Part shown: positions 1 to 64,000 of the stretch, piece by piece
Layout: every line of letters starts with the position of its first letter
How positions within the stretch are numbered: the stretch's first letter is position 1
Source of the DNA: Glycocaulis profundi
Lineage (GTDB): Bacteria; Pseudomonadota; Alphaproteobacteria; Caulobacterales; Maricaulaceae
Length of the DNA stretch: 64,000 nucleotides
Direction of reading: 5' to 3'
NCBI GenBank assembly: GCA_007050995.1
Contig: VJOU01000006.1
Coordinates: 1-64,000, forward strand
Notes under the pieces: generated by a model
What the model was told of the DNA's origin: nothing
What the model saw: only the letters and a program-made list of their open reading frames with translations
The model's database searches: none
Made by a program: the position numbers and the translations under genes

Positions 1-278
1 TGCTGTGCCACGAGGCGGGCCGCGAGCGGATCATCGGGCTGGACGCGCACTACCCCCTCGCCTCGCTGAATGAGACCATGGCGCTCACCCTGGCCTGCGC
101 GCGGCGCGTCAACCCGGCCGCCCGCTTCGCCGGGATCAGCCTGAACACCGCCAGCCTGAGCGAAGACGACGCCGCCCGCGCCATCGCGCAGGCCGCCGCG
201 GAAACCGGCCTGCCCGCCGCCGACCCCATCAGAGGCGGAGAGAGCTTCGACCGGCTCGTGGCCGCGTGCCTGACATGA
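1..278 (+). CDS. C-terminal part of a DUF1611 (DgcN-like) protein, cut by left edge
   Basis: The reading frame is open from base 3 and ends in TGA at 276-278, so only about 91 C-terminal residues are in the window. The visible part begins LCHEAGRERIIGLD and contains the block GISLNTASLS. This pattern (CHExGR, then a short linker, then GISLNT) fits the C-terminal P-loop domain of DUF1611 proteins, a family that includes DgcN of D-glutamate catabolism. The catalytic or nucleotide-binding N-terminal part lies outside the window, so the function cannot be confirmed. It is followed after 18 bp by the convergent stop of the guanylyltransferase/isomerase gene, so it is probably the last gene of its transcript. 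An ATG at 78 in this frame is internal and should not be taken as the start. Confidence 0.6.
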   Translation, partial: LCHEAGRERIIGLDAHYPLASLNETMALTLACARRVNPAARFAGISLNTASLSEDDAARAIAQAAAETGLPAADPIRGGESFDRLVAACLT

Positions 279-296
279 GTGCAGAGATCTGAGGCG

Positions 297-2477
297 TCAC
301 GCCGCCGTCAGGGGCCCGATCGCGGTCATCAGGTGATAGAGCATGGAAGCGGGAATGGCCTGCGCGGCGGGGCGGCCCGCCGCGTCATAGCTGTCCATCC
401 ACCCGCCTTCGCAGGCGTCCGAGAAATAGGTCTCTTCGAGGGATTTGAGCAGGCCTGAGGCGGAACCCGCCGGGGCGGTCTCGGGATGGTGCAGGCGGGC
501 GCGCAGCATCTCGAGCTGGGGCCAGAGCCTGCGCGCGTCGTCCAGCATGGTTCCGTCTTCGGCGACGGCGTTGAGGGCGAAGCCCGTGACGGGGTCGGTC
601 CCGCGGTCGTCGGCGAACCCGATCAGCCGCCGCCGCCAGCTGAGGAGGTCGCGACCGTCCACGGCCTCGAATGCCGCCAGAAGATACGCCCATTCATGGC
701 AGTGCCCCGGCTCGGCGCGCAGCGCGCCGCCCGCTTCCGCCAGAGGCCGCCAGTCCGCGTCGAAACGCTCGATCAGCGCGCCGCTGGCCGGGCTGAACAT
801 CGCCGTCTCGAACAGGAGCACGATCTCGCGGGCCATTTCCAGCGCCTCAGGATCGCCCGCGGCCTGGTGCAGGGCCAGGCAGGCTTCCAGAAGATGCATG
901 TGCGGATTGGCCAGCCGGTGCCCGCCATCCATGTCCGGGTCCCGCCAGCCGCGGCGGTCGGGCGCGCGCATCTGCCCGTTGATGACGGTGATCGCCTCGC
1001 GCGCGATGTCCAGCGCGCGAGGCTCGCCGAAGGCCTGGTGGGCGGCGGCGCCCGCCAGCGCCACGAACGCATGATCGTACAGCCCCCGCCGCGCGTCCGC
1101 TGGCGCGCCCTCGGGCGTCAGCCGGTGAACCCAGCCGCCCTTGGGCGAGCGGGCCCGGCCATCGAGATAATCGAGCCCCTTCATGACCAGCGCGCGGGCG
1201 GCCCCGGCGTCGCACAGCCCCAGCCGGGCTGCTTCGGAGAAGGAGAATATCTGGCGCGGGATCACCCGCATGCGGCGCTCCAGCTCCGGCTGTGGGCGGC
1301 CTTCCAGCGTCAGGCTTTCCACGAAGCCCCCGCGCGCGCCGTCCCAGGCGGTCTCCAGCCACAGAGGCAGGACGGCGTCCGACAGCCAGCGGCGCATCCG
1401 CGCGCGCTGGGCGGCGGGAAGCTGGGCGGCTGAGCCCAGCCGGGCGGCGGCTTCGACCACGGGTTTGATCCCGGCGGTCTCGTCCAGACGGGTGACCAGG
1501 ACCGCCTCGCGGGTGGCGATCACCGCGACGTCCTTTATGCCGTGCAGCGCGATCACCGGGCCTTCGGAACGCGCAAAGCCGGACGCGAGATGGGACACCA
1601 CCGGCCCGGTGGCGGTCACGTCGCCGCCGTCCGCGCTCAGGGCGTGCAGAGCGCCGTGATCGCCCAGATCGCTCCAGCCCATGTCCACCGGCGTGACCGA
1701 GATGCGGTCGTCGCGCTCCATGACCGCGTAGTCGATGCTGTCTGACGGGCAGGCGTCGAAGAGAGCGCGGTCGAGCGCCCGGATCTCGCCCTCGTCCAGC
1801 GGGCCCGTGTCGCCCAGCGCCTCGCGCACCGCGCTCAGGATGGCGGGCGCGTGGCGTCCCAGCGCGTCGGTCATCACGTCGGCGCGGAACAGGAAGATGC
1901 CGCCATTCCACAGATAGCGCCCGGTCTTCAGATACCCTTCCGCAGTGCCGCGGTCCGGCTTCTCCACGAAGCGCGCCACGGGGCGGACTTCGCCGTCGGC
2001 GGGGTCGGACTCGATGTAGCCGTATCCGGTGGCGGGGTGGTCGGGCGCGATGCCGAAGGTGACGATCCGGCCGTCTCGCGCGGCTTCGGCGCCTTTCGCG
2101 ATGGCGGCATGGAAGGCGGGCACGTCGGCGATGTGATGGTCGGCGGGCAGGATCAGGACCAGATCATCAGGCGCGCTGCACAGGCTGGCGGCGGCGACCG
2201 CAGGCGCGGAGTTGCGCCCGAACGGCTCAAGGATCAGGCCCGCCCGCGGCAGGGTCCGGCGCAGCAGCGTCTCGTGGCGGGCCGAGCCGATGGCGGCGAC
2301 GGGCAGGAAGCGCACGCCCGCGGCCTCGCCCGACACGCGGTCGGCGGTCAGCGCGGCCATGGCCTTCGGGCCGCTCAGGGCCATGAACTGCTTGGGACGG
2401 GCGGGCGTGGACAGGGGCCATAGCCGGGTGCCCGACCCGCCGCACAGGATGAAAGGGCGCACCGCGTTCGACGTCAT
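297..2477 (-). CDS. Mannose-1-phosphate guanylyltransferase fused to an AGE-type sugar isomerase
   Basis: A 726-residue fusion. Residues 1-345 are a nucleotidyltransferase: the pyrophosphorylase signature GGSGTRLWPLS at 13-23 with the lysine of RPKQF shortly after, PADHHI at 111-116 and FVEKP at 170-174, all typical of GDP-mannose pyrophosphorylases. Residues about 360-726 look like an N-acylglucosamine 2-epimerase (AGE) (alpha/alpha)6 barrel, with histidines at YDHAF (about 469), NPHMHLLEA (526/528) and GHCHEW (592/594) where AGE enzymes carry catalytic histidines. In many bacteria guanylyltransferase is fused to a cupin-type phosphomannose isomerase; here the partner is AGE-type, presumably supplying mannose phosphate. 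Together they would make GDP-mannose for gmd and the fucose synthase nearby. The frame is open 65 codons upstream, but the ATG at 2477 immediately precedes the pyrophosphorylase motif and has a GGAAAGG-like ribosome-binding site. Divergent from the Nudix gene. Confidence 0.85.
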   Translation of the reverse strand: MTSNAVRPFILCGGSGTRLWPLSTPARPKQFMALSGPKAMAALTADRVSGEAAGVRFLPVAAIGSARHETLLRRTLPRAGLILEPFGRNSAPAVAAASLCSAPDDLVLILPADHHIADVPAFHAAIAKGAEAARDGRIVTFGIAPDHPATGYGYIESDPADGEVRPVARFVEKPDRGTAEGYLKTGRYLWNGGIFLFRADVMTDALGRHAPAILSAVREALGDTGPLDEGEIRALDRALFDACPSDSIDYAVMERDDRISVTPVDMGWSDLGDHGALHALSADGGDVTATGPVVSHLASGFARSEGPVIALHGIKDVAVIATREAVLVTRLDETAGIKPVVEAAARLGSAAQLPAAQRARMRRWLSDAVLPLWLETAWDGARGGFVESLTLEGRPQPELERRMRVIPRQIFSFSEAARLGLCDAGAARALVMKGLDYLDGRARSPKGGWVHRLTPEGAPADARRGLYDHAFVALAGAAAHQAFGEPRALDIAREAITVINGQMRAPDRRGWRDPDMDGGHRLANPHMHLLEACLALHQAAGDPEALEMAREIVLLFETAMFSPASGALIERFDADWRPLAEAGGALRAEPGHCHEWAYLLAAFEAVDGRDLLSWRRRLIGFADDRGTDPVTGFALNAVAEDGTMLDDARRLWPQLEMLRARLHHPETAPAGSASGLLKSLEETYFSDACEGGWMDSYDAAGRPAAQAIPASMLYHLMTAIGPLTAA

Positions 2478-2616
2478 ATCTGGCCTTTCCGGTCCTCGCG
2501 CCCCGCGCGTCTGGCGACAGGGCGTAGCCCAGAACCGGGGCCAGTTGAAGCCTCCGCGCTGCCCCGGGGCGCACCGCCGGGTTGCGCCGAGCCCGGGAAG
2601 CCCGCATGAAGCCCGC

Positions 2617-3192
2617 ATGGAAAAGGCTCCCCCTCTTGCCAGCGCAGGCTGGACCACGCTGGCGCGCCGCACCGTCTATGACGGGCCGCCCTGGCTGTCG
2701 GTCCATCTCGAACGGGTCCGCACCGCGGCGGGCCGCACCCTCGAAGACTTCCACCAGATCGAGGCGCGCGACTTCGCCATCGTGTTCGCGCTGGACGCGG
2801 ACGGGCGCGTCCTGCTCGTGCGCCAGTGGCGGCACGGCCCGCGCCGCAGCGTGCTGGCCTTCCCCGGCGGGCATGTGGACGCTGGAGAATCCGGTCTGGA
2901 AGCCGCAGGCCGGGAGTGTCTCGAAGAGACCGGCCATGCGTGCGGCGAGCTTCGGCCTCTGGGGCGGCACTGCATGCATCCCAATCTGGGGCTGGGATGG
3001 GGGTCGTTCTTCTTCTGCCCCGAAGCGCGGCAGGCGGGGCAGGCGTCGGGCGAGGACCGCGCGGACATCGAACTGGCCCGCCTGACGCCCGCCGAGGTGG
3101 AGGCGGCGCTGCATGACGGCCGCATCTGCACCGTCCATGACGCGCTGTGCGCGAGCCTGGGACTTGCAGTTCTGGCCGGAACGGGCCGGTGA
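2617..3192 (+). CDS. Nudix hydrolase (nucleotide-sugar or ADP-ribose pyrophosphatase type)
   Basis: 191 residues. The Nudix box is complete: GHVDAGE, seven residues, then RECLEETGH, preceded by FPGGHV. The N-terminal beta region (RRTVYDGPPWLSVHLE) and the position of the box resemble the ADP-ribose/GDP-mannose pyrophosphatase branch, which cleaves nucleoside diphosphate sugars to NMP and sugar phosphate. Substrate cannot be read from the sequence; its place between GDP-mannose synthesis and GDP-fucose genes makes a nucleotide-sugar substrate plausible. The ATG at 2617 is chosen because the upstream frame reads low-complexity Arg/Pro and overlaps the divergent promoter region. The nearest purine-rich stretch (GGGAAG, about 2595-2600) is further away than usual, so the start is less certain than the function. 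The next gene begins 16 bp after the stop. Confidence 0.8.
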   Translation: MEKAPPLASAGWTTLARRTVYDGPPWLSVHLERVRTAAGRTLEDFHQIEARDFAIVFALDADGRVLLVRQWRHGPRRSVLAFPGGHVDAGESGLEAAGRECLEETGHACGELRPLGRHCMHPNLGLGWGSFFFCPEARQAGQASGEDRADIELARLTPAEVEAALHDGRICTVHDALCASLGLAVLAGTGR

Positions 3193-3208
3193 CTGAGGTG
3201 TTGCCGGT

Positions 3209-4030
3209 GTGGCTGGTTACGGGGACGATCATCCGCCGCCGGTCCGGACAGGAAAAGTGAACGCCGTGTCTGCTTCCGATCTGAATTTTTCCATCGCGAT
3301 GCCCGTGGGCGCCTGGCACTCCCTGCTGCCGGAGGCGCTGGCCAGCCTGACCACCCACGAGATTCCCGTCGAGACCGCGTTTCTGGACGCGTCCGGCGAT
3401 CCGCGCGTGGCCCGGGCCGCGGACGCGTCAGGCCTCAGCTTCGCGTATCGCCGCGCCGGGCCGGACGCGGGTCAGTCCGCCGCCATCGCCGAAGGCTGGC
3501 GTGAGACCGGCGGCGGGATCCTGGGCTGGCTGAACGCGGACGATCTTCTGGTGGACGGGGCGCTGGACCTCGCCGCGGCGGCGTTCGCGGCCGATCCGGA
3601 GCTGGACGTGTTCTATGGCGACACGGTCATCATCGACGCCCAGGGGCGCGATCTGGGCCGTCACGGACAGGTGGCTGACATCGGCCCCCTGCTCAGGCGC
3701 TCGAACATCATCTCCCAGCCGTCCTGTTTCGCCAGACGCCGCACCGTCGAAGCCATCGGCGGAATCGACGAGACCCTGCGCTTCACCATGGACTGGGATC
3801 TGTGGGTCCGGCTGTACGAGGCGGGCGCGAAGTTCCAGCGCACCCAGGCCGTCCTGTCACGGGTCTACTGGGGCCCGGAGACCAAGACCGCCAGCCTGTC
3901 CGTGGACCGGCTGGGCGAGATGGTCCGCATCGTCCGCCGCCATGCCGGGCCATGGAGCGCGGCGAAAACCGTCATGGCCGCGATCGGCCACGGCCTTCTC
4001 GAACATCCCCGGAGGCGGTCCGTTCAATGA
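3209..4030 (+). CDS. Family 2 glycosyltransferase
   Basis: 273 residues, a GT-A fold family 2 glycosyltransferase. Visible features: an N-terminal strand FSIAMPVG, the conserved AGQSAAIAEGW helix, the metal-binding WLNADDLL motif, FYGDTVII, SQPSCFARR and TMDWDLWVRL. The same arrangement (DGQxxAINKG, WLNSDD, QPSVF, LDYEYW) occurs in the N-terminal half of the gene at 13750, so the two are related. It transfers a sugar from an NDP-donor to a polysaccharide or lipid-linked acceptor at the inner face of the membrane; donor and acceptor are unknown. Start choice: GTG at 3209 has GAGGTG eight bases upstream; GTG codons at 3257 and 3266 are alternatives that lie closer to the first conserved strand. 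Followed by gmd after 92 bp. Confidence 0.8.
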   Translation: MAGYGDDHPPPVRTGKVNAVSASDLNFSIAMPVGAWHSLLPEALASLTTHEIPVETAFLDASGDPRVARAADASGLSFAYRRAGPDAGQSAAIAEGWRETGGGILGWLNADDLLVDGALDLAAAAFAADPELDVFYGDTVIIDAQGRDLGRHGQVADIGPLLRRSNIISQPSCFARRRTVEAIGGIDETLRFTMDWDLWVRLYEAGAKFQRTQAVLSRVYWGPETKTASLSVDRLGEMVRIVRRHAGPWSAAKTVMAAIGHGLLEHPRRRSVQ

Positions 4031-4122
4031 ATCCAGCCAGACTTTCCCGCCGTTCCCGCCGGGTTGCGCACCGGCGCTCAGAGGGCTAGTCCAGTTCCGT
4101 ATTTGACCCAGAGGAATCCAAA

Positions 4123-5193
4123 GTGTCCGACAAAGTCGCCCTGATCACCGGCGTGACCGGCCAGGATGGCGCGTATCTCGCGCGCCTTCTGCTGGAGAAG
4201 AACTACATCGTCCATGGCGTGAAGCGCCGCTCGTCCTCGTTCAACACGGCGCGGGTGGATGATCTTTACGTCGACCCCCACGCCGAGGACGTGCGCTTCT
4301 TCCTGCACTATGGCGATCTGACGGACTCCACCAACCTCATCCGGCTGATCCAGGAAGTTCAGCCTGACGAGATTTACAATCTGGGCGCCCAGAGCCACGT
4401 GCAGGTCAGCTTCGAGACGCCCGAATACACGGCGAACTCCGACGCGATGGGCACGCTGCGCATCCTCGAGGCCATCCGTATCCTGGGGCTGGAGAAGAAG
4501 ACCCGCTTCTACCAGGCCTCCACCTCCGAACTGTACGGCAAGGTCCAGGAGACCCCCCAGAAGGAGACCACCCCCTTCTACCCGCGCAGCCCCTATGCGG
4601 CGGCCAAGCTGTACGCCTACTGGATCACGGTGAACTACCGCGAGTCCTACGGCATGCACGCCTCGAACGGCATCCTGTTCAACCACGAGAGCCCGCTGCG
4701 CGGCGAGACCTTCGTGACCCGCAAGATCACGCGCGCGGTCGCCGCCATCAAGCTGGGCTATCAGGACAAGATCTATCTGGGCAATCTGGACGCCCAGCGC
4801 GACTGGGGCCATGCGCGCGACTATGTCGAGGGCATGTGGCGCATGCTCCAGCAGGACGAGCCGGACGATTACGTGCTGGGCACCGGCGAGATGTATTCGG
4901 TGCGCGAGTTCGTCGAGCGCGCCTTCGGCCATATCGGCGTCGAGATCGAGTGGAAGGGCGAGGGCGTCGACGAGATCGGCGTGGACAAGGCCACCGGCGA
5001 GACCCGCATCGTGGTCGATCCGCGCTATTTCCGCCCCGCCGAGGTCGAGCTGCTGCTTTCCGACCCGACCAAGGCCCGCGAGAAGCTGGGCTGGTCGGCC
5101 ACCACCCCGTTCGCCGAGCTGGTGCGCGAGATGGTCGCCGAAGACCTCAGGGCCGTCGCCCGGGAAAAGGACCGCAACGACCGCCATGGCTGA
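4123..5193 (+). CDS. gmd: GDP-mannose 4,6-dehydratase
   Basis: 356 residues, the normal length. It converts GDP-D-mannose to GDP-4-keto-6-deoxymannose, the first step to GDP-L-fucose, GDP-rhamnose or GDP-perosamine. Extended SDR features: dinucleotide-binding GVTGQDG at 10-16, QASTSELYG at 131-139 and the Y158-xxx-K162 pair, with the [15 protein letters not shown] block that binds the nucleotide and the [16 protein letters not shown] block typical of Gmd. Start is a GTG at 4123 with GAGGA at 4111-4115. Its stop overlaps the start of the GDP-fucose synthase gene by 8 bp, so the two are translationally coupled and the product is very likely GDP-fucose. Confidence 0.97.
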
Positions 5194-6151
5194 CGCCCCT
5201 GAAGTCATCTATCCGCTGGACGGCAAGCGCGTCTGGGTGGCCGGCCATCGCGGGATGGTCGGCTCCGCGCTCGTGCGCCGGCTCGAACGGGAGAACCCCG
5301 CCGAGATCCTGAAAGTCACCCGCCAGCAGGTCGATCTGCGCGACCCCGCCGCGGTGCGCGGCTGGATGGAGAAGGCCCGGCCCGAAGCGGTCTTCGTGCC
5401 GGCCGCCAAGGTGGGCGGCATCCTGGCCAACGACACCTATCCGGCCGACTTCCTGTACGAGAACCTGATGATCGCGGCGAACGTGATCCACGCCGCCCAT
5501 GAGACGGGCGTGGAAAAGCTGCTCTTCCTGGGCTCGTCGTGCATCTATCCCAAATTCGCCGACCAGCCGATCATCGAGGATTCGCTCCTGACCGGCCCGC
5601 TCGAGCCGACCAACGAGTGGTACGCCATCGCCAAGATCGCGGGCATCAAGCTGTGTCAGGCCTATCGCAGGCAGCACGGGCGGGACTTCATCTCCGCCAT
5701 GCCGACCAATCTGTACGGGCCGGGCGACAACTATCACCCGGAAAACTCCCACGTGATCCCGGCGCTGATCCGCAAGGCGGACAACGCCCGGCGCGAGGGG
5801 GCGGCGTCCATGGAGATCTGGGGCACGGGCACGCCGCGGCGCGAATTCCTGCATGCGGACGACTGCGCGGACGCGCTGGTCCATCTGATGAAGGTGTATA
5901 CGGGCCACGACCACGTGAACGTGGGCTCGGGCACGGACGTCACCATCGAGGAGCTGGCCCGCACGGTGATGGAGGTGGTCGGCTTCGACGGCGCGCTGAC
6001 CAAGGACGAGACCAAGCCCGACGGCACGCCGCGCAAGCTGATGAGCGCGGACCGTCTGCGCGCGCTGGGGTGGACGCCGGGCATCGGCCTGCGCGAGGGT
6101 CTGGCGGACGCTTACCGCTGGTATCTCGATCACCGCGCGGAGGCCGCCTGA
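5186..6151 (+). CDS. fcl: GDP-L-fucose synthase (epimerase/reductase)
   Basis: 321 residues. It takes the Gmd product, epimerises C3 and C5 and reduces C4 with NADPH to give GDP-L-fucose. Seen: GHRGMVG at 20-26, PAAKVGGI at 72-79, SSCIYP at 117-122 including the conserved catalytic cysteine at 119, Y146-xxx-K150, and the late histidine-containing [14 protein letters not shown] region. The ATG at 5186 lies 8 bp inside gmd; longer in-frame starts would run through gmd in another frame and give non-family sequence. The galE start follows after 21 bp, so gmd-fcl-galE read as one transcript. Confidence 0.97.
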
Positions 6152-6172
6152 CACGCGGAAGGACAGTCGGCG

Positions 6173-7174
6173 ATGACGGATGAAGCCCGGACCGTTCTGG
6201 TCGTCGGCGGCGCCGGCTATATCGGCGCGCACGTGTGCAAGGCGCTGGCCGCGCGCGGCATCGTCCCGGTCGTGTTCGACAATTTCTCTTCGGGCCATCG
6301 CCACGCCGTGCGCTGGGGCCCGCTCGTCGAGGGCGACGTGCGCGACGCCGCGGCGCTGGACGCCGCCTTCGAGGCTCACCGGCCCGGCGCCGTGATGCAT
6401 TTCGCCGCCTGCATCGAGGTGGGCGAGGGCGAGCGCGAACCGCTGAAATTCTGGGACAACAACGTCGCTGGCGTGGTCTCCCTGCTCGCCGCGATGAAGC
6501 GCGCGGGCTGCGAGCGGCTCGTTTTCTCCTCGACCTGCGCGACCTATGGCGAACCCCAGACCCTGCCGCTCACCGAAGCCGAGCCCCAGACCCCGGTGAA
6601 CGTCTACGGCCGCACCAAGCTGGCCGTCGAACGCATGCTGGCGGACGTTTCCGCGGCGGAAGGCCTGCGCTATGCCGCCCTGCGCTATTTCAACGCCGCG
6701 GGAGCCAGCCCGGACGGCGAGATCGGCGAGGAACACGACCCCGAGACCCACCTCATCCCCAACGCGCTGAAAGCCGCGGCGGGGCTGGGCGGCCCCATGA
6801 AGCTGTTCGGGGACGATTACGACACCCCCGACGGCACCTGCGTGCGCGATTACATCCACGTGATGGATCTCGCGGCGGGTCATCTGGCCGCGCTCGACCG
6901 CCTGTGGACGGGGTCGGAGAGCTTCGCGTGCAATCTGGGCTCGGGCCGAGGCTTCTCGGTCCGCGAAATCCTGAAGACGGTCGAAACCGTCACCGGCCGG
7001 CCCGTGCCCTGCGAAACCCATCCCCGACGGCCCGGCGACGCGGCGACGCTGCTCGCGGACCTGACGCTGGCCCGCGGGCTGCTGGATTTCGCGCCCGCGC
7101 GCTCCGACCCCGAGACGGTGATCGGCGACGCGTGGCGCTTCCACCGCCGGGCTTGGGGCCTGGCCGATGACTGA
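6173..7174 (+). CDS. galE: UDP-glucose 4-epimerase
   Basis: 333 residues. It interconverts UDP-glucose and UDP-galactose (or the N-acetyl forms) with bound NAD. Motifs: GGAGYIG at 12-18, SST at 119-121, Y145-xxx-K149, LRYFNAAGAS, and VRDYIHVMDLA, all as in bacterial GalE. GGAAGGAC about ten bases upstream of ATG 6173 serves as ribosome-binding site. The stop overlaps the next start by 8 bp. In this context it supplies a galactose-type donor to the polysaccharide locus rather than acting in galactose catabolism, as no galK or galT is nearby. Confidence 0.95.
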   Translation: MTDEARTVLVVGGAGYIGAHVCKALAARGIVPVVFDNFSSGHRHAVRWGPLVEGDVRDAAALDAAFEAHRPGAVMHFAACIEVGEGEREPLKFWDNNVAGVVSLLAAMKRAGCERLVFSSTCATYGEPQTLPLTEAEPQTPVNVYGRTKLAVERMLADVSAAEGLRYAALRYFNAAGASPDGEIGEEHDPETHLIPNALKAAAGLGGPMKLFGDDYDTPDGTCVRDYIHVMDLAAGHLAALDRLWTGSESFACNLGSGRGFSVREILKTVETVTGRPVPCETHPRRPGDAATLLADLTLARGLLDFAPARSDPETVIGDAWRFHRRAWGLADD

Positions 7175-8000
7175 GCGGCCCGTGGCGATCGGCGGGGAAA
7201 GCGCCCTGCGGCGATGGACGCGCCCCGTCCGGCGCACCGCGGCGTGGCGCGCGGTGCGCGATCCATGGACCTTCGATCCCCGCGCCCTGCGCAGCCGGGC
7301 CCGGCTGAGCGCCCTGCGCGGCGCTCATTCGGGCCGCGACGGCGTGATCCTGGCCACGGGTCCCAGCCTTCTGCGCACCGATTTCACGCCTTATGCCGGC
7401 ATGCCGGTGATCGGGCTCAACCGCATCTATCTGAGCGCGGGCCGGATACCGCTCAGACCCGACTATCTGGTGTGCGTGAACACGCTGATGATCGAGCAGT
7501 GCGCCGCGGACATGGCCGCGCTGGACATACCGCTGCTCGTTTCGTTCGCGGCGCGGCGCGCGATCGGGCCGCGCGCACGGGCGACCTTCCTGCCCGCCCA
7601 TGACGGCTGCGCGTTCAGCCGCGATCCGCGGCGCAGGGTCTCGGTGGGCGGCACGGTCACCTTCGCCGCCCTTCAGCTGGCCTGGTGGATGGGCTTCTCG
7701 ACCGTGCATCTTCTGGGGGTGGACCACGCCTACGCGCTGGAAGACCACGAGAAGGGGCTCGACCCCCACGCGGTCTCGGAGCGGCGGGCGGAAGACCCCA
7801 ACCATTTCGACGGCGGCTATTTCGCGCCGGGCATGAAGTGGCAGCTGCCCGACCTGGCGATGTCCGAGCGCGCCTATGCGAACGCCCGCGCGGCCTATGA
7901 GGCCGATGGCCGCCGCGTCCTCAACGGGACGCCGGGGACCCGGCTGACGGTATTCGAAACCGGGTCTCCCGGCGTTGCCTCCCCTCCGGGCGGCCAGTAA
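7167..8000 (+). CDS. GT42/DUF115-like protein, probable CMP-sugar glycosyltransferase
   Basis: 277 residues. The core has the pattern of the DUF115/MptE-like and CstII-type sialyltransferase (GT42) fold: ATGPSLL at 63-69, GLNRIYL at 83-89, a Rossmann-like segment ending in LLGVDHAY at 182-189, and a C-terminal NHFDGGYF at 212-219. CstII has the equivalent NGPSL and a GxD-aromatic motif; Maf flagellin glycosyltransferases share the DUF115 core and use CMP-nonulosonates. I infer a glycosyltransferase that uses a CMP-activated sugar; a CMP-sugar synthetase lies two genes downstream. The first 55 residues are Arg-rich and may mediate membrane association. No signal peptide. The start overlaps galE by 8 bp. 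Related domains occur at 14950-15560 and about 17710-18390. A 6-hydroxymethylpterin pyrophosphokinase label, as databases sometimes give, is unlikely here. Confidence 0.6.
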   Translation: MTERPVAIGGESALRRWTRPVRRTAAWRAVRDPWTFDPRALRSRARLSALRGAHSGRDGVILATGPSLLRTDFTPYAGMPVIGLNRIYLSAGRIPLRPDYLVCVNTLMIEQCAADMAALDIPLLVSFAARRAIGPRARATFLPAHDGCAFSRDPRRRVSVGGTVTFAALQLAWWMGFSTVHLLGVDHAYALEDHEKGLDPHAVSERRAEDPNHFDGGYFAPGMKWQLPDLAMSERAYANARAAYEADGRRVLNGTPGTRLTVFETGSPGVASPPGGQ

Positions 8001-8033
8001 ATCTCACGGCGAAGCCAAAGCGGAAGAGCGGGC

Positions 8034-8918
8034 ATGGACGCGAGCATCGTCATCCGGACATACAACGAGGCCAAATGGCTTCCCGAAGCGCTCAGGGGCG
8101 TTCAGGCCCAGGAGCTGGGAGACCTGAAGGCCGAAGTGGTGCTGGTGGATTCCGGCTCCACCGACGACACCCGCGAGATCGCGCGCGCCCATGGCTGCCG
8201 CATCGTGGAGATCGCCAAGTCGGATTTCACCTTCGGGCGCTCGCTGAACTATGGCTGCGACGCCGCGCTGGGGCGCAACCTCGTCTTCATCTCCGGTCAC
8301 TGCATTCCCGACAGCCCGCGCTGGCTGGCCAATCTCATCCGCCCGCTGGACGAGGGGCTGTGCGTGTACAGCTATGGACGCCAGTACGGGCGCCCGGACG
8401 TGACGAAGTTCTCCGAGGAGATGCTGTTCCGCAAATACTTCCCCGAGGCCAGCGCCCTGCCCCAGGACGGCTTCTTCTGCAACAACGCCAACGCCGCCCT
8501 GCCCAAGGCGGTCTGGTCGGAGCATCCCTTCGACGAGGAAGTCACCGGCCTTGAAGACATGGTCCTGGCCAAGCGGCTGGTCGAGCAGGACATGAAGATC
8601 GGATACGTCGCCGACGCCCCGGTCATCCACCTGCACGAGGAGACATGGTCGAAGGTCAAAATCCGCTATGAACGCGAGGCCGTGGCGCTGCAGGACATCA
8701 TGCCCGAGGTGCATCTGCGGTTCCGCGATCTGGTTCGCTACACCGCGGCGGGCGTGTTCCATGACTGGAGCGAGGCCCTGTCGCGCAAGACCTTCTGGCG
8801 CGAAGCGGGCGGCATCGTCATGTTCCGCGCCATGCAGTACTGGGGCGCCTACCAGGGCAACAACAATCACCGGCGGCTCTCCCAGAGCCGCAAGGACCGC
8901 TATTTCTACCCCCGCTGA
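8034..8918 (+). CDS. Family 2 glycosyltransferase (rhamnosyltransferase-like)
   Basis: 294 residues. A GT2 enzyme with an N-terminal ASIVIRTYNEAKWL strand-loop, VLVDSGSTDDTREIA, and the FTFGRSLNYGCDAA motif shared with rhamnosyl- and related transferases. NNANAALPKAVW and the GLEDMVLAKRL acceptor-side motif (the ED of the ED motif) complete the catalytic core. The C-terminal 60 residues (RYEREAVALQDI, FREAGG-type helix, MQYWGAYQGNNNHR) probably form the membrane-facing amphipathic helix seen in this group. It sits between the GT42-like gene and the CMP-sugar synthetase, 33 bp from each. Donor and acceptor unknown. Confidence 0.8.
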   Translation: MDASIVIRTYNEAKWLPEALRGVQAQELGDLKAEVVLVDSGSTDDTREIARAHGCRIVEIAKSDFTFGRSLNYGCDAALGRNLVFISGHCIPDSPRWLANLIRPLDEGLCVYSYGRQYGRPDVTKFSEEMLFRKYFPEASALPQDGFFCNNANAALPKAVWSEHPFDEEVTGLEDMVLAKRLVEQDMKIGYVADAPVIHLHEETWSKVKIRYEREAVALQDIMPEVHLRFRDLVRYTAAGVFHDWSEALSRKTFWREAGGIVMFRAMQYWGAYQGNNNHRRLSQSRKDRYFYPR

Positions 8919-8951
8919 ACGCGGCGGGTCCGCCTTTAGCCGGAGTCATCG

Positions 8952-9653
8952 ATGACAGACCGTTTCAAACTGGTCGCGCTTCTGCCCATGAAGGCGCACA
9001 GCGCCCGCGTGACCTCCAAGAATTTCCGCGAGTTCGCGGGCAAGCCGCTGTTCCGGTGGATTCTGGACACCCTGCTCTCGCTGGAGGAAATCGACCGCGT
9101 GGTGATCAACACCGACGCGCGCGAAATCCTCGCCGAGCACGGCCTGCGGGACGGGGACGTGGACGGGCGGGTGATGATCCGCGATCGCCGCGAGGAGATC
9201 TGCGGCGATTTCGTCTCGATGAACCTGGTGCTGGCCGACGACGTCGAGAACGTCGACGCCGACGCCTATCTGATGACCCACACCACCAACCCGCTGCTGG
9301 GCGCGGACACGATCCGCGCCGCCATCGCGCGCCACCGTCAGGCCCGCGAGACGGGCGAGGCCGACAGCCTGTTCGCGGTCAACCGCATCCAGACCCGGTT
9401 CTACCGCGAGGACGGCTCGCCGGTGAACCATGACCCCGACAACCTGATCCGCACCCAGGATCTCGAACCGTGGTACGAGGAGAATTCCAACCTCTACCTG
9501 TTCGACCGGGACAGCTTCGCGTCGACCGACGCCCGCATAGGCCGCCGTCCGGCCATGTTCACCACCCCGCCGCTGCAGTCGGTGGACATCGACGACGCCG
9601 ACCAGTGGGCCGTGGCCGAGGCGCTCGCCCTTTACAACCGGGAGACCGCCTGA
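8952..9653 (+). CDS. Acylneuraminate-type cytidylyltransferase (CMP-sugar synthetase)
   Basis: 233 residues. It should transfer CMP from CTP to the anomeric hydroxyl of a 2-keto sugar acid. The N-terminal nucleotide-binding motif is LLPMKAHSARVTSKN instead of the usual IPARGGSKGIPRKN of NeuA; the closing KN and GKPL are retained. Other family parts are INTDA, the THTTNPLLGADTI region and VNRIQTRFYR. This MKxHSxRV variant belongs to a branch usually annotated only as acylneuraminate cytidylyltransferase family, so its sugar is uncertain (nonulosonate or another keto-acid). No NeuB/NeuC-type synthase is present in the window. The last base of its TGA is the first base of the next ATG (9653), so expression is tightly coupled to the dehydrogenase. 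Confidence 0.8.
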   Translation: MTDRFKLVALLPMKAHSARVTSKNFREFAGKPLFRWILDTLLSLEEIDRVVINTDAREILAEHGLRDGDVDGRVMIRDRREEICGDFVSMNLVLADDVENVDADAYLMTHTTNPLLGADTIRAAIARHRQARETGEADSLFAVNRIQTRFYREDGSPVNHDPDNLIRTQDLEPWYEENSNLYLFDRDSFASTDARIGRRPAMFTTPPLQSVDIDDADQWAVAEALALYNRETA

Positions 9654-10585
9654 TGCGCGTGCTTGTGACCTGTCCGCCCATGCTGGGCATGATCGACGAA
9701 TTCCGCGATCGCTTCGCCGGGAAATCTGTGGAGCTGGTCGCCCCTGAGGTGGTCCAGACCAAGTCCGAGGACGTCCTGATCGATCTGCTGCCGGGCTTCG
9801 ACGGCTGGATCGCGGGCGACGATCCCGCCACCGCCCGCGTGCTGGAGGCCGCCGTCGCGGGCCGCCTGAAAGGCATGGTCAAATGGGGCGTCGGGGTCGA
9901 CAATGTCGACTTCGCCGCCGCGAAACGGCTGGGCCTGCCGGTCAGCCACACGCCGGGCGTTTTCGGCCGCGAGGTCGCGGACGTCGCGATGAACTATGTC
10001 GGCGGGCTGGCCCGCCAGACCTTTCTGATCGACCGGCAGATCCGGGCCGACAAGACCTGGCCCAAGCCGCGCGGGATTTCGCTCGCCGGGAAAAAGGCCG
10101 GGGTCGTCGGTTTCGGGGACATCGGCCGCAACACCGCCCGGCGCCTGCAGGCCGCGGAGATGGAGATCACCGTCTACGACCCCGCCTACGCGCCCGTCGA
10201 GGGCATCCGGGCCGAGGCGCGCGCCTGGCCCGAGGGCGTGGAGGAGATGGATTTCCTGGTCTTCACCGCCCCGCTGAACGACGCCACGCGGCACATGTTC
10301 GACGAGACCGTTCTGGACCGGGTGAAGCCCGGCCTGCGCCTGGTCAATGTGGGCCGCGGCCCGGTGGTCAAGGAGAGCGCGCTGCTCGAGGGGCTCCGCG
10401 ACGGGCGCATCCACTCCGCCGCGCTGGACGTGTTCGAGGAGGAGCCGCTGGCGCCGGACAGCCCGCTGCGGACGTTCGACCGCTGCATCTTCGGATCCCA
10501 TAACGGATCGAACACCGAGGACGCGGTCCGCCGCGTCAGCCACATGGCCATCGATCAGCTCTTCAGCCATCTCGGGATCGCCTGA
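9653..10585 (+). CDS. D-isomer-specific 2-hydroxyacid dehydrogenase (phosphoglycerate-dehydrogenase-like)
   Basis: 310 residues. NAD(H)-dependent enzyme of the D-2-hydroxyacid dehydrogenase family: nucleotide fold VVGFGDIG around 151-158, and the catalytic triad R235 (VNVGRGP), E264 (FEEEP) and H293 (GSHNGSN). It interconverts a 2-hydroxy acid and a 2-keto acid. No C-terminal ACT domain, so it is not a regulated SerA. Coupled one-base overlap with the CMP-sugar synthetase and two bases before the SDR gene suggest it acts on the same unusual sugar acid, for example by forming or reducing its 2-keto group; this is inference. The longer frame upstream runs inside the previous gene in another frame and is rejected. 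Confidence 0.85.
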   Translation: MRVLVTCPPMLGMIDEFRDRFAGKSVELVAPEVVQTKSEDVLIDLLPGFDGWIAGDDPATARVLEAAVAGRLKGMVKWGVGVDNVDFAAAKRLGLPVSHTPGVFGREVADVAMNYVGGLARQTFLIDRQIRADKTWPKPRGISLAGKKAGVVGFGDIGRNTARRLQAAEMEITVYDPAYAPVEGIRAEARAWPEGVEEMDFLVFTAPLNDATRHMFDETVLDRVKPGLRLVNVGRGPVVKESALLEGLRDGRIHSAALDVFEEEPLAPDSPLRTFDRCIFGSHNGSNTEDAVRRVSHMAIDQLFSHLGIA

Positions 10586-10587
10586 CC

Positions 10588-11331
10588 ATGGCCGCGCGCA
10601 CGGTCGTCATCACGGGGATCGGAGGCGGGATCGGCACGGCGCTGGGCCGCGCCTTCCGCGCCGCCGGGGACCGGGTCGTGGGCGCCGGACGCGAAGCGCC
10701 TGGCGAGGGCGTCTGCGACGCTTTCGTGGAAACCGACCTGCGCCAGCTCGCGCGCTCTGACGCGGCGCTGGAGGATTTCGCCGTCCAGACGCGGCGGGCC
10801 GCCGGCGCGGCGCCCGTGGCGGTTCTGGTCAACAACGCGGCCACCCAGCGACTGGGCGGGGCGGGCGATCTGTCTTTCAGCGACTGGGCGGAGACGCTGG
10901 AGGTGAACCTCACCGCGCCCTTCCGGCTGGTGCAGGCCTTTCTCCCCGAGCTGCGCGCGGCCCGCGGCTGCGTGGTCAACATCGGATCGGTCCATGCTCA
11001 GGCGACCAAGCCCGGCTTCGCCGCGTACGCCACCTCCAAAGCGGCGCTGCACGGCCTGACCCGCGCGTTGGCGGTCGATCTGGGGCCTGAGGTGCGCTGC
11101 GTCTGCCTCGCCCCGGCGGCCATCGCCACGGACATGCTCAAGGCCGGCTTCGAAGGGCGGGAGGCGGACCTGCGCGAACTGGAGGGCGTGCATCCCGCAG
11201 GCCGGATCGGGGAGCCGGAGGAAGCCGCCGCCGCGGCGGTTTTCCTCGCCTCGCCTCAGGCCGGGTTCGCCACCGGCGCCACTTTCTATCTCGACGGAGG
11301 CGTGCTGTCGCGGCTGCACGACCCGGTTTGA
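10588..11331 (+). CDS. Short-chain dehydrogenase/reductase
   Basis: 247 residues, classical SDR. Seen: cofactor-binding GIGGGIG at 10-16, NNAA at about 82-85, and the catalytic S134, Y147, K151 set (NIGS, YATSK). The C-terminal FLASPQAGFATGATFYLDGG is typical of enzymes acting on small alcohols, sugars or acyl chains. It is the third gene of the CMP-synthetase/dehydrogenase/SDR unit and likely modifies the same precursor. Substrate not predictable. A 312-bp gap to the ABC permease follows. Confidence 0.85.
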   Translation: MAARTVVITGIGGGIGTALGRAFRAAGDRVVGAGREAPGEGVCDAFVETDLRQLARSDAALEDFAVQTRRAAGAAPVAVLVNNAATQRLGGAGDLSFSDWAETLEVNLTAPFRLVQAFLPELRAARGCVVNIGSVHAQATKPGFAAYATSKAALHGLTRALAVDLGPEVRCVCLAPAAIATDMLKAGFEGREADLRELEGVHPAGRIGEPEEAAAAAVFLASPQAGFATGATFYLDGGVLSRLHDPV

Positions 11332-11643
11332 CGCGGCCCGGCTTTGCCCGATCCTGCGCCGGCGGCGCGCCACGCGCCGCAGCCCGGCCCTGCGACGGCC
11401 TTCCGGGCCCAGAGAAAAGGACGCCGCCATGAGTGGACGACACGTCCGGACGGGCTCGAATAGGAGTTGCGGGCCGGTTGCCACGATGCGCGATTTCTGC
11501 TGTATGGCCACGGCCTCAGCCCCCGAAACGCCCTGCCGGACCCCCTTCCGGCGCGACACCCCCAGACCGCACTCGACCTCGCCGGGAGCTGCGCGCCGCG
11601 CAGCGACCCACCGGAACGGTCGGCTATCGATGAGCGCCGCTTC
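11332..11643 (+). other. 312-bp gap before the exporter genes, probably untranslated or promoter-bearing
   Basis: No convincing gene. An ATG at 11429 with AAAAGGA upstream opens a 73-codon frame ending at 11650, but its composition is Arg/Pro/Ser-rich as expected for random GC-rich frames and no family is recognised. The permease frame is also open through this gap from about 11467, with non-family sequence. The first part (11345-11400) is rich in short GC inverted repeats. I see no clear -35/-10 pair, yet the break in an otherwise tightly packed operon makes a separate promoter for the exporter genes plausible. Confidence 0.35.
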
Positions 11644-12522
11644 ATGGTGAAGAAGACATCCAGCGACAAAGCCGACGAAGCCCCGCCGACGCTGATCTAC
11701 AGATCGGACGACAGGGTCAAGTCAGGCTTCTTCCGCCCCCTGTTCATCCTGATCGGACAGATCATCCGCTGGCGCTGGCACATCATGATCAACGTGCGCC
11801 GGGATTTCATGAAGGTGTCGCGCGGCGCCACCTTCGGCGCGTTCTGGAACGTGGTCCTGCCGCTCGTGCCTCTGGGGGCCTACACCCTTCTGGCCTGGGC
11901 GCGGGTCTTCCCCGAGCGCGAGGGCTATCCCGCCATCGTCTACGTGACCACCGGCGCGACGCTGTGGTTCCTGTTCGTGGACTGCGCGGTGGGGACCATG
12001 AAGTCGGTGATGGCCAAGACGTCCATGATCGGCCAGACCTCCTATCCCCTCATCGGGGTGGTGGCCGGACAGTTCGGCGAGATCGGCTTCAATCTCGCCG
12101 TCCGGCTGTGCGCGGTCGCGCTCGCGGTGGGCCTTCTGTGGGGGGCGCCGAGCTGGGGGCTCGTCCTCGCGCCGCTGGCGCTCCTGCCCGCCATCGCCTT
12201 CTTCCTCGGGCTCGGCCTGGTTCTGGCGGTGATGGGATCGGCCTCGAAAGACATCTCCAACATCGCCGGGGTGATCGCGGCCTACGCGATCTTCGTGTCG
12301 AACGTCATCTTCCCGGTGGAGTTCGCCGGCCCGCTGGCCCCGATCAGCACGTTCAACCCCGCCGCGATCTTCATCGACAACATGCGCTCGGTGGTCTTCT
12401 ACGCCCGCCTTGAAAGCCCCGTCTCCTATGCCATCGCCAGCGGAGCGGGCGTCCTGCTCCTCATCGTGGGCGCGCGCATGTTCTACGTGATGGAATTCCG
12501 CATCCGGAGCTACAAGTCGTGA
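11644..12522 (+). CDS. wzm: ABC-2 type polysaccharide export permease (Wzm/KpsM-like)
   Basis: 292 residues. An integral membrane permease with about six hydrophobic segments after a cytoplasmic N-terminus: around residues 65-85, 95-120, 145-170, 175-205, 215-235 and 265-285. The sequence RDFMKVSRGATFGAFWNVVLPL matches the cytoplasmic amphipathic entry of the ABC2_membrane family of O-antigen/capsule exporters. With the overlapping ATPase it should flip undecaprenyl-linked or lipid-linked glycan to the periplasm. Start ATG 11644 is preferred because the family begins close to this point. The stop overlaps the ATPase GTG by 4 bp. Confidence 0.88.
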   Translation: MVKKTSSDKADEAPPTLIYRSDDRVKSGFFRPLFILIGQIIRWRWHIMINVRRDFMKVSRGATFGAFWNVVLPLVPLGAYTLLAWARVFPEREGYPAIVYVTTGATLWFLFVDCAVGTMKSVMAKTSMIGQTSYPLIGVVAGQFGEIGFNLAVRLCAVALAVGLLWGAPSWGLVLAPLALLPAIAFFLGLGLVLAVMGSASKDISNIAGVIAAYAIFVSNVIFPVEFAGPLAPISTFNPAAIFIDNMRSVVFYARLESPVSYAIASGAGVLLLIVGARMFYVMEFRIRSYKS

Positions 12523-13757
12523 GCGCGCCCGACGTCATCCTGGACGTGCGCGGGGTCAGCAAGTTCTACGCGCGCACCGCAGGACGCGCGGACTCGGTGC
12601 TGATGCGCGACCTGCCCCGGGCCGTCCTCGGGCTCTCGTCCAAGCCCCATCCCGCGGGCAAATCAGACATCGTGGCGGTGGACGATCTCGATCTGATGAT
12701 CCGGCGCGGCGAAGCGGTGGGCATCATCGGCCTGAACGGGTCGGGCAAGACGACGACCCTGCGCATGGTCGCCGGCCAGCTCAGGCCCGACCGCGGCGAG
12801 ATCGTCATCAACGGCCGGAGCGCGGCGATCATCGCGCTGGCCGCAGGCATGGAGGGCGGCGAGACCGGCCGCTCGAACATCTACATCCGCTCGGCGATGA
12901 TGGGCCGCTCCCGCAAAGACGTCGAGAGCGTGGCCGATGAGATCATCGAGTTCACCGAACTGGGCGAGGCCATCGACTCGCCGATCGCGACCTACAGCTC
13001 AGGCATGAAAATCCGGCTGGCCTTCGCCATCGCGATCTTCACCCGCCCCGACCTGCTGATCGTCGACGAAACCCTGTCGGTGGGCGATTTCCACTTCCGT
13101 CAGAAATGCCTCTCCAAGGTGCGCGAGCTCCGAGAGAACAGCGCCTTCCTTCTCGTCACCCACTCCATGGGCGACGTGCGCAATTTCTGCGACCGGGTGC
13201 TCGTCATGCACCGGGGCAAGGTGGTGTTCGAGGGCGAGCCGCTGGCCGCCGTCGAATATTACCAGAGGCTGGGCGAGAAGGGCCGTGACGAGGACGCCGT
13301 GGCAAAGGTCGCCCGTCTGCGCGGCGACTTCATCCGCAACGACAACGAAGTCAGCGATGTCGAGCACCACTGGTGCGACGCCCAGGGCAACATGATCGAC
13401 AGGCTCGATCCCGGCGAGGACGCCTATTTCCGGGCCGCGTTCACACTGCGCGACACCCCGATCAAGCCTCAGATCGGCATACCGATCTGGTCGCGCGAGG
13501 GGGTCTACGTCACCGGCATCTCCACGCTGCACTCCGACGAGCCCGTCACGCTCACGGCCGGGCGCAACGAATTCATCATCAAGGTGCCGGGCTTCCCGCT
13601 GAACCCGGGGCGTTATGAATCCAATTTCTCCATCAATGACAGCGGGGCGTTCCTGTACCGGCAGCCGAACGAGCCGGTGGTGGTCCGATCGAAACCGAAG
13701 ATGTTCTGGGGCGTGATCCATCTCGCCCAGCAATGGCGAAGGGTGAATCATGACTGA
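12519..13757 (+). CDS. wzt: Polysaccharide ABC exporter ATPase with C-terminal Wzt-like domain
   Basis: 412 residues. Residues 1-250 are the nucleotide-binding domain: Walker A GLNGSGKT at 71-78, signature YSSGMKIRL at 159-167, Walker B LLIVDE at 179-184 and switch H215. The VILDVRGVSKFY start and 45-residue insertion before Walker A are typical of TagH/Wzt/KpsT proteins. Residues about 270-405 form a beta-rich extension (IGIPIWSREGVYVTGIST, NPGRYESNFSIND) fitting the Wzt_C carbohydrate-binding domain, which in E. coli O8/O9a recognises the capped end of the finished chain. Such a domain implies that the exported glycan carries a terminal modification. GTG start overlaps the permease stop by 4 bp; the stop overlaps the following gene by 8 bp. 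Confidence 0.9.
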   Translation: MSAPDVILDVRGVSKFYARTAGRADSVLMRDLPRAVLGLSSKPHPAGKSDIVAVDDLDLMIRRGEAVGIIGLNGSGKTTTLRMVAGQLRPDRGEIVINGRSAAIIALAAGMEGGETGRSNIYIRSAMMGRSRKDVESVADEIIEFTELGEAIDSPIATYSSGMKIRLAFAIAIFTRPDLLIVDETLSVGDFHFRQKCLSKVRELRENSAFLLVTHSMGDVRNFCDRVLVMHRGKVVFEGEPLAAVEYYQRLGEKGRDEDAVAKVARLRGDFIRNDNEVSDVEHHWCDAQGNMIDRLDPGEDAYFRAAFTLRDTPIKPQIGIPIWSREGVYVTGISTLHSDEPVTLTAGRNEFIIKVPGFPLNPGRYESNFSINDSGAFLYRQPNEPVVVRSKPKMFWGVIHLAQQWRRVNHD

Positions 13758-15585
13758 GACGACACCGGCTGGCGGCGGCGACGCGAAAACCCTGCGGTTC
13801 TCCATCATCACCCCCTCGTTCAATCAGGGGCGCTTCCTGCCTGAGTGTCTGGATTCGGTCGCGCGCCAGACCCATCCCGCCCACGAGCACATCGTGCTCG
13901 ATCCCGGATCGAAGGACGACAGCCGGGAGATCGCGGCCAAGGCGGAGGGCGTGACCCTGATCGCCGAGCCCGACGACGGTCAGGTGGACGCCATCAACAA
14001 GGGCTTCGCCATGGCCACCGGCGACGTGCTCGCCTGGCTCAACTCCGATGACGTGTACGCCGACGAGACCGTGTTCGAAAAGGTGGCCGCCCGCTTCGCC
14101 GAGCCCGACGCCCCCGACATCGTCTATGGCCGCGCCGAGTTCATGGACGAGGACGGAGCGTTTCTGAAAAAGGCCTTCGTCAACGGAAACGCCGACACGC
14201 TGCTGGAAACGCTCCAGCATCAGGTCGGAATCATCCAGCCCTCGGTCTTCATCCATCGCCGGGCCTTCGAGAAAGTCGGCGGTCTCGATCCCGACTACGA
14301 GTACGCCCTCGATTACGAATACTGGGCGCGGCTCGCCGCAGGGGGCTGCCGCTGGGCGCATCTGGACCATCTGCTGTCCCGGCACCGCTGGTGGTCGGAC
14401 ATGAAGACCGCCTCCCAGCGCGATCTGTCCCTGCATGAGCACTGCCGGGTCGTGCTCAAGCATTTCGGCTACGTCAACTGGCGCTGGATTCACCGCCTGG
14501 CCGACTGCCTGGTGGGCGGCGTGGACGGCATCGTCGACAGCGACACGTCCCAGGTCGACGAGCTCGCCCGCCGCAGGAAGATCGCCGAGCTTTACCTCCA
14601 GTACATAAAGCCGGCCGGCGTCCGCAACAGCCTGCGCCGACGGGTCCGCGAGCCTCAGGTCCGCCAGACCGTCGCGGACATGCTCAATCACGGCGTCGAT
14701 CTCAGCCCGTACGCCTTCTGGGCGGAGCCCGTGCAGGAAGACAGCCCCGAGACCGCGCCGGACGGCAAGGCCCTGCCCGTCACATGGCGCCCGCTGGCCG
14801 GAAGCCTCGAGCGCGGTGAGGACGTCGTGGCCTATCGCTTCTCCGAAGAACTCGACTGGGCCTTCAAGCGCAGCTGGCACGACCAGCAGATGGCGCGGAC
14901 CCGGGCCTTCTGCGAGCAGCTGCGTTCGGCGCGCAGCTCCGACACCTGCGTCGTCGTGGGCAACGGGCCCTCTCTTAAGAAGACGCCGCTGTCCGCGCTG
15001 GAGGGCACGGACGTGTTCATCTCGAACTTCGCCTACTACCACGCCGAGCTGCTTCAGCGGGCCAAGTTCCTGACGATCACGAACGATTACGTCATGCGCC
15101 AGGGCGCATACGACCTGCCCCAGCTGAGATCGGTCTACAAGCTGCTGCCCGTGTGGATGGCGCCCTACACCGTCCCGCAGCCTGAGACGTTCTATTTCAG
15201 CGCCCATCTGAGGCCGCAATTCTCCGATTCAATCGAGCACTGGGTCTCATGGCGGTCGACCGTGAGCTTCTTCAATCTGCAGCTCGCGGCGGGTCTGGGT
15301 TACAAGAAGATTCTGCTGGTCGGTTTCGACCATTCCTACAAGCAGCAGGACTCGCTCAAGGAAGGCGACCTGATCGAACAGCGCGATGACGATGAGAACC
15401 ATTTCATCGCGAGCTATTTCAAGGGCAAAGTCTGGCAGGCCGCCGACACCGGCAACATGGAATCGGTCTACGAGATCGCCCGTGAGCACGCCGAAAAGTC
15501 GGGAATCGAGATCGTCAACTGCACCGTGGGCGGGAAGCTTGAAGTCTTCCGCCGGGGCAGGCTGGCTGCGGAACTGGCCCGCTGA
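13750..15585 (+). CDS. Two-domain glycosyltransferase: GT2 plus GT42/DUF115-like
   Basis: 611 residues. Residues 15-250 are a GT2 domain (FSIITPSFNQGRFL, DGQVDAINKG, WLNSDDVY at 97-104, IIQPSVF, LDYEYWARLA). Residues about 395-600 are a GT42/DUF115-like domain: VGNGPSLK at 403-410, ISNFAYY at 424-430, TITND at 442-446, LVGFDHSY at 523-530 and NCTVGGKLEVF near the end. The CstII-like order of these elements (NGPSLK, an asparagine with aromatic residues, then GxD) is clear. The middle (250-395) is helical and of unknown role. I infer two successive transfers or a transfer and an unusual capping by one polypeptide. The start overlaps wzt by 8 bp; the giant gene follows after 31 bp. Confidence 0.7.
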   Translation: MTETTPAGGGDAKTLRFSIITPSFNQGRFLPECLDSVARQTHPAHEHIVLDPGSKDDSREIAAKAEGVTLIAEPDDGQVDAINKGFAMATGDVLAWLNSDDVYADETVFEKVAARFAEPDAPDIVYGRAEFMDEDGAFLKKAFVNGNADTLLETLQHQVGIIQPSVFIHRRAFEKVGGLDPDYEYALDYEYWARLAAGGCRWAHLDHLLSRHRWWSDMKTASQRDLSLHEHCRVVLKHFGYVNWRWIHRLADCLVGGVDGIVDSDTSQVDELARRRKIAELYLQYIKPAGVRNSLRRRVREPQVRQTVADMLNHGVDLSPYAFWAEPVQEDSPETAPDGKALPVTWRPLAGSLERGEDVVAYRFSEELDWAFKRSWHDQQMARTRAFCEQLRSARSSDTCVVVGNGPSLKKTPLSALEGTDVFISNFAYYHAELLQRAKFLTITNDYVMRQGAYDLPQLRSVYKLLPVWMAPYTVPQPETFYFSAHLRPQFSDSIEHWVSWRSTVSFFNLQLAAGLGYKKILLVGFDHSYKQQDSLKEGDLIEQRDDDENHFIASYFKGKVWQAADTGNMESVYEIAREHAEKSGIEIVNCTVGGKLEVFRRGRLAAELAR

Positions 15586-15616
15586 ACCGAGATAAGATCA
15601 CAGGCATCACTCCTTC

Positions 15617-18600
15617 ATGACAAAACTTCCCGCGACACGGCCTTCCCAGCGCGTCCTGCTCAAGGCCGCCGATTCCAGGCTGCCCAGACCCGCCTGCGAC
15701 ATTCTCAATCCGTCCGAGCCAGGCGCGCGCGCGCTGCTGCCCCGGATGCTCGTCCTGGACATGACACGGATCGGGCAGCAGACCGCGACCGGAGAACTCA
15801 AGCAGACCTATTTCGAGAACTGGCCTGAAGACCGGCTGATGCATGTCTTCGCCTCGCCGGGCAAACGCCTTGGCCGGCGGCTGAACGGCCTGGATGATCC
15901 TTCCGCCTTCGTCAGCGTCAGAGACGCCATCGAGGGCTGCCTGGCCTTTTCGCCGGACGTCATTCTGTACCGGCCGGTCGCCGAACGGCCCGACCTGCAC
16001 GCCGTGGCGCGCGCGGTCCTCCAGAAATGCAGCGCTCCCATGGCGATCTGGCTGATGGACGACTGGCCGGACCGACTGGCCCGTCAGGATCCGGCCGAGG
16101 GCCGCAAATGGGACGCCGAACTGCGCTGGCTGCTCAAGCGCTCCGCCGAGCGCTTCGTGATCTGCGAGCGGATGGCCGAAGGCTATGGCGAGCGTTACGG
16201 CGCCGCCTTCCATGTCCTGCGCAACGGCGTCCTGCCCGAAGAATGGCGCGGCCTTCCCGCCGCGCCCCGCCGCGACACCCTGGTGATGCGCTATGCAGGC
16301 AGCATAGCGCCGGACATGACCCGGGACGCGGTCCATGCCGCCGCCCGGGCGGTCAGCGAGCTTCAGGGCGAGGTCCCCGTCCGCTTCGAGATCCGCACCC
16401 AGCCTCTGTGGGAGAAGCTCGAAGGACCGGCCCTGGCGGGTCTGGACGGTGTCTCCATCGGATCGTCGGACATGACGCGCGACGAATACCGCGAGTGGCT
16501 GTCAGAAGCCGACATGCTGTTCGTGGGCTATAATTTCGACGAGCACAGCCGCGCCTATCTGAAATTCTCCTTCGCCAACAAGATTCCCGAATGCCTGGCC
16601 AGCGGATCGCCGGTGATCGCGCTCGGGCCGCCCGACCTGCCCAGCATCGAAGCCCTGAAGGCCTCCGACGCGGTGCGCCATGTGGGCGAGCCCGAGCCTG
16701 AAGCCCTCAAGGCCGCGATCCGCGAGATGGCGGGTTCGCCCGAGCTGCGCGCCGAGCTGGGCGCGCGGGGCCGCGAGCATGCGTTCGACCGTTACGGCCT
16801 GCCCGAACAGCGCCGCCGCTTCGTCGAGGCGATGGCCGATCTCGCCGGTTTCGACGGCGAGGCCGCAGGCACGCGTGAGGCGCGGCTGTCGCGCGTGACG
16901 GCCAGCCGTCCCGTGGCGGGGTACGCCACCCAGGACCACCCCCGGCATCTCAAGGCCCAGCTGGACGAGGTGCGCGTGGTGCGCGAGATCCTCGGCGCCG
17001 GGCCGGGCCTCATGCTGGACGTGGGCGCGCACACCGGCGGCTCTCTGCACTGGTTCAAGGCCGACGCCTGGACCATTCACGCCTTCGAGCCCGACCCCGC
17101 GAACCGCGCCCGGCTGGAGAAGGCGGCCGCCGGCTTCGGCAACGTCGCCATCCATCCGGTCGCCGTCAGCGACACGCTGGCCGGGGACGTGCCTTTCTTC
17201 GCCTCCGACGAAAGCACCGGGATCAGCGGGCTGACCGCCTTCCGCGAAACGCACAAGGAAGTCGCCCGGGTCGAGACCATCACCCTGGACGCGTTCTGCG
17301 ACCGCGAGGGCATCGACCGCATCGACTTCCTGAAGATCGACGTGGAAGGGTTCGAGCTGTCCGTTCTGAAAGGGCTGGACTTCACCCGCCGCCCCCCCGC
17401 GGCGGTGATCGCCGAATTCGAGGACGCCAAGACCACCCAGCAGGGCTATGACAGCCACGAGCTCGCCGGCTTTCTGGCCGACCGTGGCTATACCGTCTAT
17501 GTCAGCGAGTGGCACCCCATCACCGCCTACGGGGTCAAGCACAGCTGGCGGCGCATGCGCCAGTATCCGTGCGACATCCCCAGCGCCGGGTGGGGCAATC
17601 TGGTCGCGTTCCGCGAGGCCCCCTCCAGCGAGGCCCTCGCCAGGGCGGTCAACGCACTGGTCCATATCGGCGCGCCCGAGCCTCAGGCTTTCGGCAAGCC
17701 GCTGAAAACCCATTTCAAACCGAACCTGCGCCCGCTTCTGGTCATCGGAAACGGCCCGTCGCTGAAGGGCTTCGATCCGCGGACCGTGAAGGGCATGGAC
17801 ACGCTGGGCATGAACGCGGCCTACCGGCACTGGGAGACCATCGACTGGTGGCCGACCTATTACGCCTGCCTGGACGAGGTCGTGGGGCTGGCCCACAAGG
17901 ACGCCATCGCGGCCATGATCCGTGATTGCGAGCGGACGGGCATCCGCCGTTTCATCCTGCGCGCCAACCTGATCGAAGCTCTGGGCGATCTGGGGCGGCA
18001 CGAACGGGTGCTGGATTTCGACCGCTCGCGCGAGCATGCCGAAATCCTCGACCTGCGCCCGGTCACAACCGGATCGCACGCCGTGCTGTGGGGCGCCTGG
18101 GCGGGGTATCCGAACATCTACGTCATCGGCGTGGACGGCCGTTATGCGGCCGCTCTGCCCGGATCGGAGAGCCGGGGCGGAATCGCCCGGGAGATCGTTC
18201 GGGCTGAGGTTAATCCCAATTACTACATTGACGACTATCAGCGCCCCGGCGACCGTTACAACGAGCCCAATCCGGGCCGGGACCTTCACCAGCAGGCCTG
18301 GCGGCGGACGGCGGGGCTGGTCGCGCGCACGCCCTCCAAGGTGTTCAATCTCAACACGGACTCGCGCATCGACGCCTTCGATTTCGCCCGGCTCGACCTG
18401 ACCGACCCGAAGAGCGCCGCGGAAGTGATCAAGCGCGCGGACGTGTTCGCCGGGCGCGACGACGCGGACCGCGTCATCGAGATGGACGATCCGTCCGGCC
18501 TCGCCCGCCAGCCCATGCGCCTGCTGGCCGAAGCGCTGAACCGGCCGCGCGCGGCGGCCACCTGCCGCATCGACGACACCGACGCCCTCGCCCATGCGCG

Positions 18601-20635
18601 CACCTGGCGCTGGCAGGTCACGGTCCGGCGCAGCGACGACGAAGCGCCGCCCCTGGCGCAGGCGGCGGCCATCGCGCCCGCGCGGCTCGAGCCGGTCAAG
18701 GCCGCCCTGTGGGCCTCCCGCGCGGAAGCCTGCGCCTTTCCGGTGCGGACCGCCGGCGGCCGCCAGCGCGATCAGGCCGCGGCCCTGGCCGATCAGGTCT
18801 CGCGCGTGGCGGATTCGGTCTGGGTGCTGAGCTCGAACGGCGGCAAGGCCCGCCTGCGCGCCTGGCCCTGCGCGATCACGGCTGAAGACGTCTGCGTGTT
18901 CAGCTTCGCCTCGATGATGGACGCCGGACCGATGCAGGCCGCCCTGACGCGGACCCTGCGCCCCGGTCTCGGCCGCCGCCTCCGCAAGCGCGGCGCGGTG
19001 GCGAAATCGACCGTGCGCGCGATCCCCTCCGCCTTCCACCGCCGGGCGCTGGGCTGGGCCGACCGCAGGGGCGGACCGGCCGGCTACGCGGTGAAGGCCG
19101 CCCTGGTGCTGGCCAAGGCCGTCTGGATCCGGCGCGGCAAGGCGGTTCTGCTCGCCCTGCTGGCCGCCGCCGCCATCGCCGGAGCCTGGGCTTACGACCC
19201 CGCGCTGCTTCCGGCCGCCGCCGCCGCGACCGCCGCGCTGATCGCCGCCGCCGTCCTGCTCACCGCCGGACGGATCGCGGTCCGGGTGCGCGGCGAAACC
19301 CGCGCGGCCCACGCCGCGGAGATGGCCCGTCTGAACGCGCGGCTGTCCCAGGTCCAGGCCGAGCGCAGGAAGGACGCGGACGCGTTCGAGGCGCGTCTGG
19401 CCGCGCTTCAGGCCCGGCTGGAGACCCAGGACCGCCGTCTGGGGGACGCCGACACCATGAGCGGGCGCATCAACGCGCGTCTGGACACCATCGCGACGGA
19501 CACCGCCCAGCAGGCCAAGACCGTGATCGACGAAAGAGCCCGCCTCACCCGGGCGGTCAAGAACGCCAGCGCCATGAAAGCGGAGCTGGATGATCTCGCG
19601 AAACGGTCGGAGCAGATGCGCGACACGGTGGCGGGCATCGCCCGCACGGCGGAGCAGGCCGGCAGCGATGTCAGCGCGCTCGCCGCGCGCCATGATGCGC
19701 TCGCCGAGGCCGGGGACAAGCTCAAGGCCCGGTTCTCGAAGACCGCCGCCCTGACCCGGGATCATCGCGATCTGCTTCAGCACATGAACGCGTCGAACGC
19801 CGGACTGGCCCGGGTTCACGCCCGCAGGCTGGCGGACAAGGACATCGAAACGCTGGTCGCACGCTGGGCGCCGACCTTCGGCCTGACGCTGAACGCCACC
19901 GAACTCGCCTATTTCGCGCACAAGATCTGCATGATCGAAGACGCGGCGGACGGGCGGCTGGCGACCACGATCCAGTGCATGCTGCTGCGCCTGCTGGCGC
20001 TGAGAAGCCTCGACAAGCCCGAGCTGGAAGTCCTCGAGATCGGCGTCCTGTTCGGGGTCGCCTCGGCGGTCCTGCACAATCTGCGCCCCTGGGGCAGCGA
20101 GGTCCGCCTGACCCTGCTCGACCCGCTGGAAGGCTATTACGGCAAGGGCACCCTGGATCCGAAAACCCACACCCCGGTCTCGCGCCGGACGCTGGAATCC
20201 AATCTCGCCCGCTGGGGCATCGGCGGGGATTCGGTCCGTCTGATCGAGGAGTTCAGCGAAAACCCCGATGCGGTCGCCGCGGCCTCCGACCGGCGCTACG
20301 ACTATCTGCTGATCGATGGCGATCACAGCTATGACGGCGTCAAACGCGATTTCGAGCTGTACGGCCCGATGGTCGCGCCCGGCGGTCTGGTGGTGTTCGA
20401 CGATTACGGCACCACCGACTGGCCCGACATCAAGACCTATGTGGACGAGGAAGTCCGCATCCTCGACGAATGGGAGTTCGTCGGCGCGGGCTGGCGCACG
20501 GCCATCCTGCGGCGGGTGACGCCCGAGACGAAGACTGCGGCCAAGCCGTCCAGGGCGAAGGCTTCAGCCTCCAAACCGAAAACTCGCGCCAAGCGGAAAC
20601 CCGCCGGCAAGCGCGCCGCCGCGAAACCCAGCTAG
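15617..20635 (+). CDS. Giant multidomain glycan-assembly protein (GT, FkbM, GT42-like, coiled coil, methyltransferase)
   Basis: 1672 residues, apparently one intact frame. In order: residues 40-415, a glycosyltransferase with a GT4-like C-terminal lobe (MRYAGSI, FANKIPECLASGSPVIALG at 319-337); 450-640, FkbM methyltransferase (MLDVGAHTGGS at 466-476, FEPDP at 490-494, FLKIDVEGFE at 571-580); 700-925, GT42/DUF115-like (VIGNGPSLK at 709-717, VIGVDGRY at 836-843); 950-1115, unrecognised; 1176-1220, two hydrophobic Ala/Leu-rich segments that could form a membrane hairpin; 1228-1400, long heptad-rich coiled coil; 1470-1632, class I methyltransferase (VLEIGVLFGVAS at 1472-1483, LLIDGDHSYDGVK at 1564-1576, VVFDDYG at 1592-1598); 1640-1672, Lys/Ala/Pro-rich tail. 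Last gene of the export operon, followed by a palindromic terminator. The coiled coil between a membrane anchor and a methyltransferase recalls the WbdD chain-length ruler; that role is inference. Ribosome-binding site at 15617 is weak. Confidence 0.75.
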   Translation: MTKLPATRPSQRVLLKAADSRLPRPACDILNPSEPGARALLPRMLVLDMTRIGQQTATGELKQTYFENWPEDRLMHVFASPGKRLGRRLNGLDDPSAFVSVRDAIEGCLAFSPDVILYRPVAERPDLHAVARAVLQKCSAPMAIWLMDDWPDRLARQDPAEGRKWDAELRWLLKRSAERFVICERMAEGYGERYGAAFHVLRNGVLPEEWRGLPAAPRRDTLVMRYAGSIAPDMTRDAVHAAARAVSELQGEVPVRFEIRTQPLWEKLEGPALAGLDGVSIGSSDMTRDEYREWLSEADMLFVGYNFDEHSRAYLKFSFANKIPECLASGSPVIALGPPDLPSIEALKASDAVRHVGEPEPEALKAAIREMAGSPELRAELGARGREHAFDRYGLPEQRRRFVEAMADLAGFDGEAAGTREARLSRVTASRPVAGYATQDHPRHLKAQLDEVRVVREILGAGPGLMLDVGAHTGGSLHWFKADAWTIHAFEPDPANRARLEKAAAGFGNVAIHPVAVSDTLAGDVPFFASDESTGISGLTAFRETHKEVARVETITLDAFCDREGIDRIDFLKIDVEGFELSVLKGLDFTRRPPAAVIAEFEDAKTTQQGYDSHELAGFLADRGYTVYVSEWHPITAYGVKHSWRRMRQYPCDIPSAGWGNLVAFREAPSSEALARAVNALVHIGAPEPQAFGKPLKTHFKPNLRPLLVIGNGPSLKGFDPRTVKGMDTLGMNAAYRHWETIDWWPTYYACLDEVVGLAHKDAIAAMIRDCERTGIRRFILRANLIEALGDLGRHERVLDFDRSREHAEILDLRPVTTGSHAVLWGAWAGYPNIYVIGVDGRYAAALPGSESRGGIAREIVRAEVNPNYYIDDYQRPGDRYNEPNPGRDLHQQAWRRTAGLVARTPSKVFNLNTDSRIDAFDFARLDLTDPKSAAEVIKRADVFAGRDDADRVIEMDDPSGLARQPMRLLAEALNRPRAAATCRIDDTDALAHARTWRWQVTVRRSDDEAPPLAQAAAIAPARLEPVKAALWASRAEACAFPVRTAGGRQRDQAAALADQVSRVADSVWVLSSNGGKARLRAWPCAITAEDVCVFSFASMMDAGPMQAALTRTLRPGLGRRLRKRGAVAKSTVRAIPSAFHRRALGWADRRGGPAGYAVKAALVLAKAVWIRRGKAVLLALLAAAAIAGAWAYDPALLPAAAAATAALIAAAVLLTAGRIAVRVRGETRAAHAAEMARLNARLSQVQAERRKDADAFEARLAALQARLETQDRRLGDADTMSGRINARLDTIATDTAQQAKTVIDERARLTRAVKNASAMKAELDDLAKRSEQMRDTVAGIARTAEQAGSDVSALAARHDALAEAGDKLKARFSKTAALTRDHRDLLQHMNASNAGLARVHARRLADKDIETLVARWAPTFGLTLNATELAYFAHKICMIEDAADGRLATTIQCMLLRLLALRSLDKPELEVLEIGVLFGVASAVLHNLRPWGSEVRLTLLDPLEGYYGKGTLDPKTHTPVSRRTLESNLARWGIGGDSVRLIEEFSENPDAVAAASDRRYDYLLIDGDHSYDGVKRDFELYGPMVAPGGLVVFDDYGTTDWPDIKTYVDEEVRILDEWEFVGAGWRTAILRRVTPETKTAAKPSRAKASASKPKTRAKRKPAGKRAAAKPS

Positions 20636-20645
20636 CGCGCTTGAG

Positions 20646-20673
20646 AACCGGGCGGCAGATCTGCCGCCCGGTT
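20646..20673. terminator. Perfect 28-bp palindrome between convergent genes
   Basis: A perfect inverted repeat (half site AACCGGGCGGCAGA, no bases left over) lies 10 bp after the stop of the giant gene and 18 bp before the convergent sulfotransferase stop. It would fold into an 11-12 bp GC-rich stem with a tiny AGATCT loop. No run of T follows on either strand, so it is a Rho-independent-like or pause hairpin rather than a textbook terminator; a protein site is the alternative. Confidence 0.6.
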
Positions 20674-20691
20674 GCTCGTCGGAAACAGAAT

Positions 20692-21453
20692 TCAGATTCC
20701 GATATCGATGCTGGACAGATACGGCTTCAATCCGGGGTGATCTTCCGCAATTTTCTGCTTAACCTTCAGGAAGTTCATAGCTTCCAAAGCGGCCTCGACT
20801 TTTTCGTTGTGCTCGCTCGTCAGATGATTTTCGTGATCGCCCGTAGCCCCTGAGCGGTAGAATTTATCCGGCCCTGAGGGCTTGTTTTTAAAATCGGTGG
20901 ACGACCGCAGCTTTTCCGCTATCGCGTCAATATCGCTCACGTTCAGTTCGAGATAATCGCACAGGTCCTTAACTTCACCTTTGAAGTCTTCGTGCAGCCT
21001 TTCATACGACATCATGTGGGTATGATGGCGGCCTTCTCCCTGATGCCAGAACCTGTGATACCGGACGTGCGCCCGGACACGGGTTTCCGCCAGGCCGGCA
21101 TCGAAATAATCATCCAAAGAACCCGTGAAAACTTCCCTTCTCACGTCGTGAAAATACCGCGAGACAAGCATGTCGCGAACATCGCGTATTATATTGATGA
21201 ACTTAACATGGGGCTTTTTCGCAAACTCGAGATACTTGTCGTCTGCTATCCAGTGCTGTTTACAGTAATAATTTTCACTTATATAAATATCATCATCAAT
21301 GATTTCATGCGTCACATCATCGGGAAAAGAACGGCCAACTCCACTGTTCGCGCAGTGACGGTCTGGAATTTTTTCAGCCCAGCCTGATTTCGCTACAATC
21401 TCCGTGACCCAGGTGGAGCCGGATTTCTGAGCTCCATTGCAAACAATAAGCAT
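20692..21453 (-). CDS. PAPS-dependent sulfotransferase, AT-rich
   Basis: 253 residues. Transfers sulfate from PAPS to a hydroxyl or amine acceptor. The 5'-phosphosulfate loop KSGSTW is at 10-15 and the 3'-phosphate motif is R90...S98 (IRDVRDMLVSRYFH); a KQHW histidine at 67 is a candidate base, and the GATGDHENHL segment matches the C-terminal PAPS-binding loop of the Sulfotransfer_1 family. GC falls to about 28-50 % per 60 bases against about 68 % in neighbours, a sign of recent acquisition. ATG 21453 has AAGGTGAG six bases upstream. It lies 43 bp behind the IMPase-family gene on the same strand and may be co-transcribed with it; it faces the polysaccharide operon, so sulfation of that glycan is a reasonable guess. 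Confidence 0.85.
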   Translation of the reverse strand: MLIVCNGAQKSGSTWVTEIVAKSGWAEKIPDRHCANSGVGRSFPDDVTHEIIDDDIYISENYYCKQHWIADDKYLEFAKKPHVKFINIIRDVRDMLVSRYFHDVRREVFTGSLDDYFDAGLAETRVRAHVRYHRFWHQGEGRHHTHMMSYERLHEDFKGEVKDLCDYLELNVSDIDAIAEKLRSSTDFKNKPSGPDKFYRSGATGDHENHLTSEHNEKVEAALEAMNFLKVKQKIAEDHPGLKPYLSSIDIGI

Positions 21454-21496
21454 TACTCACCTTACTCGGTTTTCCGTTCTATCGGGATACTCTATC

Positions 21497-22294
21497 TCAG
21501 GCTGGGCCAGTCGCCAGCACCTCCAGCAATTCCGCATGAAGCGTCCGGTTGGCGGCGGCCAGAACCTGTCCGTTCTCCGTGCGGGCGCCCCGCCAGTCGG
21601 TGACCACCCCGCCCGCGCCCTCGACCACGGGAATCAGCGCGGCCACGTCCCAGGGCTGGAGCCCGCTTTCGATGACGAAATCCACGCCCCCCATGGCGAT
21701 CTGGGCGTAGGCGTAGGCGTCCAGCCCGTAGCGCATCAGCCGGGCCGCCGACCGCGCGCGCCCGAAAGCCTCCGCCTCGGCGCCCGCGAACAGGAAGGGG
21801 TCGGTGGTCGAGCCGATGGCCTCGGCCAGTCTCGCTTCGGACCGCGTCCGCACCGGCTCGCTGACCCCGCCCCGCTCGAACCACGCTCCCGCGCCCCGCA
21901 CGCCTGAAAAGCGCTCGCCGGTGAAGGGCTGATCGATGACCGACAGGGCCGGGCCGTCCGGTCCGGCCAGCGCGATCAGCACCGTCCAGGTGGGCAGGCC
22001 CGCGATGAAGGCCCGCGTGCCGTCGATGGGATCGAGGATCCAGGTGCGGCCGTTTGACGAGGCCGTCTCGGCCTGCTCCTCGCCGCGCACCCCGTCGCCG
22101 GGCCGCTCGGCGGCGATCATCGCGCGCAGGGCCGCCTCCACCTCCCGGTCGGCCCGGGTGACCGGATCAAACCCGCCGCTGAGCTTGTTGTCCGCGTCCA
22201 GCCCGCTGCGGAACAGCGGCAGCGAGGCGGCGCGGGCCGCGTCGGCCAGACGGCGCGCGAAATCGAGATCGCGCTCAGGATCGATCAGGGACAA
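21497..22294 (-). CDS. hisN: Inositol-monophosphatase-family phosphatase, histidinol-phosphatase (HisN) like
   Basis: 265 residues from a TTG at 22294. Metal-dependent sugar-phosphatase fold with GEE at 71-73, DPIDGT at 88-93 and the C-terminal QPWDVAAL. The sequence after the second motif (RAFIAGLPTWTVLIAL) is the hallmark of the HisN branch, which dephosphorylates histidinol phosphate. The frame is open to 22375 (also TTG), but 22294 places the start where HisN proteins begin and has GGAG eight bases upstream. It is 40 bp downstream of the XRE gene. Because a PAPS sulfotransferase follows 43 bp later, a role as PAP phosphatase (CysQ-like, same superfamily) should be considered, though the motifs favour HisN. 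Confidence 0.75.
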   Translation of the reverse strand: MSLIDPERDLDFARRLADAARAASLPLFRSGLDADNKLSGGFDPVTRADREVEAALRAMIAAERPGDGVRGEEQAETASSNGRTWILDPIDGTRAFIAGLPTWTVLIALAGPDGPALSVIDQPFTGERFSGVRGAGAWFERGGVSEPVRTRSEARLAEAIGSTTDPFLFAGAEAEAFGRARSAARLMRYGLDAYAYAQIAMGGVDFVIESGLQPWDVAALIPVVEGAGGVVTDWRGARTENGQVLAAANRTLHAELLEVLATGPA

Positions 22295-22334
22295 GACGGG
22301 CGCTCCGGCGGCCGCGCGGCCAAGGCGCGAAAAC

Positions 22335-22733
22335 TCAGGCCGCGTCGGTATCGAGCGCCTGCTCGCCGGGGTCAAGGCTCAGGGCGAGCTCCAGCAGGCG
22401 GCGGCGGGGCCGCTCCTTGAGCCGGTAATAGGCGCGCAGCAACTCGGTGGTCTCGCGCTGGCTCATCAGCTCGGCGGGAAGCTGGCCGTCATCGGGCAGG
22501 GCGGGCTCGGACCGGCGCTGCAGACCCTCGTAGAAATACTGCACGGGCACGTCCAGCGCCTCGGCGAGCTCGAACAGGCGGCTCGCGCTGACGCGATTGG
22601 CGCCGCACTCGTATTTCTGGATCTGCTGGAAGCGGATGCCGATGGAATCGCCGAGCTGCTGCTGGGTCAGCCCCAGCAGACGCCGGCGGCGCCGGAGCCG
22701 TCCGCCGATATGCCTGTCCGTGTCATCCGCCAT
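22335..22733 (-). CDS. XRE-family transcriptional regulator
   Basis: 132 residues. N-terminal helix-turn-helix at about 9-65: GRLRRRRRLLGLTQQQLGDSIGI, then FQQIQKYECGANRVSASRL, a Cro/CI-type DNA-binding domain. The C-terminal half (LLRAYYRLKERPRRRLLELALSL) is a short helical region found in a common alphaproteobacterial XRE group. A paralogue with the same layout is at 44584-45006 next to metK. Targets are unknown; it heads a minus-strand unit with the phosphatase and perhaps the sulfotransferase. The 164-bp region upstream (22734-22897) is noticeably AT-rich and likely holds its promoter. Confidence 0.85.
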   Translation of the reverse strand: MADDTDRHIGGRLRRRRRLLGLTQQQLGDSIGIRFQQIQKYECGANRVSASRLFELAEALDVPVQYFYEGLQRRSEPALPDDGQLPAELMSQRETTELLRAYYRLKERPRRRLLELALSLDPGEQALDTDAA

Positions 22734-22897
22734 GAAAACCCCGCCTTCACCAAAGGTCTTGCTGGCTGAAGACCGTCAGCGCGCGGCTTTTTGCTGGCCG
22801 CGTTCAATGTTTGGACCACATCTTGTTTCAAGTTGCAAGGGAATCCATCTCATCTCAAGCGAGAATTACGCGCATAAGCCGAGTGAGCAACCGGGGG

Positions 22898-23761
22898 TTA
22901 TTCGGCTGCCAGAGCCGCCCGGCCCTCGCCCGCAAGTGCTGAAATCCATTCGGAAATCAGCGTCTTGAGCGGCCCGAAACCGCTGGACGGCTCGACATTG
23001 AGCTCGTCGAGATACAGCCCGCGGCTGATCTCCACCTGCAGCGCGTGCACCCCGGCGGCGGGCCGGCCGTAATGCTCGGTGGTGCGCCCGCCCGCATAGG
23101 GCCGGTTGCGCGCCACCTTCAGGCCCAGGGCGCGGAAGGCGGCTTCGGCGTCCGCGATCAGCTCGCGCGAGCAGGACGCGCCGAACCGGTCGCCCAGCAC
23201 CACGTCCGCGCCCCGTGCCGTGCCCGAAGGCATGGAGTGGCAGTCGATCAGCACCGCCTCGCCATGCAGGGCGCGGGCGGTCTCGATCTCGGCGGCCAGC
23301 GCGGCGTGATAGGGCCGATAGCAGGCCGTGATGCGCGCGCCGATCTCCGCTTCGGGCAGCGGGCCGGAATAGATCGCCCGTCCGTCCGCCGCGATGCGGG
23401 GGATGACGCCCAGGCCCGCGGACGCGCGGTGGGTGGGCAGGCCCGCCAGCTCGGGGCGCGGCTCGAACATGGCCGGGTCCAGCTCGTCGGGCTCGCGGTT
23501 CACGTCCACATAGGCGCGCGGGAAACGGGCCAGCACCAGCGGCGCGCCCTGGGCGGGCGCGGCGGCGAACAGGGCGTCCACATGGGCGTCCTCCGACCGG
23601 CGCAGCAGGCGCAGGGGCAGGCTGGAGCGCTTGAGGAAACCGCCGGGATACTCCCGTCCAGAATGGGGCGAGGCGAACACGAACCGGCCCGGCGCGCCGG
23701 CGGGCCGCATCACGGTCACCGGATCGGGAAAGCCTTCAGACGCGGGCGCGGTCGAGCTCAT
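22898..23761 (-). CDS. N-formylglutamate amidohydrolase family protein
   Basis: 287 residues. Members hydrolyse N-formyl-L-glutamate to glutamate and formate (histidine degradation) or related N-acyl amino acids. Features: FASPHSGREYP near residue 29, a candidate metal site with SEDAHVD, DVNREPDELD, LIDCHSMPSG, and the C-terminal ALQVEISRGLYLDE. No hut genes are nearby, so the true substrate may differ. It is divergent from cpdR, an arrangement I recall as common in alphaproteobacteria. The protein ends in ALAGEGRAALAAE. Confidence 0.85.
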   Translation of the reverse strand: MSSTAPASEGFPDPVTVMRPAGAPGRFVFASPHSGREYPGGFLKRSSLPLRLLRRSEDAHVDALFAAAPAQGAPLVLARFPRAYVDVNREPDELDPAMFEPRPELAGLPTHRASAGLGVIPRIAADGRAIYSGPLPEAEIGARITACYRPYHAALAAEIETARALHGEAVLIDCHSMPSGTARGADVVLGDRFGASCSRELIADAEAAFRALGLKVARNRPYAGGRTTEHYGRPAAGVHALQVEISRGLYLDELNVEPSSGFGPLKTLISEWISALAGEGRAALAAE

Positions 23762-23888
23762 CGGTCCATCATCGCCCGCCCCTGCGCCGGGTCAATACTC
23801 TGGCGCGCATCCTGCATCCGGACGGATGCGCGCGCGTGCGCGCCGTGCCATCATGGCGCGGTTGTATCGACTGACCGGAGCATGCCGA

Positions 23889-24254
23889 ATGGCCCGTATC
23901 CTCCTCGCCGAAGACGATGGTTCCATGCGCGAATTCCTCGCCAAGGCGCTCGACCGCGCCGGGCACGAGGTTCATGCCGTGGCCGACGGCGCGGAAGGCC
24001 TGGACGTTCTGGGCGACACGCCCGGCGCCTACGACCTTCTGCTGACCGACATCGTGATGCCCGGCGTGGACGGCATCGAGCTGGCGCGCCGCGCCGCCGA
24101 GGTCGATCCCGGCCTGAAGATCATGTTCATCACCGGCTTCGCCGCGGTCGCCCTGAACGCGGGCTCCGCCGCGCCGAAGGACGCCAAGGTCCTGTCCAAG
24201 CCCTTCCACCTGCGCGACCTGGTCGACGAGGTCGCCCGGGTGATGGCGGCCTGA
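23889..24254 (+). CDS. cpdR: Single-domain response regulator CpdR
   Basis: 121 residues, a receiver domain with no output domain. Acidic pocket E8-D9-D10, phosphoacceptor D54 (LLTDIVMPG), ITGFAAVA switch region and the conserved lysine of LSKPFHLRDL. The last block is almost diagnostic for CpdR, which in Caulobacter is phosphorylated through CckA-ChpT and, when unphosphorylated, brings ClpXP to the pole to degrade PdeA, CtrA and others. The C-terminus ends MAA, compatible with a ClpXP-type degron (inference). ATG 23889 is chosen because the upstream in-frame extension has no receiver sequence. Followed by tRNA-Val. Confidence 0.88.
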   Translation: MARILLAEDDGSMREFLAKALDRAGHEVHAVADGAEGLDVLGDTPGAYDLLLTDIVMPGVDGIELARRAAEVDPGLKIMFITGFAAVALNAGSAAPKDAKVLSKPFHLRDLVDEVARVMAA

Positions 24255-24284
24255 CTTCCCCGGCCCCGCGCTGAACGCGCCCGC

Positions 24285-24313
24285 TTGCGCGCGTGACCGC
24301 GCGCGGCTATAGG
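24285..24313 (+). promoter_or_regulatory. Candidate promoter of tRNA-Val
   Basis: TTGCGC at 24285-24290, a 17-bp spacer and TATAGG at 24308-24313, ending 20 bp before the mature tRNA 5' end. Spacing is ideal for a vegetative sigma factor and the position fits a tRNA transcript start. Confidence 0.6.
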
Positions 24314-24333
24314 AACCGCCTCGCCTCCGGGCC

Positions 24334-24410
<77 letters not shown>

Positions 24411-24456
24411 TTCTTCCCGCCTTTCCTGACATCGACGGCCTGAACCGCCCCTGTTT

Positions 24457-24915
24457 TCAGGACGCGCCGCCGCGCGCCTCCAGCGCCCGCATCCGGGCGA
24501 CCAGATCCTCCGGCGGCGGGACCGGTCTGGGATCGGCCCCGGCGGTGGTCCAGACATAGACCAGCCTGCCCGCCGTCAGGGGCTGCTCCCCGCGGAAGAT
24601 CCCCAGCACGAAATCCATCGAGCTGCGCCCGATCCGGTCGAGCCGGACGCCCACCTCGATCAGGTCGTCGAAGCGCGCGGGCGCGAAGAAGTCGGCATGG
24701 GCGCTGACCGCGAACGTCTCCACTTCGTGCCGGGCCATGTCCGCGGCCAGATCGATCCCCGCCGCGCGCCAGTACTCGGTCGCGGCCACGTCGAAATAGA
24801 GAAAATAGTTCGCGTTGAAGACGATGGCCTGAGGATCGGTCTCGCCCCAGCGCACCCGCATCGGGTGAAAGAAAGCGAAATCGCCTCGCGATGGCGGCGC
24901 AGGCCGTGCGCTCAT
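24457..24915 (-). CDS. Hotdog-fold acyl-CoA thioesterase (4HBT/YbgC-like)
   Basis: 152 residues. The hotdog signature RVRWGETDPQAIVFNANYF carries the catalytic aspartate of the 4-hydroxybenzoyl-CoA thioesterase/YbgC group (usually RWGDTDAxGHVNNAxY), and DFFAPARFDDLIEVGVRLDRIGRSS follows as the central strand set. It hydrolyses acyl- or aryl-CoA in the cytoplasm. No Tol-Pal genes are adjacent, so a YbgC role in envelope lipid metabolism is not supported by context. It is convergent with the tRNA. Substrate unknown. Confidence 0.8.
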   Translation of the reverse strand: MSARPAPPSRGDFAFFHPMRVRWGETDPQAIVFNANYFLYFDVAATEYWRAAGIDLAADMARHEVETFAVSAHADFFAPARFDDLIEVGVRLDRIGRSSMDFVLGIFRGEQPLTAGRLVYVWTTAGADPRPVPPPEDLVARMRALEARGGAS

Positions 24916-24980
24916 GATCGTCCCTCCCCGTTTTCGACCGGGGCAAGATCAGCGCGATCCGCGCCGCGGGGCAAGACCGG

Positions 24981-25856
24981 TCAGGGACGGACGGGCATCC
25001 GGCGGGCGAGCGTGCGCTCCAGCGCCTTCAGGCGGGACTTGGCCTTGCGCCACTCCCACCAGATCTTCAGGATTTTCGGACCCTCGACGAGATAGCGCCG
25101 CCACATGCGCTGGGGTTCCTCGGCCAGACGGTGCAGCCATTCCAGCCGCGTGCGCTGCATCCAGACCGGCGCCCGGCGGGCCTTGCCCGACAGGAAATCG
25201 AGCGAGGCGCCCACGCACATGCCGAGCCCCGTGCAGTCGCCGCGCTCCAGGCAGGCCGCCGCGATCATCTCCTGCTGGGGCGAGCCCACGCACAGGAAGA
25301 CGAAGCGCGAGGGGTTCGCCGCCACGAAGGCCGCGCATTCGGCGAGGGCCTCGGGGTTGGAGCGCAGGCCCATGGGCGGCTGGTGCCAGCGCACGTCGGT
25401 CAGCTTGTAACGGGCCTTCACGCCCGCGATGACGGCTTCGTCGCCGCCGATGATCACGACCGGCTCGTCCCGGTCGATGGCGTAGTCGAACAGCGCCGCG
25501 GTCAGGTCCGAGCCTGGCGCCACCTGCACCCGCTCGCCCGACAGGAAGGCCAGCAGCTCCAGCACCCGGCTGTCGCACACCGTCATCCACGCCTGCGCGT
25601 AAAGCGTGGCGAGGATGCGGTCCTGCCCAAGCCGGACCAGATGGTCGACATTGGGGGTGACCACGAAGGCGAAAGGCTGGGAGGCGGGGCGCTCGGTGAT
25701 GCGCTCCAGCGCGGTCTCCAGCCCGATCCGGTCGAAGGCGGAGTTGAGGAACCAGACATGGCGCGGCCCCTCGCGCCGGTCGGGGCCGTTGAGAGTCCAT
25801 GCGCCTGCAGGCGCAGCCGTGCGGATGGTGATTCCAGATTCGAACAGGGCGGTCAT
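24981..25856 (-). CDS. WecG/TagA/CpsF family glycosyltransferase
   Basis: 291 residues. GT26 enzymes add ManNAc, ManNAcA or glucose to lipid-linked acceptors. Seen: FVVTPNVDHLVRL (family TxNxDH), MTVCDSRVLELLAFLSG with the conserved D-S/G-x motif, VVIIGGDEAVI, the nucleotide-binding VFLCVGSPQQEMI, LGMCVGASLDFLSGK and the final RTRLEWLHRLAEEPQRMWRRYLV. The C-terminal basic helix is the membrane-anchoring appendage that allows GT26 enzymes to be active at the membrane. It stands alone, about 3.5 kb from the polysaccharide locus, and could contribute to the same or another surface glycan. Confidence 0.88.
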   Translation of the reverse strand: MTALFESGITIRTAAPAGAWTLNGPDRREGPRHVWFLNSAFDRIGLETALERITERPASQPFAFVVTPNVDHLVRLGQDRILATLYAQAWMTVCDSRVLELLAFLSGERVQVAPGSDLTAALFDYAIDRDEPVVIIGGDEAVIAGVKARYKLTDVRWHQPPMGLRSNPEALAECAAFVAANPSRFVFLCVGSPQQEMIAAACLERGDCTGLGMCVGASLDFLSGKARRAPVWMQRTRLEWLHRLAEEPQRMWRRYLVEGPKILKIWWEWRKAKSRLKALERTLARRMPVRP

Positions 25857-25922
25857 GTCTCAGTCCGGGTCAGCTCAAACGGCGGCTGGACGCTTCGCTG
25901 CAAGCGCCCTGCCGGTCTTTGC

Positions 25923-27794
25923 TCACCCCCGCCTCAGTTCTCTCAGGCTGAATCGTGACGGATGCAGTGAATGGCGTCCAGCGCGTTCGAGTGGGTAAGA
26001 TTCACTACACAAATCTGAGGCGATCGCCTCGGCCAGGAGGGGCGCGTGGGCGAAGCCGCGCGCGCCCAGCCCCGTCAGCGCGAACAGGCCCGGCTCGAAC
26101 AGGGGCGCGTCCGCGGGCGGCGGCGGGCCGCCTTTCGCATGAGCCGCGCACAATGATCCGTATTCTGACGACATGAGCGGACCGGCGGCGGGTAGCCGGT
26201 CGGGCAGGGTCGCGCGGGAGGCCCGCCAGACCCGGTCCGCTGCGCCCAGCCGGGCAGCGAAGGCGGGCAGCGCGGCCTGCGCCTCGGCCCTCAGGGTGTC
26301 GGCGGCCGCATCCGCCTCCATGAACCCGCCCCGCTCATGGGTCGCGCCGATCAGAACCCCGCCCGGCGCGGCGCAGACGTAATGGCCCCAGGCGAGCGGG
26401 GCGGCGGGGGCCGGGTCGTCCAGCGCGAACAGCGCCGCCTGCCCGCCAAGTCCCTGAAGCGGCAGGGACGGCGCGCCTTCGGGCCAGCCGTCCGCCCCGC
26501 CCGCGATCACCACCGCGCCGGCCTCGGCGAGCACGCCGCCCTCGGCGTCCAGCACCCGCCAGACATCCCCTGCTCGCGCGAGCCGCGCGGCGCGGGCGTC
26601 GATCACCGGGGTCTCCCCCGCCAGAGCGCGCACCAGAGCGGCGGGGTCGAACCGCCCCGCCCGCTCGATCCACAATCCTTCCGGCGCGCCCGCGATGCCG
26701 GTGCGCGCGGCGGCGGCATCCGCGCCGACCATCTCCAGCCCCGGCCCGGCCATCTCCGCGATCTTCGCCAGACGCGCCGCATCCCCCGTGCGCAGCGCGC
26801 CTTCGGGGTGGAAGCCGTCCATGTCCTGATAAAGCGCGCGGGCGAACTCGAACGCGTTCAGCAGTGCACGGACATGCGGCCGGTCGGCAGCCTCCAGACG
26901 CGGGGTGAAGAGACCCTGCGGCCCGCCCGAGGCCCCTGCGGCCAGCCCTCCATCCGCGATCAGGACGGTCTCCCGCCCCCGCCCGCGCAGGGCATGGGCC
27001 AGACTGGCCGCGGCGATGCCGCCGCCGATGACCGCGACCGGGCCGTCAGAAGATCTGCCGCGTCCCAGCGCGTCGCCCCGTGGCCGGGGAAGGCGCGTCA
27101 GCACCGCCTCCAGCCGCTCGCGCTTGCGCCCGTGACCGGGCTTCTTCTCGACCTCGAAACCCGCCGCCTGCAAGCCCCGGCGCACCGCGCCCGCCACGGT
27201 GAAGGTGGCCAGCCGGGCGCCGGGGGCGCTGAGCTGCGCGATGCGCGCGAAGGCCGCCTCGCTCCACATGCCGGGGTTTTTCGCCGGGGCGAAGCCGTCC
27301 AGAAACCAGGCGTTCGCGGCCATGTCCATGTTCGCCAGCGCCGCGCCGGCCTCGTCATGGAAGACCGTCAGCGTCACCCGCCCGCCCTCGAACACCCGAC
27401 GGTGCGCGCCCGCGCCCGGCCCCGGCCAGACCGCCAGCAGGTCGCGGGCGAGCGCTTCGAGCTCCGGCCAGGCGGTCAGCGCGCGGGCGGCGTCTTCCCG
27501 CCGCAGGGGGAAGCCCTCGATGGTGACGAAATCGAGCCGGGCGTGCTCAGGGGCGTGATCGCGGAAGGCCTGCCACAGAGCGAGGAAGTTCAGCCCCGTG
27601 CCGAAGCCCAGCTCGCCCACGACCGTCCGGCGCCGCGCGGCGAAGGCGTCGGGAAAGCCGCAGCCTTCGAGGAAGACCGCGCGCGTTTCGGCCAGTCCGT
27701 CGTCGTTGGAGAAATACACGTCCCCGAACCCGTCCGCGCGCGGACCCGCGGGTCCGGTCCAGTCCAGTCCGGCGAAGGGGCGGTGCAGGCTCAC
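25923..27794 (-). CDS. mnmC: Bifunctional tRNA mnm5s2U biosynthesis protein MnmC
   Basis: 623 residues from a GTG at 27794. The N-terminal methyltransferase domain (GELGFGTGLNF at 60-70, WFLDGFAPAKNPGMW at 163-177) and the C-terminal FAD-dependent oxidoreductase domain (VIGGGIAAASLAHAL at about 255-269, FALTGLGARGFAHAPLLAE near the end) are both present. MnmC(o) removes carboxymethyl from cmnm5s2U34 and MnmC(m) methylates the product. The frame is open to 27890 but that stretch overlaps the upstream small gene; GTG 27794 lies 5 bp after that gene's stop and just before the family's RPFAGLDW-like start. Ends 66 bp before the WecG gene start. Confidence 0.93.
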   Translation of the reverse strand: MSLHRPFAGLDWTGPAGPRADGFGDVYFSNDDGLAETRAVFLEGCGFPDAFAARRRTVVGELGFGTGLNFLALWQAFRDHAPEHARLDFVTIEGFPLRREDAARALTAWPELEALARDLLAVWPGPGAGAHRRVFEGGRVTLTVFHDEAGAALANMDMAANAWFLDGFAPAKNPGMWSEAAFARIAQLSAPGARLATFTVAGAVRRGLQAAGFEVEKKPGHGRKRERLEAVLTRLPRPRGDALGRGRSSDGPVAVIGGGIAAASLAHALRGRGRETVLIADGGLAAGASGGPQGLFTPRLEAADRPHVRALLNAFEFARALYQDMDGFHPEGALRTGDAARLAKIAEMAGPGLEMVGADAAAARTGIAGAPEGLWIERAGRFDPAALVRALAGETPVIDARAARLARAGDVWRVLDAEGGVLAEAGAVVIAGGADGWPEGAPSLPLQGLGGQAALFALDDPAPAAPLAWGHYVCAAPGGVLIGATHERGGFMEADAAADTLRAEAQAALPAFAARLGAADRVWRASRATLPDRLPAAGPLMSSEYGSLCAAHAKGGPPPPADAPLFEPGLFALTGLGARGFAHAPLLAEAIASDLCSESYPLERAGRHSLHPSRFSLRELRRG

Positions 27795-27799
27795 GGGCG

Positions 27800-28000
27800 T
27801 CAGAACCGGGCGCGGGCGGCCGAGCGCGGCCCCGCGACCAGCCAGATCATGAAGCCGATCAGGGGCAGGACGAGAATGACCGTGATCCACAGCGCGCGCA
27901 CGGGCCGCGACGCCCGGCTCTCGCCGAGCTGGATCAGCGCCCAGACATTGAACACCAGGGCCAGAAGGCCGAGAGGGGCGATGAAGGCTTCCGGGGTCAT
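27800..28000 (-). CDS. Small membrane protein with PLDc_N-like domain
   Basis: 66 residues, mostly two hydrophobic segments (about 6-25 and 37-56) separated by a short charged loop (GESRASRPVRALW), ending in a basic AARARF tail. This looks like the phospholipase-D N-terminal (PLDc_N) two-helix membrane domain without any phospholipase part; small free-standing versions are widespread and uncharacterised. It is 5 bp upstream of mnmC and probably co-transcribed with it. Function unknown. Confidence 0.7.
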   Translation of the reverse strand: MTPEAFIAPLGLLALVFNVWALIQLGESRASRPVRALWITVILVLPLIGFMIWLVAGPRSAARARF

Positions 28001-28080
28001 GGCGCGGACGGACCGTGGCTGGACGAAACGCGCGGGAGGCTAAGCCCCCCGCGCGCGCAAAGCCATAGCTGAGAGGACGG

Positions 28081-28947
28081 TCAGACCGCCTGGATGTCGG
28101 AGAGCTTCTCTTCGAGCTCCAGGAAGCTGGGCTGCATCTTGGTGGGGATGGAGCCCCGGCCGATCTCCACCGAGATCTGCGCGGCGTTGCCGTGAAGGTG
28201 GGCGACCAGCACGTCCTGGATGATCTTGTAGAAGATGCCCTCTTCCTCGGTGACGTCCTTCATGCGCACCGCGAAGGGCCCGACGAAGCCATAGGCGAGG
28301 AACACGCCCAGGAAGGTGCCCACCAGCGCGCCGCCGATCATCTTGCCCAGCACGGTGGGCGGCGAGTCGATGGAGCCCATCGTCTTGATGATGCCCAGCA
28401 CCGCGGCCACGATCCCCAGCGCGGGCAGGGCGTCGGCCATGTTCTGCAGGGCGTGCGCGGGGCCCATCGCCTCGTGATGGTGCTTCTCGAGCTGCTTCTC
28501 CATCGCGTCCTCGACCTGGTGGGGGTCTTCGAGGTTCATGGTCATCATGCGCAGCGTGTCGCAGATGAAGTCCACGGCGAAGTGGTCTTTGAGGATGCGC
28601 GGATACTTGGTGAAGATCGCGCTCTCATGAGGCTTCTCGATATGGGCCTCGAGCGCGATCACGCCCTTGGTCTTCATGGTCTTGGTGAGCTGGAACAGCA
28701 GGGCCAGCAGGTCCTGATAATCGCTCGCCTTCCATTTGGGCCCCGTCACCAGCTTGGCCATGTAGCCCGCGGTGGTCGAGATGGTCTTGCCCGAATTGCC
28801 GATCAGGAAGGCGCCCATCGCCGCGCCCATGATCATCATCATCTCGGCGGGCAGCGCCTTGAGGATGACGTCGAAATGGCCCCCGGCCCACATGAAGCCG
28901 CCGAACACCATGACGAACACGACGACGACGCCGATTATCTGAAACAT
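28081..28947 (-). CDS. motA: Flagellar motor stator protein MotA
   Basis: 288 residues, usual length. Four transmembrane helices: about 4-22, 33-52 and two around 170-190 and 200-222 separated by a large cytoplasmic domain. Family blocks visible are GGHFDVILKALPAEMMMIMGAA at the N-terminus, RILKDHFAVDFICDTLRM in the rotor-interacting cytoplasmic region, and ADALPALGIVAAVLGIIKTM with the proline and glycine of TM3. MotA and MotB form the proton channel that drives rotation. MotB is not next to it, as in Caulobacter where motA and motB are separate. Indicates a flagellated organism. Confidence 0.95.
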   Translation of the reverse strand: MFQIIGVVVVFVMVFGGFMWAGGHFDVILKALPAEMMMIMGAAMGAFLIGNSGKTISTTAGYMAKLVTGPKWKASDYQDLLALLFQLTKTMKTKGVIALEAHIEKPHESAIFTKYPRILKDHFAVDFICDTLRMMTMNLEDPHQVEDAMEKQLEKHHHEAMGPAHALQNMADALPALGIVAAVLGIIKTMGSIDSPPTVLGKMIGGALVGTFLGVFLAYGFVGPFAVRMKDVTEEEGIFYKIIQDVLVAHLHGNAAQISVEIGRGSIPTKMQPSFLELEEKLSDIQAV

Positions 28948-29054
28948 GTCCCACCATCCGTTCCGTCTGGACGTTGCCGCGTCCGGGGCGGCGGGTGGTC
29001 CCGCTCTGTCGCCCGGATGCCGTCCGATTTCGGGACGTTTGTAGCGGGGGATGC

Positions 29055-29801
29055 TTAAGGTCCGGTGTCCGGCCCGTTAGTCCGCGATTCAGATTCTGGA
29101 AATTCCGCACCCGCCTTCGCCGCGCTCACCAGCGCGCGGAAGATGCGGCGCATGTCCGCCCGGTGCAGCATCAGTTCAGGGTGGAACTGAACGCCCATCC
29201 GGAAGACCTCGCCGGGCGCCTCGATGCCCTGCACGGCCTTGTATTCGTCGCAGGCGGCGACCTGAAAGTCGTCGGCAACGGCATCGAGCGCCTGCCGGTG
29301 CAGCGAATTCACCCGCACGTGATCGCGACCGAAGATTCCTTGCAGCCGGCCGGGCCTGAGATCGACCGACTTGCGGAACACCATGTAGCCCAGCGGCGTG
29401 GAGGGCAGGCGCTTGAGCCGGTCCTCGTCGAGGATCTGCAGGATGGAGCCGCCGCGCGACACGTTGAGAAGCTGCATGCCCCGGCAGATCGCCAGTATGG
29501 GCTTTTCCAGCCGCCAGAACTCGCGCGCCCAGTCCATCTCCAGCCGGTCCCGGCCCGGATCGTATTCCTTGTCGGGATCCGGCTCCTCTCCGTAATGACT
29601 GGGGTGGACGTTGAACCCGCCCGCGATGACCAGACCGTCGAACGTTCCGGGATGATGGTCGTCCCGGTCGCGGGTCTTCTCGGTCACGCGCACCGCGCGC
29701 CCGCCCGCCAGACGCACGCCCAGCCAGATGCAGGCGAAGACCATCGCGTCGGTCTTCGCCGAGGTGGTCACCGCGATGCGGGGGCGATGGTCAGCCGTCA
29801 A
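29055..29801 (-). CDS. Class I glutamine amidotransferase-like / gamma-glutamyl hydrolase (peptidase C26)
   Basis: 248 residues. PuuD-like class I glutamine amidotransferase fold: GLVIAGGFNVHPSHYGE (binding loop), nucleophile C106 in AICRGMQLLN, and the H207-x-E209 pair in QFHPEL. Stand-alone members hydrolyse gamma-glutamyl amide bonds. It overlaps the ATP-grasp gene upstream by 11 bp, which suggests the two act as a ligase/hydrolase pair or as an amidotransferase supplying ammonia to the ligase. Substrate unknown. The last 20 residues are hydrophilic and variable. Confidence 0.82.
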   Translation of the reverse strand: MTADHRPRIAVTTSAKTDAMVFACIWLGVRLAGGRAVRVTEKTRDRDDHHPGTFDGLVIAGGFNVHPSHYGEEPDPDKEYDPGRDRLEMDWAREFWRLEKPILAICRGMQLLNVSRGGSILQILDEDRLKRLPSTPLGYMVFRKSVDLRPGRLQGIFGRDHVRVNSLHRQALDAVADDFQVAACDEYKAVQGIEAPGEVFRMGVQFHPELMLHRADMRRIFRALVSAAKAGAEFPESESRTNGPDTGP

Positions 29802-31128
29802 ACTTCAGCTCCGGTGGCAGTTCGCCCCGCCGGATCAGCGAGGACAGTACGAACAGAACGCCCAGCATGGCGCCGGGATCGTCCAGCGGGATGAAATCGG
29901 TGGCCGCCTCGTCATGATCCTCCCGGCTTTCGCGGAAGGCCTTGGCGTAGGCGCCCAGCGCCCGCACGTCGAACAGGCTGGTCACGAACCCGCCCAGCGC
30001 GCCCGCGGCGCGCCCGCGTTCGCCGCGCTCCTCGTCCCGGCCCCGCAGCGCGTCCCACGAGCCCGACAGGTTCTGGAAATACTCCTCCTGCTCGGCGATC
30101 TTCTGGCTGGCCGAGAGCAGCGCCAGCAGCGGCACCTTGGACTTGCGCCCGATGGTCACCCGCGGCGGCTCGGTCACCGGATCGCCGACGGCCTGCCGGT
30201 AGAGCAGCCAGGGGAAATCCACCCCGCTGGCGACCGACTGGAACAGGCCCGCCCAATAGCGCGGATTGACCTCGATGAGCTGGGCTGGCGCGTCGTCCTC
30301 GCCGGTCCAGCGATAGTCGATCTCGCACACCCCGTTCCATTTGAGATGCTTCAGCAGCGGCGCCGCGGCCTTCAGGAAAGGCGCGGACTCCACCGTCTCG
30401 CGCAGCACCCCCGCCCCGCTGCGCGGCGGGAAGCCGTGCACCGAGCGATAGGTCATGTGCGCGCGCACCTCGCCGTCCTCGCACAGGGCGCAGAAGCAGA
30501 AGTCCCGGCCGGGCACGGCCTCCTGCAGCAGCGGCCAGTCGTTTTCTGTCTTGGGCGGCTTCTCGTCGATATGGGCCAGCAGCGCCTTCGCGTCGTCATG
30601 CTTGGCGATGCCCCGCCCGCCCACGCCGCGCGCGGGCTTGGTGATGACGGGGAAGGCCAGTTCCCGGGTCGCGGCCTCCACCGCCTCGCGGGTCTTGGGC
30701 GCGAGGGTTTTGGGGAAGGCCACGCCCGCGGCTTCGGCGGCGGCGGGCAGACGGTCCTTGGGCTCGACCTGGGTGATCGAGGCCCAGTCGGGGATGGCGA
30801 GAATGATCTTGCCTTCAAAGCGCGCCGCATGCTCGGCGATCACCGAGGTTTCCTCGAACATCGGCATCAGCACGTAAGGGACCGCGCCCTTGGGCCGGAA
30901 ATGCTCGACCGCCTCGAGCAGGTCCTCGATGAAGGCCTCGGGATCCTCGCGGTGATCGGCGATCAGCCGATGGCCCTTCGAATGCTTGGAGAACTGCAGC
31001 ACCGTCATGTCCACGCTGTCGCAGCCCACCACGTCGATGTCGTGATCGGCCAGCGACTGCGCGGCGGTGAGCGCCATCAGCGAGCGGCTGTAGGTCAGAA
31101 GAACGCGCGGCCGCGCCGGTTTGGGCAT
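29791..31128 (-). CDS. ATP-grasp ligase of unknown substrate
   Basis: 445 residues. N-terminal pre-ATP-grasp Rossmann domain (RVLLTYSRSLMALTAAQSLADH), ATP-grasp region at about 120-320 with PVITKPARGVGGRGIAKHDD as the glycine-rich ATP loop, LLQEAVPGRDFCF, and the metal-binding CEIDYRW ... LIEVNPRYWAG. The carboxy-terminal 110 residues hold a helical region with a possible short hydrophobic stretch (AMLGVLFVLSSLI). CarB-like ATP-grasp enzymes form amide bonds through acyl-phosphates. Coupled by overlap to the C26 gene downstream. No product can be named from sequence. The region to 31261 separates it from a divergent gene. Confidence 0.75.
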   Translation of the reverse strand: MPKPARPRVLLTYSRSLMALTAAQSLADHDIDVVGCDSVDMTVLQFSKHSKGHRLIADHREDPEAFIEDLLEAVEHFRPKGAVPYVLMPMFEETSVIAEHAARFEGKIILAIPDWASITQVEPKDRLPAAAEAAGVAFPKTLAPKTREAVEAATRELAFPVITKPARGVGGRGIAKHDDAKALLAHIDEKPPKTENDWPLLQEAVPGRDFCFCALCEDGEVRAHMTYRSVHGFPPRSGAGVLRETVESAPFLKAAAPLLKHLKWNGVCEIDYRWTGEDDAPAQLIEVNPRYWAGLFQSVASGVDFPWLLYRQAVGDPVTEPPRVTIGRKSKVPLLALLSASQKIAEQEEYFQNLSGSWDALRGRDEERGERGRAAGALGGFVTSLFDVRALGAYAKAFRESREDHDEAATDFIPLDDPGAMLGVLFVLSSLIRRGELPPELKFDG

Positions 31129-31261
31129 GGATCCCCCATATGACGTCCGCCCGCAGGGAATGCGGGAGGTCGGGAGGGAAACGGCGGGAGGGCGGCCGGG
31201 GTTGCACGTTCAGGCACCCCGGGCGAAGCTGCCACTTCCGATTGCGCATCAGGATGCCCTC

Positions 31262-32263
31262 ATGCCGCTGTCCGCGTTCATCGCGACCGTCTTCGCGTTC
31301 GCAGCCGAAAACAGGTCATTGGCCTCCGAGCAGGAGGCAGACATCCGCCCCGGGTATGCTCACGAAGCTGTCCGTGGATGTCTTGACCGTGCGGACGCCA
31401 GCTCACGTCCCTTCGAAGGTCTTGCATGTCTGCACCCTCTGCTGCTGGCCGGGGATCGGCCTGATCTGCCCAAAGCGTCTCGGGAAGTCGTCGCCGAACA
31501 ACTGACTGCAGCTTTGGGCTCCCGCCACTGGGACGTTCAAGACCTGTCGATCTTCCTGCTCGGGCTTGTGGGCGCGCGTGAAGCGATCCCCGAGCTTGAG
31601 CGGATCGCCGCAACACACTGGCACCCGGCGATCCGGGACAAAGCGGCATCCACCGCGGCGGCTCTGGCGGGGCCGTGCGGCCGCACGCAGTCTCACATGA
31701 TGCCAGAGAGCGCGGCGGACCTGCCGCCCGACTGCCCCGCCCTGCCCGAAGCGCCGCACCTGTTCGAGACGGAGCGCCAACCCGCCTGCGAATCCGGGGT
31801 CTGGGAATGGGCCGGGCATGAGTTCCGCGCTTCGATGCCGCCGGACAATGAGCGGCCTTACAATCCCCTGGCGTCGGCGAGAGTGTTTCAGCCAGCGGAT
31901 GGCTGGCTCATGGGCACCTCGACAGGCGAATGGCCGGGCGTTCTGATCTGGGCGCCCACGGGGGGCGAGGCGGTCACGGTGATCGACGGGGCGAACATCT
32001 CGTCCGTCGTCCAGACCGAGGATGGCGTCCTCATCGCGGGCGGCGGCGGGGGCATGGCGCCGCCCTACGGTCATGTTCACCTGCTGACCTGGCACGAGGA
32101 CGCGTGGCGGCCCGAACTGCTGGCCCGTCTGCCCGACGCCGTGGATGGCGCGCGTGTTCTCGGTGACGGGCTTTATGCCGCTTGGAGCCCCCGTTCAGCC
32201 TTCATCTTCTCTGACGAAGCTGTCCTGGGCATGGCTGAGTGCCAGCCCGTCGCAGAGGATTGA
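31262..32263 (+). CDS. Hypothetical protein with HEAT-like repeat and possible beta-propeller-like part
   Basis: 333 residues. The N-terminus (MPLSAFIATVFAFAAENRS) is hydrophobic and could be a signal peptide, though without a basic start. Residues about 75-140 contain one or two HEAT/PBS-lyase-like helices (HWDVQDLSIFLLGLVGAREAIPELERIA). The rest is rich in Trp, Gly and Pro with strands such as GEAVTVIDGANISSVVQTEDGVLIAGGG that resemble propeller blades. Six cysteines (several in pairs at PDCPALPEAP/QPACESG) suggest an exported protein. ATG 31262 has CAGGA seven bases upstream; the frame is open to 31121 without family support. No known family recognised. Composition is a little less GC-rich than neighbours. 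Confidence 0.6.
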   Translation: MPLSAFIATVFAFAAENRSLASEQEADIRPGYAHEAVRGCLDRADASSRPFEGLACLHPLLLAGDRPDLPKASREVVAEQLTAALGSRHWDVQDLSIFLLGLVGAREAIPELERIAATHWHPAIRDKAASTAAALAGPCGRTQSHMMPESAADLPPDCPALPEAPHLFETERQPACESGVWEWAGHEFRASMPPDNERPYNPLASARVFQPADGWLMGTSTGEWPGVLIWAPTGGEAVTVIDGANISSVVQTEDGVLIAGGGGGMAPPYGHVHLLTWHEDAWRPELLARLPDAVDGARVLGDGLYAAWSPRSAFIFSDEAVLGMAECQPVAED

Positions 32264-32310
32264 GCGCCACGGCTGGACCCGCCGGGAAACCTCGCTACTC
32301 TCCGCCGCGC

Positions 32311-33603
32311 ATGCCCCCGCCCGGATACGATCCCCTCAGCCCCTCCAGTCCGCAGGTCCGCCGCCGGGCCTTCCGGCTGCTGTTTCTGTGCCTGGTCGCG
32401 ACCAGCGTGGGCAATTCCATGCTGTTCGCCATACTGCCGCCCCTGTCGCGCGAGATCGGGGTGGCCGAGGTGTGGGTGGGCGCGATCTACACCGTCTCCG
32501 CGCTGATGTTCCTGACCATGAGCCCGGTCTGGGGCGCGCTGTCGGACCGCTATGGCCGCCGCCCCCTGATCGTGTTCGGCCTGTCCGCTTTCGCCGCCTC
32601 CACGCTGGTGTTCGCGGGCGGCGCGTGGGCGGGACAGGTCGGGCTGCTGCCGCCCATCGCGGCGATCATCGCCATGGCGATCGCGCGGACCCTGTTCGGC
32701 TCGCTCGGCTCGGCGACCAACCCCGCCGCGCAGGCCTACGTGGCCGACCGCACCAGCCCCGTCGAGCGCACCCAGTCTCTGGCGGCGCTGACCGCCGCCT
32801 TCGGGCTGGGCTCCACCATCGGCCCGGCGCTGGCGGCGGCGTTCTCAGAGCGGATCGGGGTGGCCGCCTTCATGGTGCTGGTCGCGGCCGCGGCGGGCGG
32901 ATGCGCGCTGGCGGTGCGGCTGATGCTGCCCGAGAACACGCCGCCGCGGCGCACCGGGCGGCCGATCAATCCGCTGGTCCAGTTCCGCTTCGCGGGCGAT
33001 CCGCGCCTGTCCGCCTTCATGATCTACGGCTCCATCGCCTGGCTGGCCCAGGCCGCCAGCCTGCAGGCGGTGGGGTTTTACGTGATGGACCGGCTGGTCC
33101 TGTCGCCGTCCGAGGGGCTGCAGCTCGCCGGGGTCGCGCTGACCGCAGGGGCGGGCGCGCTGATCGTCGCCCAGCTGGTGGTCATCCCGGCGCTGAAGAC
33201 CTCCCCGCGCGTGCTGATGATGCTGGGCGCGGGGCTGGCGGTTCTGGGCAATGTCGAGCTGGTGTTCGCCGATTCCTACGCCACCATCGTTCTGGGCTTC
33301 GTGCTGACCAGCTTCGGTTTCGGGCTGTCGCGCTCGGGCTTCACGGGCGGGGCCAGCCTGGCGGTGACGCCCGAGGAGCAGGGCCGGGCCGCGGGCCTGA
33401 CCACCGCGACGGCGGGGCTGGGCTTCCTGATCGCGCCGATCACGGGGCTGTGGCTGTATCAGGCCGTCGGGCCGGAGACGCCCTTCCAGCTCAATGCCGC
33501 GCTGTGCCTGGGCGCGCTGGCGCTGGCGGCGTTCCACCCCCGCGTCCGCCCGGCCGCGGCGCGGCCGGTGGACGATGATCACGAGGGACCGAGCCCGGTC
33601 TGA
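32311..33603 (+). CDS. Major facilitator superfamily transporter
   Basis: 430 residues, twelve predicted membrane segments. The motif A equivalent WGALSDRYGRRPLIVFG after TM2 and GFGLGSTIGPALAAAFS (motif C, antiporter type) in TM5 place it with the drug:H+ antiporter-1/TetA-like group, so export of a small hydrophobic molecule is likely. Start ATG 32311 places a short hydrophilic leader before TM1 (RLLFLCLVATSVGNSMLF). The 48-bp gap from the preceding gene allows co-transcription. Convergent with the lytic transglycosylase gene with one base between the stops. Confidence 0.88.
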   Translation: MPPPGYDPLSPSSPQVRRRAFRLLFLCLVATSVGNSMLFAILPPLSREIGVAEVWVGAIYTVSALMFLTMSPVWGALSDRYGRRPLIVFGLSAFAASTLVFAGGAWAGQVGLLPPIAAIIAMAIARTLFGSLGSATNPAAQAYVADRTSPVERTQSLAALTAAFGLGSTIGPALAAAFSERIGVAAFMVLVAAAAGGCALAVRLMLPENTPPRRTGRPINPLVQFRFAGDPRLSAFMIYGSIAWLAQAASLQAVGFYVMDRLVLSPSEGLQLAGVALTAGAGALIVAQLVVIPALKTSPRVLMMLGAGLAVLGNVELVFADSYATIVLGFVLTSFGFGLSRSGFTGGASLAVTPEEQGRAAGLTTATAGLGFLIAPITGLWLYQAVGPETPFQLNAALCLGALALAAFHPRVRPAAARPVDDDHEGPSPV

Positions 33604-33604
33604 G

Positions 33605-34816
33605 CTACAGGCCGCGCTCGCCCGCCGCGCTCATCACCGCGTCGAACACCGCCCGGCCGGCATAGCCGTCCGGCTCCATGCCGGTGTTCTCCTGAAACTC
33701 GCGGATCGCCCGGCGCGTGTTCGGGCCGATCACCCCGTCCACCCCGCCCGTGTCATGGCCCATGGCGGTCAGGGTCTCCTGAAGGCGCTGGGACTGGGAG
33801 CGGGAGATGGGCGGGTCGTTCTCGGGCCAGCCGGTGGCCAGCGAGCCGGTCCCGGCGATGGACTGGGCTAGATAGCCCACGCCCAGCACGTAGGCGGTGG
33901 AGTTGTTGTAGCGCAGCAGCGCCTCGAAATTGCGATAGGCGAGGAAGGCCGGTCCGCCCGAGCCCGCCGGGATGATCAGCCGGGCTTCGCGGTAGAGATC
34001 GTCCGCGCTGAACTCGCCGCCGCCCGCGGGCCGCACGCCCTGGGCGGCCCATTCGGCCACGGTGCGCCGGGCGCTCTCGTTCCAGCCCGCATAGTTGAAA
34101 CCGGACTCCAGCGCGACTTCGGCGAAGACCGGGTCGCGATAGGTCCAGCCCGCCCGGGCCAGCAGGTTCGCCGCGCTGGCCAGCGCATCCGCCTCGCTGT
34201 TCCAGATGTCGCGGCGGCCGTTGCCGGTGAAGTCCACCGCGCGCTCGATGTAGGTGGCCGGGATGAACTGGGTGTGGCCCATCGCGCCCGCCCAGGAGCC
34301 GCGAAGCTGCTCGCGGGTGGCGTAGCCGTTCTCCAGCATCTGGGCGACGGCGCGCAGCTGGCTCTCGGCGAAATTGCGCCGACGGCCCTCCCAGGCCAGC
34401 GTGGCCAGCGAGCGGACCACGTCGAAATCGCCCTGGATCGCGCCATAGGCGCTTTCCAGCCCCCAGATCGCGACGAGGACTTCGGAATCCACCTCGAACC
34501 GGCCCTCGATCTCGCGCAGGGTCGGCTGGATGCGGTCGTGCTGGCGGCGGCCGTTGGCCACGCGCTCAGGCGAGACCGCGCCTTCGAGATACTGCCAGAT
34601 GGGGCGCACGAACTCAGGCTGGGTGCGGTCGCGGTCGATCACCCGGTCGTCGGGCTCCACGCCGTCGAACATGGACGCGACCGTGTCGGACCGGACGCCC
34701 TCCCCGGTCAGCGTGGAGGAGAAACCGTCCCGCCAGGCGCTGAACGGCCCGTCCTGGGCCAGGGCGGGCGCGGCGACAAGGATGGCGGTGAAGGCGGCGG
34801 CAAGGATGGATCGCAC
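33605..34816 (-). CDS. MltB-family lytic murein transglycosylase with peptidoglycan-binding domain
   Basis: 403 residues from GTG 34816, which has GGAG seven bases upstream and directly gives a signal peptide (about residues 1-21, ending APALAQ). An ATG at 34861 is open in frame but lacks a ribosome-binding site. The SLT_2 domain shows VLVAIWGLESAYG with the catalytic glutamate near residue 121, GSWAGAMGHTQFIPATY and DIWNSEADALASAANLL. The C-terminal 60 residues are a PG_binding_1 domain (RLQETLTAMGHDTGG, GPNTRRAIREFQ). It cleaves glycan strands to 1,6-anhydromuramic ends in the periplasm. No lipobox cysteine is seen, so it is soluble. Divergent from the Tad-domain gene, 296 bp away. Confidence 0.92.
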   Translation of the reverse strand: MRSILAAAFTAILVAAPALAQDGPFSAWRDGFSSTLTGEGVRSDTVASMFDGVEPDDRVIDRDRTQPEFVRPIWQYLEGAVSPERVANGRRQHDRIQPTLREIEGRFEVDSEVLVAIWGLESAYGAIQGDFDVVRSLATLAWEGRRRNFAESQLRAVAQMLENGYATREQLRGSWAGAMGHTQFIPATYIERAVDFTGNGRRDIWNSEADALASAANLLARAGWTYRDPVFAEVALESGFNYAGWNESARRTVAEWAAQGVRPAGGGEFSADDLYREARLIIPAGSGGPAFLAYRNFEALLRYNNSTAYVLGVGYLAQSIAGTGSLATGWPENDPPISRSQSQRLQETLTAMGHDTGGVDGVIGPNTRRAIREFQENTGMEPDGYAGRAVFDAVMSAAGERGL

Positions 34817-35030
34817 GTGGGGGCTCCGTGGCGGGCGTTGCGGCGCGGCGGCGTCCTGCATGTTCTGCCCCCGCCGCCCCCAACGGAGGATGAACATGCC
34901 GGCCCCCGCGCTGGAAGGGTCAGTCTAGCCGAACCGGTCCGAAGGGCGAGCCCCCGGCGCCGTTCTTGCTTTGAACCGGGCCGGAAGGCGATATCCGCAT
35001 CGTTTCGGAACAGCATCGAATACACGGAAA

Positions 35031-35060
35031 GTTAACCAGAAATCCGAACGGGACGTTAAC
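35031..35060. promoter_or_regulatory. Pair of GTTAAC sites upstream of the Tad-domain gene
   Basis: Two identical 6-bp palindromes GTTAAC at 35031-35036 and 35055-35060, 24 bp apart, 53 bp before the ATG at 35113. TTAACC is the half-site of the CtrA response regulator (full site TTAA-N7-TTAA), which controls pili genes in Caulobacter. The spacing does not match a full CtrA box, so this is only a candidate operator. The surrounding 296-bp intergenic stretch shows nothing else clear. Confidence 0.35.
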
Positions 35061-35112
35061 GCCGCCGCGCATAGGGTGCGAACCGATTGCAGCCTTAGGC
35101 TGGGGGTCAGAC

Positions 35113-36201
35113 ATGACGATGCACAAGCGACTGAAATTCCTGCGCGACACGTCCGGGAACGTGGCGATCATCTTCTCGCTGTCGATGGTGCCGGTGTTCG
35201 GGCTGTCGGGGCTGGCGGTGGACACCGCGCGGATCCTGAACACGCGCTCCATGCTCCAGAACGAGACCGACAGCGCGGCGCTGAACGGCGCGGTCGAGGG
35301 GCCGGACGGCAATTACGGCGCCCACGTCCAAAACCTGTCGAACCGGATCGCCGGCGTTCAGGGCCTGTCCGCGAACGGCAGCTGGAGCGGGACCGACTTC
35401 ACCGTCACCGCCTCGGGCACGGTGAACACCGCGCTCATCCACGTGGTGCCGGGCATCTCCAACACGGTGGACGTCTCGGTGCGCTCGGTGGCGCGGCTGA
35501 ACCAGCCCATGCTGCAGTACGAGCCGCCCTACACCACCTGGCTCGATCCTGAGGCGGGCGACTACAACCGCGTGTACGTGTACTGCTTCGATCCCGATCC
35601 GGGGCCGAACAACACGCCGCCCGAGCAGCGCCGCACCAAGCGCACGCCGCTGCAGGACAACAACGGCATCAACTTCATCCGCGACTACGCCCAGTACGAA
35701 TGGCCGCGCTGCGAGCCGGGCGAGACGATCAGCTTCGAGCTGTACAATCTGCGCTTCTCGCGGACCAATCCCCAGCGGATCGACCACAACCCCGCCAACG
35801 ATCATCAGTGGTGCCAGCACACGCCCGTGACGGGCTATCCCAATCCGTGCCGCCACCAGCACTTCACCGACACGGTCTATTCAGGATCGGTGGAGGTCCA
35901 CACCGGGCTCGAGTTCAACATTCTCGAAACCGTGCTGTGCGACACGCTGGAGGACTGCACCAGCCATAACGGGCCGATCCCGACCGGCGCGAACCGCGAC
36001 CCGGTCAGCGACACCGTCGGCTGCACGCCGGGCAAATACATGTATTACGGCTGGGAGGACCGCCCGCCGGGCATGCCGGGGGGCACCGCGAACTGGACCC
36101 AGATGGGCTGGACCGACCGCGACTACGACGACATCCGCATCATCATGGAATGTCCCGAATACGACGCCGCCGCCGCGCGCTATGTCCGCCTGATCGAGTA
36201 G
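35113..36201 (+). CDS. Tad/TadG-like pilus-locus type protein, stand-alone
   Basis: 362 residues. The N-terminus ([33 protein letters not shown]) is the Tad N-terminal module (a short basic segment, GN, a hydrophobic helix with proline and a conserved aspartate), as in TadE/TadG proteins of Flp pilus systems. The remaining 300 residues are extracellular-type: rich in Tyr, Asn and Pro with eight or more cysteines ([40 protein letters not shown]) that likely form disulfides. There is no von Willebrand A domain and no other tad gene close by. A strong terminator follows at 36225, so it is probably monocistronic. Function beyond surface localisation is unknown. Confidence 0.75.
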
Positions 36202-36224
36202 ACCCCGTCAGAGGGGGATGGAAG

Positions 36225-36258
36225 CGGCGGTCCGGACCTTCCGGGCCGCCGTTTTCTT
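36225..36258 (+). terminator. Intrinsic terminator of the Tad-domain gene
   Basis: Stem CGGCGGTCCGG (36225-36235) pairs with CCGGGCCGCCG (36241-36251) over 11 bp with one G-T wobble and a five-base loop, followed by GTTTTCTT. It lies 24 bp after the stop codon. Confidence 0.85.
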
Positions 36259-36290
36259 CAGCGGGGGCGGCGCCTTGCAGGTCCGGCCTG

Positions 36291-36319
36291 TTGACTTGGA
36301 CCACCCCCTCCTGTAGCAA
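36291..36319 (+). promoter_or_regulatory. Candidate promoter of rpmJ
   Basis: TTGACT at 36291-36296, exactly 17 bp, then TAGCAA at 36314-36319. The -35 is close to consensus, the -10 is weaker. It sits 58 bp before the rpmJ start and just after the upstream terminator, which supports a free-standing transcript. Confidence 0.5.
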
Positions 36320-36377
36320 GCGCGCTCCTGATTTCCCGGCCCCGAAGGCGGAGCCGGACCGAACCGAGGCAAGACCG

Positions 36378-36503
36378 ATGAAAGTCCGCAGCTCCCTCCG
36401 CTCCCTGAAGAGCCGCCACCGCGACTGCCAGGTGGTTCGCCGCAAGGGCCGCGTCTACGTGATCAACAAGACCGATCCGCGCTTCAAGGCGCGCGCCGGC
36501 TAG
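36378..36503 (+). CDS. rpmJ: 50S ribosomal protein L36
   Basis: 41 residues: starts [16 protein letters not shown] and ends [12 protein letters not shown]. This is the zinc-free (C-minus) form: the usual CxxC...C...H ribbon is reduced to a single cysteine ([16 protein letters not shown]), as in most alphaproteobacteria. L36 binds 23S rRNA in the large subunit. The ATG at 36378 is the only start that gives family sequence; the frame is open upstream but that stretch contains the terminator and promoter. Stand-alone gene, outside the spc operon, again normal for the class. Confidence 0.97.
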
Positions 36504-36542
36504 GTCACGCCTGCCCGCCGCGCGCGGGCGAGCCCCTGCATT

Positions 36543-37583
36543 TCAATCGACATCCCGCGCCCGCTCCGCCATCGCGCCGAGCGGGCGCGTCATGCGTTCA
36601 TAGGCGTCCTCGCTGACCTCGAACACCCAGCCCTGGCTGGCGTTCGCGATCAGACGCGCCTCTCCGGCGGTGTCCATGTCCGTCGCCCGCACCTCGATCT
36701 CCGCCCAGATACACCCGTTGTCGCGCCGGAAGGCGTAGGCGTAGTCCAGCCCGTCGAAGGTGCGCCCGACATGGCGCGCGACCACGGGGCCGGAAACCTC
36801 GCCTGACGGCCTGACGTCGCGGAAGCGCACCCGCGCGCCCGCCACGGCGACCCCATTGCCCGCCCCGCCTGTGATCAGCCGCCAGCCCTCCGGCCCGGTC
36901 AGCGCGAAATCGCGGGCCGCGGGCGCGGTCTTCTCCAGCGTGAAGGACGGCCCGGTCTCCGGATCGGTCCCCGCCGCGGCGACGCGGGCGGGATCGATGT
37001 TCATGAAGTCCAGTCCCAGCCAGCGGCCCGGATCGTCCAGATCGGGCATGGACCCGGACGCCGCATAGGCCCGCGCCGCGCCCGCGGGACGGACATAGAC
37101 GCCGCCGTCGCGCGCGTCTCCGGCCACCAGCTCGGCCAGCCGGTCGCCCTGACCGTCGAGAACCGCGATCCTGACCCCCCGGCCGCCCTGGCCCGGATCG
37201 TCCACGCCCAGTCGCCCGAACAGGTCCGGGTCGCGGGTCATGGCCTGCTCAAAGCGCAGCGCGGCCAGCGCGGCGTCCAGCTCCGCAATGCGCTCGGCGC
37301 GCACCGGGTAGCCCCCGCGGGAGGGCATGGACCAGCCCTGCCCGTCCCGCTCCATCAGAAAGACCGCGTCCGGGCCGGTGATCTCGATCATCCGCGCCTC
37401 GCCCGCCCGCTCCGCCCAGCCGGGCAGAACGGGGCCGGACACCTCCGGGACCGCCCCCATCCGCGCGTCGCGCCACACCGCGCCCACGCCTGCCGCCAGC
37501 GCCACCGCGCCCGCCACGAGAAGGATCAGCGCCCGGCGCGTGCGCCGCTGGGACGGCGCCTGTCGCTGCGTCGCCTCGCTCAT
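36543..37583 (-). CDS. DUF4340-like periplasm-facing protein of a GldG-type ABC operon
   Basis: 346 residues. One N-terminal transmembrane segment (about 17-37, RRALILLVAGAVALAAGVGAV) and a large domain outside the membrane. The domain repeats the strand-rich pattern of DUF4340 (MIEITGPDAVFLMERDGQGWSMP, LGLDFMNIDPARV, FALTGPEGWRLITG). DUF4340 proteins are usually found behind GldG-like proteins. The start overlaps the gldG-like stop by 4 bp, and this is the last gene of the four-gene operon. The in-frame extension to 38462 is Arg/Gly-rich noise inside the upstream gene. Exact role unknown. Confidence 0.7.
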   Translation of the reverse strand: MSEATQRQAPSQRRTRRALILLVAGAVALAAGVGAVWRDARMGAVPEVSGPVLPGWAERAGEARMIEITGPDAVFLMERDGQGWSMPSRGGYPVRAERIAELDAALAALRFEQAMTRDPDLFGRLGVDDPGQGGRGVRIAVLDGQGDRLAELVAGDARDGGVYVRPAGAARAYAASGSMPDLDDPGRWLGLDFMNIDPARVAAAGTDPETGPSFTLEKTAPAARDFALTGPEGWRLITGGAGNGVAVAGARVRFRDVRPSGEVSGPVVARHVGRTFDGLDYAYAFRRDNGCIWAEIEVRATDMDTAGEARLIANASQGWVFEVSEDAYERMTRPLGAMAERARDVD

Positions 37584-39421
37584 GTCCGCCCCCTGCGCCG
37601 CCGGAAGATCGCCATGCCCAGCCCCGCCGCGATCACCATCAGGGGCGGAATCCACACCGTCCACAGGATCAGGGCGCGCTCCAGCGCGTCGATCTCCACC
37701 CGCAGGCCCCGCTCCACGTCCCGCAGCCGGGCGCGGGCGCTGACGATCTCGCCGCGCAGGGCCTCGGCCCGGGCCGCGCTGTCCGCGCCCGCTCCGCCCA
37801 TGGGGGAGGCCTCGCCGGTCTCGCTCAGCCCCGCCAGCTCGCCCTCGGCGGTCGCCAGACGGGCGCGGAGCTGGTCCTGAAGCTCCAGATAGCGCGCCTC
37901 GGCGCGGGTCCTGAGCGCGTCCACGCGCGCCATGGGCCGGACCGAGGAGGCCCGCGAGCGCAGGCCCACCAGCGCCGGATCGCCCGCCAGCGCGTCGATC
38001 AGGTTCAGCGCCAGCGCCGGATTGTCGGCCACCACCTGGTCGCCTCCCACCGGGTCGGGCCTCAGATAGAAGGACGGGTCCAGCCAGTCCGCGTCCGCGA
38101 TCACCACCACGTCCGACCCGTGGGCGAGGGTGAGCTGCTCGGACGGCTCGAAGCCGATCTCGCCGGCGGGCGGGCCGTCGGGGAAGGCGGTGCGCAGCAT
38201 GCCGGTCAGACGCGCCGCGATCACCGGCGGCTGGTTTGCGGGCCGGTAGTCGCGCAGCAGCTCGTCGGGCGAGGGCGAGCGGCCCGCGATGTCCGCATCG
38301 ACCAGCGCGCCCTGCGCCGAGGCGCTGATCAGCGGGGTGAAGCGCGTGCCCGCCCCGCGCACCGGGACCAGCGCGCCCGGCGAGCCCAGATTGACCCCCC
38401 GGGTCAGCGCCGCGGTGGCGGGCGTGCCCGCGTCCAGCCCCGAAGGCGGCACGGTGAACCACAGCGGGTAGGCCCGCGTGCGCGTGCGACCCCCGTCATT
38501 GATCTGCACGGGCAGGCCGTGCTCGCGGTCCATGGCGATGCGCGTGGTGTCGCTGGACGCGCCCCACGCCTCCAGAAGCCGGGGCAGCGAGGAGGTCCGG
38601 CTGGCGTTGATCGGCGGCAGACCGTCCGGCCCCGGCTTGAGGGCCACATGGGCCAGCGGGTCGATGGCCGCCAGCACCCGGCGGCGCGACAGGGCGAACT
38701 GGTCGATCAGGTAGAGCTGCGCCTCGGTCAGCGGACCGGGATGGAGCAGAACCAGCGCGTCCGCCTCGGGGATGGCGTCGAAGCCCTCGTCCAGCCAGGC
38801 GATCTCATAGGCCGCCGCCAGCTCGTCGATGATCGGATTGCCCGAGCGGCCTTCACGGTCGGGCGCGAAGGGCAGCGAGGAGATCACCGCCAGCCGGGGC
38901 GGCCGGGGCCGGGCCAGCTCGGCGATCACCCGCACGATCTCGTATTCCAGCCGCGCCTCCTCGGCGGGGTCGAAGAAGGCCACCACCCGGCGGTCGTCCA
39001 CCGCGTTCGCGCCCTTCAGGCCGAAGAAGAGCTGGCCCCCGTCCTCGGTGGGCAGCGGATCGAGGCCCGCGGCGATGGCGGCGTCCTCGGCTTCGGAGAA
39101 GGGCGCGGGGTCGATCTCCTCGAGCCGGACCCGCCCGCCCGAGCGCGCGGCCACCCCGCGCAGCATCTCGCGCACCCGCGCCCCGTAGGCTCTCAGGGCC
39201 GGATAGCGGGCCGCCGAGGCGCGCGAATAGTAGAAGGTCAGGGTCACCGGCTCGTCCAGCCGCCCCACGACCTCCACCGCGCCGGGGCTGAGCCGGTAGA
39301 GACCGCGCTCGGTCAGGTCCAGCCGCGCGCCGCCCAGCACCGTGGCCGCGAACAGGTTCACCCCTGCGAACAGCGCCAGCGCGGACGCGACGACCACGAT
39401 CAGGAGACGGCCCGCGCTCAT
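37580..39421 (-). CDS. GldG-like ABC-transporter auxiliary protein
   Basis: 613 residues. An N-terminal transmembrane segment (about 5-27), a long periplasmic region and a C-terminal transmembrane segment (about 580-604) followed by a basic tail. The start LDLTERGLYRLSPGAVEVV matches the GldG/ABC_transp_aux family, and DEPVTLTFYYSR, LALIVISSLPF-type and DALVLLHPGPLTEAQLYLIDQF blocks fit the same family. A predicted coiled coil lies at about 500-570 (RTRAEARYLELQDQLRARLATAEGELAGL). GldG acts with GldA and GldF; in proteobacteria this set is not tied to gliding and its substrate is unknown. Stop/start overlaps of 4 bp on both sides. Confidence 0.85.
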   Translation of the reverse strand: MSAGRLLIVVVASALALFAGVNLFAATVLGGARLDLTERGLYRLSPGAVEVVGRLDEPVTLTFYYSRASAARYPALRAYGARVREMLRGVAARSGGRVRLEEIDPAPFSEAEDAAIAAGLDPLPTEDGGQLFFGLKGANAVDDRRVVAFFDPAEEARLEYEIVRVIAELARPRPPRLAVISSLPFAPDREGRSGNPIIDELAAAYEIAWLDEGFDAIPEADALVLLHPGPLTEAQLYLIDQFALSRRRVLAAIDPLAHVALKPGPDGLPPINASRTSSLPRLLEAWGASSDTTRIAMDREHGLPVQINDGGRTRTRAYPLWFTVPPSGLDAGTPATAALTRGVNLGSPGALVPVRGAGTRFTPLISASAQGALVDADIAGRSPSPDELLRDYRPANQPPVIAARLTGMLRTAFPDGPPAGEIGFEPSEQLTLAHGSDVVVIADADWLDPSFYLRPDPVGGDQVVADNPALALNLIDALAGDPALVGLRSRASSVRPMARVDALRTRAEARYLELQDQLRARLATAEGELAGLSETGEASPMGGAGADSAARAEALRGEIVSARARLRDVERGLRVEIDALERALILWTVWIPPLMVIAAGLGMAIFRRRRGRT

Positions 39422-40161
39422 CGCCCGCCTCCCCCGCGCCGCGCGTCGATCATGGCGATGGCGATGCCCAGGCCCAGTCCGATCAGGGAGAGGAAATAGA
39501 TCAGGTCGGCCAGATCGAGCACGCCCCGGCGGAGCGATTCAAACCGCGCCAGCGCGCTCAGCTCGGCGAAGGATTCCGCCACCGCGCCCGGCAGGCGCGC
39601 GGCCAGCGCGTCGAGCACGAAGGGCAGGCCGGTCACCGTGACCAGCACGCACGCCCCCGCGCCCAGCACGAAGGCGATGACCTGGTTGTGGGTGGCCGCC
39701 GACAGGGCCTGGCCCAGCGCCAGATATCCGCCCGCCAGCATCAGCGCGCCCACATAGGCGGTCGCGATGGCCGCGTTGTCGGGCGCGCCCAGATAGTTCA
39801 CGGCGATCCACATCGGGAAGGTCAGCGCCAGCGCCAGCCCTGCCACGGCCCACGCCGCGGCGAACTTGCCGATGGCGGCGGCCCAGAGCGGGATCGGCGC
39901 GGCCAGCAGCATCTCCAGCGTGCCCCGGTCGCGCTCCTCCGCCCAGGCGCGCATGGCCAGCGCGGGCATCAGCACCACCAGCAGCCAGGGCATGTAGTCG
40001 AACATGGGCGCCAGATCGGCGCGGCCGGTCTCGAACAGCCCGCCCGCATGCCAGGCGAAGCTGGGCGCGGCGAAGGCGAACACGGTCAGGAAGACATAGG
40101 CCAGCGGCGTCTCGAACCACGAGGCCAGCTCCCGGCGGAAGACCGCGATCAGCGGGGTCAA
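39418..40161 (-). CDS. ABC-2 permease, GldF-like
   Basis: 247 residues from TTG 40161. Six hydrophobic segments; begins TPLIAVFRRELASWFETPLAYVFL, the typical ABC-2/GldF start with RREL preceding TM1. WAEERDRGTLEMLLAAPI is the conserved cytoplasmic EERxxGTLE.LL.PI motif of ABC-2 permeases. TTG is used because it lies in the TTGA overlap with the ATPase stop and immediately precedes the first family residues; the longer frame lies inside the ATPase gene. With the ATPase it forms the transport core. Confidence 0.87.
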   Translation of the reverse strand: MTPLIAVFRRELASWFETPLAYVFLTVFAFAAPSFAWHAGGLFETGRADLAPMFDYMPWLLVVLMPALAMRAWAEERDRGTLEMLLAAPIPLWAAAIGKFAAAWAVAGLALALTFPMWIAVNYLGAPDNAAIATAYVGALMLAGGYLALGQALSAATHNQVIAFVLGAGACVLVTVTGLPFVLDALAARLPGAVAESFAELSALARFESLRRGVLDLADLIYFLSLIGLGLGIAIAMIDARRGGGGR

Positions 40162-40931
40162 GCCGCGCCCTCCCGCTCTTCGGCCAGCGCCCGGTTGGCG
40201 CGGTCCTCGGCGCGCAGGGCATCGGCGGTCAGCGCCCGGAAGGCGCCGCCCAGCGTGCCGTCCGGTCCTTTCAGGGCCAGCTCCACGGGCGTGTCGTCCG
40301 CGGTGATCCGCCCGCCTGCGATCACCACCGTGCGCGAGCACATGGCCTCGACCTCGTCCAGCAGGTGGGTGGAGATAAGGATCGCCTTTTTGGGGGCCAT
40401 CTCGGCGATCAGGTCGCGCACCCCGTCCTTCTGGTTGGGGTCCAACCCGTCGGTGGGCTCGTCCAGGATCAGCACGGGCGGGTCGTGGGCGATGGCCGCG
40501 GCCAGCGCGGCGCGGCGCTTGTAGCCCTTCGACAGCGCCCCGATGGGCCGCTCGGCATAGCTGCCCAGCCGGGCCAGCTCCAGCGCCCGCGCCTCGGCAT
40601 GGCGCAGGCCCGCGCCGGAAAATCCTCTGGCGCGCAGGTGAAAGCGCACGAAGCCGCGCGGGGTCATCGCCGGATAGGCCGGCGCGCCCTCGGGCAGATA
40701 GCCCAGATAGGCCTGCGCCTCGCGCCGGTTCAGGGCGCAGTCCAGCCCCGCCACCATCGCCCGGCCCGAATCGGGCTCGAGCACGCCCGCGATCATGCGC
40801 AGCGTGGTGGACTTGCCCGCCCCGTTCGGACCGAGGAAGGCGACCACCTCGCCGCGCTCCACGGCGAAGCTGACCCCGTCCACGGCGAGGGTGGGGCCGA
40901 ACCGTTTTTCGAGGAGTTCCGCTTCGATCAT
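40158..40931 (-). CDS. ABC transporter ATPase, GldA-like
   Basis: 257 residues. Walker A GPNGAGKST at about 33-41, a degenerate signature ALSKGYKRRAALA (LSKGY in place of LSGGQ, common in this subfamily), Walker B PVLILDEPTDGLDPNQ and switch STHLLDEVEAMC. First gene of the operon ATPase-permease-GldG-DUF4340, each joined by a 4-bp overlap. Regulation not evident; the 416-bp gap upstream (40932-41347) presumably has its promoter. Confidence 0.9.
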   Translation of the reverse strand: MIEAELLEKRFGPTLAVDGVSFAVERGEVVAFLGPNGAGKSTTLRMIAGVLEPDSGRAMVAGLDCALNRREAQAYLGYLPEGAPAYPAMTPRGFVRFHLRARGFSGAGLRHAEARALELARLGSYAERPIGALSKGYKRRAALAAAIAHDPPVLILDEPTDGLDPNQKDGVRDLIAEMAPKKAILISTHLLDEVEAMCSRTVVIAGGRITADDTPVELALKGPDGTLGGAFRALTADALRAEDRANRALAEEREGAA

Positions 40932-41347
40932 TCCTGAACGCCGCCAGACCGGCCCCGCCCGGCATGGGCGGACACGTCAAACCGGCGACATCGATAACGC
41001 GCGTCGGGGCGGCGCGCCAACAGGCGCGATGGCGGCGATCTCACATCCATACCTCGATTTGAGGATGGCAAGGCGACCGGAATGAGGCGAGAAACGTGCG
41101 CGGAACAGCCGCTGCGGCGCGACGGGCGCGGTACCGGCCGGCCGGCCGCCCGATCCGGGGGGCTGGGGGGGCTGTAAACCAGATCTGACGGTTAGTCCGA
41201 ACCGGCCGGTTTCGGGACCGTGACCCTGCCTTGGGGCCGCTCATTGTCCGCAATGAGGCGGGATTGTGACGCTACATGAAAGTTTTGTAAGGTGCGCCAT
41301 GGCGCGGCGCGGGCGAGTCTGCCTGCGACGCGGATGAAGGAGCGCCC
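40932..41347. other. 416-bp non-coding region between divergent genes
   Basis: No gene supported. It holds a run of CCGG repeats at 41134-41147, a near-perfect hairpin around AACCGGCCGGTT (41200-41211), and an interrupted palindrome CTCATTG-tccg-CAATGAG at 41240-41257 about 90 bp before the DUF2794 gene. Locally AT-richer sequence at 41260-41300 (TTGTGACGCTACATG, AAGTTTTGTAAGG) is the likeliest promoter zone for the plus-strand gene. GAAGGAG just before 41348 is its ribosome-binding site. Confidence 0.5.
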
Positions 41348-41674
41348 ATGACGCCATTCGATTCCGCCCCCGGCGGCGAGCGCGTGATGTTCGGACGGGC
41401 CGAGCTGGACTCGATCCTGCGCGTGTACGGCATGATGGTCGCCGCGGGCGAATGGCGCGATTACGCCATCGACGGGCTGAAGGACCGGGCCGAGTTCTCG
41501 ATCTTCCGCCACGCCGCGGAGTTCCCCGTCTACCGCATCGTCAAGACGCCCGCGAACGCCCGCAGGCAGGGCGCCTGGACGGTGATCGCGGCGGGCGGCG
41601 CGATCCTCAAGCGCGGCCACGAGCTGGGCCAGGTGCTCAAGGTGTTCGACCGCAAGCGCCTGCGCATCGCCTGA
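41348..41674 (+). CDS. DUF2794 protein
   Basis: 108 residues. The whole length fits the alphaproteobacterial DUF2794 family: MFGRAELDSILRVYGMMVAAGEW, RDYAIDGLKDRAEFSIFR, YRIVKTPANARRQGAW and ILKRGHELGQVLKVF. No catalytic motif or transmembrane segment is seen, and no function is established. Strong ribosome-binding site (GAAGGAG). Followed by an intrinsic terminator, so it is monocistronic. Confidence 0.88.
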   Translation: MTPFDSAPGGERVMFGRAELDSILRVYGMMVAAGEWRDYAIDGLKDRAEFSIFRHAAEFPVYRIVKTPANARRQGAWTVIAAGGAILKRGHELGQVLKVFDRKRLRIA

Positions 41675-41680
41675 AACGAA

Positions 41681-41708
41681 AAACGCCCCGGCCGAGACCG
41701 GGGCGTTT
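41681..41708. terminator. Bidirectional intrinsic terminator
   Basis: AAACGCCCCGG (41681-41691) pairs perfectly with CCGGGGCGTTT (41698-41708) around a six-base loop. Read on the minus strand the stem is followed by TTTTTCG, a good terminator for the Bax-inhibitor gene; on the plus strand it ends in TTT and serves the DUF2794 gene. Confidence 0.88.
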
Positions 41709-41729
41709 CGCTGTGACGGCGGGGCGTCG

Positions 41730-42500
41730 CTAGTCGCGATTGCCCAGCAGCATCAGGATCACCTGGAACATGTTGATGAAGGCGATGTACAGGTTCAGCG
41801 CGCCGAAATTGGTCAGCACGGCCATCGAGCGCTGGTCGCCCGCCACCTGCGCGTAGGTCAGCTTCAGGTTCTGGGTCTGCCAGGCGGTCACGCCCGCCAT
41901 CAGGCCCAGCACGGCGAGCTGGATCAGCAGCTCCATGCCCGAGGACTGGATGAAGAAGCTGTTCACGATGCCAATCACCAGCACGCCGATGATGCCCATG
42001 AACAGGAAGGCGCGGATCGGCTGCAGGTTGGTCTTGGTGGTGTAGCCGTAGATCGACAGGCCGAAGAAGGCCGAAGCGGTGATCACGAAGGCCAGCGCGA
42101 TGGTCTGGAACGTCACGTTCAGCGCCGTTCCGGACGCCGTTTCAGCGCCGGTCCCGGCCAGAGCCAAGGCCACCCACACGCTCAGGCCCGTGCCGATCAG
42201 GGCCACGATGGACCAGTACAGCACCGCAGACCCCATCGGAGAGGGGTTGCGCATGAAGAACATGGAGCCGAACAGCAGCGCGATCGGACCGAACTGGACC
42301 ACGAAGATCAGCGGCGGGCTCAGCACCGCGGCGGTCAGGGCGGGAACCATGGCGCTGCCCACGACATAGGCGATGGCCGCCGAGATCAGCAGCCCCAGGC
42401 CCATCTTGTTGTAGACGCCCAGCATGAAGCTGCGCAGGCCGGCGTCGACCGAGGTGTCGAGCGACGCCGCGCCATAGGCGGGACGAGAGAACTGGTTCAT
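41730..42500 (-). CDS. Bax inhibitor-1/YccA family membrane protein
   Basis: 256 residues with seven hydrophobic segments, the family topology. Begins NQFSRPAYGAASLDTSVDAGLRSFMLGVYN, the alphaproteobacterial BI-1 start (LR.FM..VYN.M..GL). Ends LYIAFINMFQVILMLLGNRD. BI-1 proteins include calcium-leak channels (BsYetJ) and YccA, a modulator of FtsH; which applies here is unknown. ATG 42500 is preferred; an ATG seven codons upstream is possible and AGAGG lies between them. Convergent with DUF2794. Confidence 0.9.
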   Translation of the reverse strand: MNQFSRPAYGAASLDTSVDAGLRSFMLGVYNKMGLGLLISAAIAYVVGSAMVPALTAAVLSPPLIFVVQFGPIALLFGSMFFMRNPSPMGSAVLYWSIVALIGTGLSVWVALALAGTGAETASGTALNVTFQTIALAFVITASAFFGLSIYGYTTKTNLQPIRAFLFMGIIGVLVIGIVNSFFIQSSGMELLIQLAVLGLMAGVTAWQTQNLKLTYAQVAGDQRSMAVLTNFGALNLYIAFINMFQVILMLLGNRD

Positions 42501-42632
42501 GTGCGTGTCATACCTCTGCATGGCTCGCGGGTCCGGCTGGAGCCGACCGCTTTGCCATGGAATATCAGGGCTGAAGGGGGCGGATTCAAGGAAAACCGCA
42601 TATGGCGCGCAGGCCGGCGGCCCGTTGCGGGC

Positions 42633-43313
42633 TCATGCCGCGCGGCGGAAGTCCATGAAGACCGGGTCGATGTCGCCCAGATGCTTGGACTGGTAGCGGG
42701 TCACGATGTGGTCGGCGGGGTTCGTCCGCCAGTCGTCGGCGCGCTCTGCGGTCCAGTCCAGCTCGGGCCGGTCCAGCAGCAGCGGCAGGGCCCAGTCGGC
42801 ATACACCCGCACATCCGTGGCCACCCGCAGGCGGCCGCCGGGCTTGAGCACCCGGGCCAGATGGCCCGCGGTGTCCGGCTGCACGAAGCGGCGCTTGGCG
42901 TGGCGCGATTTCGGCCACGGATCGGGGAAGAGCAGATAGACCTGGTCGAACACCGCGTCGGGCATGCGCTCGAGCTCGTCGCGGGCGTCCCCGCGCTTGA
43001 CCCGCACGTTCTTCAGCCCCTGCGCCTCGATGCCGGTCAGGGCCTTGGCCACGCCGTTCAGGAAGGGCTCGATCCCCAGAAACCCGGTCTCCAGCGCCCG
43101 CGCGGCCTGCCCGATCAGATGCTCGGACGCGCCGAAACCGATCTCCAGCACGTGGGCCGTGAAACCGGGCAGCAGCGCGGCCGGATCGACCGGGCCCTCA
43201 TCGGGCCAGTCGAGGCCGGGCAGCATCTCGTCGACCAGCGCCTGCTGGCGGGCGGAGAGCTTGTGGCCCTGCGCCCGGCCATAGAGCCGGCGGTTCTCCC
43301 GCTCGCGGTCCAT
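42633..43313 (-). CDS. trmB: tRNA (guanine-N7-)-methyltransferase TrmB
   Basis: 226 residues. It makes m7G46 in tRNA with SAM. Motifs: [17 protein letters not shown] (motif I), [32 protein letters not shown] (the diagnostic PDPWPKxRHxKRR block) and TDVRVYADW. Starts at ATG 43313, 4 bp after the metK stop, so a metK-trmB transcript is clear and links SAM synthesis to a SAM user. The frame upstream of this ATG lies within metK. Confidence 0.96.
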
Positions 43314-43317
43314 CGCC

Positions 43318-44502
43318 TCAGGCGAGGGATTTGAGCGCGTCGACCAGGTCGGTCTTCTCCCAGGAGAAGCCGCCGTCGGCGTCCGGCGTCCGACCGAAAT
43401 GGCCATAGGCGGCGGTGCGCGCGTAGATCGGACGGTTGAGCTGCAGATGGGTGCGGATGCCGCGCGGCGAGAGGTTCACCAGCTCGCGCAGGCGCAGTTC
43501 GAGCTTCGCCTCGTCCACATCGCCCGTGCCGTGGGTGTCCACATAGACCGAGAGCGGCTTGGCCACGCCGATGGCGTAGGAGAGCTGGATGGTGCACTTC
43601 TTCGCCAGGCCCGCCGCGACGACGTTCTTGGCCAGATAGCGCGACACATACGCCGCCGAGCGGTCCACCTTCGTCGGGTCCTTGCCCGAGAAGGCGCCGC
43701 CGCCATGGGGCGCCGCGCCGCCATAGGTGTCCACGATGATCTTGCGGCCCGTCAGGCCCGCGTCCCCGTCCGGCCCGCCGATGACGAACTTGCCCGTCGG
43801 GTTGACGTAGAACTCGTCTTCAGGCGGGAACCAGCCCTCGGGCAGCACGCCCTTGACGACGGGGCGGACCAGCTCGCGCACGTCGTCGAGCGAGACGCCG
43901 TCCTTGTGCTGGGTGGAGACGACCACGCTGGTCACCCCCACCGGCTTGCCGTTCTCGTAGCGCAGGGTGACCTGGGACTTGGCGTCGGGCTCGAACTCGG
44001 GCCGCTCGCCCGATTTCCTGAGCCGCGCCATCTCCTTGAGGATCTGGTGGGAATAGGTGATCGGGGCGGGCATCAGCTCGGGCGTCTCGTCGGTGGCGAA
44101 ACCGAACATGATGCCCTGATCGCCCGCGCCCTCTTCGACATAGCTGCCCGAGCCCTCGTCGACACCCTGGGCGATGTCGGCGGACTGCTCGTGCAGATAG
44201 TTGGAGAACTCGGCCGTCTTCCAGTGGAAGCCGTCCTGCTCGTAGCCGATGTCGCGCACGGCCTCGCGCGCGGCGGCCTCGATCTCCGCGTCGTCGATCT
44301 CGCCCGCGCACCGCACCTCGCCCGCCAGCACGATCCGGTTGGTCGTAGTCAGGGTCTCGCACGCCACGCGCGCGACCGGATCCTTGGCGAGGAACAGATC
44401 GACGATGGCGTCCGAAATCCGGTCGCAGACCTTGTCGGGATGGCCCTCGGAAACGCTTTCAGAGGTGAAGAGGTAAGACTGTCGCGCCACGGGGCACTCC
44501 AT
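43318..44502 (-). CDS. metK: S-adenosylmethionine synthetase
   Basis: 394 residues. Makes SAM from methionine and ATP. Signatures: [15 protein letters not shown] at about 16-30, [16 protein letters not shown], and [19 protein letters not shown] (phosphate-binding loop). The ATG at 44502 lies inside a perfect interrupted palindrome (44499-44522) that also contains the AAGGA ribosome-binding site eight bases upstream; a GTG four codons further in (44490) is an alternative. The gene is 81 bp behind an XRE regulator and 4 bp before trmB. No known SAM riboswitch core is recognisable in the short leader. Confidence 0.97.
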
Positions 44503-44522
44503 ATAAAGCTTCCTTTATATGG
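44499..44522 (-). promoter_or_regulatory. Perfect 24-bp interrupted palindrome over metK start
   Basis: Read on the minus strand, CCATATAAAG, a four-base spacer GAAG, then CTTTATATGG: ten-base arms with no mismatch. It spans the Shine-Dalgarno AAGGA and the ATG. It can be a DNA operator (the adjacent XRE regulator is the obvious candidate protein) or an RNA hairpin closing the start site; AT-rich arms in GC-rich DNA make chance unlikely. Confidence 0.7.
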
Positions 44523-44583
44523 TCGCTTTAAGACGATCCCGCGCCCGAAAGCAAGGCCTGTCCCCTGAATGCGGCTGGCGCGC

Positions 44584-45006
44584 TCAGCCCTGACCGTTCT
44601 CGGCGGCCTCCGCGGCCAGGGTCCGGACCAGTTCCAGAACCCGGCGGCGCACCTTGGGATCCTTGATCTTGGCGAAGGCCTGGGCCAGCGCGACGCCATC
44701 GGCGGACTGGATGAAATCGTCCACGATCGGGGTCTGGTCGCCTTCGGCGAAGCCCGGCGTCATCACGCTGTCGGACACGCCATCGTAGAAAAAGGACACC
44801 GGCACGTCGAGCACGCGGGCGAGCACCCAGAGCCGGCCCGCCCCGATGCGGTTCGCGCCACGCTCGTATTTCTGGACCTGCTGGAAGGTCACGCCCAGCT
44901 CTTCGCCGAGCTTTTCCTGGCTCATGTTCAGAAGCTGACGCCTGAGCCGGACCCGTGAGCCGACATGCCGGTCTACGGGATTGGGGCCTCTGGGATTGGT
45001 GCTCAT
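44584..45006 (-). CDS. XRE-family regulator beside metK
   Basis: 140 residues. Helix-turn-helix at about 15-70 (GSRVRLRRQLLNMSQEKLGEELG, FQQVQKYERGANRIGAGRL), followed by a linker and a C-terminal helical part (LAQAFAKIKDPKVRRRVLELVRTLA). Similar in layout to the regulator at 22335. XRE genes next to metK occur repeatedly in alphaproteobacteria (from memory), and the palindrome at the metK start is a plausible target. Start ATG 45006. Confidence 0.88.
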   Translation of the reverse strand: MSTNPRGPNPVDRHVGSRVRLRRQLLNMSQEKLGEELGVTFQQVQKYERGANRIGAGRLWVLARVLDVPVSFFYDGVSDSVMTPGFAEGDQTPIVDDFIQSADGVALAQAFAKIKDPKVRRRVLELVRTLAAEAAENGQG

Positions 45007-45063
45007 GGCGGTCGGGTCCCTGCATGATGGCCAGACACAGTTATGCGCCTGTCCTTCAATTCT

Positions 45064-46686
45064 TTAAAGCGGCTTGCGTTCCGACCCCCCGCCGGCCCGC
45101 GCCCCGCGCAGCATCAAGCTAAAAACCACCCATGACGCCAGAAGCAGAAATATCCCGCCAAGGAGCCACGGCCAGTCTCCATATCGTGCGTAGAATGTTT
45201 CTGGCAGTGCTGCAAGTAGTTCAATATCAACAGCTTGGCTCGCCCTGAGGTCGAGTAGAACAACCCCGCGACCATAGGCATCTATCAGACCCGATATTCC
45301 AGCCGACGCGGAACGGACCATCGGAAGTCCTTCTTCGAGCGCCCGAAATCTCGCCTGGTTCAAGTGCTGACGCGGTCCTGAAGAATTCCCGTACCAGGCA
45401 TCATTGGAAATATTAACCAATAATTCCGGACGCTCGAAACCTCTGGGGACGAACCTAGGAAATATCACCTCGTAACAAATCAAGGGTGCAAAAGAGGGCA
45501 TGCCCTCAACTCTCACGGTCTGCGATTCGTCTCCGGGCGTGTAGAAAGGCACCAGATTGGACAGCGTCTCGAAGCCGAGCAGTTCCGTCAGCGGACGGAC
45601 GGGATTGCCCTCGCCGAACGGCACCAGGCGCACCTTGTCGTAAAGCCCGTCCACCGCGGCATACCCGCCGGTGAACTGCAGGGAGGCCAGCGAGTTGTAG
45701 GCCCGCCAGGCGGTCTGGTCGCCCTCGATCCGGGTCACGCCCGAGATCAGGCGACCGTCGGCGGGCATCACGTCGCTGATCCAGTCCAGAACCGCCTCGT
45801 CCTGCAGCATGAAGCCGGGAACCGCGCCCTCGGGCCAGATCACAGCGTCCACGTCTTCCAGACCCGGCTCGGCGGTGAGCTGTAGATAGGCGTCCAGGAT
45901 CTCCAGCCGGTTCTCGCGCACCTTGGCCTGCTGGGGCACGTTGAGCTGCACAATGCGCAGGGTCTGGCCCGTGGGCTGGGTCTCAGCCCCCGCCAGCCGG
46001 GCCGCGCCGAAGCCCCACAGCCCCGCCAGCATGACCACTGACACCGCCAGCGGCAGGACGCGCGCCAGACGTGACCCGGCTCCGAACAGGGCCGCGGGGC
46101 TGGCGAAGGCGTAGAGCACCACCGCCGACAGGCCCGCCGCCCCGATCACGCTGGCGATCTGGCTCATGGCGCCGCCGGCGGCGAAGACATGGCCGGGCAG
46201 GTTCCACGGGAAACCCGACAGGATGGTCGAGCGCAGAAGCTCCACCGCGATGAACAGCGCGGCGAACACCCCGATGCGGAACGGCCCGGGCGGGGCGAAC
46301 TTCGCGTAGAGCGCGCCCGCCAGCCCCCAGAAGAGGGCGAGCCCGCCGGGCATCACGATCAGCGGCGCCCAGATCAGCCAGGCATGATCGCCCGCGCTGA
46401 CCAGAAAGGCGTTCGCCACCCACCACGTCCCGCCCAGGAACATGCCCGAGGCGAAGGCCCAGGCGCGCAGGAAGCCCGAGCGCAGAGGCCGGGCCGTTCC
46501 CCGCGCGGCGTCGAGCATGACCACCAGCAGGACCAGCGCCGCGATCAGGGCGGGCTGGATATGGAAGGGGGAATGGGCGAGCACGCTGAACGCGCCCGCC
46601 AGAAACAGGACGAGCGCCGCCTTCCAGCCGGTCAGGGCGTCCAGGCGCGCGCGCAGGGCGGACAGGCTGGCGGCCGCGCGGCTCAC
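45064..46686 (-). CDS. lnt: Apolipoprotein N-acyltransferase
   Basis: 540 residues. Adds the third acyl chain to lipoproteins in the inner membrane. N-terminal membrane domain with about six helices, then a nitrilase domain with the catalytic triad: Glu in IWPEGAVPG, Lys in YDKVRLVPFGE, Cys in PLICYEVIFP; NISNDAWYG is the conserved substrate loop; a last helix is near the C-terminus. GTG 46686 overlaps the corC stop (GTGA). The part from about 45530 down to the stop has clearly lower GC (43-50 % in several 60-base lines) than the first two thirds, although the protein stays intact; this looks like a recombined or transferred 3' segment. Confidence 0.93.
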   Translation of the reverse strand: MSRAAASLSALRARLDALTGWKAALVLFLAGAFSVLAHSPFHIQPALIAALVLLVVMLDAARGTARPLRSGFLRAWAFASGMFLGGTWWVANAFLVSAGDHAWLIWAPLIVMPGGLALFWGLAGALYAKFAPPGPFRIGVFAALFIAVELLRSTILSGFPWNLPGHVFAAGGAMSQIASVIGAAGLSAVVLYAFASPAALFGAGSRLARVLPLAVSVVMLAGLWGFGAARLAGAETQPTGQTLRIVQLNVPQQAKVRENRLEILDAYLQLTAEPGLEDVDAVIWPEGAVPGFMLQDEAVLDWISDVMPADGRLISGVTRIEGDQTAWRAYNSLASLQFTGGYAAVDGLYDKVRLVPFGEGNPVRPLTELLGFETLSNLVPFYTPGDESQTVRVEGMPSFAPLICYEVIFPRFVPRGFERPELLVNISNDAWYGNSSGPRQHLNQARFRALEEGLPMVRSASAGISGLIDAYGRGVVLLDLRASQAVDIELLAALPETFYARYGDWPWLLGGIFLLLASWVVFSLMLRGARAGGGSERKPL

Positions 46687-47594
46687 GCTTCGGCGGCCCC
46701 GGCCACGGCGGGCGGGGCGGGACGCACCCGCAGCCGCTTGATCCGGCGCGGATCGGAATCGAGCACTTCGAAGTCCAGCCCCGAGGAATGGCGGATCACC
46801 TCGCCGCGTTCGGGCACGCGGCCCGCCAGCATGAAGATCAGCCCGCCCAGCGTGTCCACGTCCTCGTCCTCTTCCGGAGTGGCGATCTCGCGGCCCACCG
46901 CCGCTTCGAGCTCGTCGATGGTGGCCCGGGCGTCCGCCTCCCACACGGCGGGGCCGCGCGGACGCACCGCCGGGCCTTCGTCCTGGTCGTGCTCGTCGTC
47001 GATATCGCCCACGATGGGTTCGAGCAGGTCCTCGAGCGTGACCAGCCCGTCCGTGCCGCCGAACTCGTCGACCACCAGCGCCATGTGCATGCGCCGCGAC
47101 TGCATCCGGAACAGAAGGTCGGTCGCCTTCATCGAGGGTGGCACGTAGAGCAGGGGGCGGCGGATCTCGGGCAGGATGCGCGCGTGCGACCAGCCTTCGG
47201 GCCGCGCGCCGGTCTCGTCGCCCGCCAGACGGCTGACCACGTCCTTGATGTGGACCACCCCCACCGGATCGTCGAGCGTCTCGCGATAGATGGGCAGGCG
47301 CGAGTGGGCGGCGTCCGCGAAGGTGCGCGCCAGCTCGCCCAGAGGCGTGTCGATCTCCACCGCGGTGATGTCCGCGCGCGGCACCATCACGTCCGCCACC
47401 CGCAGGGTCTCCAGCGCGGAGGCGTTCAGGAGCAGCTCGGGAACCGGCGCGGGGCCGTTCTGGCCGGGGCCGGTCTCGCTGATCGCCGCGTCGAGCGGGG
47501 CGGCGGCCACGTCGCCGCGGCGGCTCACTTTCCGCGTGATGCGGGCGATCAGACTTCGAGGTCGGGGGTCGTCGCTGGGCAAGGTCGGTCTCAA
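46683..47594 (-). CDS. corC: CorC/HlyC-type CBS-pair protein
   Basis: 303 residues from TTG 47594 in a TTGA overlap with ybeY. Two CBS domains (VADVMVPRADITAVE and, after a linker, LYVPPSMKATDLLFRMQ) are followed by a CorC_HlyC transporter-associated domain (DARATIDELEAAVGREI, DTLGGLIFMLAGRVPERGEV). No transmembrane domain, so this is the soluble CorC form. It has been linked with cobalt/magnesium efflux, but the constant neighbourhood with ybeY and lnt suggests a broader envelope role. Confidence 0.88.
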   Translation of the reverse strand: MRPTLPSDDPRPRSLIARITRKVSRRGDVAAAPLDAAISETGPGQNGPAPVPELLLNASALETLRVADVMVPRADITAVEIDTPLGELARTFADAAHSRLPIYRETLDDPVGVVHIKDVVSRLAGDETGARPEGWSHARILPEIRRPLLYVPPSMKATDLLFRMQSRRMHMALVVDEFGGTDGLVTLEDLLEPIVGDIDDEHDQDEGPAVRPRGPAVWEADARATIDELEAAVGREIATPEEDEDVDTLGGLIFMLAGRVPERGEVIRHSSGLDFEVLDSDPRRIKRLRVRPAPPAVAGAAEA

Positions 47595-48061
47595 ACCTGT
47601 CGATAGGGATCGGCGATGCCGATCTCGGCGAGCGCGGCGGTCTCGATGGCTTCCATCGCCTCCGCGGAGGCCTCGTCCTGATGGTCGAGGCCGTTGAGAT
47701 GCAGAACGCCGTGCACCGTCAGATGGGCGGCGTGGTCGATCAGCGCAACGCCCTTCTCCCGCGCCTCGCGCTCGCACGTCTCATAGGCCAGCGCCACGTC
47801 GCCGGGATAGTCCTCGGTTGCGGGCGCGGGGAAGGAGAGCACGTTGGTGGGCCGGTCCTTGCCGCGCCAGCGCGCGTTCAGGGCCTGCACGGCGGCGTCG
47901 GAGGTGAACAGGACCGCCGCCGCGCCGGGGCGCGGGGCGTCCAGCCGGGACAGGGCGGCGGAGACGGCGGCCAGGCAGCGGGGCTCCAGCCCCTCGGCCG
48001 CCGCCCATCTGTCGTCCTCGATGACGCATTCGGCCGGATCGTCAGCCACGATGGCGTCCAT
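47591..48061 (-). CDS. ybeY: Endoribonuclease YbeY
   Basis: 156 residues. Single-strand endoribonuclease acting in 16S rRNA 3' maturation and ribosome quality control. The zinc site H-x3-H-x5-H is visible in HGVLHLNGLDH; also NVLSFPAP and the conserved arginine of LNARWRGKDRPT. Stop overlaps corC by 4 bp and its ATG shares one base with the phoH stop. Confidence 0.95.
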   Translation of the reverse strand: MDAIVADDPAECVIEDDRWAAAEGLEPRCLAAVSAALSRLDAPRPGAAAVLFTSDAAVQALNARWRGKDRPTNVLSFPAPATEDYPGDVALAYETCEREAREKGVALIDHAAHLTVHGVLHLNGLDHQDEASAEAMEAIETAALAEIGIADPYRQV

Positions 48062-49080
48062 CAGCCCTTCCCTTCGGCCCGCTCGTACGCTTCCACGATC
48101 TGCGCGACGAGGTCGTGACGGACCACGTCCGCGCGCGTGAACCGATTGATGCCGATCCGGGGCACGCCTTCAAGGATTTTCAGCGCGTGGGCCAGGCCGG
48201 ACGGCTCGCGCGGGTGCAGGTCGGTCTGGCTGGGATCGCCGGTCACGGCCATGCGCGAGCCCTCGCCCAGACGGGTCAGCACCATGCGCATCTGCGCCAC
48301 GGTGGCGTTCTGGGCCTCGTCGCAGATCACGAAGGCCCGGTTCAGGGTCCGCCCGCGCATGAAGGCGAGCGGAGCGACCTCCACCCGGCCCTCCTCGCGC
48401 ATCTTGTCCGACACCCGCTGGCCCAGCGCGTCGCGCAGGGAGTCCCAGATGGGCAGCAGATAGGGGTCGATCTTCTCGGCCAGATCGCCGGGCAGGAAGC
48501 CCAGCCGTTCGCCGGCCTCGACCGCCGGGCGGGTGATGATCAGCCGTTCGACCTCGCCCAGGGCCAGCCGCGACGCGCCATAGGCCACCGCGAGCAGGGT
48601 CTTGCCCGTGCCCGCGGGACCGACGCCGAACACCATGTCATACGAACGGTCGTCCTTGAGCATCCGCACGTAGTCGCGCTGGCCGTTGGTGCGCGCGGCG
48701 AAGCTGGAGCCGCGCGGCACGCGGATGATGGAGTCCACCTCCTCGCCCGCGTCCGCGTCGTCCATCACGCAGGCCGCCCGCACCGCGGCGGGGTCGATCT
48801 GCAGGTTCTGCTCGGCGCGCGAATACAGCGCGTTCAGCACCCGGCGTGCATCGGTGCGCCCGCGGGCCTCGGGGCCGGTGACGACCACCTGCCCGCCGCC
48901 GGGCGCTTCCAGCCGCACGCCCAGCTCGCGCTCGACCACGGCGAAATTCTCATGGCCGGGACCCGCCACCGCGCGGACCAGCTCCGCGTCCTCGAAATGC
49001 AGGGTTTCGGAGGCCTGGCGCTGGGGGCGGCGGGCGCGCGAGGCGGATTTGCTCTGGGAAGGCTTGGGGTTCCGGCTCAC
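48061..49080 (-). CDS. phoH: PhoH-like ATPase (YbeZ)
   Basis: 339 residues. Walker A GPAGTGKT at 154-161, [20 protein letters not shown], Walker [12 protein letters not shown] and [10 protein letters not shown]: the standard PhoH/YbeZ set, a superfamily-I-like NTPase that partners YbeY. A short KH-like N-terminal region ([24 protein letters not shown]) precedes it. The first 25 residues are basic and variable. GTG start in a GTGA overlap with miaB. Confidence 0.94.
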
Positions 49081-50477
49081 GCGGCGCTGCGCTCCCCGCC
49101 CGTCAGCCGTCCGGCCAGGGCGTTTCTGGAGGCGGAGAGGATCTCCACCTCGGCGATCTGTCCGATCAGGCTCTCAGGCCCGTCGCAGTGGACCGCCTGA
49201 AGATAGGGGCTCCGCCCGCCCAGCTGGCCCGGCTTGCGCCCCCTGCGCTCGAACAGCACCGGCAGGGTGCGGCCCGTCATGGAGGCGTTGAAGGCCTCCT
49301 GCTGGCTGTTCAGCAGCGCCTGCAGGCGGGCCAGACGGTCCGATTTCACGTCCTCGTCCACCTGTCCGGGCAGGGCCGCGCCCGGCGTGCCGGGGCGGCG
49401 CGAATACTTGAACGAGAAGGCCGAGGCGTGCCCGACCGCGTCGACCAGCGCCAGCGTCTCTTGAAAGTCCGCCTCGGTCTCGCCGGGGAAGCCCACGATG
49501 AAATCGCCCGAGATGGCGATGTCGGGCCGCGCCGCACGCAGCCGCTCGATCACCGCCAGATAGCTCGCCGCGGTGTGCTTGCGGTTCATCGCCCGCAGGA
49601 TCCGGTCCGATCCCGCCTGCACCGGCAGGTGCAGATAGGGCATGAGCTTGGGCTCCTCGGCGAAGGCGGCGATCAGCTCGTCGTCCATGTCGTTGGGATG
49701 GGAGGTGGTGAAGCGGATGCGGTCGATCCCGCCGATCAGCCCCAGATGGCGCACCAGCCGGCCCAGCGACCACGATCCGGCCTCTGCGCCCGGCGCCGCG
49801 CCGTGATAGGCGTTGACGTTCTGGCCCAGCAGGGTGACCTCGCGCACGCCCTTCGCGGCGAGCTGGCGGATTTCGGCGGTCACCTGGTCCACGGGGCGGG
49901 ACCATTCCGGCCCCCGGGTGTAGGGCACCACGCAGAACGAGCAGAACTTGTCGCAGCCCTCCTGCACGGTGACGAAGGCGGTGTGGCCCTCCACCTGCCG
50001 GGCGGGGGCGGCGAGCCGGTCGAACTTCTCCTCGACCTCGAATTCGGTGTCCAGCGCCTCGCCGCGCTCGCGGTGCACGCTGGCGATCAGCTCGGGCAGC
50101 TTGTGATAGGTCTGGGGGCCGACCACCAGATCGACCACCGGCGCCCGGCGCTGGATCTCCGCGCCCTCGGCCTGGGCCACGCAGCCCGCCACGGTCACGG
50201 TCATGGTCCCGCCCTCGGCGGCCCGCGCTTCCTTGAGCGGTTTCAGGCGGCCCAGCTCGGAATAGACCTTCTCGGCGGCCTTCTCGCGGATGTGGCAGGT
50301 GTTCAGGATGACCAGATCCGCGCCGTCGGGCGCGTCGGCGGGCTCATAGCCCAGCGGAGCCAGCACGTCGCGCATGCGCTCGGAATCATACACGTTCATC
50401 TGGCACCCGTAGGTCTTGATGAACAGACGCTTGCGGGCGGCCTTTCCGGTCTCGGTCGTCATGGTCTCAGCGGTCAT
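49077..50477 (-). CDS. miaB: tRNA-2-methylthio-N6-dimethylallyladenosine synthase
   Basis: 466 residues. Radical-SAM methylthiotransferase for ms2i6A37. N-terminal auxiliary cluster cysteines C25 (KTYGCQMN), C61 ([10 protein letters not shown]), C99 (VAGCVAQ); radical-SAM cluster C175-xxx-C179-xx-C182 ([16 protein letters not shown]); C-terminal TRAM domain ([25 protein letters not shown]). First gene of the tightly overlapped miaB-phoH-ybeY-corC-lnt run. ATG 50477 or the ATG five codons later. Confidence 0.96.
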
Positions 50478-50510
50478 CAGGCGGTCCTGAACGGCGAATG
50501 CGCGCTGCGG

Positions 50511-50519
50511 TTATCCACA
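50511..50519 (+). promoter_or_regulatory. Perfect DnaA-box sequence upstream of miaB
   Basis: TTATCCACA matches the strict E. coli-type DnaA box. It is 34 bp upstream of the miaB start in a 111-bp gap between fur and miaB. A single box in AT-poor DNA is unusual but chance is possible. Confidence 0.35.
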
Positions 50520-50588
50520 GCGCGCCCCTGAGGCGGTTATGGGTGAAACGGCCAGCGCGCGCAAGGCGGGCGGCTGGAAGTCGCGAGC

Positions 50589-51020
50589 CTACTCGCCGTC
50601 CTTGAGCTTGATGCCGTACAGCTCCAGACGGTGGTCCACCAGCCGGTAGCCGAGGCGGCGGGCGATGGCTTCCTTCTGGCGCTCGATCTCCTCGTCGACG
50701 AACTCGATCACGTCGCCCGATTTCAGATCGATCAGGTGGTGATGGTGCTCCTCGGTCGCCTCTTCATAGCGCGACCGGCCGTCGCGGAAATCATGGCGCT
50801 CGATGATCCCGGCCTCCTCGAACAGGCGCACGGTGCGATACACCGTGGCCAGCGAGATGCGCGAGTCCACCTCCGAGGCGCGGCGATGCAGTTCCTCGGC
50901 GTCGGGGTGGTCTTCAGACATCGACAGCACGCGCGCGATCACCCGGCGCTGCTCGGTCATGCGCAGGCCCTTCTCCACGCAGAGCTTCTCGATCCTGTCG
51001 GGCATCGTGGTGGTGTGCAT
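50589..51020 (-). CDS. fur: Ferric uptake regulator
   Basis: 143 residues. Winged-helix DNA-binding domain (RMTEQRRVIARVLSMSEDHP, ISLATVYRTVRLFEEAGII) and metal/dimer domain with EEHHHHLIDLKSGDVIEF. The CxxC zinc pairs of gamma-proteobacterial Fur are absent, as usual for alphaproteobacterial Fur. ATG 51020 has GGGAGG six bases upstream; a second ATG five codons later is the usual family start but has no such signal. Position between rimI and miaB matches related genomes. Confidence 0.92.
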   Translation of the reverse strand: MHTTTMPDRIEKLCVEKGLRMTEQRRVIARVLSMSEDHPDAEELHRRASEVDSRISLATVYRTVRLFEEAGIIERHDFRDGRSRYEEATEEHHHHLIDLKSGDVIEFVDEEIERQKEAIARRLGYRLVDHRLELYGIKLKDGE

Positions 51021-51098
51021 GCTTCGCCTCCCGCGCGTTCAAAGGAGAATATCGGCGCGGGAGCCGCGCCTGTCCATCTCAATGGCTGTCCAGAAGCC

Positions 51099-51563
51099 CT
51101 AATCAGACCCGTAGGGCGGCGGTTTCGCAAGGCGCTTTTCCAGAAGCCGGGCGTCCGCGCCGTCCGCGTAATACCCTTTGCGCCCGCCGCAGACCGTCCA
51201 GCCCGCGCCCTCGTAGAGCGCGATGGCCGCGGCGTTGCGCTCGGAGACCTCCAGAAACAGGCGCTGGGCGCCCGCCGCCTCCGCCCGGTCTTCCATCGCC
51301 GCCAGCAGCGCCCGCCCGGTCCCCGCCCGGCGTCCGTCCGGCGCGATGCCGAAGGTCAGAACCTCCGCCTCGTCCGCCACCGCGCGGTACAGGACGAAGC
51401 CTTCAGCCACGCCGTCCCGGCTGGCGATCAGCGCGGTCACGCCCAGGCTGGACAGGAGCGCCTTGAACGCGCCCTCGTTCCACGGATCGTCGAACATGGC
51501 CGGGTGCAGCGCCGCGAGCAGCCCGGCGGCTTCGGGGCCCGCGGTCTCGATGCGCAGGCTCAT
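51099..51563 (-). CDS. rimI: Ribosomal-protein-alanine N-acetyltransferase
   Basis: 154 residues, GNAT fold. Acetyl-CoA loop APDGRRAGTGRALL (R/Q-x-x-G-x-G/A) and the RimI-type RLFLEVSERNAAAIALYEGAGW. The start MSLRIETAGPEAAGLLAALHPAMFDDPW fits RimI. It overlaps tsaB by 4 bp; tsaB-rimI pairs are common. Substrate in vivo may be S18 or other N-termini. Confidence 0.88.
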   Translation of the reverse strand: MSLRIETAGPEAAGLLAALHPAMFDDPWNEGAFKALLSSLGVTALIASRDGVAEGFVLYRAVADEAEVLTFGIAPDGRRAGTGRALLAAMEDRAEAAGAQRLFLEVSERNAAAIALYEGAGWTVCGGRKGYYADGADARLLEKRLAKPPPYGSD

Positions 51564-52207
51564 GCCGGCTCCAGCCCGCCGGGCAGCTTGGCGTCCGGGG
51601 GCCGGGCGTAAAGCGGGCTGGGCGGCGGCGCGTCATCGGGCAGCTCGCACGCCAGTGCGATCAGGGCCGCCAGCGGCGATCCGTCCGGCGCGGTCCCGCC
51701 CAGCAGCGGCACGCCCGAGCCCGCCAGCAGCCAGTCCGGCGACAGCCGCTCGCGCGCCTGCTCGATGCCCATCCGTTCGGGTTCGCCCAGCGCCGCGCCG
51801 TGGCGGAAGATCTGGATCACCACCTCGCCGCGCCTGGCGTCATGGATCGCGGCCACGTCCCGCGAGCCCGCCGGATCGGCGGTCCGCGCCCATGCCGAGA
51901 GATTGGAGACCCCGACCGCCCTGCCGCCCGTGGCCAGCGCCAGACCGCGCGCGAAAGCGGTCCCGACCCGGGTCCCGGCGAAACTGCCCGGCCCGGTGGC
52001 CGCCGCGATCCGCGACAGGGCGGCTGGGGCGAGGCCCGCGCGCTTGAGCAGCTCTGCGGTCATCGGCGCCAGCCGCTCGGCATGGCCCCGGGCCATGTCC
52101 TCGCGAATCTCCACCACCTCGCCGCCGTCCATCCGGATGGCGGCGGCGCACCAGCGCGCGGTGGTGTCGAGAACGAGGATGGGACCGGGAACGGGCTTGG
52201 GTGTCAT
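51560..52207 (-). CDS. tsaB: tRNA t6A modification protein TsaB
   Basis: 215 residues. ASKHA-fold protein: ILVLDTTARWCAAAI at the N-terminus, HAERLAPMTAELL and the diagnostic IAAATGPGSFAGTRVGTAFARGLA. TsaB dimerises with TsaD for threonylcarbamoyl-adenosine synthesis. Overlaps rimI by 4 bp; starts 5 bp before the nitroreductase stop, so it is the second gene of that transcript. Confidence 0.92.
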   Translation of the reverse strand: MTPKPVPGPILVLDTTARWCAAAIRMDGGEVVEIREDMARGHAERLAPMTAELLKRAGLAPAALSRIAAATGPGSFAGTRVGTAFARGLALATGGRAVGVSNLSAWARTADPAGSRDVAAIHDARRGEVVIQIFRHGAALGEPERMGIEQARERLSPDWLLAGSGVPLLGGTAPDGSPLAALIALACELPDDAPPPSPLYARPPDAKLPGGLEPA

Positions 52208-52212
52208 GCGCC

Positions 52213-52842
52213 CTATTTAAGGATTTTCGCCGCCTGGTCGAAGGGCAGACGCGGCAGGCGGGGGAAAAGCTTCTCTTCCGTGCCATAGCCCAGATTGATC
52301 AGGAAGTTCGAGCGCCAGTGCTTCATCTCCGGATCGCCCTCGAAGAACTCCTTGTCCACGCCGGCCTTGTCGAACCCGCTCATCCCGCCTGAATCGATGC
52401 CCAGCGCCCGGGCGGCGAGGATCAGATAGGCGCCCTGCAGCGTGCCGTTGCGGAAGCCGTTCTCCTTGCGGGACTCCTCCGCCTCGAACCAGTCCTTGGC
52501 CTCGGGGCTGTGGGGGAAGAGCTGGGGGATTTTCTCGTGGAACGTCCAGTCCCAGGCCACCACCACGGTGACCGGGGCGGTCATGGTCTTGTCCACGTTG
52601 GACTCGATCAGGTGGGGCTTGAGCCGCTTCTGGGCCTCGCCGCGCAGGAACAGGAAACGCGCCGGGCTCTGGTTCGCGCTGGTGGGGCCGAACTTCATCA
52701 GTTCGTATAGCGCCTTCAGGTCCGCGTCGGAAATGTCGCGGTCCTCCCACGAATAGAAGGTCCGCGCCTCGCGGAAGAGCTGGTCCAGGGCGTGGTCCGA
52801 CAGCGGCTCGTGCCGGTTTTCCAAGGCGAGATCATAGGGCAT
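52213..52842 (-). CDS. Nitroreductase-family protein, RutE/HadB-like
   Basis: 209 residues, FMN-dependent nitroreductase fold. Begins with LDQLFREARTFYSWEDRDISDADLKALYELMKFGPTSANQSPARF compared over the family: FREART..W, the FMN-binding SANQSPARF segment and the late GIDSGGMSGFD region are those of malonic semialdehyde reductase RutE. Other rut genes are absent, so pyrimidine catabolism is not supported; a general NAD(P)H reductase is as likely. Confidence 0.85.
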   Translation of the reverse strand: MPYDLALENRHEPLSDHALDQLFREARTFYSWEDRDISDADLKALYELMKFGPTSANQSPARFLFLRGEAQKRLKPHLIESNVDKTMTAPVTVVVAWDWTFHEKIPQLFPHSPEAKDWFEAEESRKENGFRNGTLQGAYLILAARALGIDSGGMSGFDKAGVDKEFFEGDPEMKHWRSNFLINLGYGTEEKLFPRLPRLPFDQAAKILK

Positions 52843-52970
52843 GGCGTCCGTCCTTCAGCGTTGCGAGTCGCGCATGGACGGGACGTAGTCGCCATGGCGG
52901 CATCCGCCATGCGCGCTTTGGAAAAAGCCTTGTGAGGGGAACGCGAAGGACCCCGGCCTGTTCCGGGCCG

Positions 52971-53531
52971 CTACAGCACCGCTTCGACGGCGGTGACCTC
53001 GGGCACGTAGTGCTTGAGCAGGTTCTCGATGCCCGCCTTCAGGGTCATGGTCGAGGACGGACAGCCCGCGCAGGCGCCGCGCATGTGCAGGCTGACCACG
53101 CCGGAGGCCTCGTCATAGGAGGAGAACACGATGTCGCCCCCGTCCTGCGCCACGGCGGGGCGGACGCGGGTGTCGATCACCTCCTTGATCTCTTTCACGA
53201 TGGCTGCGGCCTCGCCCTCGTATGCGGCGTGCCCGTCCGCCTCGCCCGAGGCGAAGAGCGGGCGGCCCGACTGGATCGCGTCCATGATAGCACCCAGCAC
53301 GGCGGGCTTGAGGTGCATCCATTCGACCGTCTCGGCCTTGGTCACCGACACGAAGTCCGCGCCCGCGAACACCCGCACCACGCCGTCCACCCGGAACAGC
53401 TCACGCGCCAGCAGCGAGCCTTCGGCGTCCTCGGGCGTGGCGAAATCGCGCGGCGCGTCGGGAGAGATCTCCTGACCGGGCAGGAATTTCAGCGTGTCCG
53501 GGTTCGGGGTCGCTTCGGTCTGGATGAACAT
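52971..53531 (-). CDS. NifU-like Fe-S scaffold/carrier (NfuA type)
   Basis: 186 residues. N-terminal Nfu_N domain (MFIQTEATPNPDTLKFLPG) and C-terminal NifU domain with the cluster-binding C154-xx-C157 (RGACAGCPSS). Carries Fe-S clusters to targets, possibly the MiaB-type proteins and others encoded near here. The in-frame stretch upstream of ATG 53531 is not family sequence. Confidence 0.92.
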   Translation of the reverse strand: MFIQTEATPNPDTLKFLPGQEISPDAPRDFATPEDAEGSLLARELFRVDGVVRVFAGADFVSVTKAETVEWMHLKPAVLGAIMDAIQSGRPLFASGEADGHAAYEGEAAAIVKEIKEVIDTRVRPAVAQDGGDIVFSSYDEASGVVSLHMRGACAGCPSSTMTLKAGIENLLKHYVPEVTAVEAVL

Positions 53532-53603
53532 GGGGCGGCGTCCTTCTCGATCTGGCTCTGAGGTGGCCCGGCCAACGCCCGGAATCAAGCCTGCGGCCCC
53601 GTC

Positions 53604-54077
53604 TCAGCTCAGCGCGTCGATGGCCTCGCGGCTGAGATCGCCGGGCACCACGGTCACCGGGATCGCCCGCTCGCCGAACAGCCCGCCGCCCCGCGACAGG
53701 GCGGTGACCAGCGGGCCGGGGCCGTCGCCCGACCGCGCCGCGCCGAGCACGAGGATGGCGATGCCCTCGTCCTCCTCGATCAGCTTGCGCAGGCTCGCGA
53801 TGGCCTCGCCCTCGCGGACGATGAGCTGGGGCCGGGATCCGGTCACGCCCTCGATGTCCTCGGCCAGGCTCTCCAGCGCCGCCTCGGCGGCCTCGTACGC
53901 CTCCTCGCGCATGGCGTCGGCCACGCCCAGCCAGGGCTCGACGGATTCGGTCTCGATCACCGCCAGCACCGAGACCGAGCCGTCCGTGCTCTTGGCCCGC
54001 CGGGCGGCGTAATAGGCCGCGGCGCGCGATTCCTCGCTGCCGTCGCCGATGACCAGGAATTTGCGGGTGTGGGGCAT
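53604..54077 (-). CDS. Universal stress protein (UspA family)
   Basis: 157 residues. Begins KFLVIGDGSEESRAAAYYAARRAKS with the Usp beta1-alpha1, and ends with LVLGAARSGDGPGPLVTAL and FGERAIPVTVVPG; the G-x2-G-x9-G(S/T) ATP loop is only partly kept, so ATP binding is uncertain. Stands 72 bp upstream of the nfuA-like gene on the same strand. Targets unknown. Confidence 0.88.
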   Translation of the reverse strand: MPHTRKFLVIGDGSEESRAAAYYAARRAKSTDGSVSVLAVIETESVEPWLGVADAMREEAYEAAEAALESLAEDIEGVTGSRPQLIVREGEAIASLRKLIEEDEGIAILVLGAARSGDGPGPLVTALSRGGGLFGERAIPVTVVPGDLSREAIDALS

Positions 54078-54154
54078 GACGCGACCGTGACCGGTTTCAG
54101 CGCGGCGGGCAAGACCGATTGCCTCACCCGAAGCGGCACCTGATAGTGCGCGCC

Positions 54155-54772
54155 ATGACCGACGACGCCCTCATCGCCCGCCTTGAAGATCGCCGGAAGC
54201 CCGGCCCGGCCGTCCGCGAGGTCCGGCTCTGGCCCGACATGATCGAAACCGTTTCGGACGGCCGTCTGGAGACCCGGATCGCGCTGGACCATGTCCGCCA
54301 TGTCCGCATCAGCGTCGAACCCGCCGGCCGAGAGGCTCAGGTGGTGTGCCGGGTGCGCGGACAGGGCGTCACCCTGTCCTTCGGCAGCCTGAGCCGTCAG
54401 GGCGTCTCCAAATGGACCAACAACGCGGCGAACTACCGGACCTTCCTCATCGCCGTGCTGGACGCGGTCAAAGACCGAACGGACGTGCGGTTTCTGGACG
54501 GGCCCAGCCTTTGGAGCCGCCTGAAGATCAGTTCGATCGCCGCGCTGGTGGCCCTGTCCGGTCTGGGCTTCATGGTCTGGATGTGGGCGGACAGAGGCAA
54601 TCCGGTGATGGCGCTGGCCGGGCTCGCCGTGCTGGCGGCGGGCGCGTATGGAGCCTGGGTCTTCCGCCCCCGCAAGGCGCGGCGCTTCGACCCCGACGAG
54701 ATGATCGCCTCCCTGCGCGCGCAGGCGGCCCGGAGCGCCGCCCCGGAAAGCCTCACCCCAGAATCCGCGTGA
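54155..54772 (+). CDS. Hypothetical protein with two C-terminal membrane segments
   Basis: 205 residues. Residues about 1-115 are a soluble domain with alternating strands (ETRIALDHVRHVRISVEPAGREAQVVCRVRG) resembling a PH-like or bacterial membrane-flanked fold; 125-145 and 150-172 are transmembrane segments (ISSIAALVALSGLGFMVWMWA; VMALAGLAVLAAGAYGAWVF). A basic segment (RPRKARRFD) follows. No family recognised. Its last 20 bp overlap the convergent ATP-grasp gene. Confidence 0.65.
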   Translation: MTDDALIARLEDRRKPGPAVREVRLWPDMIETVSDGRLETRIALDHVRHVRISVEPAGREAQVVCRVRGQGVTLSFGSLSRQGVSKWTNNAANYRTFLIAVLDAVKDRTDVRFLDGPSLWSRLKISSIAALVALSGLGFMVWMWADRGNPVMALAGLAVLAAGAYGAWVFRPRKARRFDPDEMIASLRAQAARSAAPESLTPESA

Positions 54773-55649
54773 GCGCCCGGGCGAAGACCGCCCCGCAGTC
54801 CGGCCCCTGCTCGGGATAGTAGTAGGGCTCGATCAGCTCGATCTCCATCAGCGCCAGTTTTGAGTCCAGCCCGCGGGCCATGTCCACGCGGGCATAGAGC
54901 AGGGTGTCGACCCCGCAGCGGCGGCAGGCAGCGGCCAGGCAGGCCCGGGCCAGATCGAGATCGGCCCTGTCCGGCGCGTGCGGGGTCTCCGTCCCGCCAT
55001 ACATGCCCTGGATGCGGTAATCGCCCTTGGCGGGGACCTTGCGAAGGGCGTGGGAAAACTCGCCGCCGAAGAACAGGAAGGAATACTCCCCTTCCTCGGC
55101 GATGGCGGGCAGGAAGGGCTGGATCATCGCGCGCCGGGGCGGCAGGGCCTCGGGCGGGGGCAGGGGCTTGCCGCGACGGACCTTGGCCTGCCGCCACGCG
55201 CCCGCCCCGGTCACCGGCTTGACCACCAGCGTCTCGGCGCCGAACCGCTCGAAGCCTTCCGCGATGGCCTCTTCAGACGCGCTGTCCGCCCACAGCGTGG
55301 GGACGACCGGCGCGCCCAGCGCGGCGAGGTCTTTCAGGTAGGTCTTCTCGATGTTCCAGCGCACGACCCTGGCCGGGTTGAGCAGCAGCACGCGCTCGGA
55401 CACCGCGTCGAGGAAGGCCAGATAGGCGTCGAGCTTGTCCCAGTAGTCCCAGGTCGGCCCGATCACGACCGCCTCGAACCGGTCCGGATCGAACGCCTCG
55501 TCCCACACCGCGGGCACCAGCTCGAACCCCGCCGCCTGCGCCGCCGGAGCGAGCGCGGCGCGCTGGCGGGTGAACTCGTAGGCGTCCGAGCGGGCCTCGG
55601 GACGGCCTTCGAGGACGTTGGACGACACCAGGCAGGCGATGGGGCGCAT
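54753..55649 (-). CDS. ATP-grasp protein, glutathione-synthetase-like
   Basis: 298 residues. N-terminal substrate domain (ACLVSSNVLEGRPEARSDAYEF) and ATP-grasp with VVKPVTGAGAWRQAKV, RRAMIQPFLPAIAEEGEYSFLFFGGEFSHALRKVPAKGDYR (motif EYS.LFF) and LLYARVDMAR ... LALMEIELIEPYYY. This pattern (QPFLP.I...GE.S.....G..SHA..K.P..GD) is that of glutathione-synthetase-like ATP-grasp enzymes such as DcsG/RimK relatives. Substrate unknown. Convergently overlaps the membrane protein gene by 20 bp; divergent from the kinase gene. Confidence 0.75.
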   Translation of the reverse strand: MRPIACLVSSNVLEGRPEARSDAYEFTRQRAALAPAAQAAGFELVPAVWDEAFDPDRFEAVVIGPTWDYWDKLDAYLAFLDAVSERVLLLNPARVVRWNIEKTYLKDLAALGAPVVPTLWADSASEEAIAEGFERFGAETLVVKPVTGAGAWRQAKVRRGKPLPPPEALPPRRAMIQPFLPAIAEEGEYSFLFFGGEFSHALRKVPAKGDYRIQGMYGGTETPHAPDRADLDLARACLAAACRRCGVDTLLYARVDMARGLDSKLALMEIELIEPYYYPEQGPDCGAVFARALTRILG

Positions 55650-55720
55650 GACGCTCTCCGGCAGGGGGCGGAACTCGCGCGCTATAGCCTGCGCCGGAAC
55701 CTGACGGAAGCCGGTCGGGG

Positions 55721-55749
55721 TTGAGCGCTGGACCGCGCCGCGCTATGCC
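55721..55749 (+). promoter_or_regulatory. Candidate promoter of the PfkB kinase gene
   Basis: TTGAGC at 55721-55726, 17-bp spacer, TATGCC at 55744-55749, 36 bp upstream of the ATG at 55786. Confidence 0.45.
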
Positions 55750-55785
55750 GCCTGCACCTTTCCCGCCATCAACGGATCCTTCTTC

Positions 55786-56790
55786 ATGACCGAGACCCGC
55801 TATGACGTCATCGGCGTCGGCAACGCCATCGTCGACGTGATCGCCTCCTGCGAGGACGCCTTCCTCGCCGAGCACGGCATCGAGAAGGACGCGATGACCC
55901 TGATCGACGAGGCGCGGGCCTCCGAGCTCTACGCCGCGATGGGGCCGGGCCGGGAGATTTCCGGCGGCTCGGGCGCGAACACGCTTGCGGGCGTGGCGAG
56001 CCTGGGCGCCCGCGGCGCCTATGTGGGCAAGACCGCGAAGGACCAGCTGGGCGACATCTTCCGCCATGATCTCACCGCGGCGGGCGTGGATTTCGACACC
56101 GCGCCGCTCGAAGGCGGCCCCGCCACCGCGCGCTGCCTGATCCTGGTCACCCCGGACGCGCATCGGTCGATGAACACCTTCCTGGGCGCCTCCACCGAAT
56201 TCACCGAAGCGGACGTGGACGCCGACAAGGTCGCAGCGGCGAAGATCACCTATCTCGAAGGCTATCTGTACGACCGGCCCGAGGCGAAGGCCGCCTTCGC
56301 CCGCGCGGCCGACATCGCCCGTCAGGCGGGCCGCAAGGTCGCCCTGACCCTTTCGGACTCGTTCTGCGTGGACCGTCACCGGGCGGACTTCCGCGAACTC
56401 ATCAAGGGCCGCATCGATCTTCTGTTCGCCAACGAGGCGGAACTCAAATCGCTCTACCAGACCGAGGATTTCGACGCCGCGCTGGAAGCGGTGCGCGCCG
56501 ACACCGCCGTGGCGGCGGTTACCCGCTCGGCCAAGGGCGCGGTGATCGTGGCCGGGACCGAGACCGTGGCGGTCTCCGCCGAGCCGGTCGACACGCTGGT
56601 GGACACCACCGGCGCGGGCGACCTGTTCGCCGCCGGGTTCATGGTCGGCTGGGCCGGCGGAAGCGATCTTGAAGTGTGCGGGCGGCTGGGCGCGATGGCC
56701 GCCGCGGAGGTCATCTCCCATTACGGCGCGCGGCCCGAAATCCGGCTGGCGGAACTGGCCGCCGAGCGCGGGATCGCCCTGCCTGGCTGA
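55786..56790 (+). CDS. PfkB-family carbohydrate kinase, adenosine kinase-like
   Basis: 334 residues. Ribokinase fold: YDVIGVGNAIVDVIASCED, GGSGANTLAGVASLGARGAYVGKTAKDQLGD (substrate site), DLLFANEAELKSLY, and the anion-hole/catalytic DTTGAGDLFAAGFMVGW with its base aspartate. The blocks GREISGGSGANT and LFANE fit the adenosine kinase branch in alphaproteobacteria, which is usually annotated as adenosine kinase; inosine or sugar substrates are not excluded. Confidence 0.88.
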   Translation: MTETRYDVIGVGNAIVDVIASCEDAFLAEHGIEKDAMTLIDEARASELYAAMGPGREISGGSGANTLAGVASLGARGAYVGKTAKDQLGDIFRHDLTAAGVDFDTAPLEGGPATARCLILVTPDAHRSMNTFLGASTEFTEADVDADKVAAAKITYLEGYLYDRPEAKAAFARAADIARQAGRKVALTLSDSFCVDRHRADFRELIKGRIDLLFANEAELKSLYQTEDFDAALEAVRADTAVAAVTRSAKGAVIVAGTETVAVSAEPVDTLVDTTGAGDLFAAGFMVGWAGGSDLEVCGRLGAMAAAEVISHYGARPEIRLAELAAERGIALPG

Positions 56791-56975
56791 CGGCCACGCC
56801 GCTTCTTGCCTGACACCGATGGACAGCCCGCTCCGCGCCTGCGGTGCGGGCTGAACCCGTTAACGGAGCATGGCCAAGCGCTTAACCCGATTTTCAGTCA
56901 ATCTGGAAATAATCGGCGATCTGACACCCGAAGCGGTCCCCTGCGGACGCGCGACACTCCGATCGCAGAGGCCCG

Positions 56976-59063
56976 ATGGCGCCCCTACAACACGCGGTTT
57001 CACGCATGATGCGCTCGCTCGTGATGAAATTCACGGTGCTGAGCGGCGTGCTCCTCATCGCCGTCACCTCGGTGCTGATGGCGATCGAGTACACGAACAA
57101 CGTGCGCGAGAACAACGAGGGCAGCCACCGGCACGCCCAGCTCATCGCCCAGATGTTCGCGGTGACCGCCGCCGAACCCATCGCCGAGGGCGACCTGGAC
57201 CGGCTGAACGCGCAGATCCGCCAGTATCGCAACCGGCCGGACGTGGCCGGGATCATCGTCACCGACATCAGCCGGCAGGTTCTGGGCTCGGCCGGGGCGG
57301 TGGACTTCGCACCCGGCTCGCGCGCGGCCGACCATCTGGTCCAGTCGGCGCTGGGGGCTGTGGACATCCGCGTGGAGACCACCGGCGGGATGATCCGGGT
57401 CGCCCAGCCGGTCTTCCACAACGGTCGTCTGGTGGGCGCGGTCTCGGTGGACGTGCCGCAGGCGGCGGTCAGCCGTCCGCTCGATGAAATTCTCAGCCGC
57501 CAGCTCATGGTCGCGCTGGCCGCGCTGGCGGTGTTCCTGCCGCTCGTCGCGGTGCTGGTGCGCAACGCGCTGGGGCCGATCCAGAAGCTGACCGAGGCCG
57601 CCCGCCACGCCTCCTCGCGCAAGCTCGATTTCCGCATCGAGGTGAACACCGGAGACGAGCTGGAGGTGCTGGCGAACGCCTTCAACCGCATGCTCGCGCG
57701 CCTGGACGCCTCCATGAAGCGCATCCACCGGCTGGCCTATGTCGATCTGGTCACCGAGCTGCCCAATCGCGAGCGCTTCCGCAAGGAGGTCGAGCGCGTC
57801 ATCGGGGAGACCAACGACACCGGGCGCGGGGGCGCGGTGCTGTTTCTCGATCTCGACCGCTTCAAGCGGGTCAACGACTCGCTGGGCATCGGCGAGGGCG
57901 ACCGCCTGCTGGAAGCCGTCGCGCGCCGCCTGCGCGAAGCCGCGCGGGGCTGGGACCTGTCACAGGGCGAGGACGCGGGCGAGCCCAGCTTTGTCGCCCG
58001 CCTGGGGGGCGATGAGTTCACCATCCTGCTGCCGCGCCTGAAAGAGCCCTCGGACGCCGCGGTCGTCGCGCGCCGGGTGGTGGACGCGGTGCGCCGCCCC
58101 TTCGAGATTTCCGGCCATCAGGTGTTTCTGGGCGTGTCGGTGGGCATCGCCTGCTTCCCCCGCGACGGGGAGGACCCCGAGACCCTGCTGCGCCATGCCG
58201 ACCTGGCCATGGCGTCGGCCAAGCGGTCGGGCGGCAACGCGTTCGAGTTCTTTGAATCGGCGATGAATCAGAGCGCCTTCGAGCGGCTGGTGCTGGAAAG
58301 CGAGCTGCGCGAGGCGGTGCGCGAGGACCAGCTGGTGGTCTTCTACCAGCCCAAGATGGACATGCGGAACGGCGCCATGGCGGGCTCCGAAGCCCTCGTG
58401 CGCTGGAAGCATCCCACCGCGGGCCTGCTCTCGCCCGGCGCCTTCATCGAGGCGGCCGAGGAATGCGGGCTGATCGGGGAGATCGGCGACTGGGTGCTGC
58501 GCCGCGCCTGCAAACAGGCCGCCGAACTGAAGGCCATGGGCGTGTCCATGCCCGTCGCGGTCAACGTGTCGGCCATGCAGTTCGAGCAGCCGGGCTTCAC
58601 CGAGACGGTTCTCGACGCGCTGGAGCAGTCGGGCCTGCCGCCCCAGCTGCTCGAGCTGGAGCTGACCGAATCCACCGCCATGCGCGAGCCCGAGCGCGTC
58701 ATCAGCCAGATCGAGCCCCTGCGCCGGATCGGCGTGACCTTCGCCATCGACGATTTCGGCACTGGCCATTCCTCGCTGTCCTCGCTGACGCGCATGCCCT
58801 TCGACGTGTTCAAGATCGACCAGAGCTTCGTGCGCGACATGACCCAGGACGGCCACGCGCGCATCGTGATCGAAACCATCCTGGCCATGGCCAAGGCCCT
58901 GAAGCTGCAGACCGTGGCCGAAGGCGTGGAGACGACCGAGCAGCTCGCCTTCCTGCGCGAGCAGGGCGCCACGCTGGCCCAAGGCTATCTGTTCGCCCGG
59001 CCCATGCCGTTCGAGGATCTGGTCCGCTTCGCCAAGCCCGAGAGCGCCGCCGCCGCGGGGTGA
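56976..59063 (+). CDS. Membrane HAMP-GGDEF-EAL cyclic-di-GMP signalling protein
   Basis: 695 residues. TM1 about 17-37, periplasmic sensor 38-173, TM2 about 175-198, HAMP about 197-250, GGDEF domain 252-425 with an intact GGDEF at 344-348, EAL domain 435-690 with EAL at 472-474 and supporting ELTES, IDDFGTGHSS and KIDQSFV blocks. Both catalytic motifs are complete, so it could make or degrade c-di-GMP; there is no RxxD inhibition site just before GGDEF. Controls motility/attachment decisions in this lineage. ATG 56976 with AGAGG upstream; an ATG at 57006 is also possible. Upstream GTTAAC at 56859 and CTTAAC at 56881 resemble CtrA half-sites. Confidence 0.92.
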   Translation: MAPLQHAVSRMMRSLVMKFTVLSGVLLIAVTSVLMAIEYTNNVRENNEGSHRHAQLIAQMFAVTAAEPIAEGDLDRLNAQIRQYRNRPDVAGIIVTDISRQVLGSAGAVDFAPGSRAADHLVQSALGAVDIRVETTGGMIRVAQPVFHNGRLVGAVSVDVPQAAVSRPLDEILSRQLMVALAALAVFLPLVAVLVRNALGPIQKLTEAARHASSRKLDFRIEVNTGDELEVLANAFNRMLARLDASMKRIHRLAYVDLVTELPNRERFRKEVERVIGETNDTGRGGAVLFLDLDRFKRVNDSLGIGEGDRLLEAVARRLREAARGWDLSQGEDAGEPSFVARLGGDEFTILLPRLKEPSDAAVVARRVVDAVRRPFEISGHQVFLGVSVGIACFPRDGEDPETLLRHADLAMASAKRSGGNAFEFFESAMNQSAFERLVLESELREAVREDQLVVFYQPKMDMRNGAMAGSEALVRWKHPTAGLLSPGAFIEAAEECGLIGEIGDWVLRRACKQAAELKAMGVSMPVAVNVSAMQFEQPGFTETVLDALEQSGLPPQLLELELTESTAMREPERVISQIEPLRRIGVTFAIDDFGTGHSSLSSLTRMPFDVFKIDQSFVRDMTQDGHARIVIETILAMAKALKLQTVAEGVETTEQLAFLREQGATLAQGYLFARPMPFEDLVRFAKPESAAAAG

Positions 59064-59139
59064 CGATTTTGTGTCCATCGGGACACAGGCAAGACCTTTC
59101 TCATATTTAATTGGTTGAAACCTCCAGATCGTGCCATAA

Positions 59140-59302
59140 ATGCACCTCAGGCCGTCCGCGCGGCCCGATACCCCTTCTGGAGACGCGTCGTCCCCCCGCA
59201 GCTATCCAGACAGAGGGCCCGCCGCTTTCCCCTGGCGGCGATGCGCGAGACAGACGGTCCTGGCGCCCGGCGGTTTCCCTCACCGCCGGGCGCTTCTGTT
59301 TT
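59140..59302 (+). ncRNA. Candidate small RNA or structured 3' leader ending in an intrinsic terminator
   Basis: The 265-bp gap between the GGDEF-EAL gene and the next ORF has no supported protein but contains a possible promoter (TTGAAA at 59115-59120 and an ATAAAT-type -10 about 15-16 bp later), several short stems such as GCCGC/GCGGC around 59222-59240, and a very strong terminator at 59263-59302. Either an sRNA of about 160 nt or the long 3' UTR of the upstream gene. No known RNA family recognised. Confidence 0.35.
59263..59302 (+). terminator. Strong intrinsic terminator
   Basis: GCGCCCGGCGGT (59263-59274), seven-base loop, ACCGCCGGGCGC (59282-59293): twelve perfect pairs followed by TTCTGTTTT. 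It ends 26 bp before the next ATG. Confidence 0.92.
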
Positions 59303-59328
59303 CGGCCCCGCCGCGTTAGACAGGCCCC

Positions 59329-59949
59329 ATGAGATACGATGACGATGAGGAGCCGGGCGGCTCGGAAGACGTGATCGCCCGCCTGCTCGATGAAATTCCG
59401 CTGCTGTACAAGGCCCGCGCCTTCGCCGAGTCGGTGACCGACCCGGCCTTCTTCGCGCGCCTGGGCGAGCCGCTGGACGCGCGCGAGAAGGCGCTGGCCC
59501 GGGCCTATCTGGACGGTCTGGGCTTTCCCGAGGCCGAGCCTGCGCCGCTGGGCGACTGGGCGGACGCGGTCGCCGCCGCCGAGGCGCTGGACCGCGATCC
59601 CGCCGCCTGGGAGGCCGAGGAGATGCTGCGCGCTGGCCTGATCGAGGCCGCGCTCGAACGGCTGGACGAACAGGCGCTGGAAGCCGCTCTGACGCTGGTG
59701 GCGTCCGCCATCGGGGAGCTGGCGCGCGAGGCCGCCGAGGCTTCCGCCTCCATCGACGACGTGTATGACGAGTCCGTGGTCAACGCCGCGGCGGGCGGGC
59801 TGATCCAGGCCGCCAACGGCGCGGTTCTGGTCCTGCTGGCCGAGGCCGAGGACGACACCCCCACCCATCCCTTCCTGGCGCGCTGGCGGCTCTATGTCCG
59901 CGGGCGCTGGCCCATCGGGGTGGCGGGGGCCACCTACAACATTCTCTGA
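59329..59949 (+). CDS. Acidic, alpha-helical hypothetical protein
   Basis: 206 residues. Strongly acidic start (DDDEE), then long Ala/Glu/Leu-rich helices (EKALARAYLDGLGFPEAEP; EEMLRAGLIEAALERLDEQALEAAL) and a final region with aromatic residues (HPFLARWRLYVRGRWPIG). No signal peptide, membrane segment or known motif. The end fits a small family of Hyphomonadaceae/Caulobacter hypothetical proteins (from memory). Probably co-transcribed with the exonuclease gene 31 bp downstream. Confidence 0.65.
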   Translation: MRYDDDEEPGGSEDVIARLLDEIPLLYKARAFAESVTDPAFFARLGEPLDAREKALARAYLDGLGFPEAEPAPLGDWADAVAAAEALDRDPAAWEAEEMLRAGLIEAALERLDEQALEAALTLVASAIGELAREAAEASASIDDVYDESVVNAAAGGLIQAANGAVLVLLAEAEDDTPTHPFLARWRLYVRGRWPIGVAGATYNIL

Positions 59950-59980
59950 TCCATTCTCGCCGACCGCCCGGGGGACCCTC

Positions 59981-60790
59981 ATGGCCGGACTGACCATCGC
60001 CACCTGGAACATCAACTCGGTGCGCCTGCGCGCGCCCCAGGTGGCCATGTTCGCCGCCGAGGCCGATCCCGACGTGATCTGCCTGCAGGAGATCAAGTGC
60101 GAGAAGGACCAGTTCCCCTACAAGGCCTTCCGCGACATGGGCTACGCCCACGTCCACGTCACCGGCCAGAAGGGCATGCACGGGGTGGCCACGGTCTCGC
60201 GCCTGCCGCTGGAGGCGCTGGATGACGAGCCGATCTGCCCGCTGGGCCATGCCCGCCACCAGCGCGTGAAGATCGAGGGGGTGGAGATCCAGAACTACTA
60301 CATCCCCGCAGGCGGCGACGAGCCCGACCCCGAGGTCAATCCGCGCTTCCGCCACAAGCTGGACTTCCTGGACTGCCTGGAAGGGTATTTCGCCCGGCGC
60401 GCGGCGGAGGACGGCCAGATCATCGCGGTGGGCGACTTCAACATCGCCCCGCGTGAGCATGACGTCTGGTCGCACAAGCAGCTCCTGAAGGTCGTCTCCC
60501 ACACCCCGGTGGAGACCGACGCGCTGGAGCGGATCAGGAAAGCCGGGCGGTTCACCGACATCGCCCGCGAGCTCATCCCCGAACCGGAAAAGATCTACAC
60601 CTGGTGGAGCTACCGCAATCGCGACTGGCGCAAGTCCAACCGCGGCCGGCGGCTCGACCACATCTGGACCAGCCCGGCCCTGCACGCCGCCGCCACGTCC
60701 GGCGGCCGCGACGCCTTCCGCATCTGGGACCACACCCGCGACTGGGAGAAGCCCTCCGACCACGCGCCAGTGACGCTGAAGCTGGGTTAG
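59981..60790 (+). CDS. xthA: Exodeoxyribonuclease III
   Basis: 269 residues. AP endonuclease/3'-exonuclease of base-excision repair. Endonuclease/exonuclease/phosphatase motifs: ATWNINSVRLR, LQEIKCEKDQFP, GDFNIAPREHDVW, TWWSYRNRDWRKSNRGRRLDHIW and the terminal SDHAPV histidine-aspartate pair. ATG 59981; the frame upstream is not family sequence. Its last 4 bp overlap the convergent DUF922-like gene. Confidence 0.94.
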   Translation: MAGLTIATWNINSVRLRAPQVAMFAAEADPDVICLQEIKCEKDQFPYKAFRDMGYAHVHVTGQKGMHGVATVSRLPLEALDDEPICPLGHARHQRVKIEGVEIQNYYIPAGGDEPDPEVNPRFRHKLDFLDCLEGYFARRAAEDGQIIAVGDFNIAPREHDVWSHKQLLKVVSHTPVETDALERIRKAGRFTDIARELIPEPEKIYTWWSYRNRDWRKSNRGRRLDHIWTSPALHAAATSGGRDAFRIWDHTRDWEKPSDHAPVTLKLG

Positions 60791-61365
60791 CGGCGCGTCC
60801 TGATCACCGCGCCCTGGGTCTGGCCGTGACCGGTCTCCGCGTCATAGCGGCGCTGGGCCTCGTGCATCGCGCCCATCACCTCGCGGGCGGTCTCGGCGAT
60901 GTCCGCGCGCAGCCGGTCGCAGTCATCCCGCGCGGGCAGCCCGGCCAGCGCCTCGGCCAGCTCCTGTGCCCCCGCCCGCGCGATCTCCGCATGGCCCTCC
61001 TCATGGACCACCAGCGCCGCGTAAAACCGGTCCCAGGCCTCGCGCACCCGGCGACGGGCCTGATCGGGGTCCGTCCAGCGCGGATAGCGGAAGGTCAGCT
61101 CGAGGCTGATCGCCACCTCCGACAGCGCGCACACGCGCCCGTCCCACACATAGCCGTAGCGATAGCCCAGCCCGTGATCGAGACGGCCGAAGAACCCGTC
61201 CGGTCCGAGCAGGCGCATCTGGCGGGCCAGCTCGCCCTCGTTCCGCCCGGCGATGTCGTAATGGATCGTCTCGACCGTCTCGGCGACCTCGGGAACCGGC
61301 AGCGCCGCCGCGTGAGGAGCCGCCGCGACAAGGGCGAAAGCGAGAAGCGGCGCGGCGGGTCTCAC
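60787..61365 (-). CDS. Secreted DUF922-like putative metalloprotease
   Basis: 192 residues from GTG 61365 in a GTGA overlap with the response regulator. Signal peptide about 1-20 (PAAPLLAFALVAAAPHAAA). The core has Y-D-I-x-G (HYDIAGRNEGEL), a W-x-Y-like region and VVHEEGHAEIARAG, i.e. an HExxH zinc motif (HEEGH), as in DUF922 predicted Zn-dependent proteases. Two cysteines could form a disulfide. Coupled to a CenR-like regulator. Confidence 0.75.
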   Translation of the reverse strand: MRPAAPLLAFALVAAAPHAAALPVPEVAETVETIHYDIAGRNEGELARQMRLLGPDGFFGRLDHGLGYRYGYVWDGRVCALSEVAISLELTFRYPRWTDPDQARRRVREAWDRFYAALVVHEEGHAEIARAGAQELAEALAGLPARDDCDRLRADIAETAREVMGAMHEAQRRYDAETGHGQTQGAVIRTRR

Positions 61366-62051
61366 CCCATCTGCAGCCGGTAGCCGCCCGCCTCGGTGAG
61401 CAGCAGGCGCGCCTTGGACGGATCGGGCTCGATCTTCTGGCGCAGGCGGTAGACGTGGGTTTCCAGCGTGTGGGTGTTGGCCTCGCGGTGATAACCCCAG
61501 ACCTTGTCCAGAAGCTCCTCGCGGCTGATCGGCTCGCCGCCCGCCCGGTAGAGATATTTCAGGATGTTGGTCTCTTTCTCGGTCAGGCGGATCTTGCGGT
61601 CGCCTTCCGCGATCAGAAGCTTCATCGCCGGACGGAAGAGATAGGGGCCCACGGCCAGCTCGGCGTCCTCGGACTGCTCGTGGCGGCGCAGCTGATTGTG
61701 CACCCGCTCGAGCAGGACCGCGAAGCTGATCGGCTTGGCCAGGAAGTCGTCCGCGCCCGAACGCAGGCCCCTCACATGATCCTCGTCGCCCGACTGGGCG
61801 GTCAGAAGGATGATCGGGGTGACCACGTCGGCCTCGCGCAAGGCGGCGCAGGCGTCGCGGCCGTCCATGTCCGGCAGGCCCACATCGAGAATGATGACGT
61901 CCACCCGCTCGCCGCGGGCCATCTCCATGCCCGGTTTCGCCGCGTCCGCGGTCATGACCTCGAACTCGTCCTCGAAGCCGAACTGTTCGGCCAGGGCTTC
62001 GCGGAGATCGGGGTCGTCGTCCACGATCAGGACGGTCTTCTTGACGGCCAT
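61362..62051 (-). CDS. OmpR-type response regulator, CenR-like
   Basis: 229 residues. Receiver with acidic D11-D12-D13, phosphoacceptor D56 (VIILDVGLPDMDG), LLTAQSGD and KPISFAVLL, then a winged-helix DNA-binding domain (IRLTEKETNILKYLYRAGGEPISREELL, KVWGYHREANTHTLETHVYRLRQKIE). The linker and HTLETHVYRLRQKIEPDP block is like CenR, the essential cell-envelope regulator of alphaproteobacteria, but other regulators share it. No histidine kinase gene is adjacent. Starts at ATG 62051. Confidence 0.8.
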   Translation of the reverse strand: MAVKKTVLIVDDDPDLREALAEQFGFEDEFEVMTADAAKPGMEMARGERVDVIILDVGLPDMDGRDACAALREADVVTPIILLTAQSGDEDHVRGLRSGADDFLAKPISFAVLLERVHNQLRRHEQSEDAELAVGPYLFRPAMKLLIAEGDRKIRLTEKETNILKYLYRAGGEPISREELLDKVWGYHREANTHTLETHVYRLRQKIEPDPSKARLLLTEAGGYRLQMG

Positions 62052-62200
62052 GAAGCCTCCTCCAGCCGGGACGCCTTGGTGGGAGGGCAGAGCCTCCCCT
62101 CCGGCGGCGCAAAAGGCAAGCGCATCCTGCCAACCCCCGCGCGCAGGGCGCGGTTCCTCCGGTATCGCCAGAATCGCCAGCCCGCGCTAGCGTGACCCGC

Positions 62201-62704
62201 ATGGAGATGACCGCCCGCGCCGATGGCTCATTCGTGTACGCAGACAAGACCCTGCGCTGCGCGCTGGGCCGGTCGGGCGTGATCGCCGCCGGCGCGAAGA
62301 CCGAGGGCGACGGCGCCAGCCCCATCGGGCGATGGCCCGTGCGACGGGTGCTGTACCGGCCCGACCGGATCGACCCGCCCCGCACCGCCCTGCCCCTTCA
62401 GGCCATCACGCCTGACGACGGCTGGTGCGACGACCCCGCCGATCCCGCCTACAACCGCCCCGTCCGCCTGCCCTGGCCCGCCCGCCACGAGACGATGACG
62501 CGCGAGGACGGGCTGTATGATCTGGTGGTGGTGCTGGGCCATAACGACGATCCGCCCGCGCCCGGCCGGGGCTCGGCGATCTTCCTTCACTGCGCCCATC
62601 CTGAATACAAGCCCACCGAGGGCTGCGTGGCGCTGGCGCGGGACGCGCTGATCGCGCTGGTGGAGATGCTCAAGCCCGGCGACGTGCTGGAGATCGCGCC
62701 TTAA
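62201..62704 (+). CDS. YkuD-like L,D-transpeptidase family protein
   Basis: 167 residues. The L,D-transpeptidase (YkuD) catalytic pattern is present as LHCAHPEYKPTEGCVAL: the histidine and the cysteine of the GCVAL end. The start (DGSFVYADKTLRCALGRSGV, EGDGASPIGRWPVRRVLYRPD) is that of a YkuD-like family widespread in alphaproteobacteria. No clear signal peptide, so its location is uncertain. ATG 62201 is preferred over a GTG at 62192. The stop overlaps the convergent YggS gene by 4 bp. Confidence 0.8.
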   Translation: MEMTARADGSFVYADKTLRCALGRSGVIAAGAKTEGDGASPIGRWPVRRVLYRPDRIDPPRTALPLQAITPDDGWCDDPADPAYNRPVRLPWPARHETMTREDGLYDLVVVLGHNDDPPAPGRGSAIFLHCAHPEYKPTEGCVALARDALIALVEMLKPGDVLEIAP

Positions 62705-63387
62705 GCGCGCTCGCCGAACAGGGCCGAACCCACACGCACGGAGGTGGCCCCCAGCCGCACGGCCAGTTCGTAATCGGCGCTCATGCCCATCGACAGTTTC
62801 TCGAGCCCGTGGCGCCTCGCGAGCCTGGCCAGCAGGGCGAAATGCAGCGAGGCGGGCTCCTCGACGGGCGGAATGCACATCAGCCCCTCGACCGCGAGGC
62901 CGTGGGTCTCGCGCACCATGTCGAGGAAGGCGGGCAGATCGGCGGGCGCGACGCCGGCCTTCTGGGGCTCCTCGCCGGTGTTGACCTGCACGAACAGGCG
63001 CGGCGCCCGCCCGGTCCTGTCGAAGGCCTTCACCAGCGCGGCGGCCAGGCTTTCGCGGTCCAGCGTCTCGATCACGTCGAACAGCGCGCAGGCGTCCGCC
63101 GCCTTGTTCGACTGCAGCGGCCCGACCAGCCGCAGCTCCAGATCGGCGCGGGCCTCCCGCCGTCCGGCCCAGCGCTCGCGCGCCTCCTGCACTCGGTTCT
63201 CGCCGAACACGCGCTGTCCCGCGGCCAGGGCGGCTTCGATGCGGTCGTCGGGCTGCATCTTGGAGACGGCCACCAGCGCGACGCCTGACGGGTCGCGGCC
63301 CGCGGCCTTGGCGGCGTCGGCGATACGCGACAGGATGGCGGAGCGGGCGGCGGCGACGCCGTCCTGTTCGGAGAGATCGGGGTTCAT
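62701..63387 (-). CDS. YggS-family pyridoxal-phosphate homeostasis protein
   Basis: 228 residues. Alanine-racemase-like barrel without its C-terminal domain. Lysine for PLP in LVAVSKMQP, then FGENRVQEA, LVGPLQSNKA (PLP phosphate contact) and SMGMSADYELAVRLGATSVRVG SALFG-type end. Buffers PLP and supports amino acid homeostasis. ATG 63387; 6 bp from the divergent ThiE-like gene. Confidence 0.94.
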   Translation of the reverse strand: MNPDLSEQDGVAAARSAILSRIADAAKAAGRDPSGVALVAVSKMQPDDRIEAALAAGQRVFGENRVQEARERWAGRREARADLELRLVGPLQSNKAADACALFDVIETLDRESLAAALVKAFDRTGRAPRLFVQVNTGEEPQKAGVAPADLPAFLDMVRETHGLAVEGLMCIPPVEEPASLHFALLARLARRHGLEKLSMGMSADYELAVRLGATSVRVGSALFGERA

Positions 63388-63393
63388 GGCGGC

Positions 63394-64000
63394 ATGACCT
63401 ATGACGGCGCGGCCGCTCTGGCAAGACACGCGCAGACCCTGCGGCAGACGGCCCGGCGGGCGGCGCCCGGCCTGCCCGCCCTGTTCTGGCTGACCGATCC
63501 GGACCGCACGCCCGACCTGCTGGCCGGGGCGCTGGCCCTGCCGCCCGGCTCAGGCGTCATCCTGCGCCATTTCGGGCGGCCGGACCTGAGGGCCGCCGCC
63601 TCTCCCCTCGCCGCCATCGCCCGCGCGCGCGCGCTGGTCCTGCTGATCGCCGCCGACCCGGTTCTGGCCGCGACCAGCGGCGCGCACGGGGTTCACTGGC
63701 CGAACCGGATGCTCGCCCGCGCCCGGCGCTGGCGCGCGCGGCGACCGGACTGGACCGTCACCGCCAGCGCCCATTCCGCGCGCGAGATCGCCCGCGCGGA
63801 GGGTCTGGCCGATGCGGTCTTCCTGTCGCCGATCTTTCCCAGCGCCAGCCCGAGCGCGACCCGGCCTCTGGGGCCGCTGCGGGCGGGACGGATCGCGCAG
63901 GACGCGCCCATGCCGGTGCTCGCGCTGGGCGGGGTGAACACGCGCACGGTCAGGCGACTGCAGGGACTGGGGTTTTCAGGGATTGGCGCGGTGGGCGCGC
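63394..64000 (+). CDS. Thiamine-phosphate-synthase-like protein, cut by the right edge
   Basis: About 202 residues visible from ATG 63394, no stop before the end of the window. TIM-barrel TMP synthase/TenI features: FWLTDPDR near the start, GVHWP, TASAHSAREIARAE and LSPIFPSASPSATRPLGP, then ALGGVNTRTVRRL. Joins HMP-PP and thiazole phosphate to TMP; the Lys of the usual KDRG-like motif is not evident in the visible part, so a TenI-like or variant role is possible. Divergent from yggS. Confidence 0.8.
   Translation, partial: MTYDGAAALARHAQTLRQTARRAAPGLPALFWLTDPDRTPDLLAGALALPPGSGVILRHFGRPDLRAAASPLAAIARARALVLLIAADPVLAATSGAHGVHWPNRMLARARRWRARRPDWTVTASAHSAREIARAEGLADAVFLSPIFPSASPSATRPLGPLRAGRIAQDAPMPVLALGGVNTRTVRRLQGLGFSGIGAVGA

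Follow-up and report, generated by a model that had tools for sequence, protein, structure and literature searches.

Results

An overlapping gene pair

The window, meaning the whole 64,000-nucleotide stretch of Glycocaulis profundi DNA that was analysed, carries two adjacent genes on its reverse strand, one for an ATP-grasp protein and one for a protein of the Peptidase C26 family. The features referred to below are as follows.

29791..31128, reverse strand: gene for a predicted ATP-grasp amide ligase (ATG start, 445-aa ORF; Pfam matches)
30637..30639, reverse strand: codon of the putative ATP-binding Lys164 (invariant in 74/74 pairs; role by analogy)
30265..30273, reverse strand: codons of Glu286-Val-Asn288 in the motif IEVNPR (putative metal ligands by analogy with ATP-grasp enzymes)
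29791..29801, reverse strand: 11-bp overlap of the end of the ATP-grasp gene with the start of the C26 gene (ORF coordinates and sequence)
29055..29801, reverse strand: gene for a predicted Peptidase C26 / PuuD-like protein of the class-I glutaminase fold (TTG start, 248 aa; PF07722)
29484..29486, reverse strand: codon of the C26 nucleophile Cys106 in ICRGMQ (invariant in 74/74 pairs)
29175..29183, reverse strand: codons of the C26 triad residues His207-Pro-Glu209, HPE (invariant in 74/74 pairs)
31129..31261, no strand assigned: short interval separating the pair from the divergent gene's likely start (one one-mismatch EcfG match, no exact motif)

The original prediction of an ATP-grasp gene overlapping a C26 gene by 11 bp is borne out by the ORF coordinates and the Pfam matches. 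Starting at the TTG retains the N-terminal RPxIxxT strand, which is conserved in relatives, and a GGAG lies 7 nt upstream, so the overlap is plausible; translational coupling of the two genes through the overlap is likely. The divergent gene (window 31121-32263, forward strand, likely start at ~31262) matched no NCBIfam family and had just a weak HEAT-repeat match of 23.6 bits, below the cut-off of 27.7. Five neighbouring window proteins were scanned, namely motA, an MFS transporter, an MltB-type transglycosylase, a weak HEAT-repeat protein and a methyltransferase/FAD-oxidoreductase, which we take to be MnmC-like. There were no ter genes among these five, for which the earlier statement that no known pathway genes lie close by also holds true.

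The ATP-grasp and C26 proteins

The ATP-grasp protein scored 35.1 bits against PF15632 (ATPgrasp_Ter, cut-off 29.1) and also passed the cut-offs of PF02786 and PF02655. Its best NCBIfam match was PRK06849, a 'hypothetical protein' family, at 60.2 bits (below the cut-off of 406), and all 35 members of a wider ATP-grasp alignment matched both PRK06849 and PF15632 at E 0.001, the comparison with cut-offs covering the first member. Lys164, Glu286, Asn288 and Arg290 were invariant in 74/74 pairs (73 loci plus the window). When the ATP-grasp profile was compared with the PDB, carbamoyl-phosphate synthetases (CPS) were best among the matches listed (62.8 bits), with 2pn1 at 61.4 bits. An AlphaFold model of the window protein (m579a320b9435; pLDDT 85.6, pTM 0.83) aligned with 2pn1 at a TMt of 0.81 (Z 27.5 over 296 residues, rmsd 3.3) and included a helical C-terminal region, from approximately residue 330 to 445, of low confidence. 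As modelled, the fold is CPS/biotin-carboxylase-like; nothing told amide-forming from carboxylating ATP-grasps in the VIA-align rows. Proteins ~27-30% identical to the ATP-grasp protein of the pair are found on plasmids of Natribaculum, Nitratidesulfovibrio and Halorussus; of five records of such plasmid relatives three were inspected, and none of the three lists a C26 gene within 5 kb.

The C26 protein matched PF07722 at 141.6 bits (cut-off 20.5), and its best NCBIfam match was the PuuD equivalog NF008471, at 59.4 bits against a cut-off of 266; neither protein of the pair reached the cut-off of any NCBIfam family listed. The Cys-His-Glu triad of the Peptidase C26 family is present as Cys106, His207 and Glu209, and these residues together with Arg107 were invariant in 74/74 pairs (73 loci plus the window). 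The catalytic residues of both proteins are intact. Among the solved chains closest to the C26 profile were Lin1909 (178 bits), SpuA (151 bits) and PuuD (138 bits), compared with 57.5 bits for the glutaminase of GMP synthase and 27.6 bits for CarA; Lin1909, the closest, is uncharacterised. Fold searches with the C26 part of a modelled fusion protein likewise returned PuuD, SpuA and Lin1909. The C26 protein shares with PuuD and SpuA the fold, the CRGxQ nucleophile motif and the VNSxH and HPE motifs, but differs from PuuD in its score relative to the equivalog cut-off, in having no evident PuuA-like partner and in being paired with or fused to an ATP-grasp protein. The C26 enzymes of known function that we can name are, to our knowledge, gamma-glutamyl hydrolases. 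Lys144 of C26 was considered as a family-specific residue after it had been seen in 10 sequences, and was rejected since it is Lys in just 53/74 pairs and His in 11.

Outside the window, the same genome has a two-gene locus on contig C215 at ~96.8-100.6 kb. One gene is a second C26 gene (L047:11801-12481, reverse strand), whose match to gamma-glutamyl-CDP-amidate hydrolase was 82 bits, below the cut-off of 250. It adjoins a gene for a 1045-aa protein with PEP-utiliser/PPDK domains that exceeded the PRK05849 cut-off (L047:12507-15644, reverse strand). This locus looks like a phosphoramidate-type capsule locus, comparable to that of Campylobacter.

Conservation, fusion and co-occurrence of the pair

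We searched 61 genomes, the organism's own and 60 relatives. ATP-grasp matches at E 0.001 occurred in 53/61, many of them weak and in long CPS-sized frames; the scores show a gap, with 11/61 genomes at 274 bits or more and the next at 54. The C26 profile picked out the same 11 genomes (at least 282 bits, next 134), so that both genes are present in an identical 11/61 genomes and neither reaches a family-level score in the other 50. In nine of the ten non-own genomes with the family the pair is adjacent or fused, and two of the nine carry it as one ORF (699 aa and 717 aa). The tenth, G054, has its ATP-grasp gene at the end of one contig and its C26 gene on another.

Scanning public genome contigs with a 10-row alignment gave 251 confirmed stretches, and the 80 best of these serve here as loci. 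Several of these loci come from the same genomes as members of the 61-genome set (for example L107, L125 and L054), and the two sets are not additive. Among these best 80 of 251, the C26 gene was directly downstream of or fused to the ATP-grasp gene in 73 of the 76 loci with enough sequence; the other four (L109, L113, L124 and L127) lack it because the contig ends. In unfused loci the C26 domain begins between -4 and 214 bp past the ATP-grasp stop. Fusions, all with the ATP-grasp part first, number 13 in the best 80 of 251 and form one clade (SH-aLRT 99 in a quick tree search); one natural fusion is L104 of Ponticaulis koreensis. The distance matrices of the two proteins correlated with r 0.83, a value inflated by shared ancestry, against at most 0.14 in 999 permutations. 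An AlphaFold model of the natural fusion L054 had a pLDDT of 88.4 and a pTM of 0.68, with no inter-domain error given.

Three loci with enough sequence have an ATP-grasp gene and no adjacent C26 gene (L070, L100 and L118, in the best 80 of 251); in L118 there is a weak C26-like stretch ~2.6 kb upstream on the opposite strand. The lone ATP-grasp gene L070:5989-7308 sits on a very long branch, and the Parvularcula NAT21 assembly holds both it and a normal pair (L068). It is possible that the L070 protein is a paralogue freed from its partner.

The neighbourhood survey that the original prediction had proposed found the pairing conserved and the other neighbours varying by lineage. In the window and ten other neighbourhoods, no ORF outside the pair was matched in more than 4 of the 11 sources (ORFs overlapping the pair being set aside), and the recurrent neighbours in the best 80 of 251 loci were lineage-specific. 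Twenty representative recurrent neighbours were scanned; two-component and stress regulators, DUF1501 and a carbohydrate kinase were among them, some matched no family, and each was confined to a few loci. In a Verrucomicrobiota clade (L119-L124) a Peptidase_C92 gene (YiiX/YaeF-type amidase) lies directly upstream of the ATP-grasp gene on the same strand in 6/6 loci, which suggests a three-gene operon with a second amidase; the contig of L124 ends before the C26 gene.

These data bear on the reading in which the two genes simply lie side by side, functionally independent of each other and each encoding an ordinary enzyme. The lack of a third conserved gene and the variation in immediate surroundings between lineages would suit it, but the two genes occur in the same 11/61 genomes, are adjacent or fused in 73/76 loci and are joined in 13 fusions. 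The fusions and the co-occurrence refute this reading in practice, and we regard it as scarcely credible. Chance pairing is ruled out because the pair is conserved across relatives, and a pair peculiar to this strain by the shared 11/61 genomes and the 80 loci from public genomes; with 11/61 genomes and the 13 natural fusions in the best 80 of 251 loci, conservation outside the strain is clear. Neither of the findings that the original prediction named as refuting it was obtained, since the pair is conserved elsewhere and the main catalytic residues are invariant in 74/74 pairs. That the pair forms a functional ATP-grasp/C26 unit is thus well supported by the comparison of sequences; the two proteins are likely to work as one machine, given that their genes overlap, are fused in places and strictly co-occur.

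Distribution and mobility

The best 80 of 251 loci were mostly alphaproteobacterial, with others from Spirochaetota, Planctomycetota and Verrucomicrobiota. The tree labels comprised Pseudomonadota (47), Spirochaetota (11), Planctomycetota (9), Verrucomicrobiota (8), Bdellovibrionota (5, all carrying Micavibrio titles) and the window (1). The window copy clusters with Alkalicaulis/Oceanicaulis loci at 69-70% identity but shares only 37-38% identity with the copies in the four other members of its genus group where the family occurs. This low identity within the genus group suggests exchange of the pair between lineages.

The family is rare, because only 3/385 genomes of a class sample matched (the organism's own, a true member, G305, and one distant relative at 117 bits) and 1/60 of a phylum sample, again its own. 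Inspection of the distant relative's 3957-base locus by eye revealed no C26-like ORF. Copies of the family are also borne on two plasmids typed as conjugative, one from Phenylobacterium zucineum HLK1 and one, pXAUT01, from Xanthobacter autotrophicus. In pXAUT01 (L132:9001-11116) the ATP-grasp match has no gene-table entry, the C26 gene is annotated 'peptidase C26' and the domains lie in different frames. A phage-borne gene was considered and rejected, as a viral contig scan gave 12 pattern matches, none of them a relative; a known anti-phage defence protein was also rejected, PADLOC having no family for either protein. Full-text searches of a PMC library found no paper on the ATP-grasp/C26 pair.

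An apparent link to general stress regulation in relatives

The pair has the general-stress genes phyR and ecfG within ~2-4 kb in Glycocaulis albus, two Oceanicaulis and two further relatives, G001 and G004 (G002 and G005 duplicate two of the named loci) and, separately, in the Ponticaulis group (L060, L101, L102 and L104). L110 (52% identity to EcfG), L085, L070 and L103 have weaker EcfG or PhyR matches close to the pair.

The EcfG motif reported for Sphingomonas melonis is GGAAC-N17-20-GTT (PMC6599016). We used GGAAC-N16/17-CGTT, which fits within it, and searched from 250 bp upstream to 40 bp inside the gene, dividing the best 80 of 251 loci into an alphaproteobacterial-type set that includes Micavibrio (n=52) and the others (n=28). 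Exact motifs were found at 10/52 alphaproteobacterial-type loci (0.67 expected from the same loci) and 0/28 others (0.07 expected); with at most one mismatch the counts were 21/52 (3.83 expected) and 2/28 (1.96 expected). A looser scan of 47 of the 52 loci found the identical ten. At 6/10 exact-motif loci the distance from the end of the -10 box to the start used is 8-33 bp, and the motifs of L050 and L110 are weaker, being 145 and 185 bp away. As a control, the exact motif occurred at 13/277 other genes of these loci (Fisher p 0.00095), of which four are phyR or ecfG, six lie beside them and three are in L053. The ten loci are not independent counts, because they fall in ~5 tree groups (L107/L125/L126; L071/L074/L087; L084/L110; L054; L050).

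The window pair has no exact EcfG motif within 250 bp, just one one-mismatch match; the sole exact match in the window is at 52940-52964, and the phyR homologue of this genome is on another contig. Exact motifs were also not found at the pair in the Ponticaulis group with phyR nearby, nor at the pair on the P. zucineum plasmid. There the pair sits between a trxC, lon and hsp20 group and a second hsp20 gene (the stress-gene island of HLK1, L131:1594-18010); of 14 neighbour genes queried from it, eight recur in L103 and six in L109, two nearly identical Phenylobacterium loci. Promoter motifs and gene order suggest that in some of its alphaproteobacterial relatives the pair is part of the general stress response governed by EcfG. 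The original prediction, which held good as regards the ATP-grasp/C26 unit, had not foreseen this stress link in relatives.

Discussion

The original prediction offered two roles for the pair, a ligase/hydrolase cycle or an ammonia-channelling complex. The functional unit stands, on the fusions and invariant residues, while the evidence on its role points in two directions: the kinship of the C26 protein is with gamma-glutamyl hydrolases, and the fusion and pairing suggest a glutaminase partner. Our first choice, to which we give slightly less than an even chance, is that the pair is a glutamine-dependent amide synthetase in which C26 would release ammonia for the ATP-grasp protein. The pair would be a two-subunit synthetase, single-chain in some relatives. 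C26 would cleave the gamma-amide of glutamine by means of Cys106, His207 and Glu209 and would hand the ammonia to the ATP-grasp subunit; this subunit would bind ATP through Lys164, Glu286 and Asn288, activate a carboxylate as an acyl phosphate and then form the amide. Since the pair apparently falls under EcfG control in some alphaproteobacterial relatives, the amide probably serves to protect against stress or to modify the envelope.

Glutamine amidotransferase-synthetase enzymes are usually built as fusions, for example CAD, GuaA and PyrG, and we place the synthetase reading first because such fusions are common and no conserved intermediate enzyme was found. The strict pairing, the 13 fusions, the r of 0.83 and the invariant residues count for it, as do the CPS as best solved ATP-grasp matches. 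Like the pair, CPS (CarA/CarB) combines an ATP-grasp synthetase with a class-I-fold glutaminase, the two being fused in some organisms, and CPS chains are the top PDB profile matches. The pair, however, has one 445-aa ATP-grasp protein where CPS has two halves, its ligase comes first, and its partner is C26/PuuD-like, with 27.6 bits to CarA. It would be a minimal, single-ATP-grasp counterpart of CPS. A missing CPS was itself rejected as an identity, since this single ATP-grasp protein scored 17.5 bits against TIGR01369, the CPS large subunit (cut-off 1027), and the genome has a separate CarB-sized match in a 1144-aa open frame. Counting against the synthetase reading are the C26 protein's closer resemblance to Lin1909 and the gamma-glutamyl hydrolase type than to glutaminase subunits, the fusion model's pTM of 0.68 without an inter-domain error, and the absence of an adjacent C26 gene in L070, L100 and L118. 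For the stress part, the 10/52 EcfG motifs, the nearby phyR/ecfG genes in two lineages and the Lon/Hsp20 island have to be set against the absence of an exact motif in the window, in the other 42/52 alphaproteobacterial-type loci and in all 28 others.

The kinship of C26 with PuuD and SpuA agrees better with a ligase/hydrolase cycle, in which the ATP-grasp protein would link an amine to a carboxylate, perhaps the gamma-carboxyl of glutamate, and C26 would cleave the same amide, so that opposed activities in one complex would control how much of a stress metabolite is present, much as in glutathionylspermidine/trypanothione synthetase-amidase. We consider this somewhat unlikely. In that enzyme, whose amidase is papain-like where that of the pair is C26, ligase and amidase share one polypeptide, as in the fused pairs; it was absent among the 60 of 130 PDB matches listed for the ATP-grasp profile. 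The stress link would suit a redox-sensitive switch on Cys106, and the second, papain-like amidase (C92) upstream in the six Verrucomicrobiota loci L119-L124 would suit amide turnover. A futile cycle would need regulation, of which there is no sign in the sequence, and the pathways that we know around C26 hydrolases use glutamine-synthetase-like ligases and not ATP-grasp proteins. Trypanothione synthetase-amidase provides a precedent for a bifunctional ligase and amidase (PMC2784880).

Precedents within the C26 family, PuuD and SpuA, also suggest a gamma-glutamyl-protected pathway in the style of PuuA...PuuD, in which the ATP-grasp protein would add glutamate as a protecting or carrier group and C26 would remove it after a middle step whose enzyme is encoded elsewhere. 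The genome has one glutamine-synthetase-like gene (Gln-synt_C, 481-aa frame), which could be GlnA or PuuA. With this single gene there is no evident PuuA partner, so the ATP-grasp protein could replace the ligase; the Puu polyamine pathway itself was rejected, as the PuuD cut-off was missed and the genome has the one GS-like gene. The best 80 of 251 loci showed no conserved middle enzyme in the vicinity of the pair, and fusing the first and last enzymes of a pathway would be odd. The absence of a conserved third enzyme, which ligation followed by hydrolysis would need, counts for the synthetase reading, as does the lack of an evident PuuA partner, and we judge the protected pathway improbable.

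A bolder proposal, which we put forward as unlikely, is that the pair is an undescribed stress enzyme, spread horizontally and fused in one clade, whose ATP-grasp protein and C26 gamma-glutamyl hydrolase would make and unmake one stress metabolite. It would be a self-limiting ligase/hydrolase switch, in which EcfG induction together with oxidation of the C26 cysteine would shift the balance to accumulation. We know of no such use of the ATP-grasp and C26 families.

On comparative evidence, then, the pair is a real, conserved two-gene system whose function we infer and for which the regulatory clue from relatives is new. A regular and sometimes fused ATP-grasp partner means that it would be a new enzyme of one of two kinds, a glutamine-dependent amide synthetase or a ligase/hydrolase switch. 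The stress link offers a direct way in, as the target would be two genes in one operon with a product that metabolomics could find, and cultured species, for example of Glycocaulis, Hyphomonas, Ponticaulis and Rhodospira, carry the pair.
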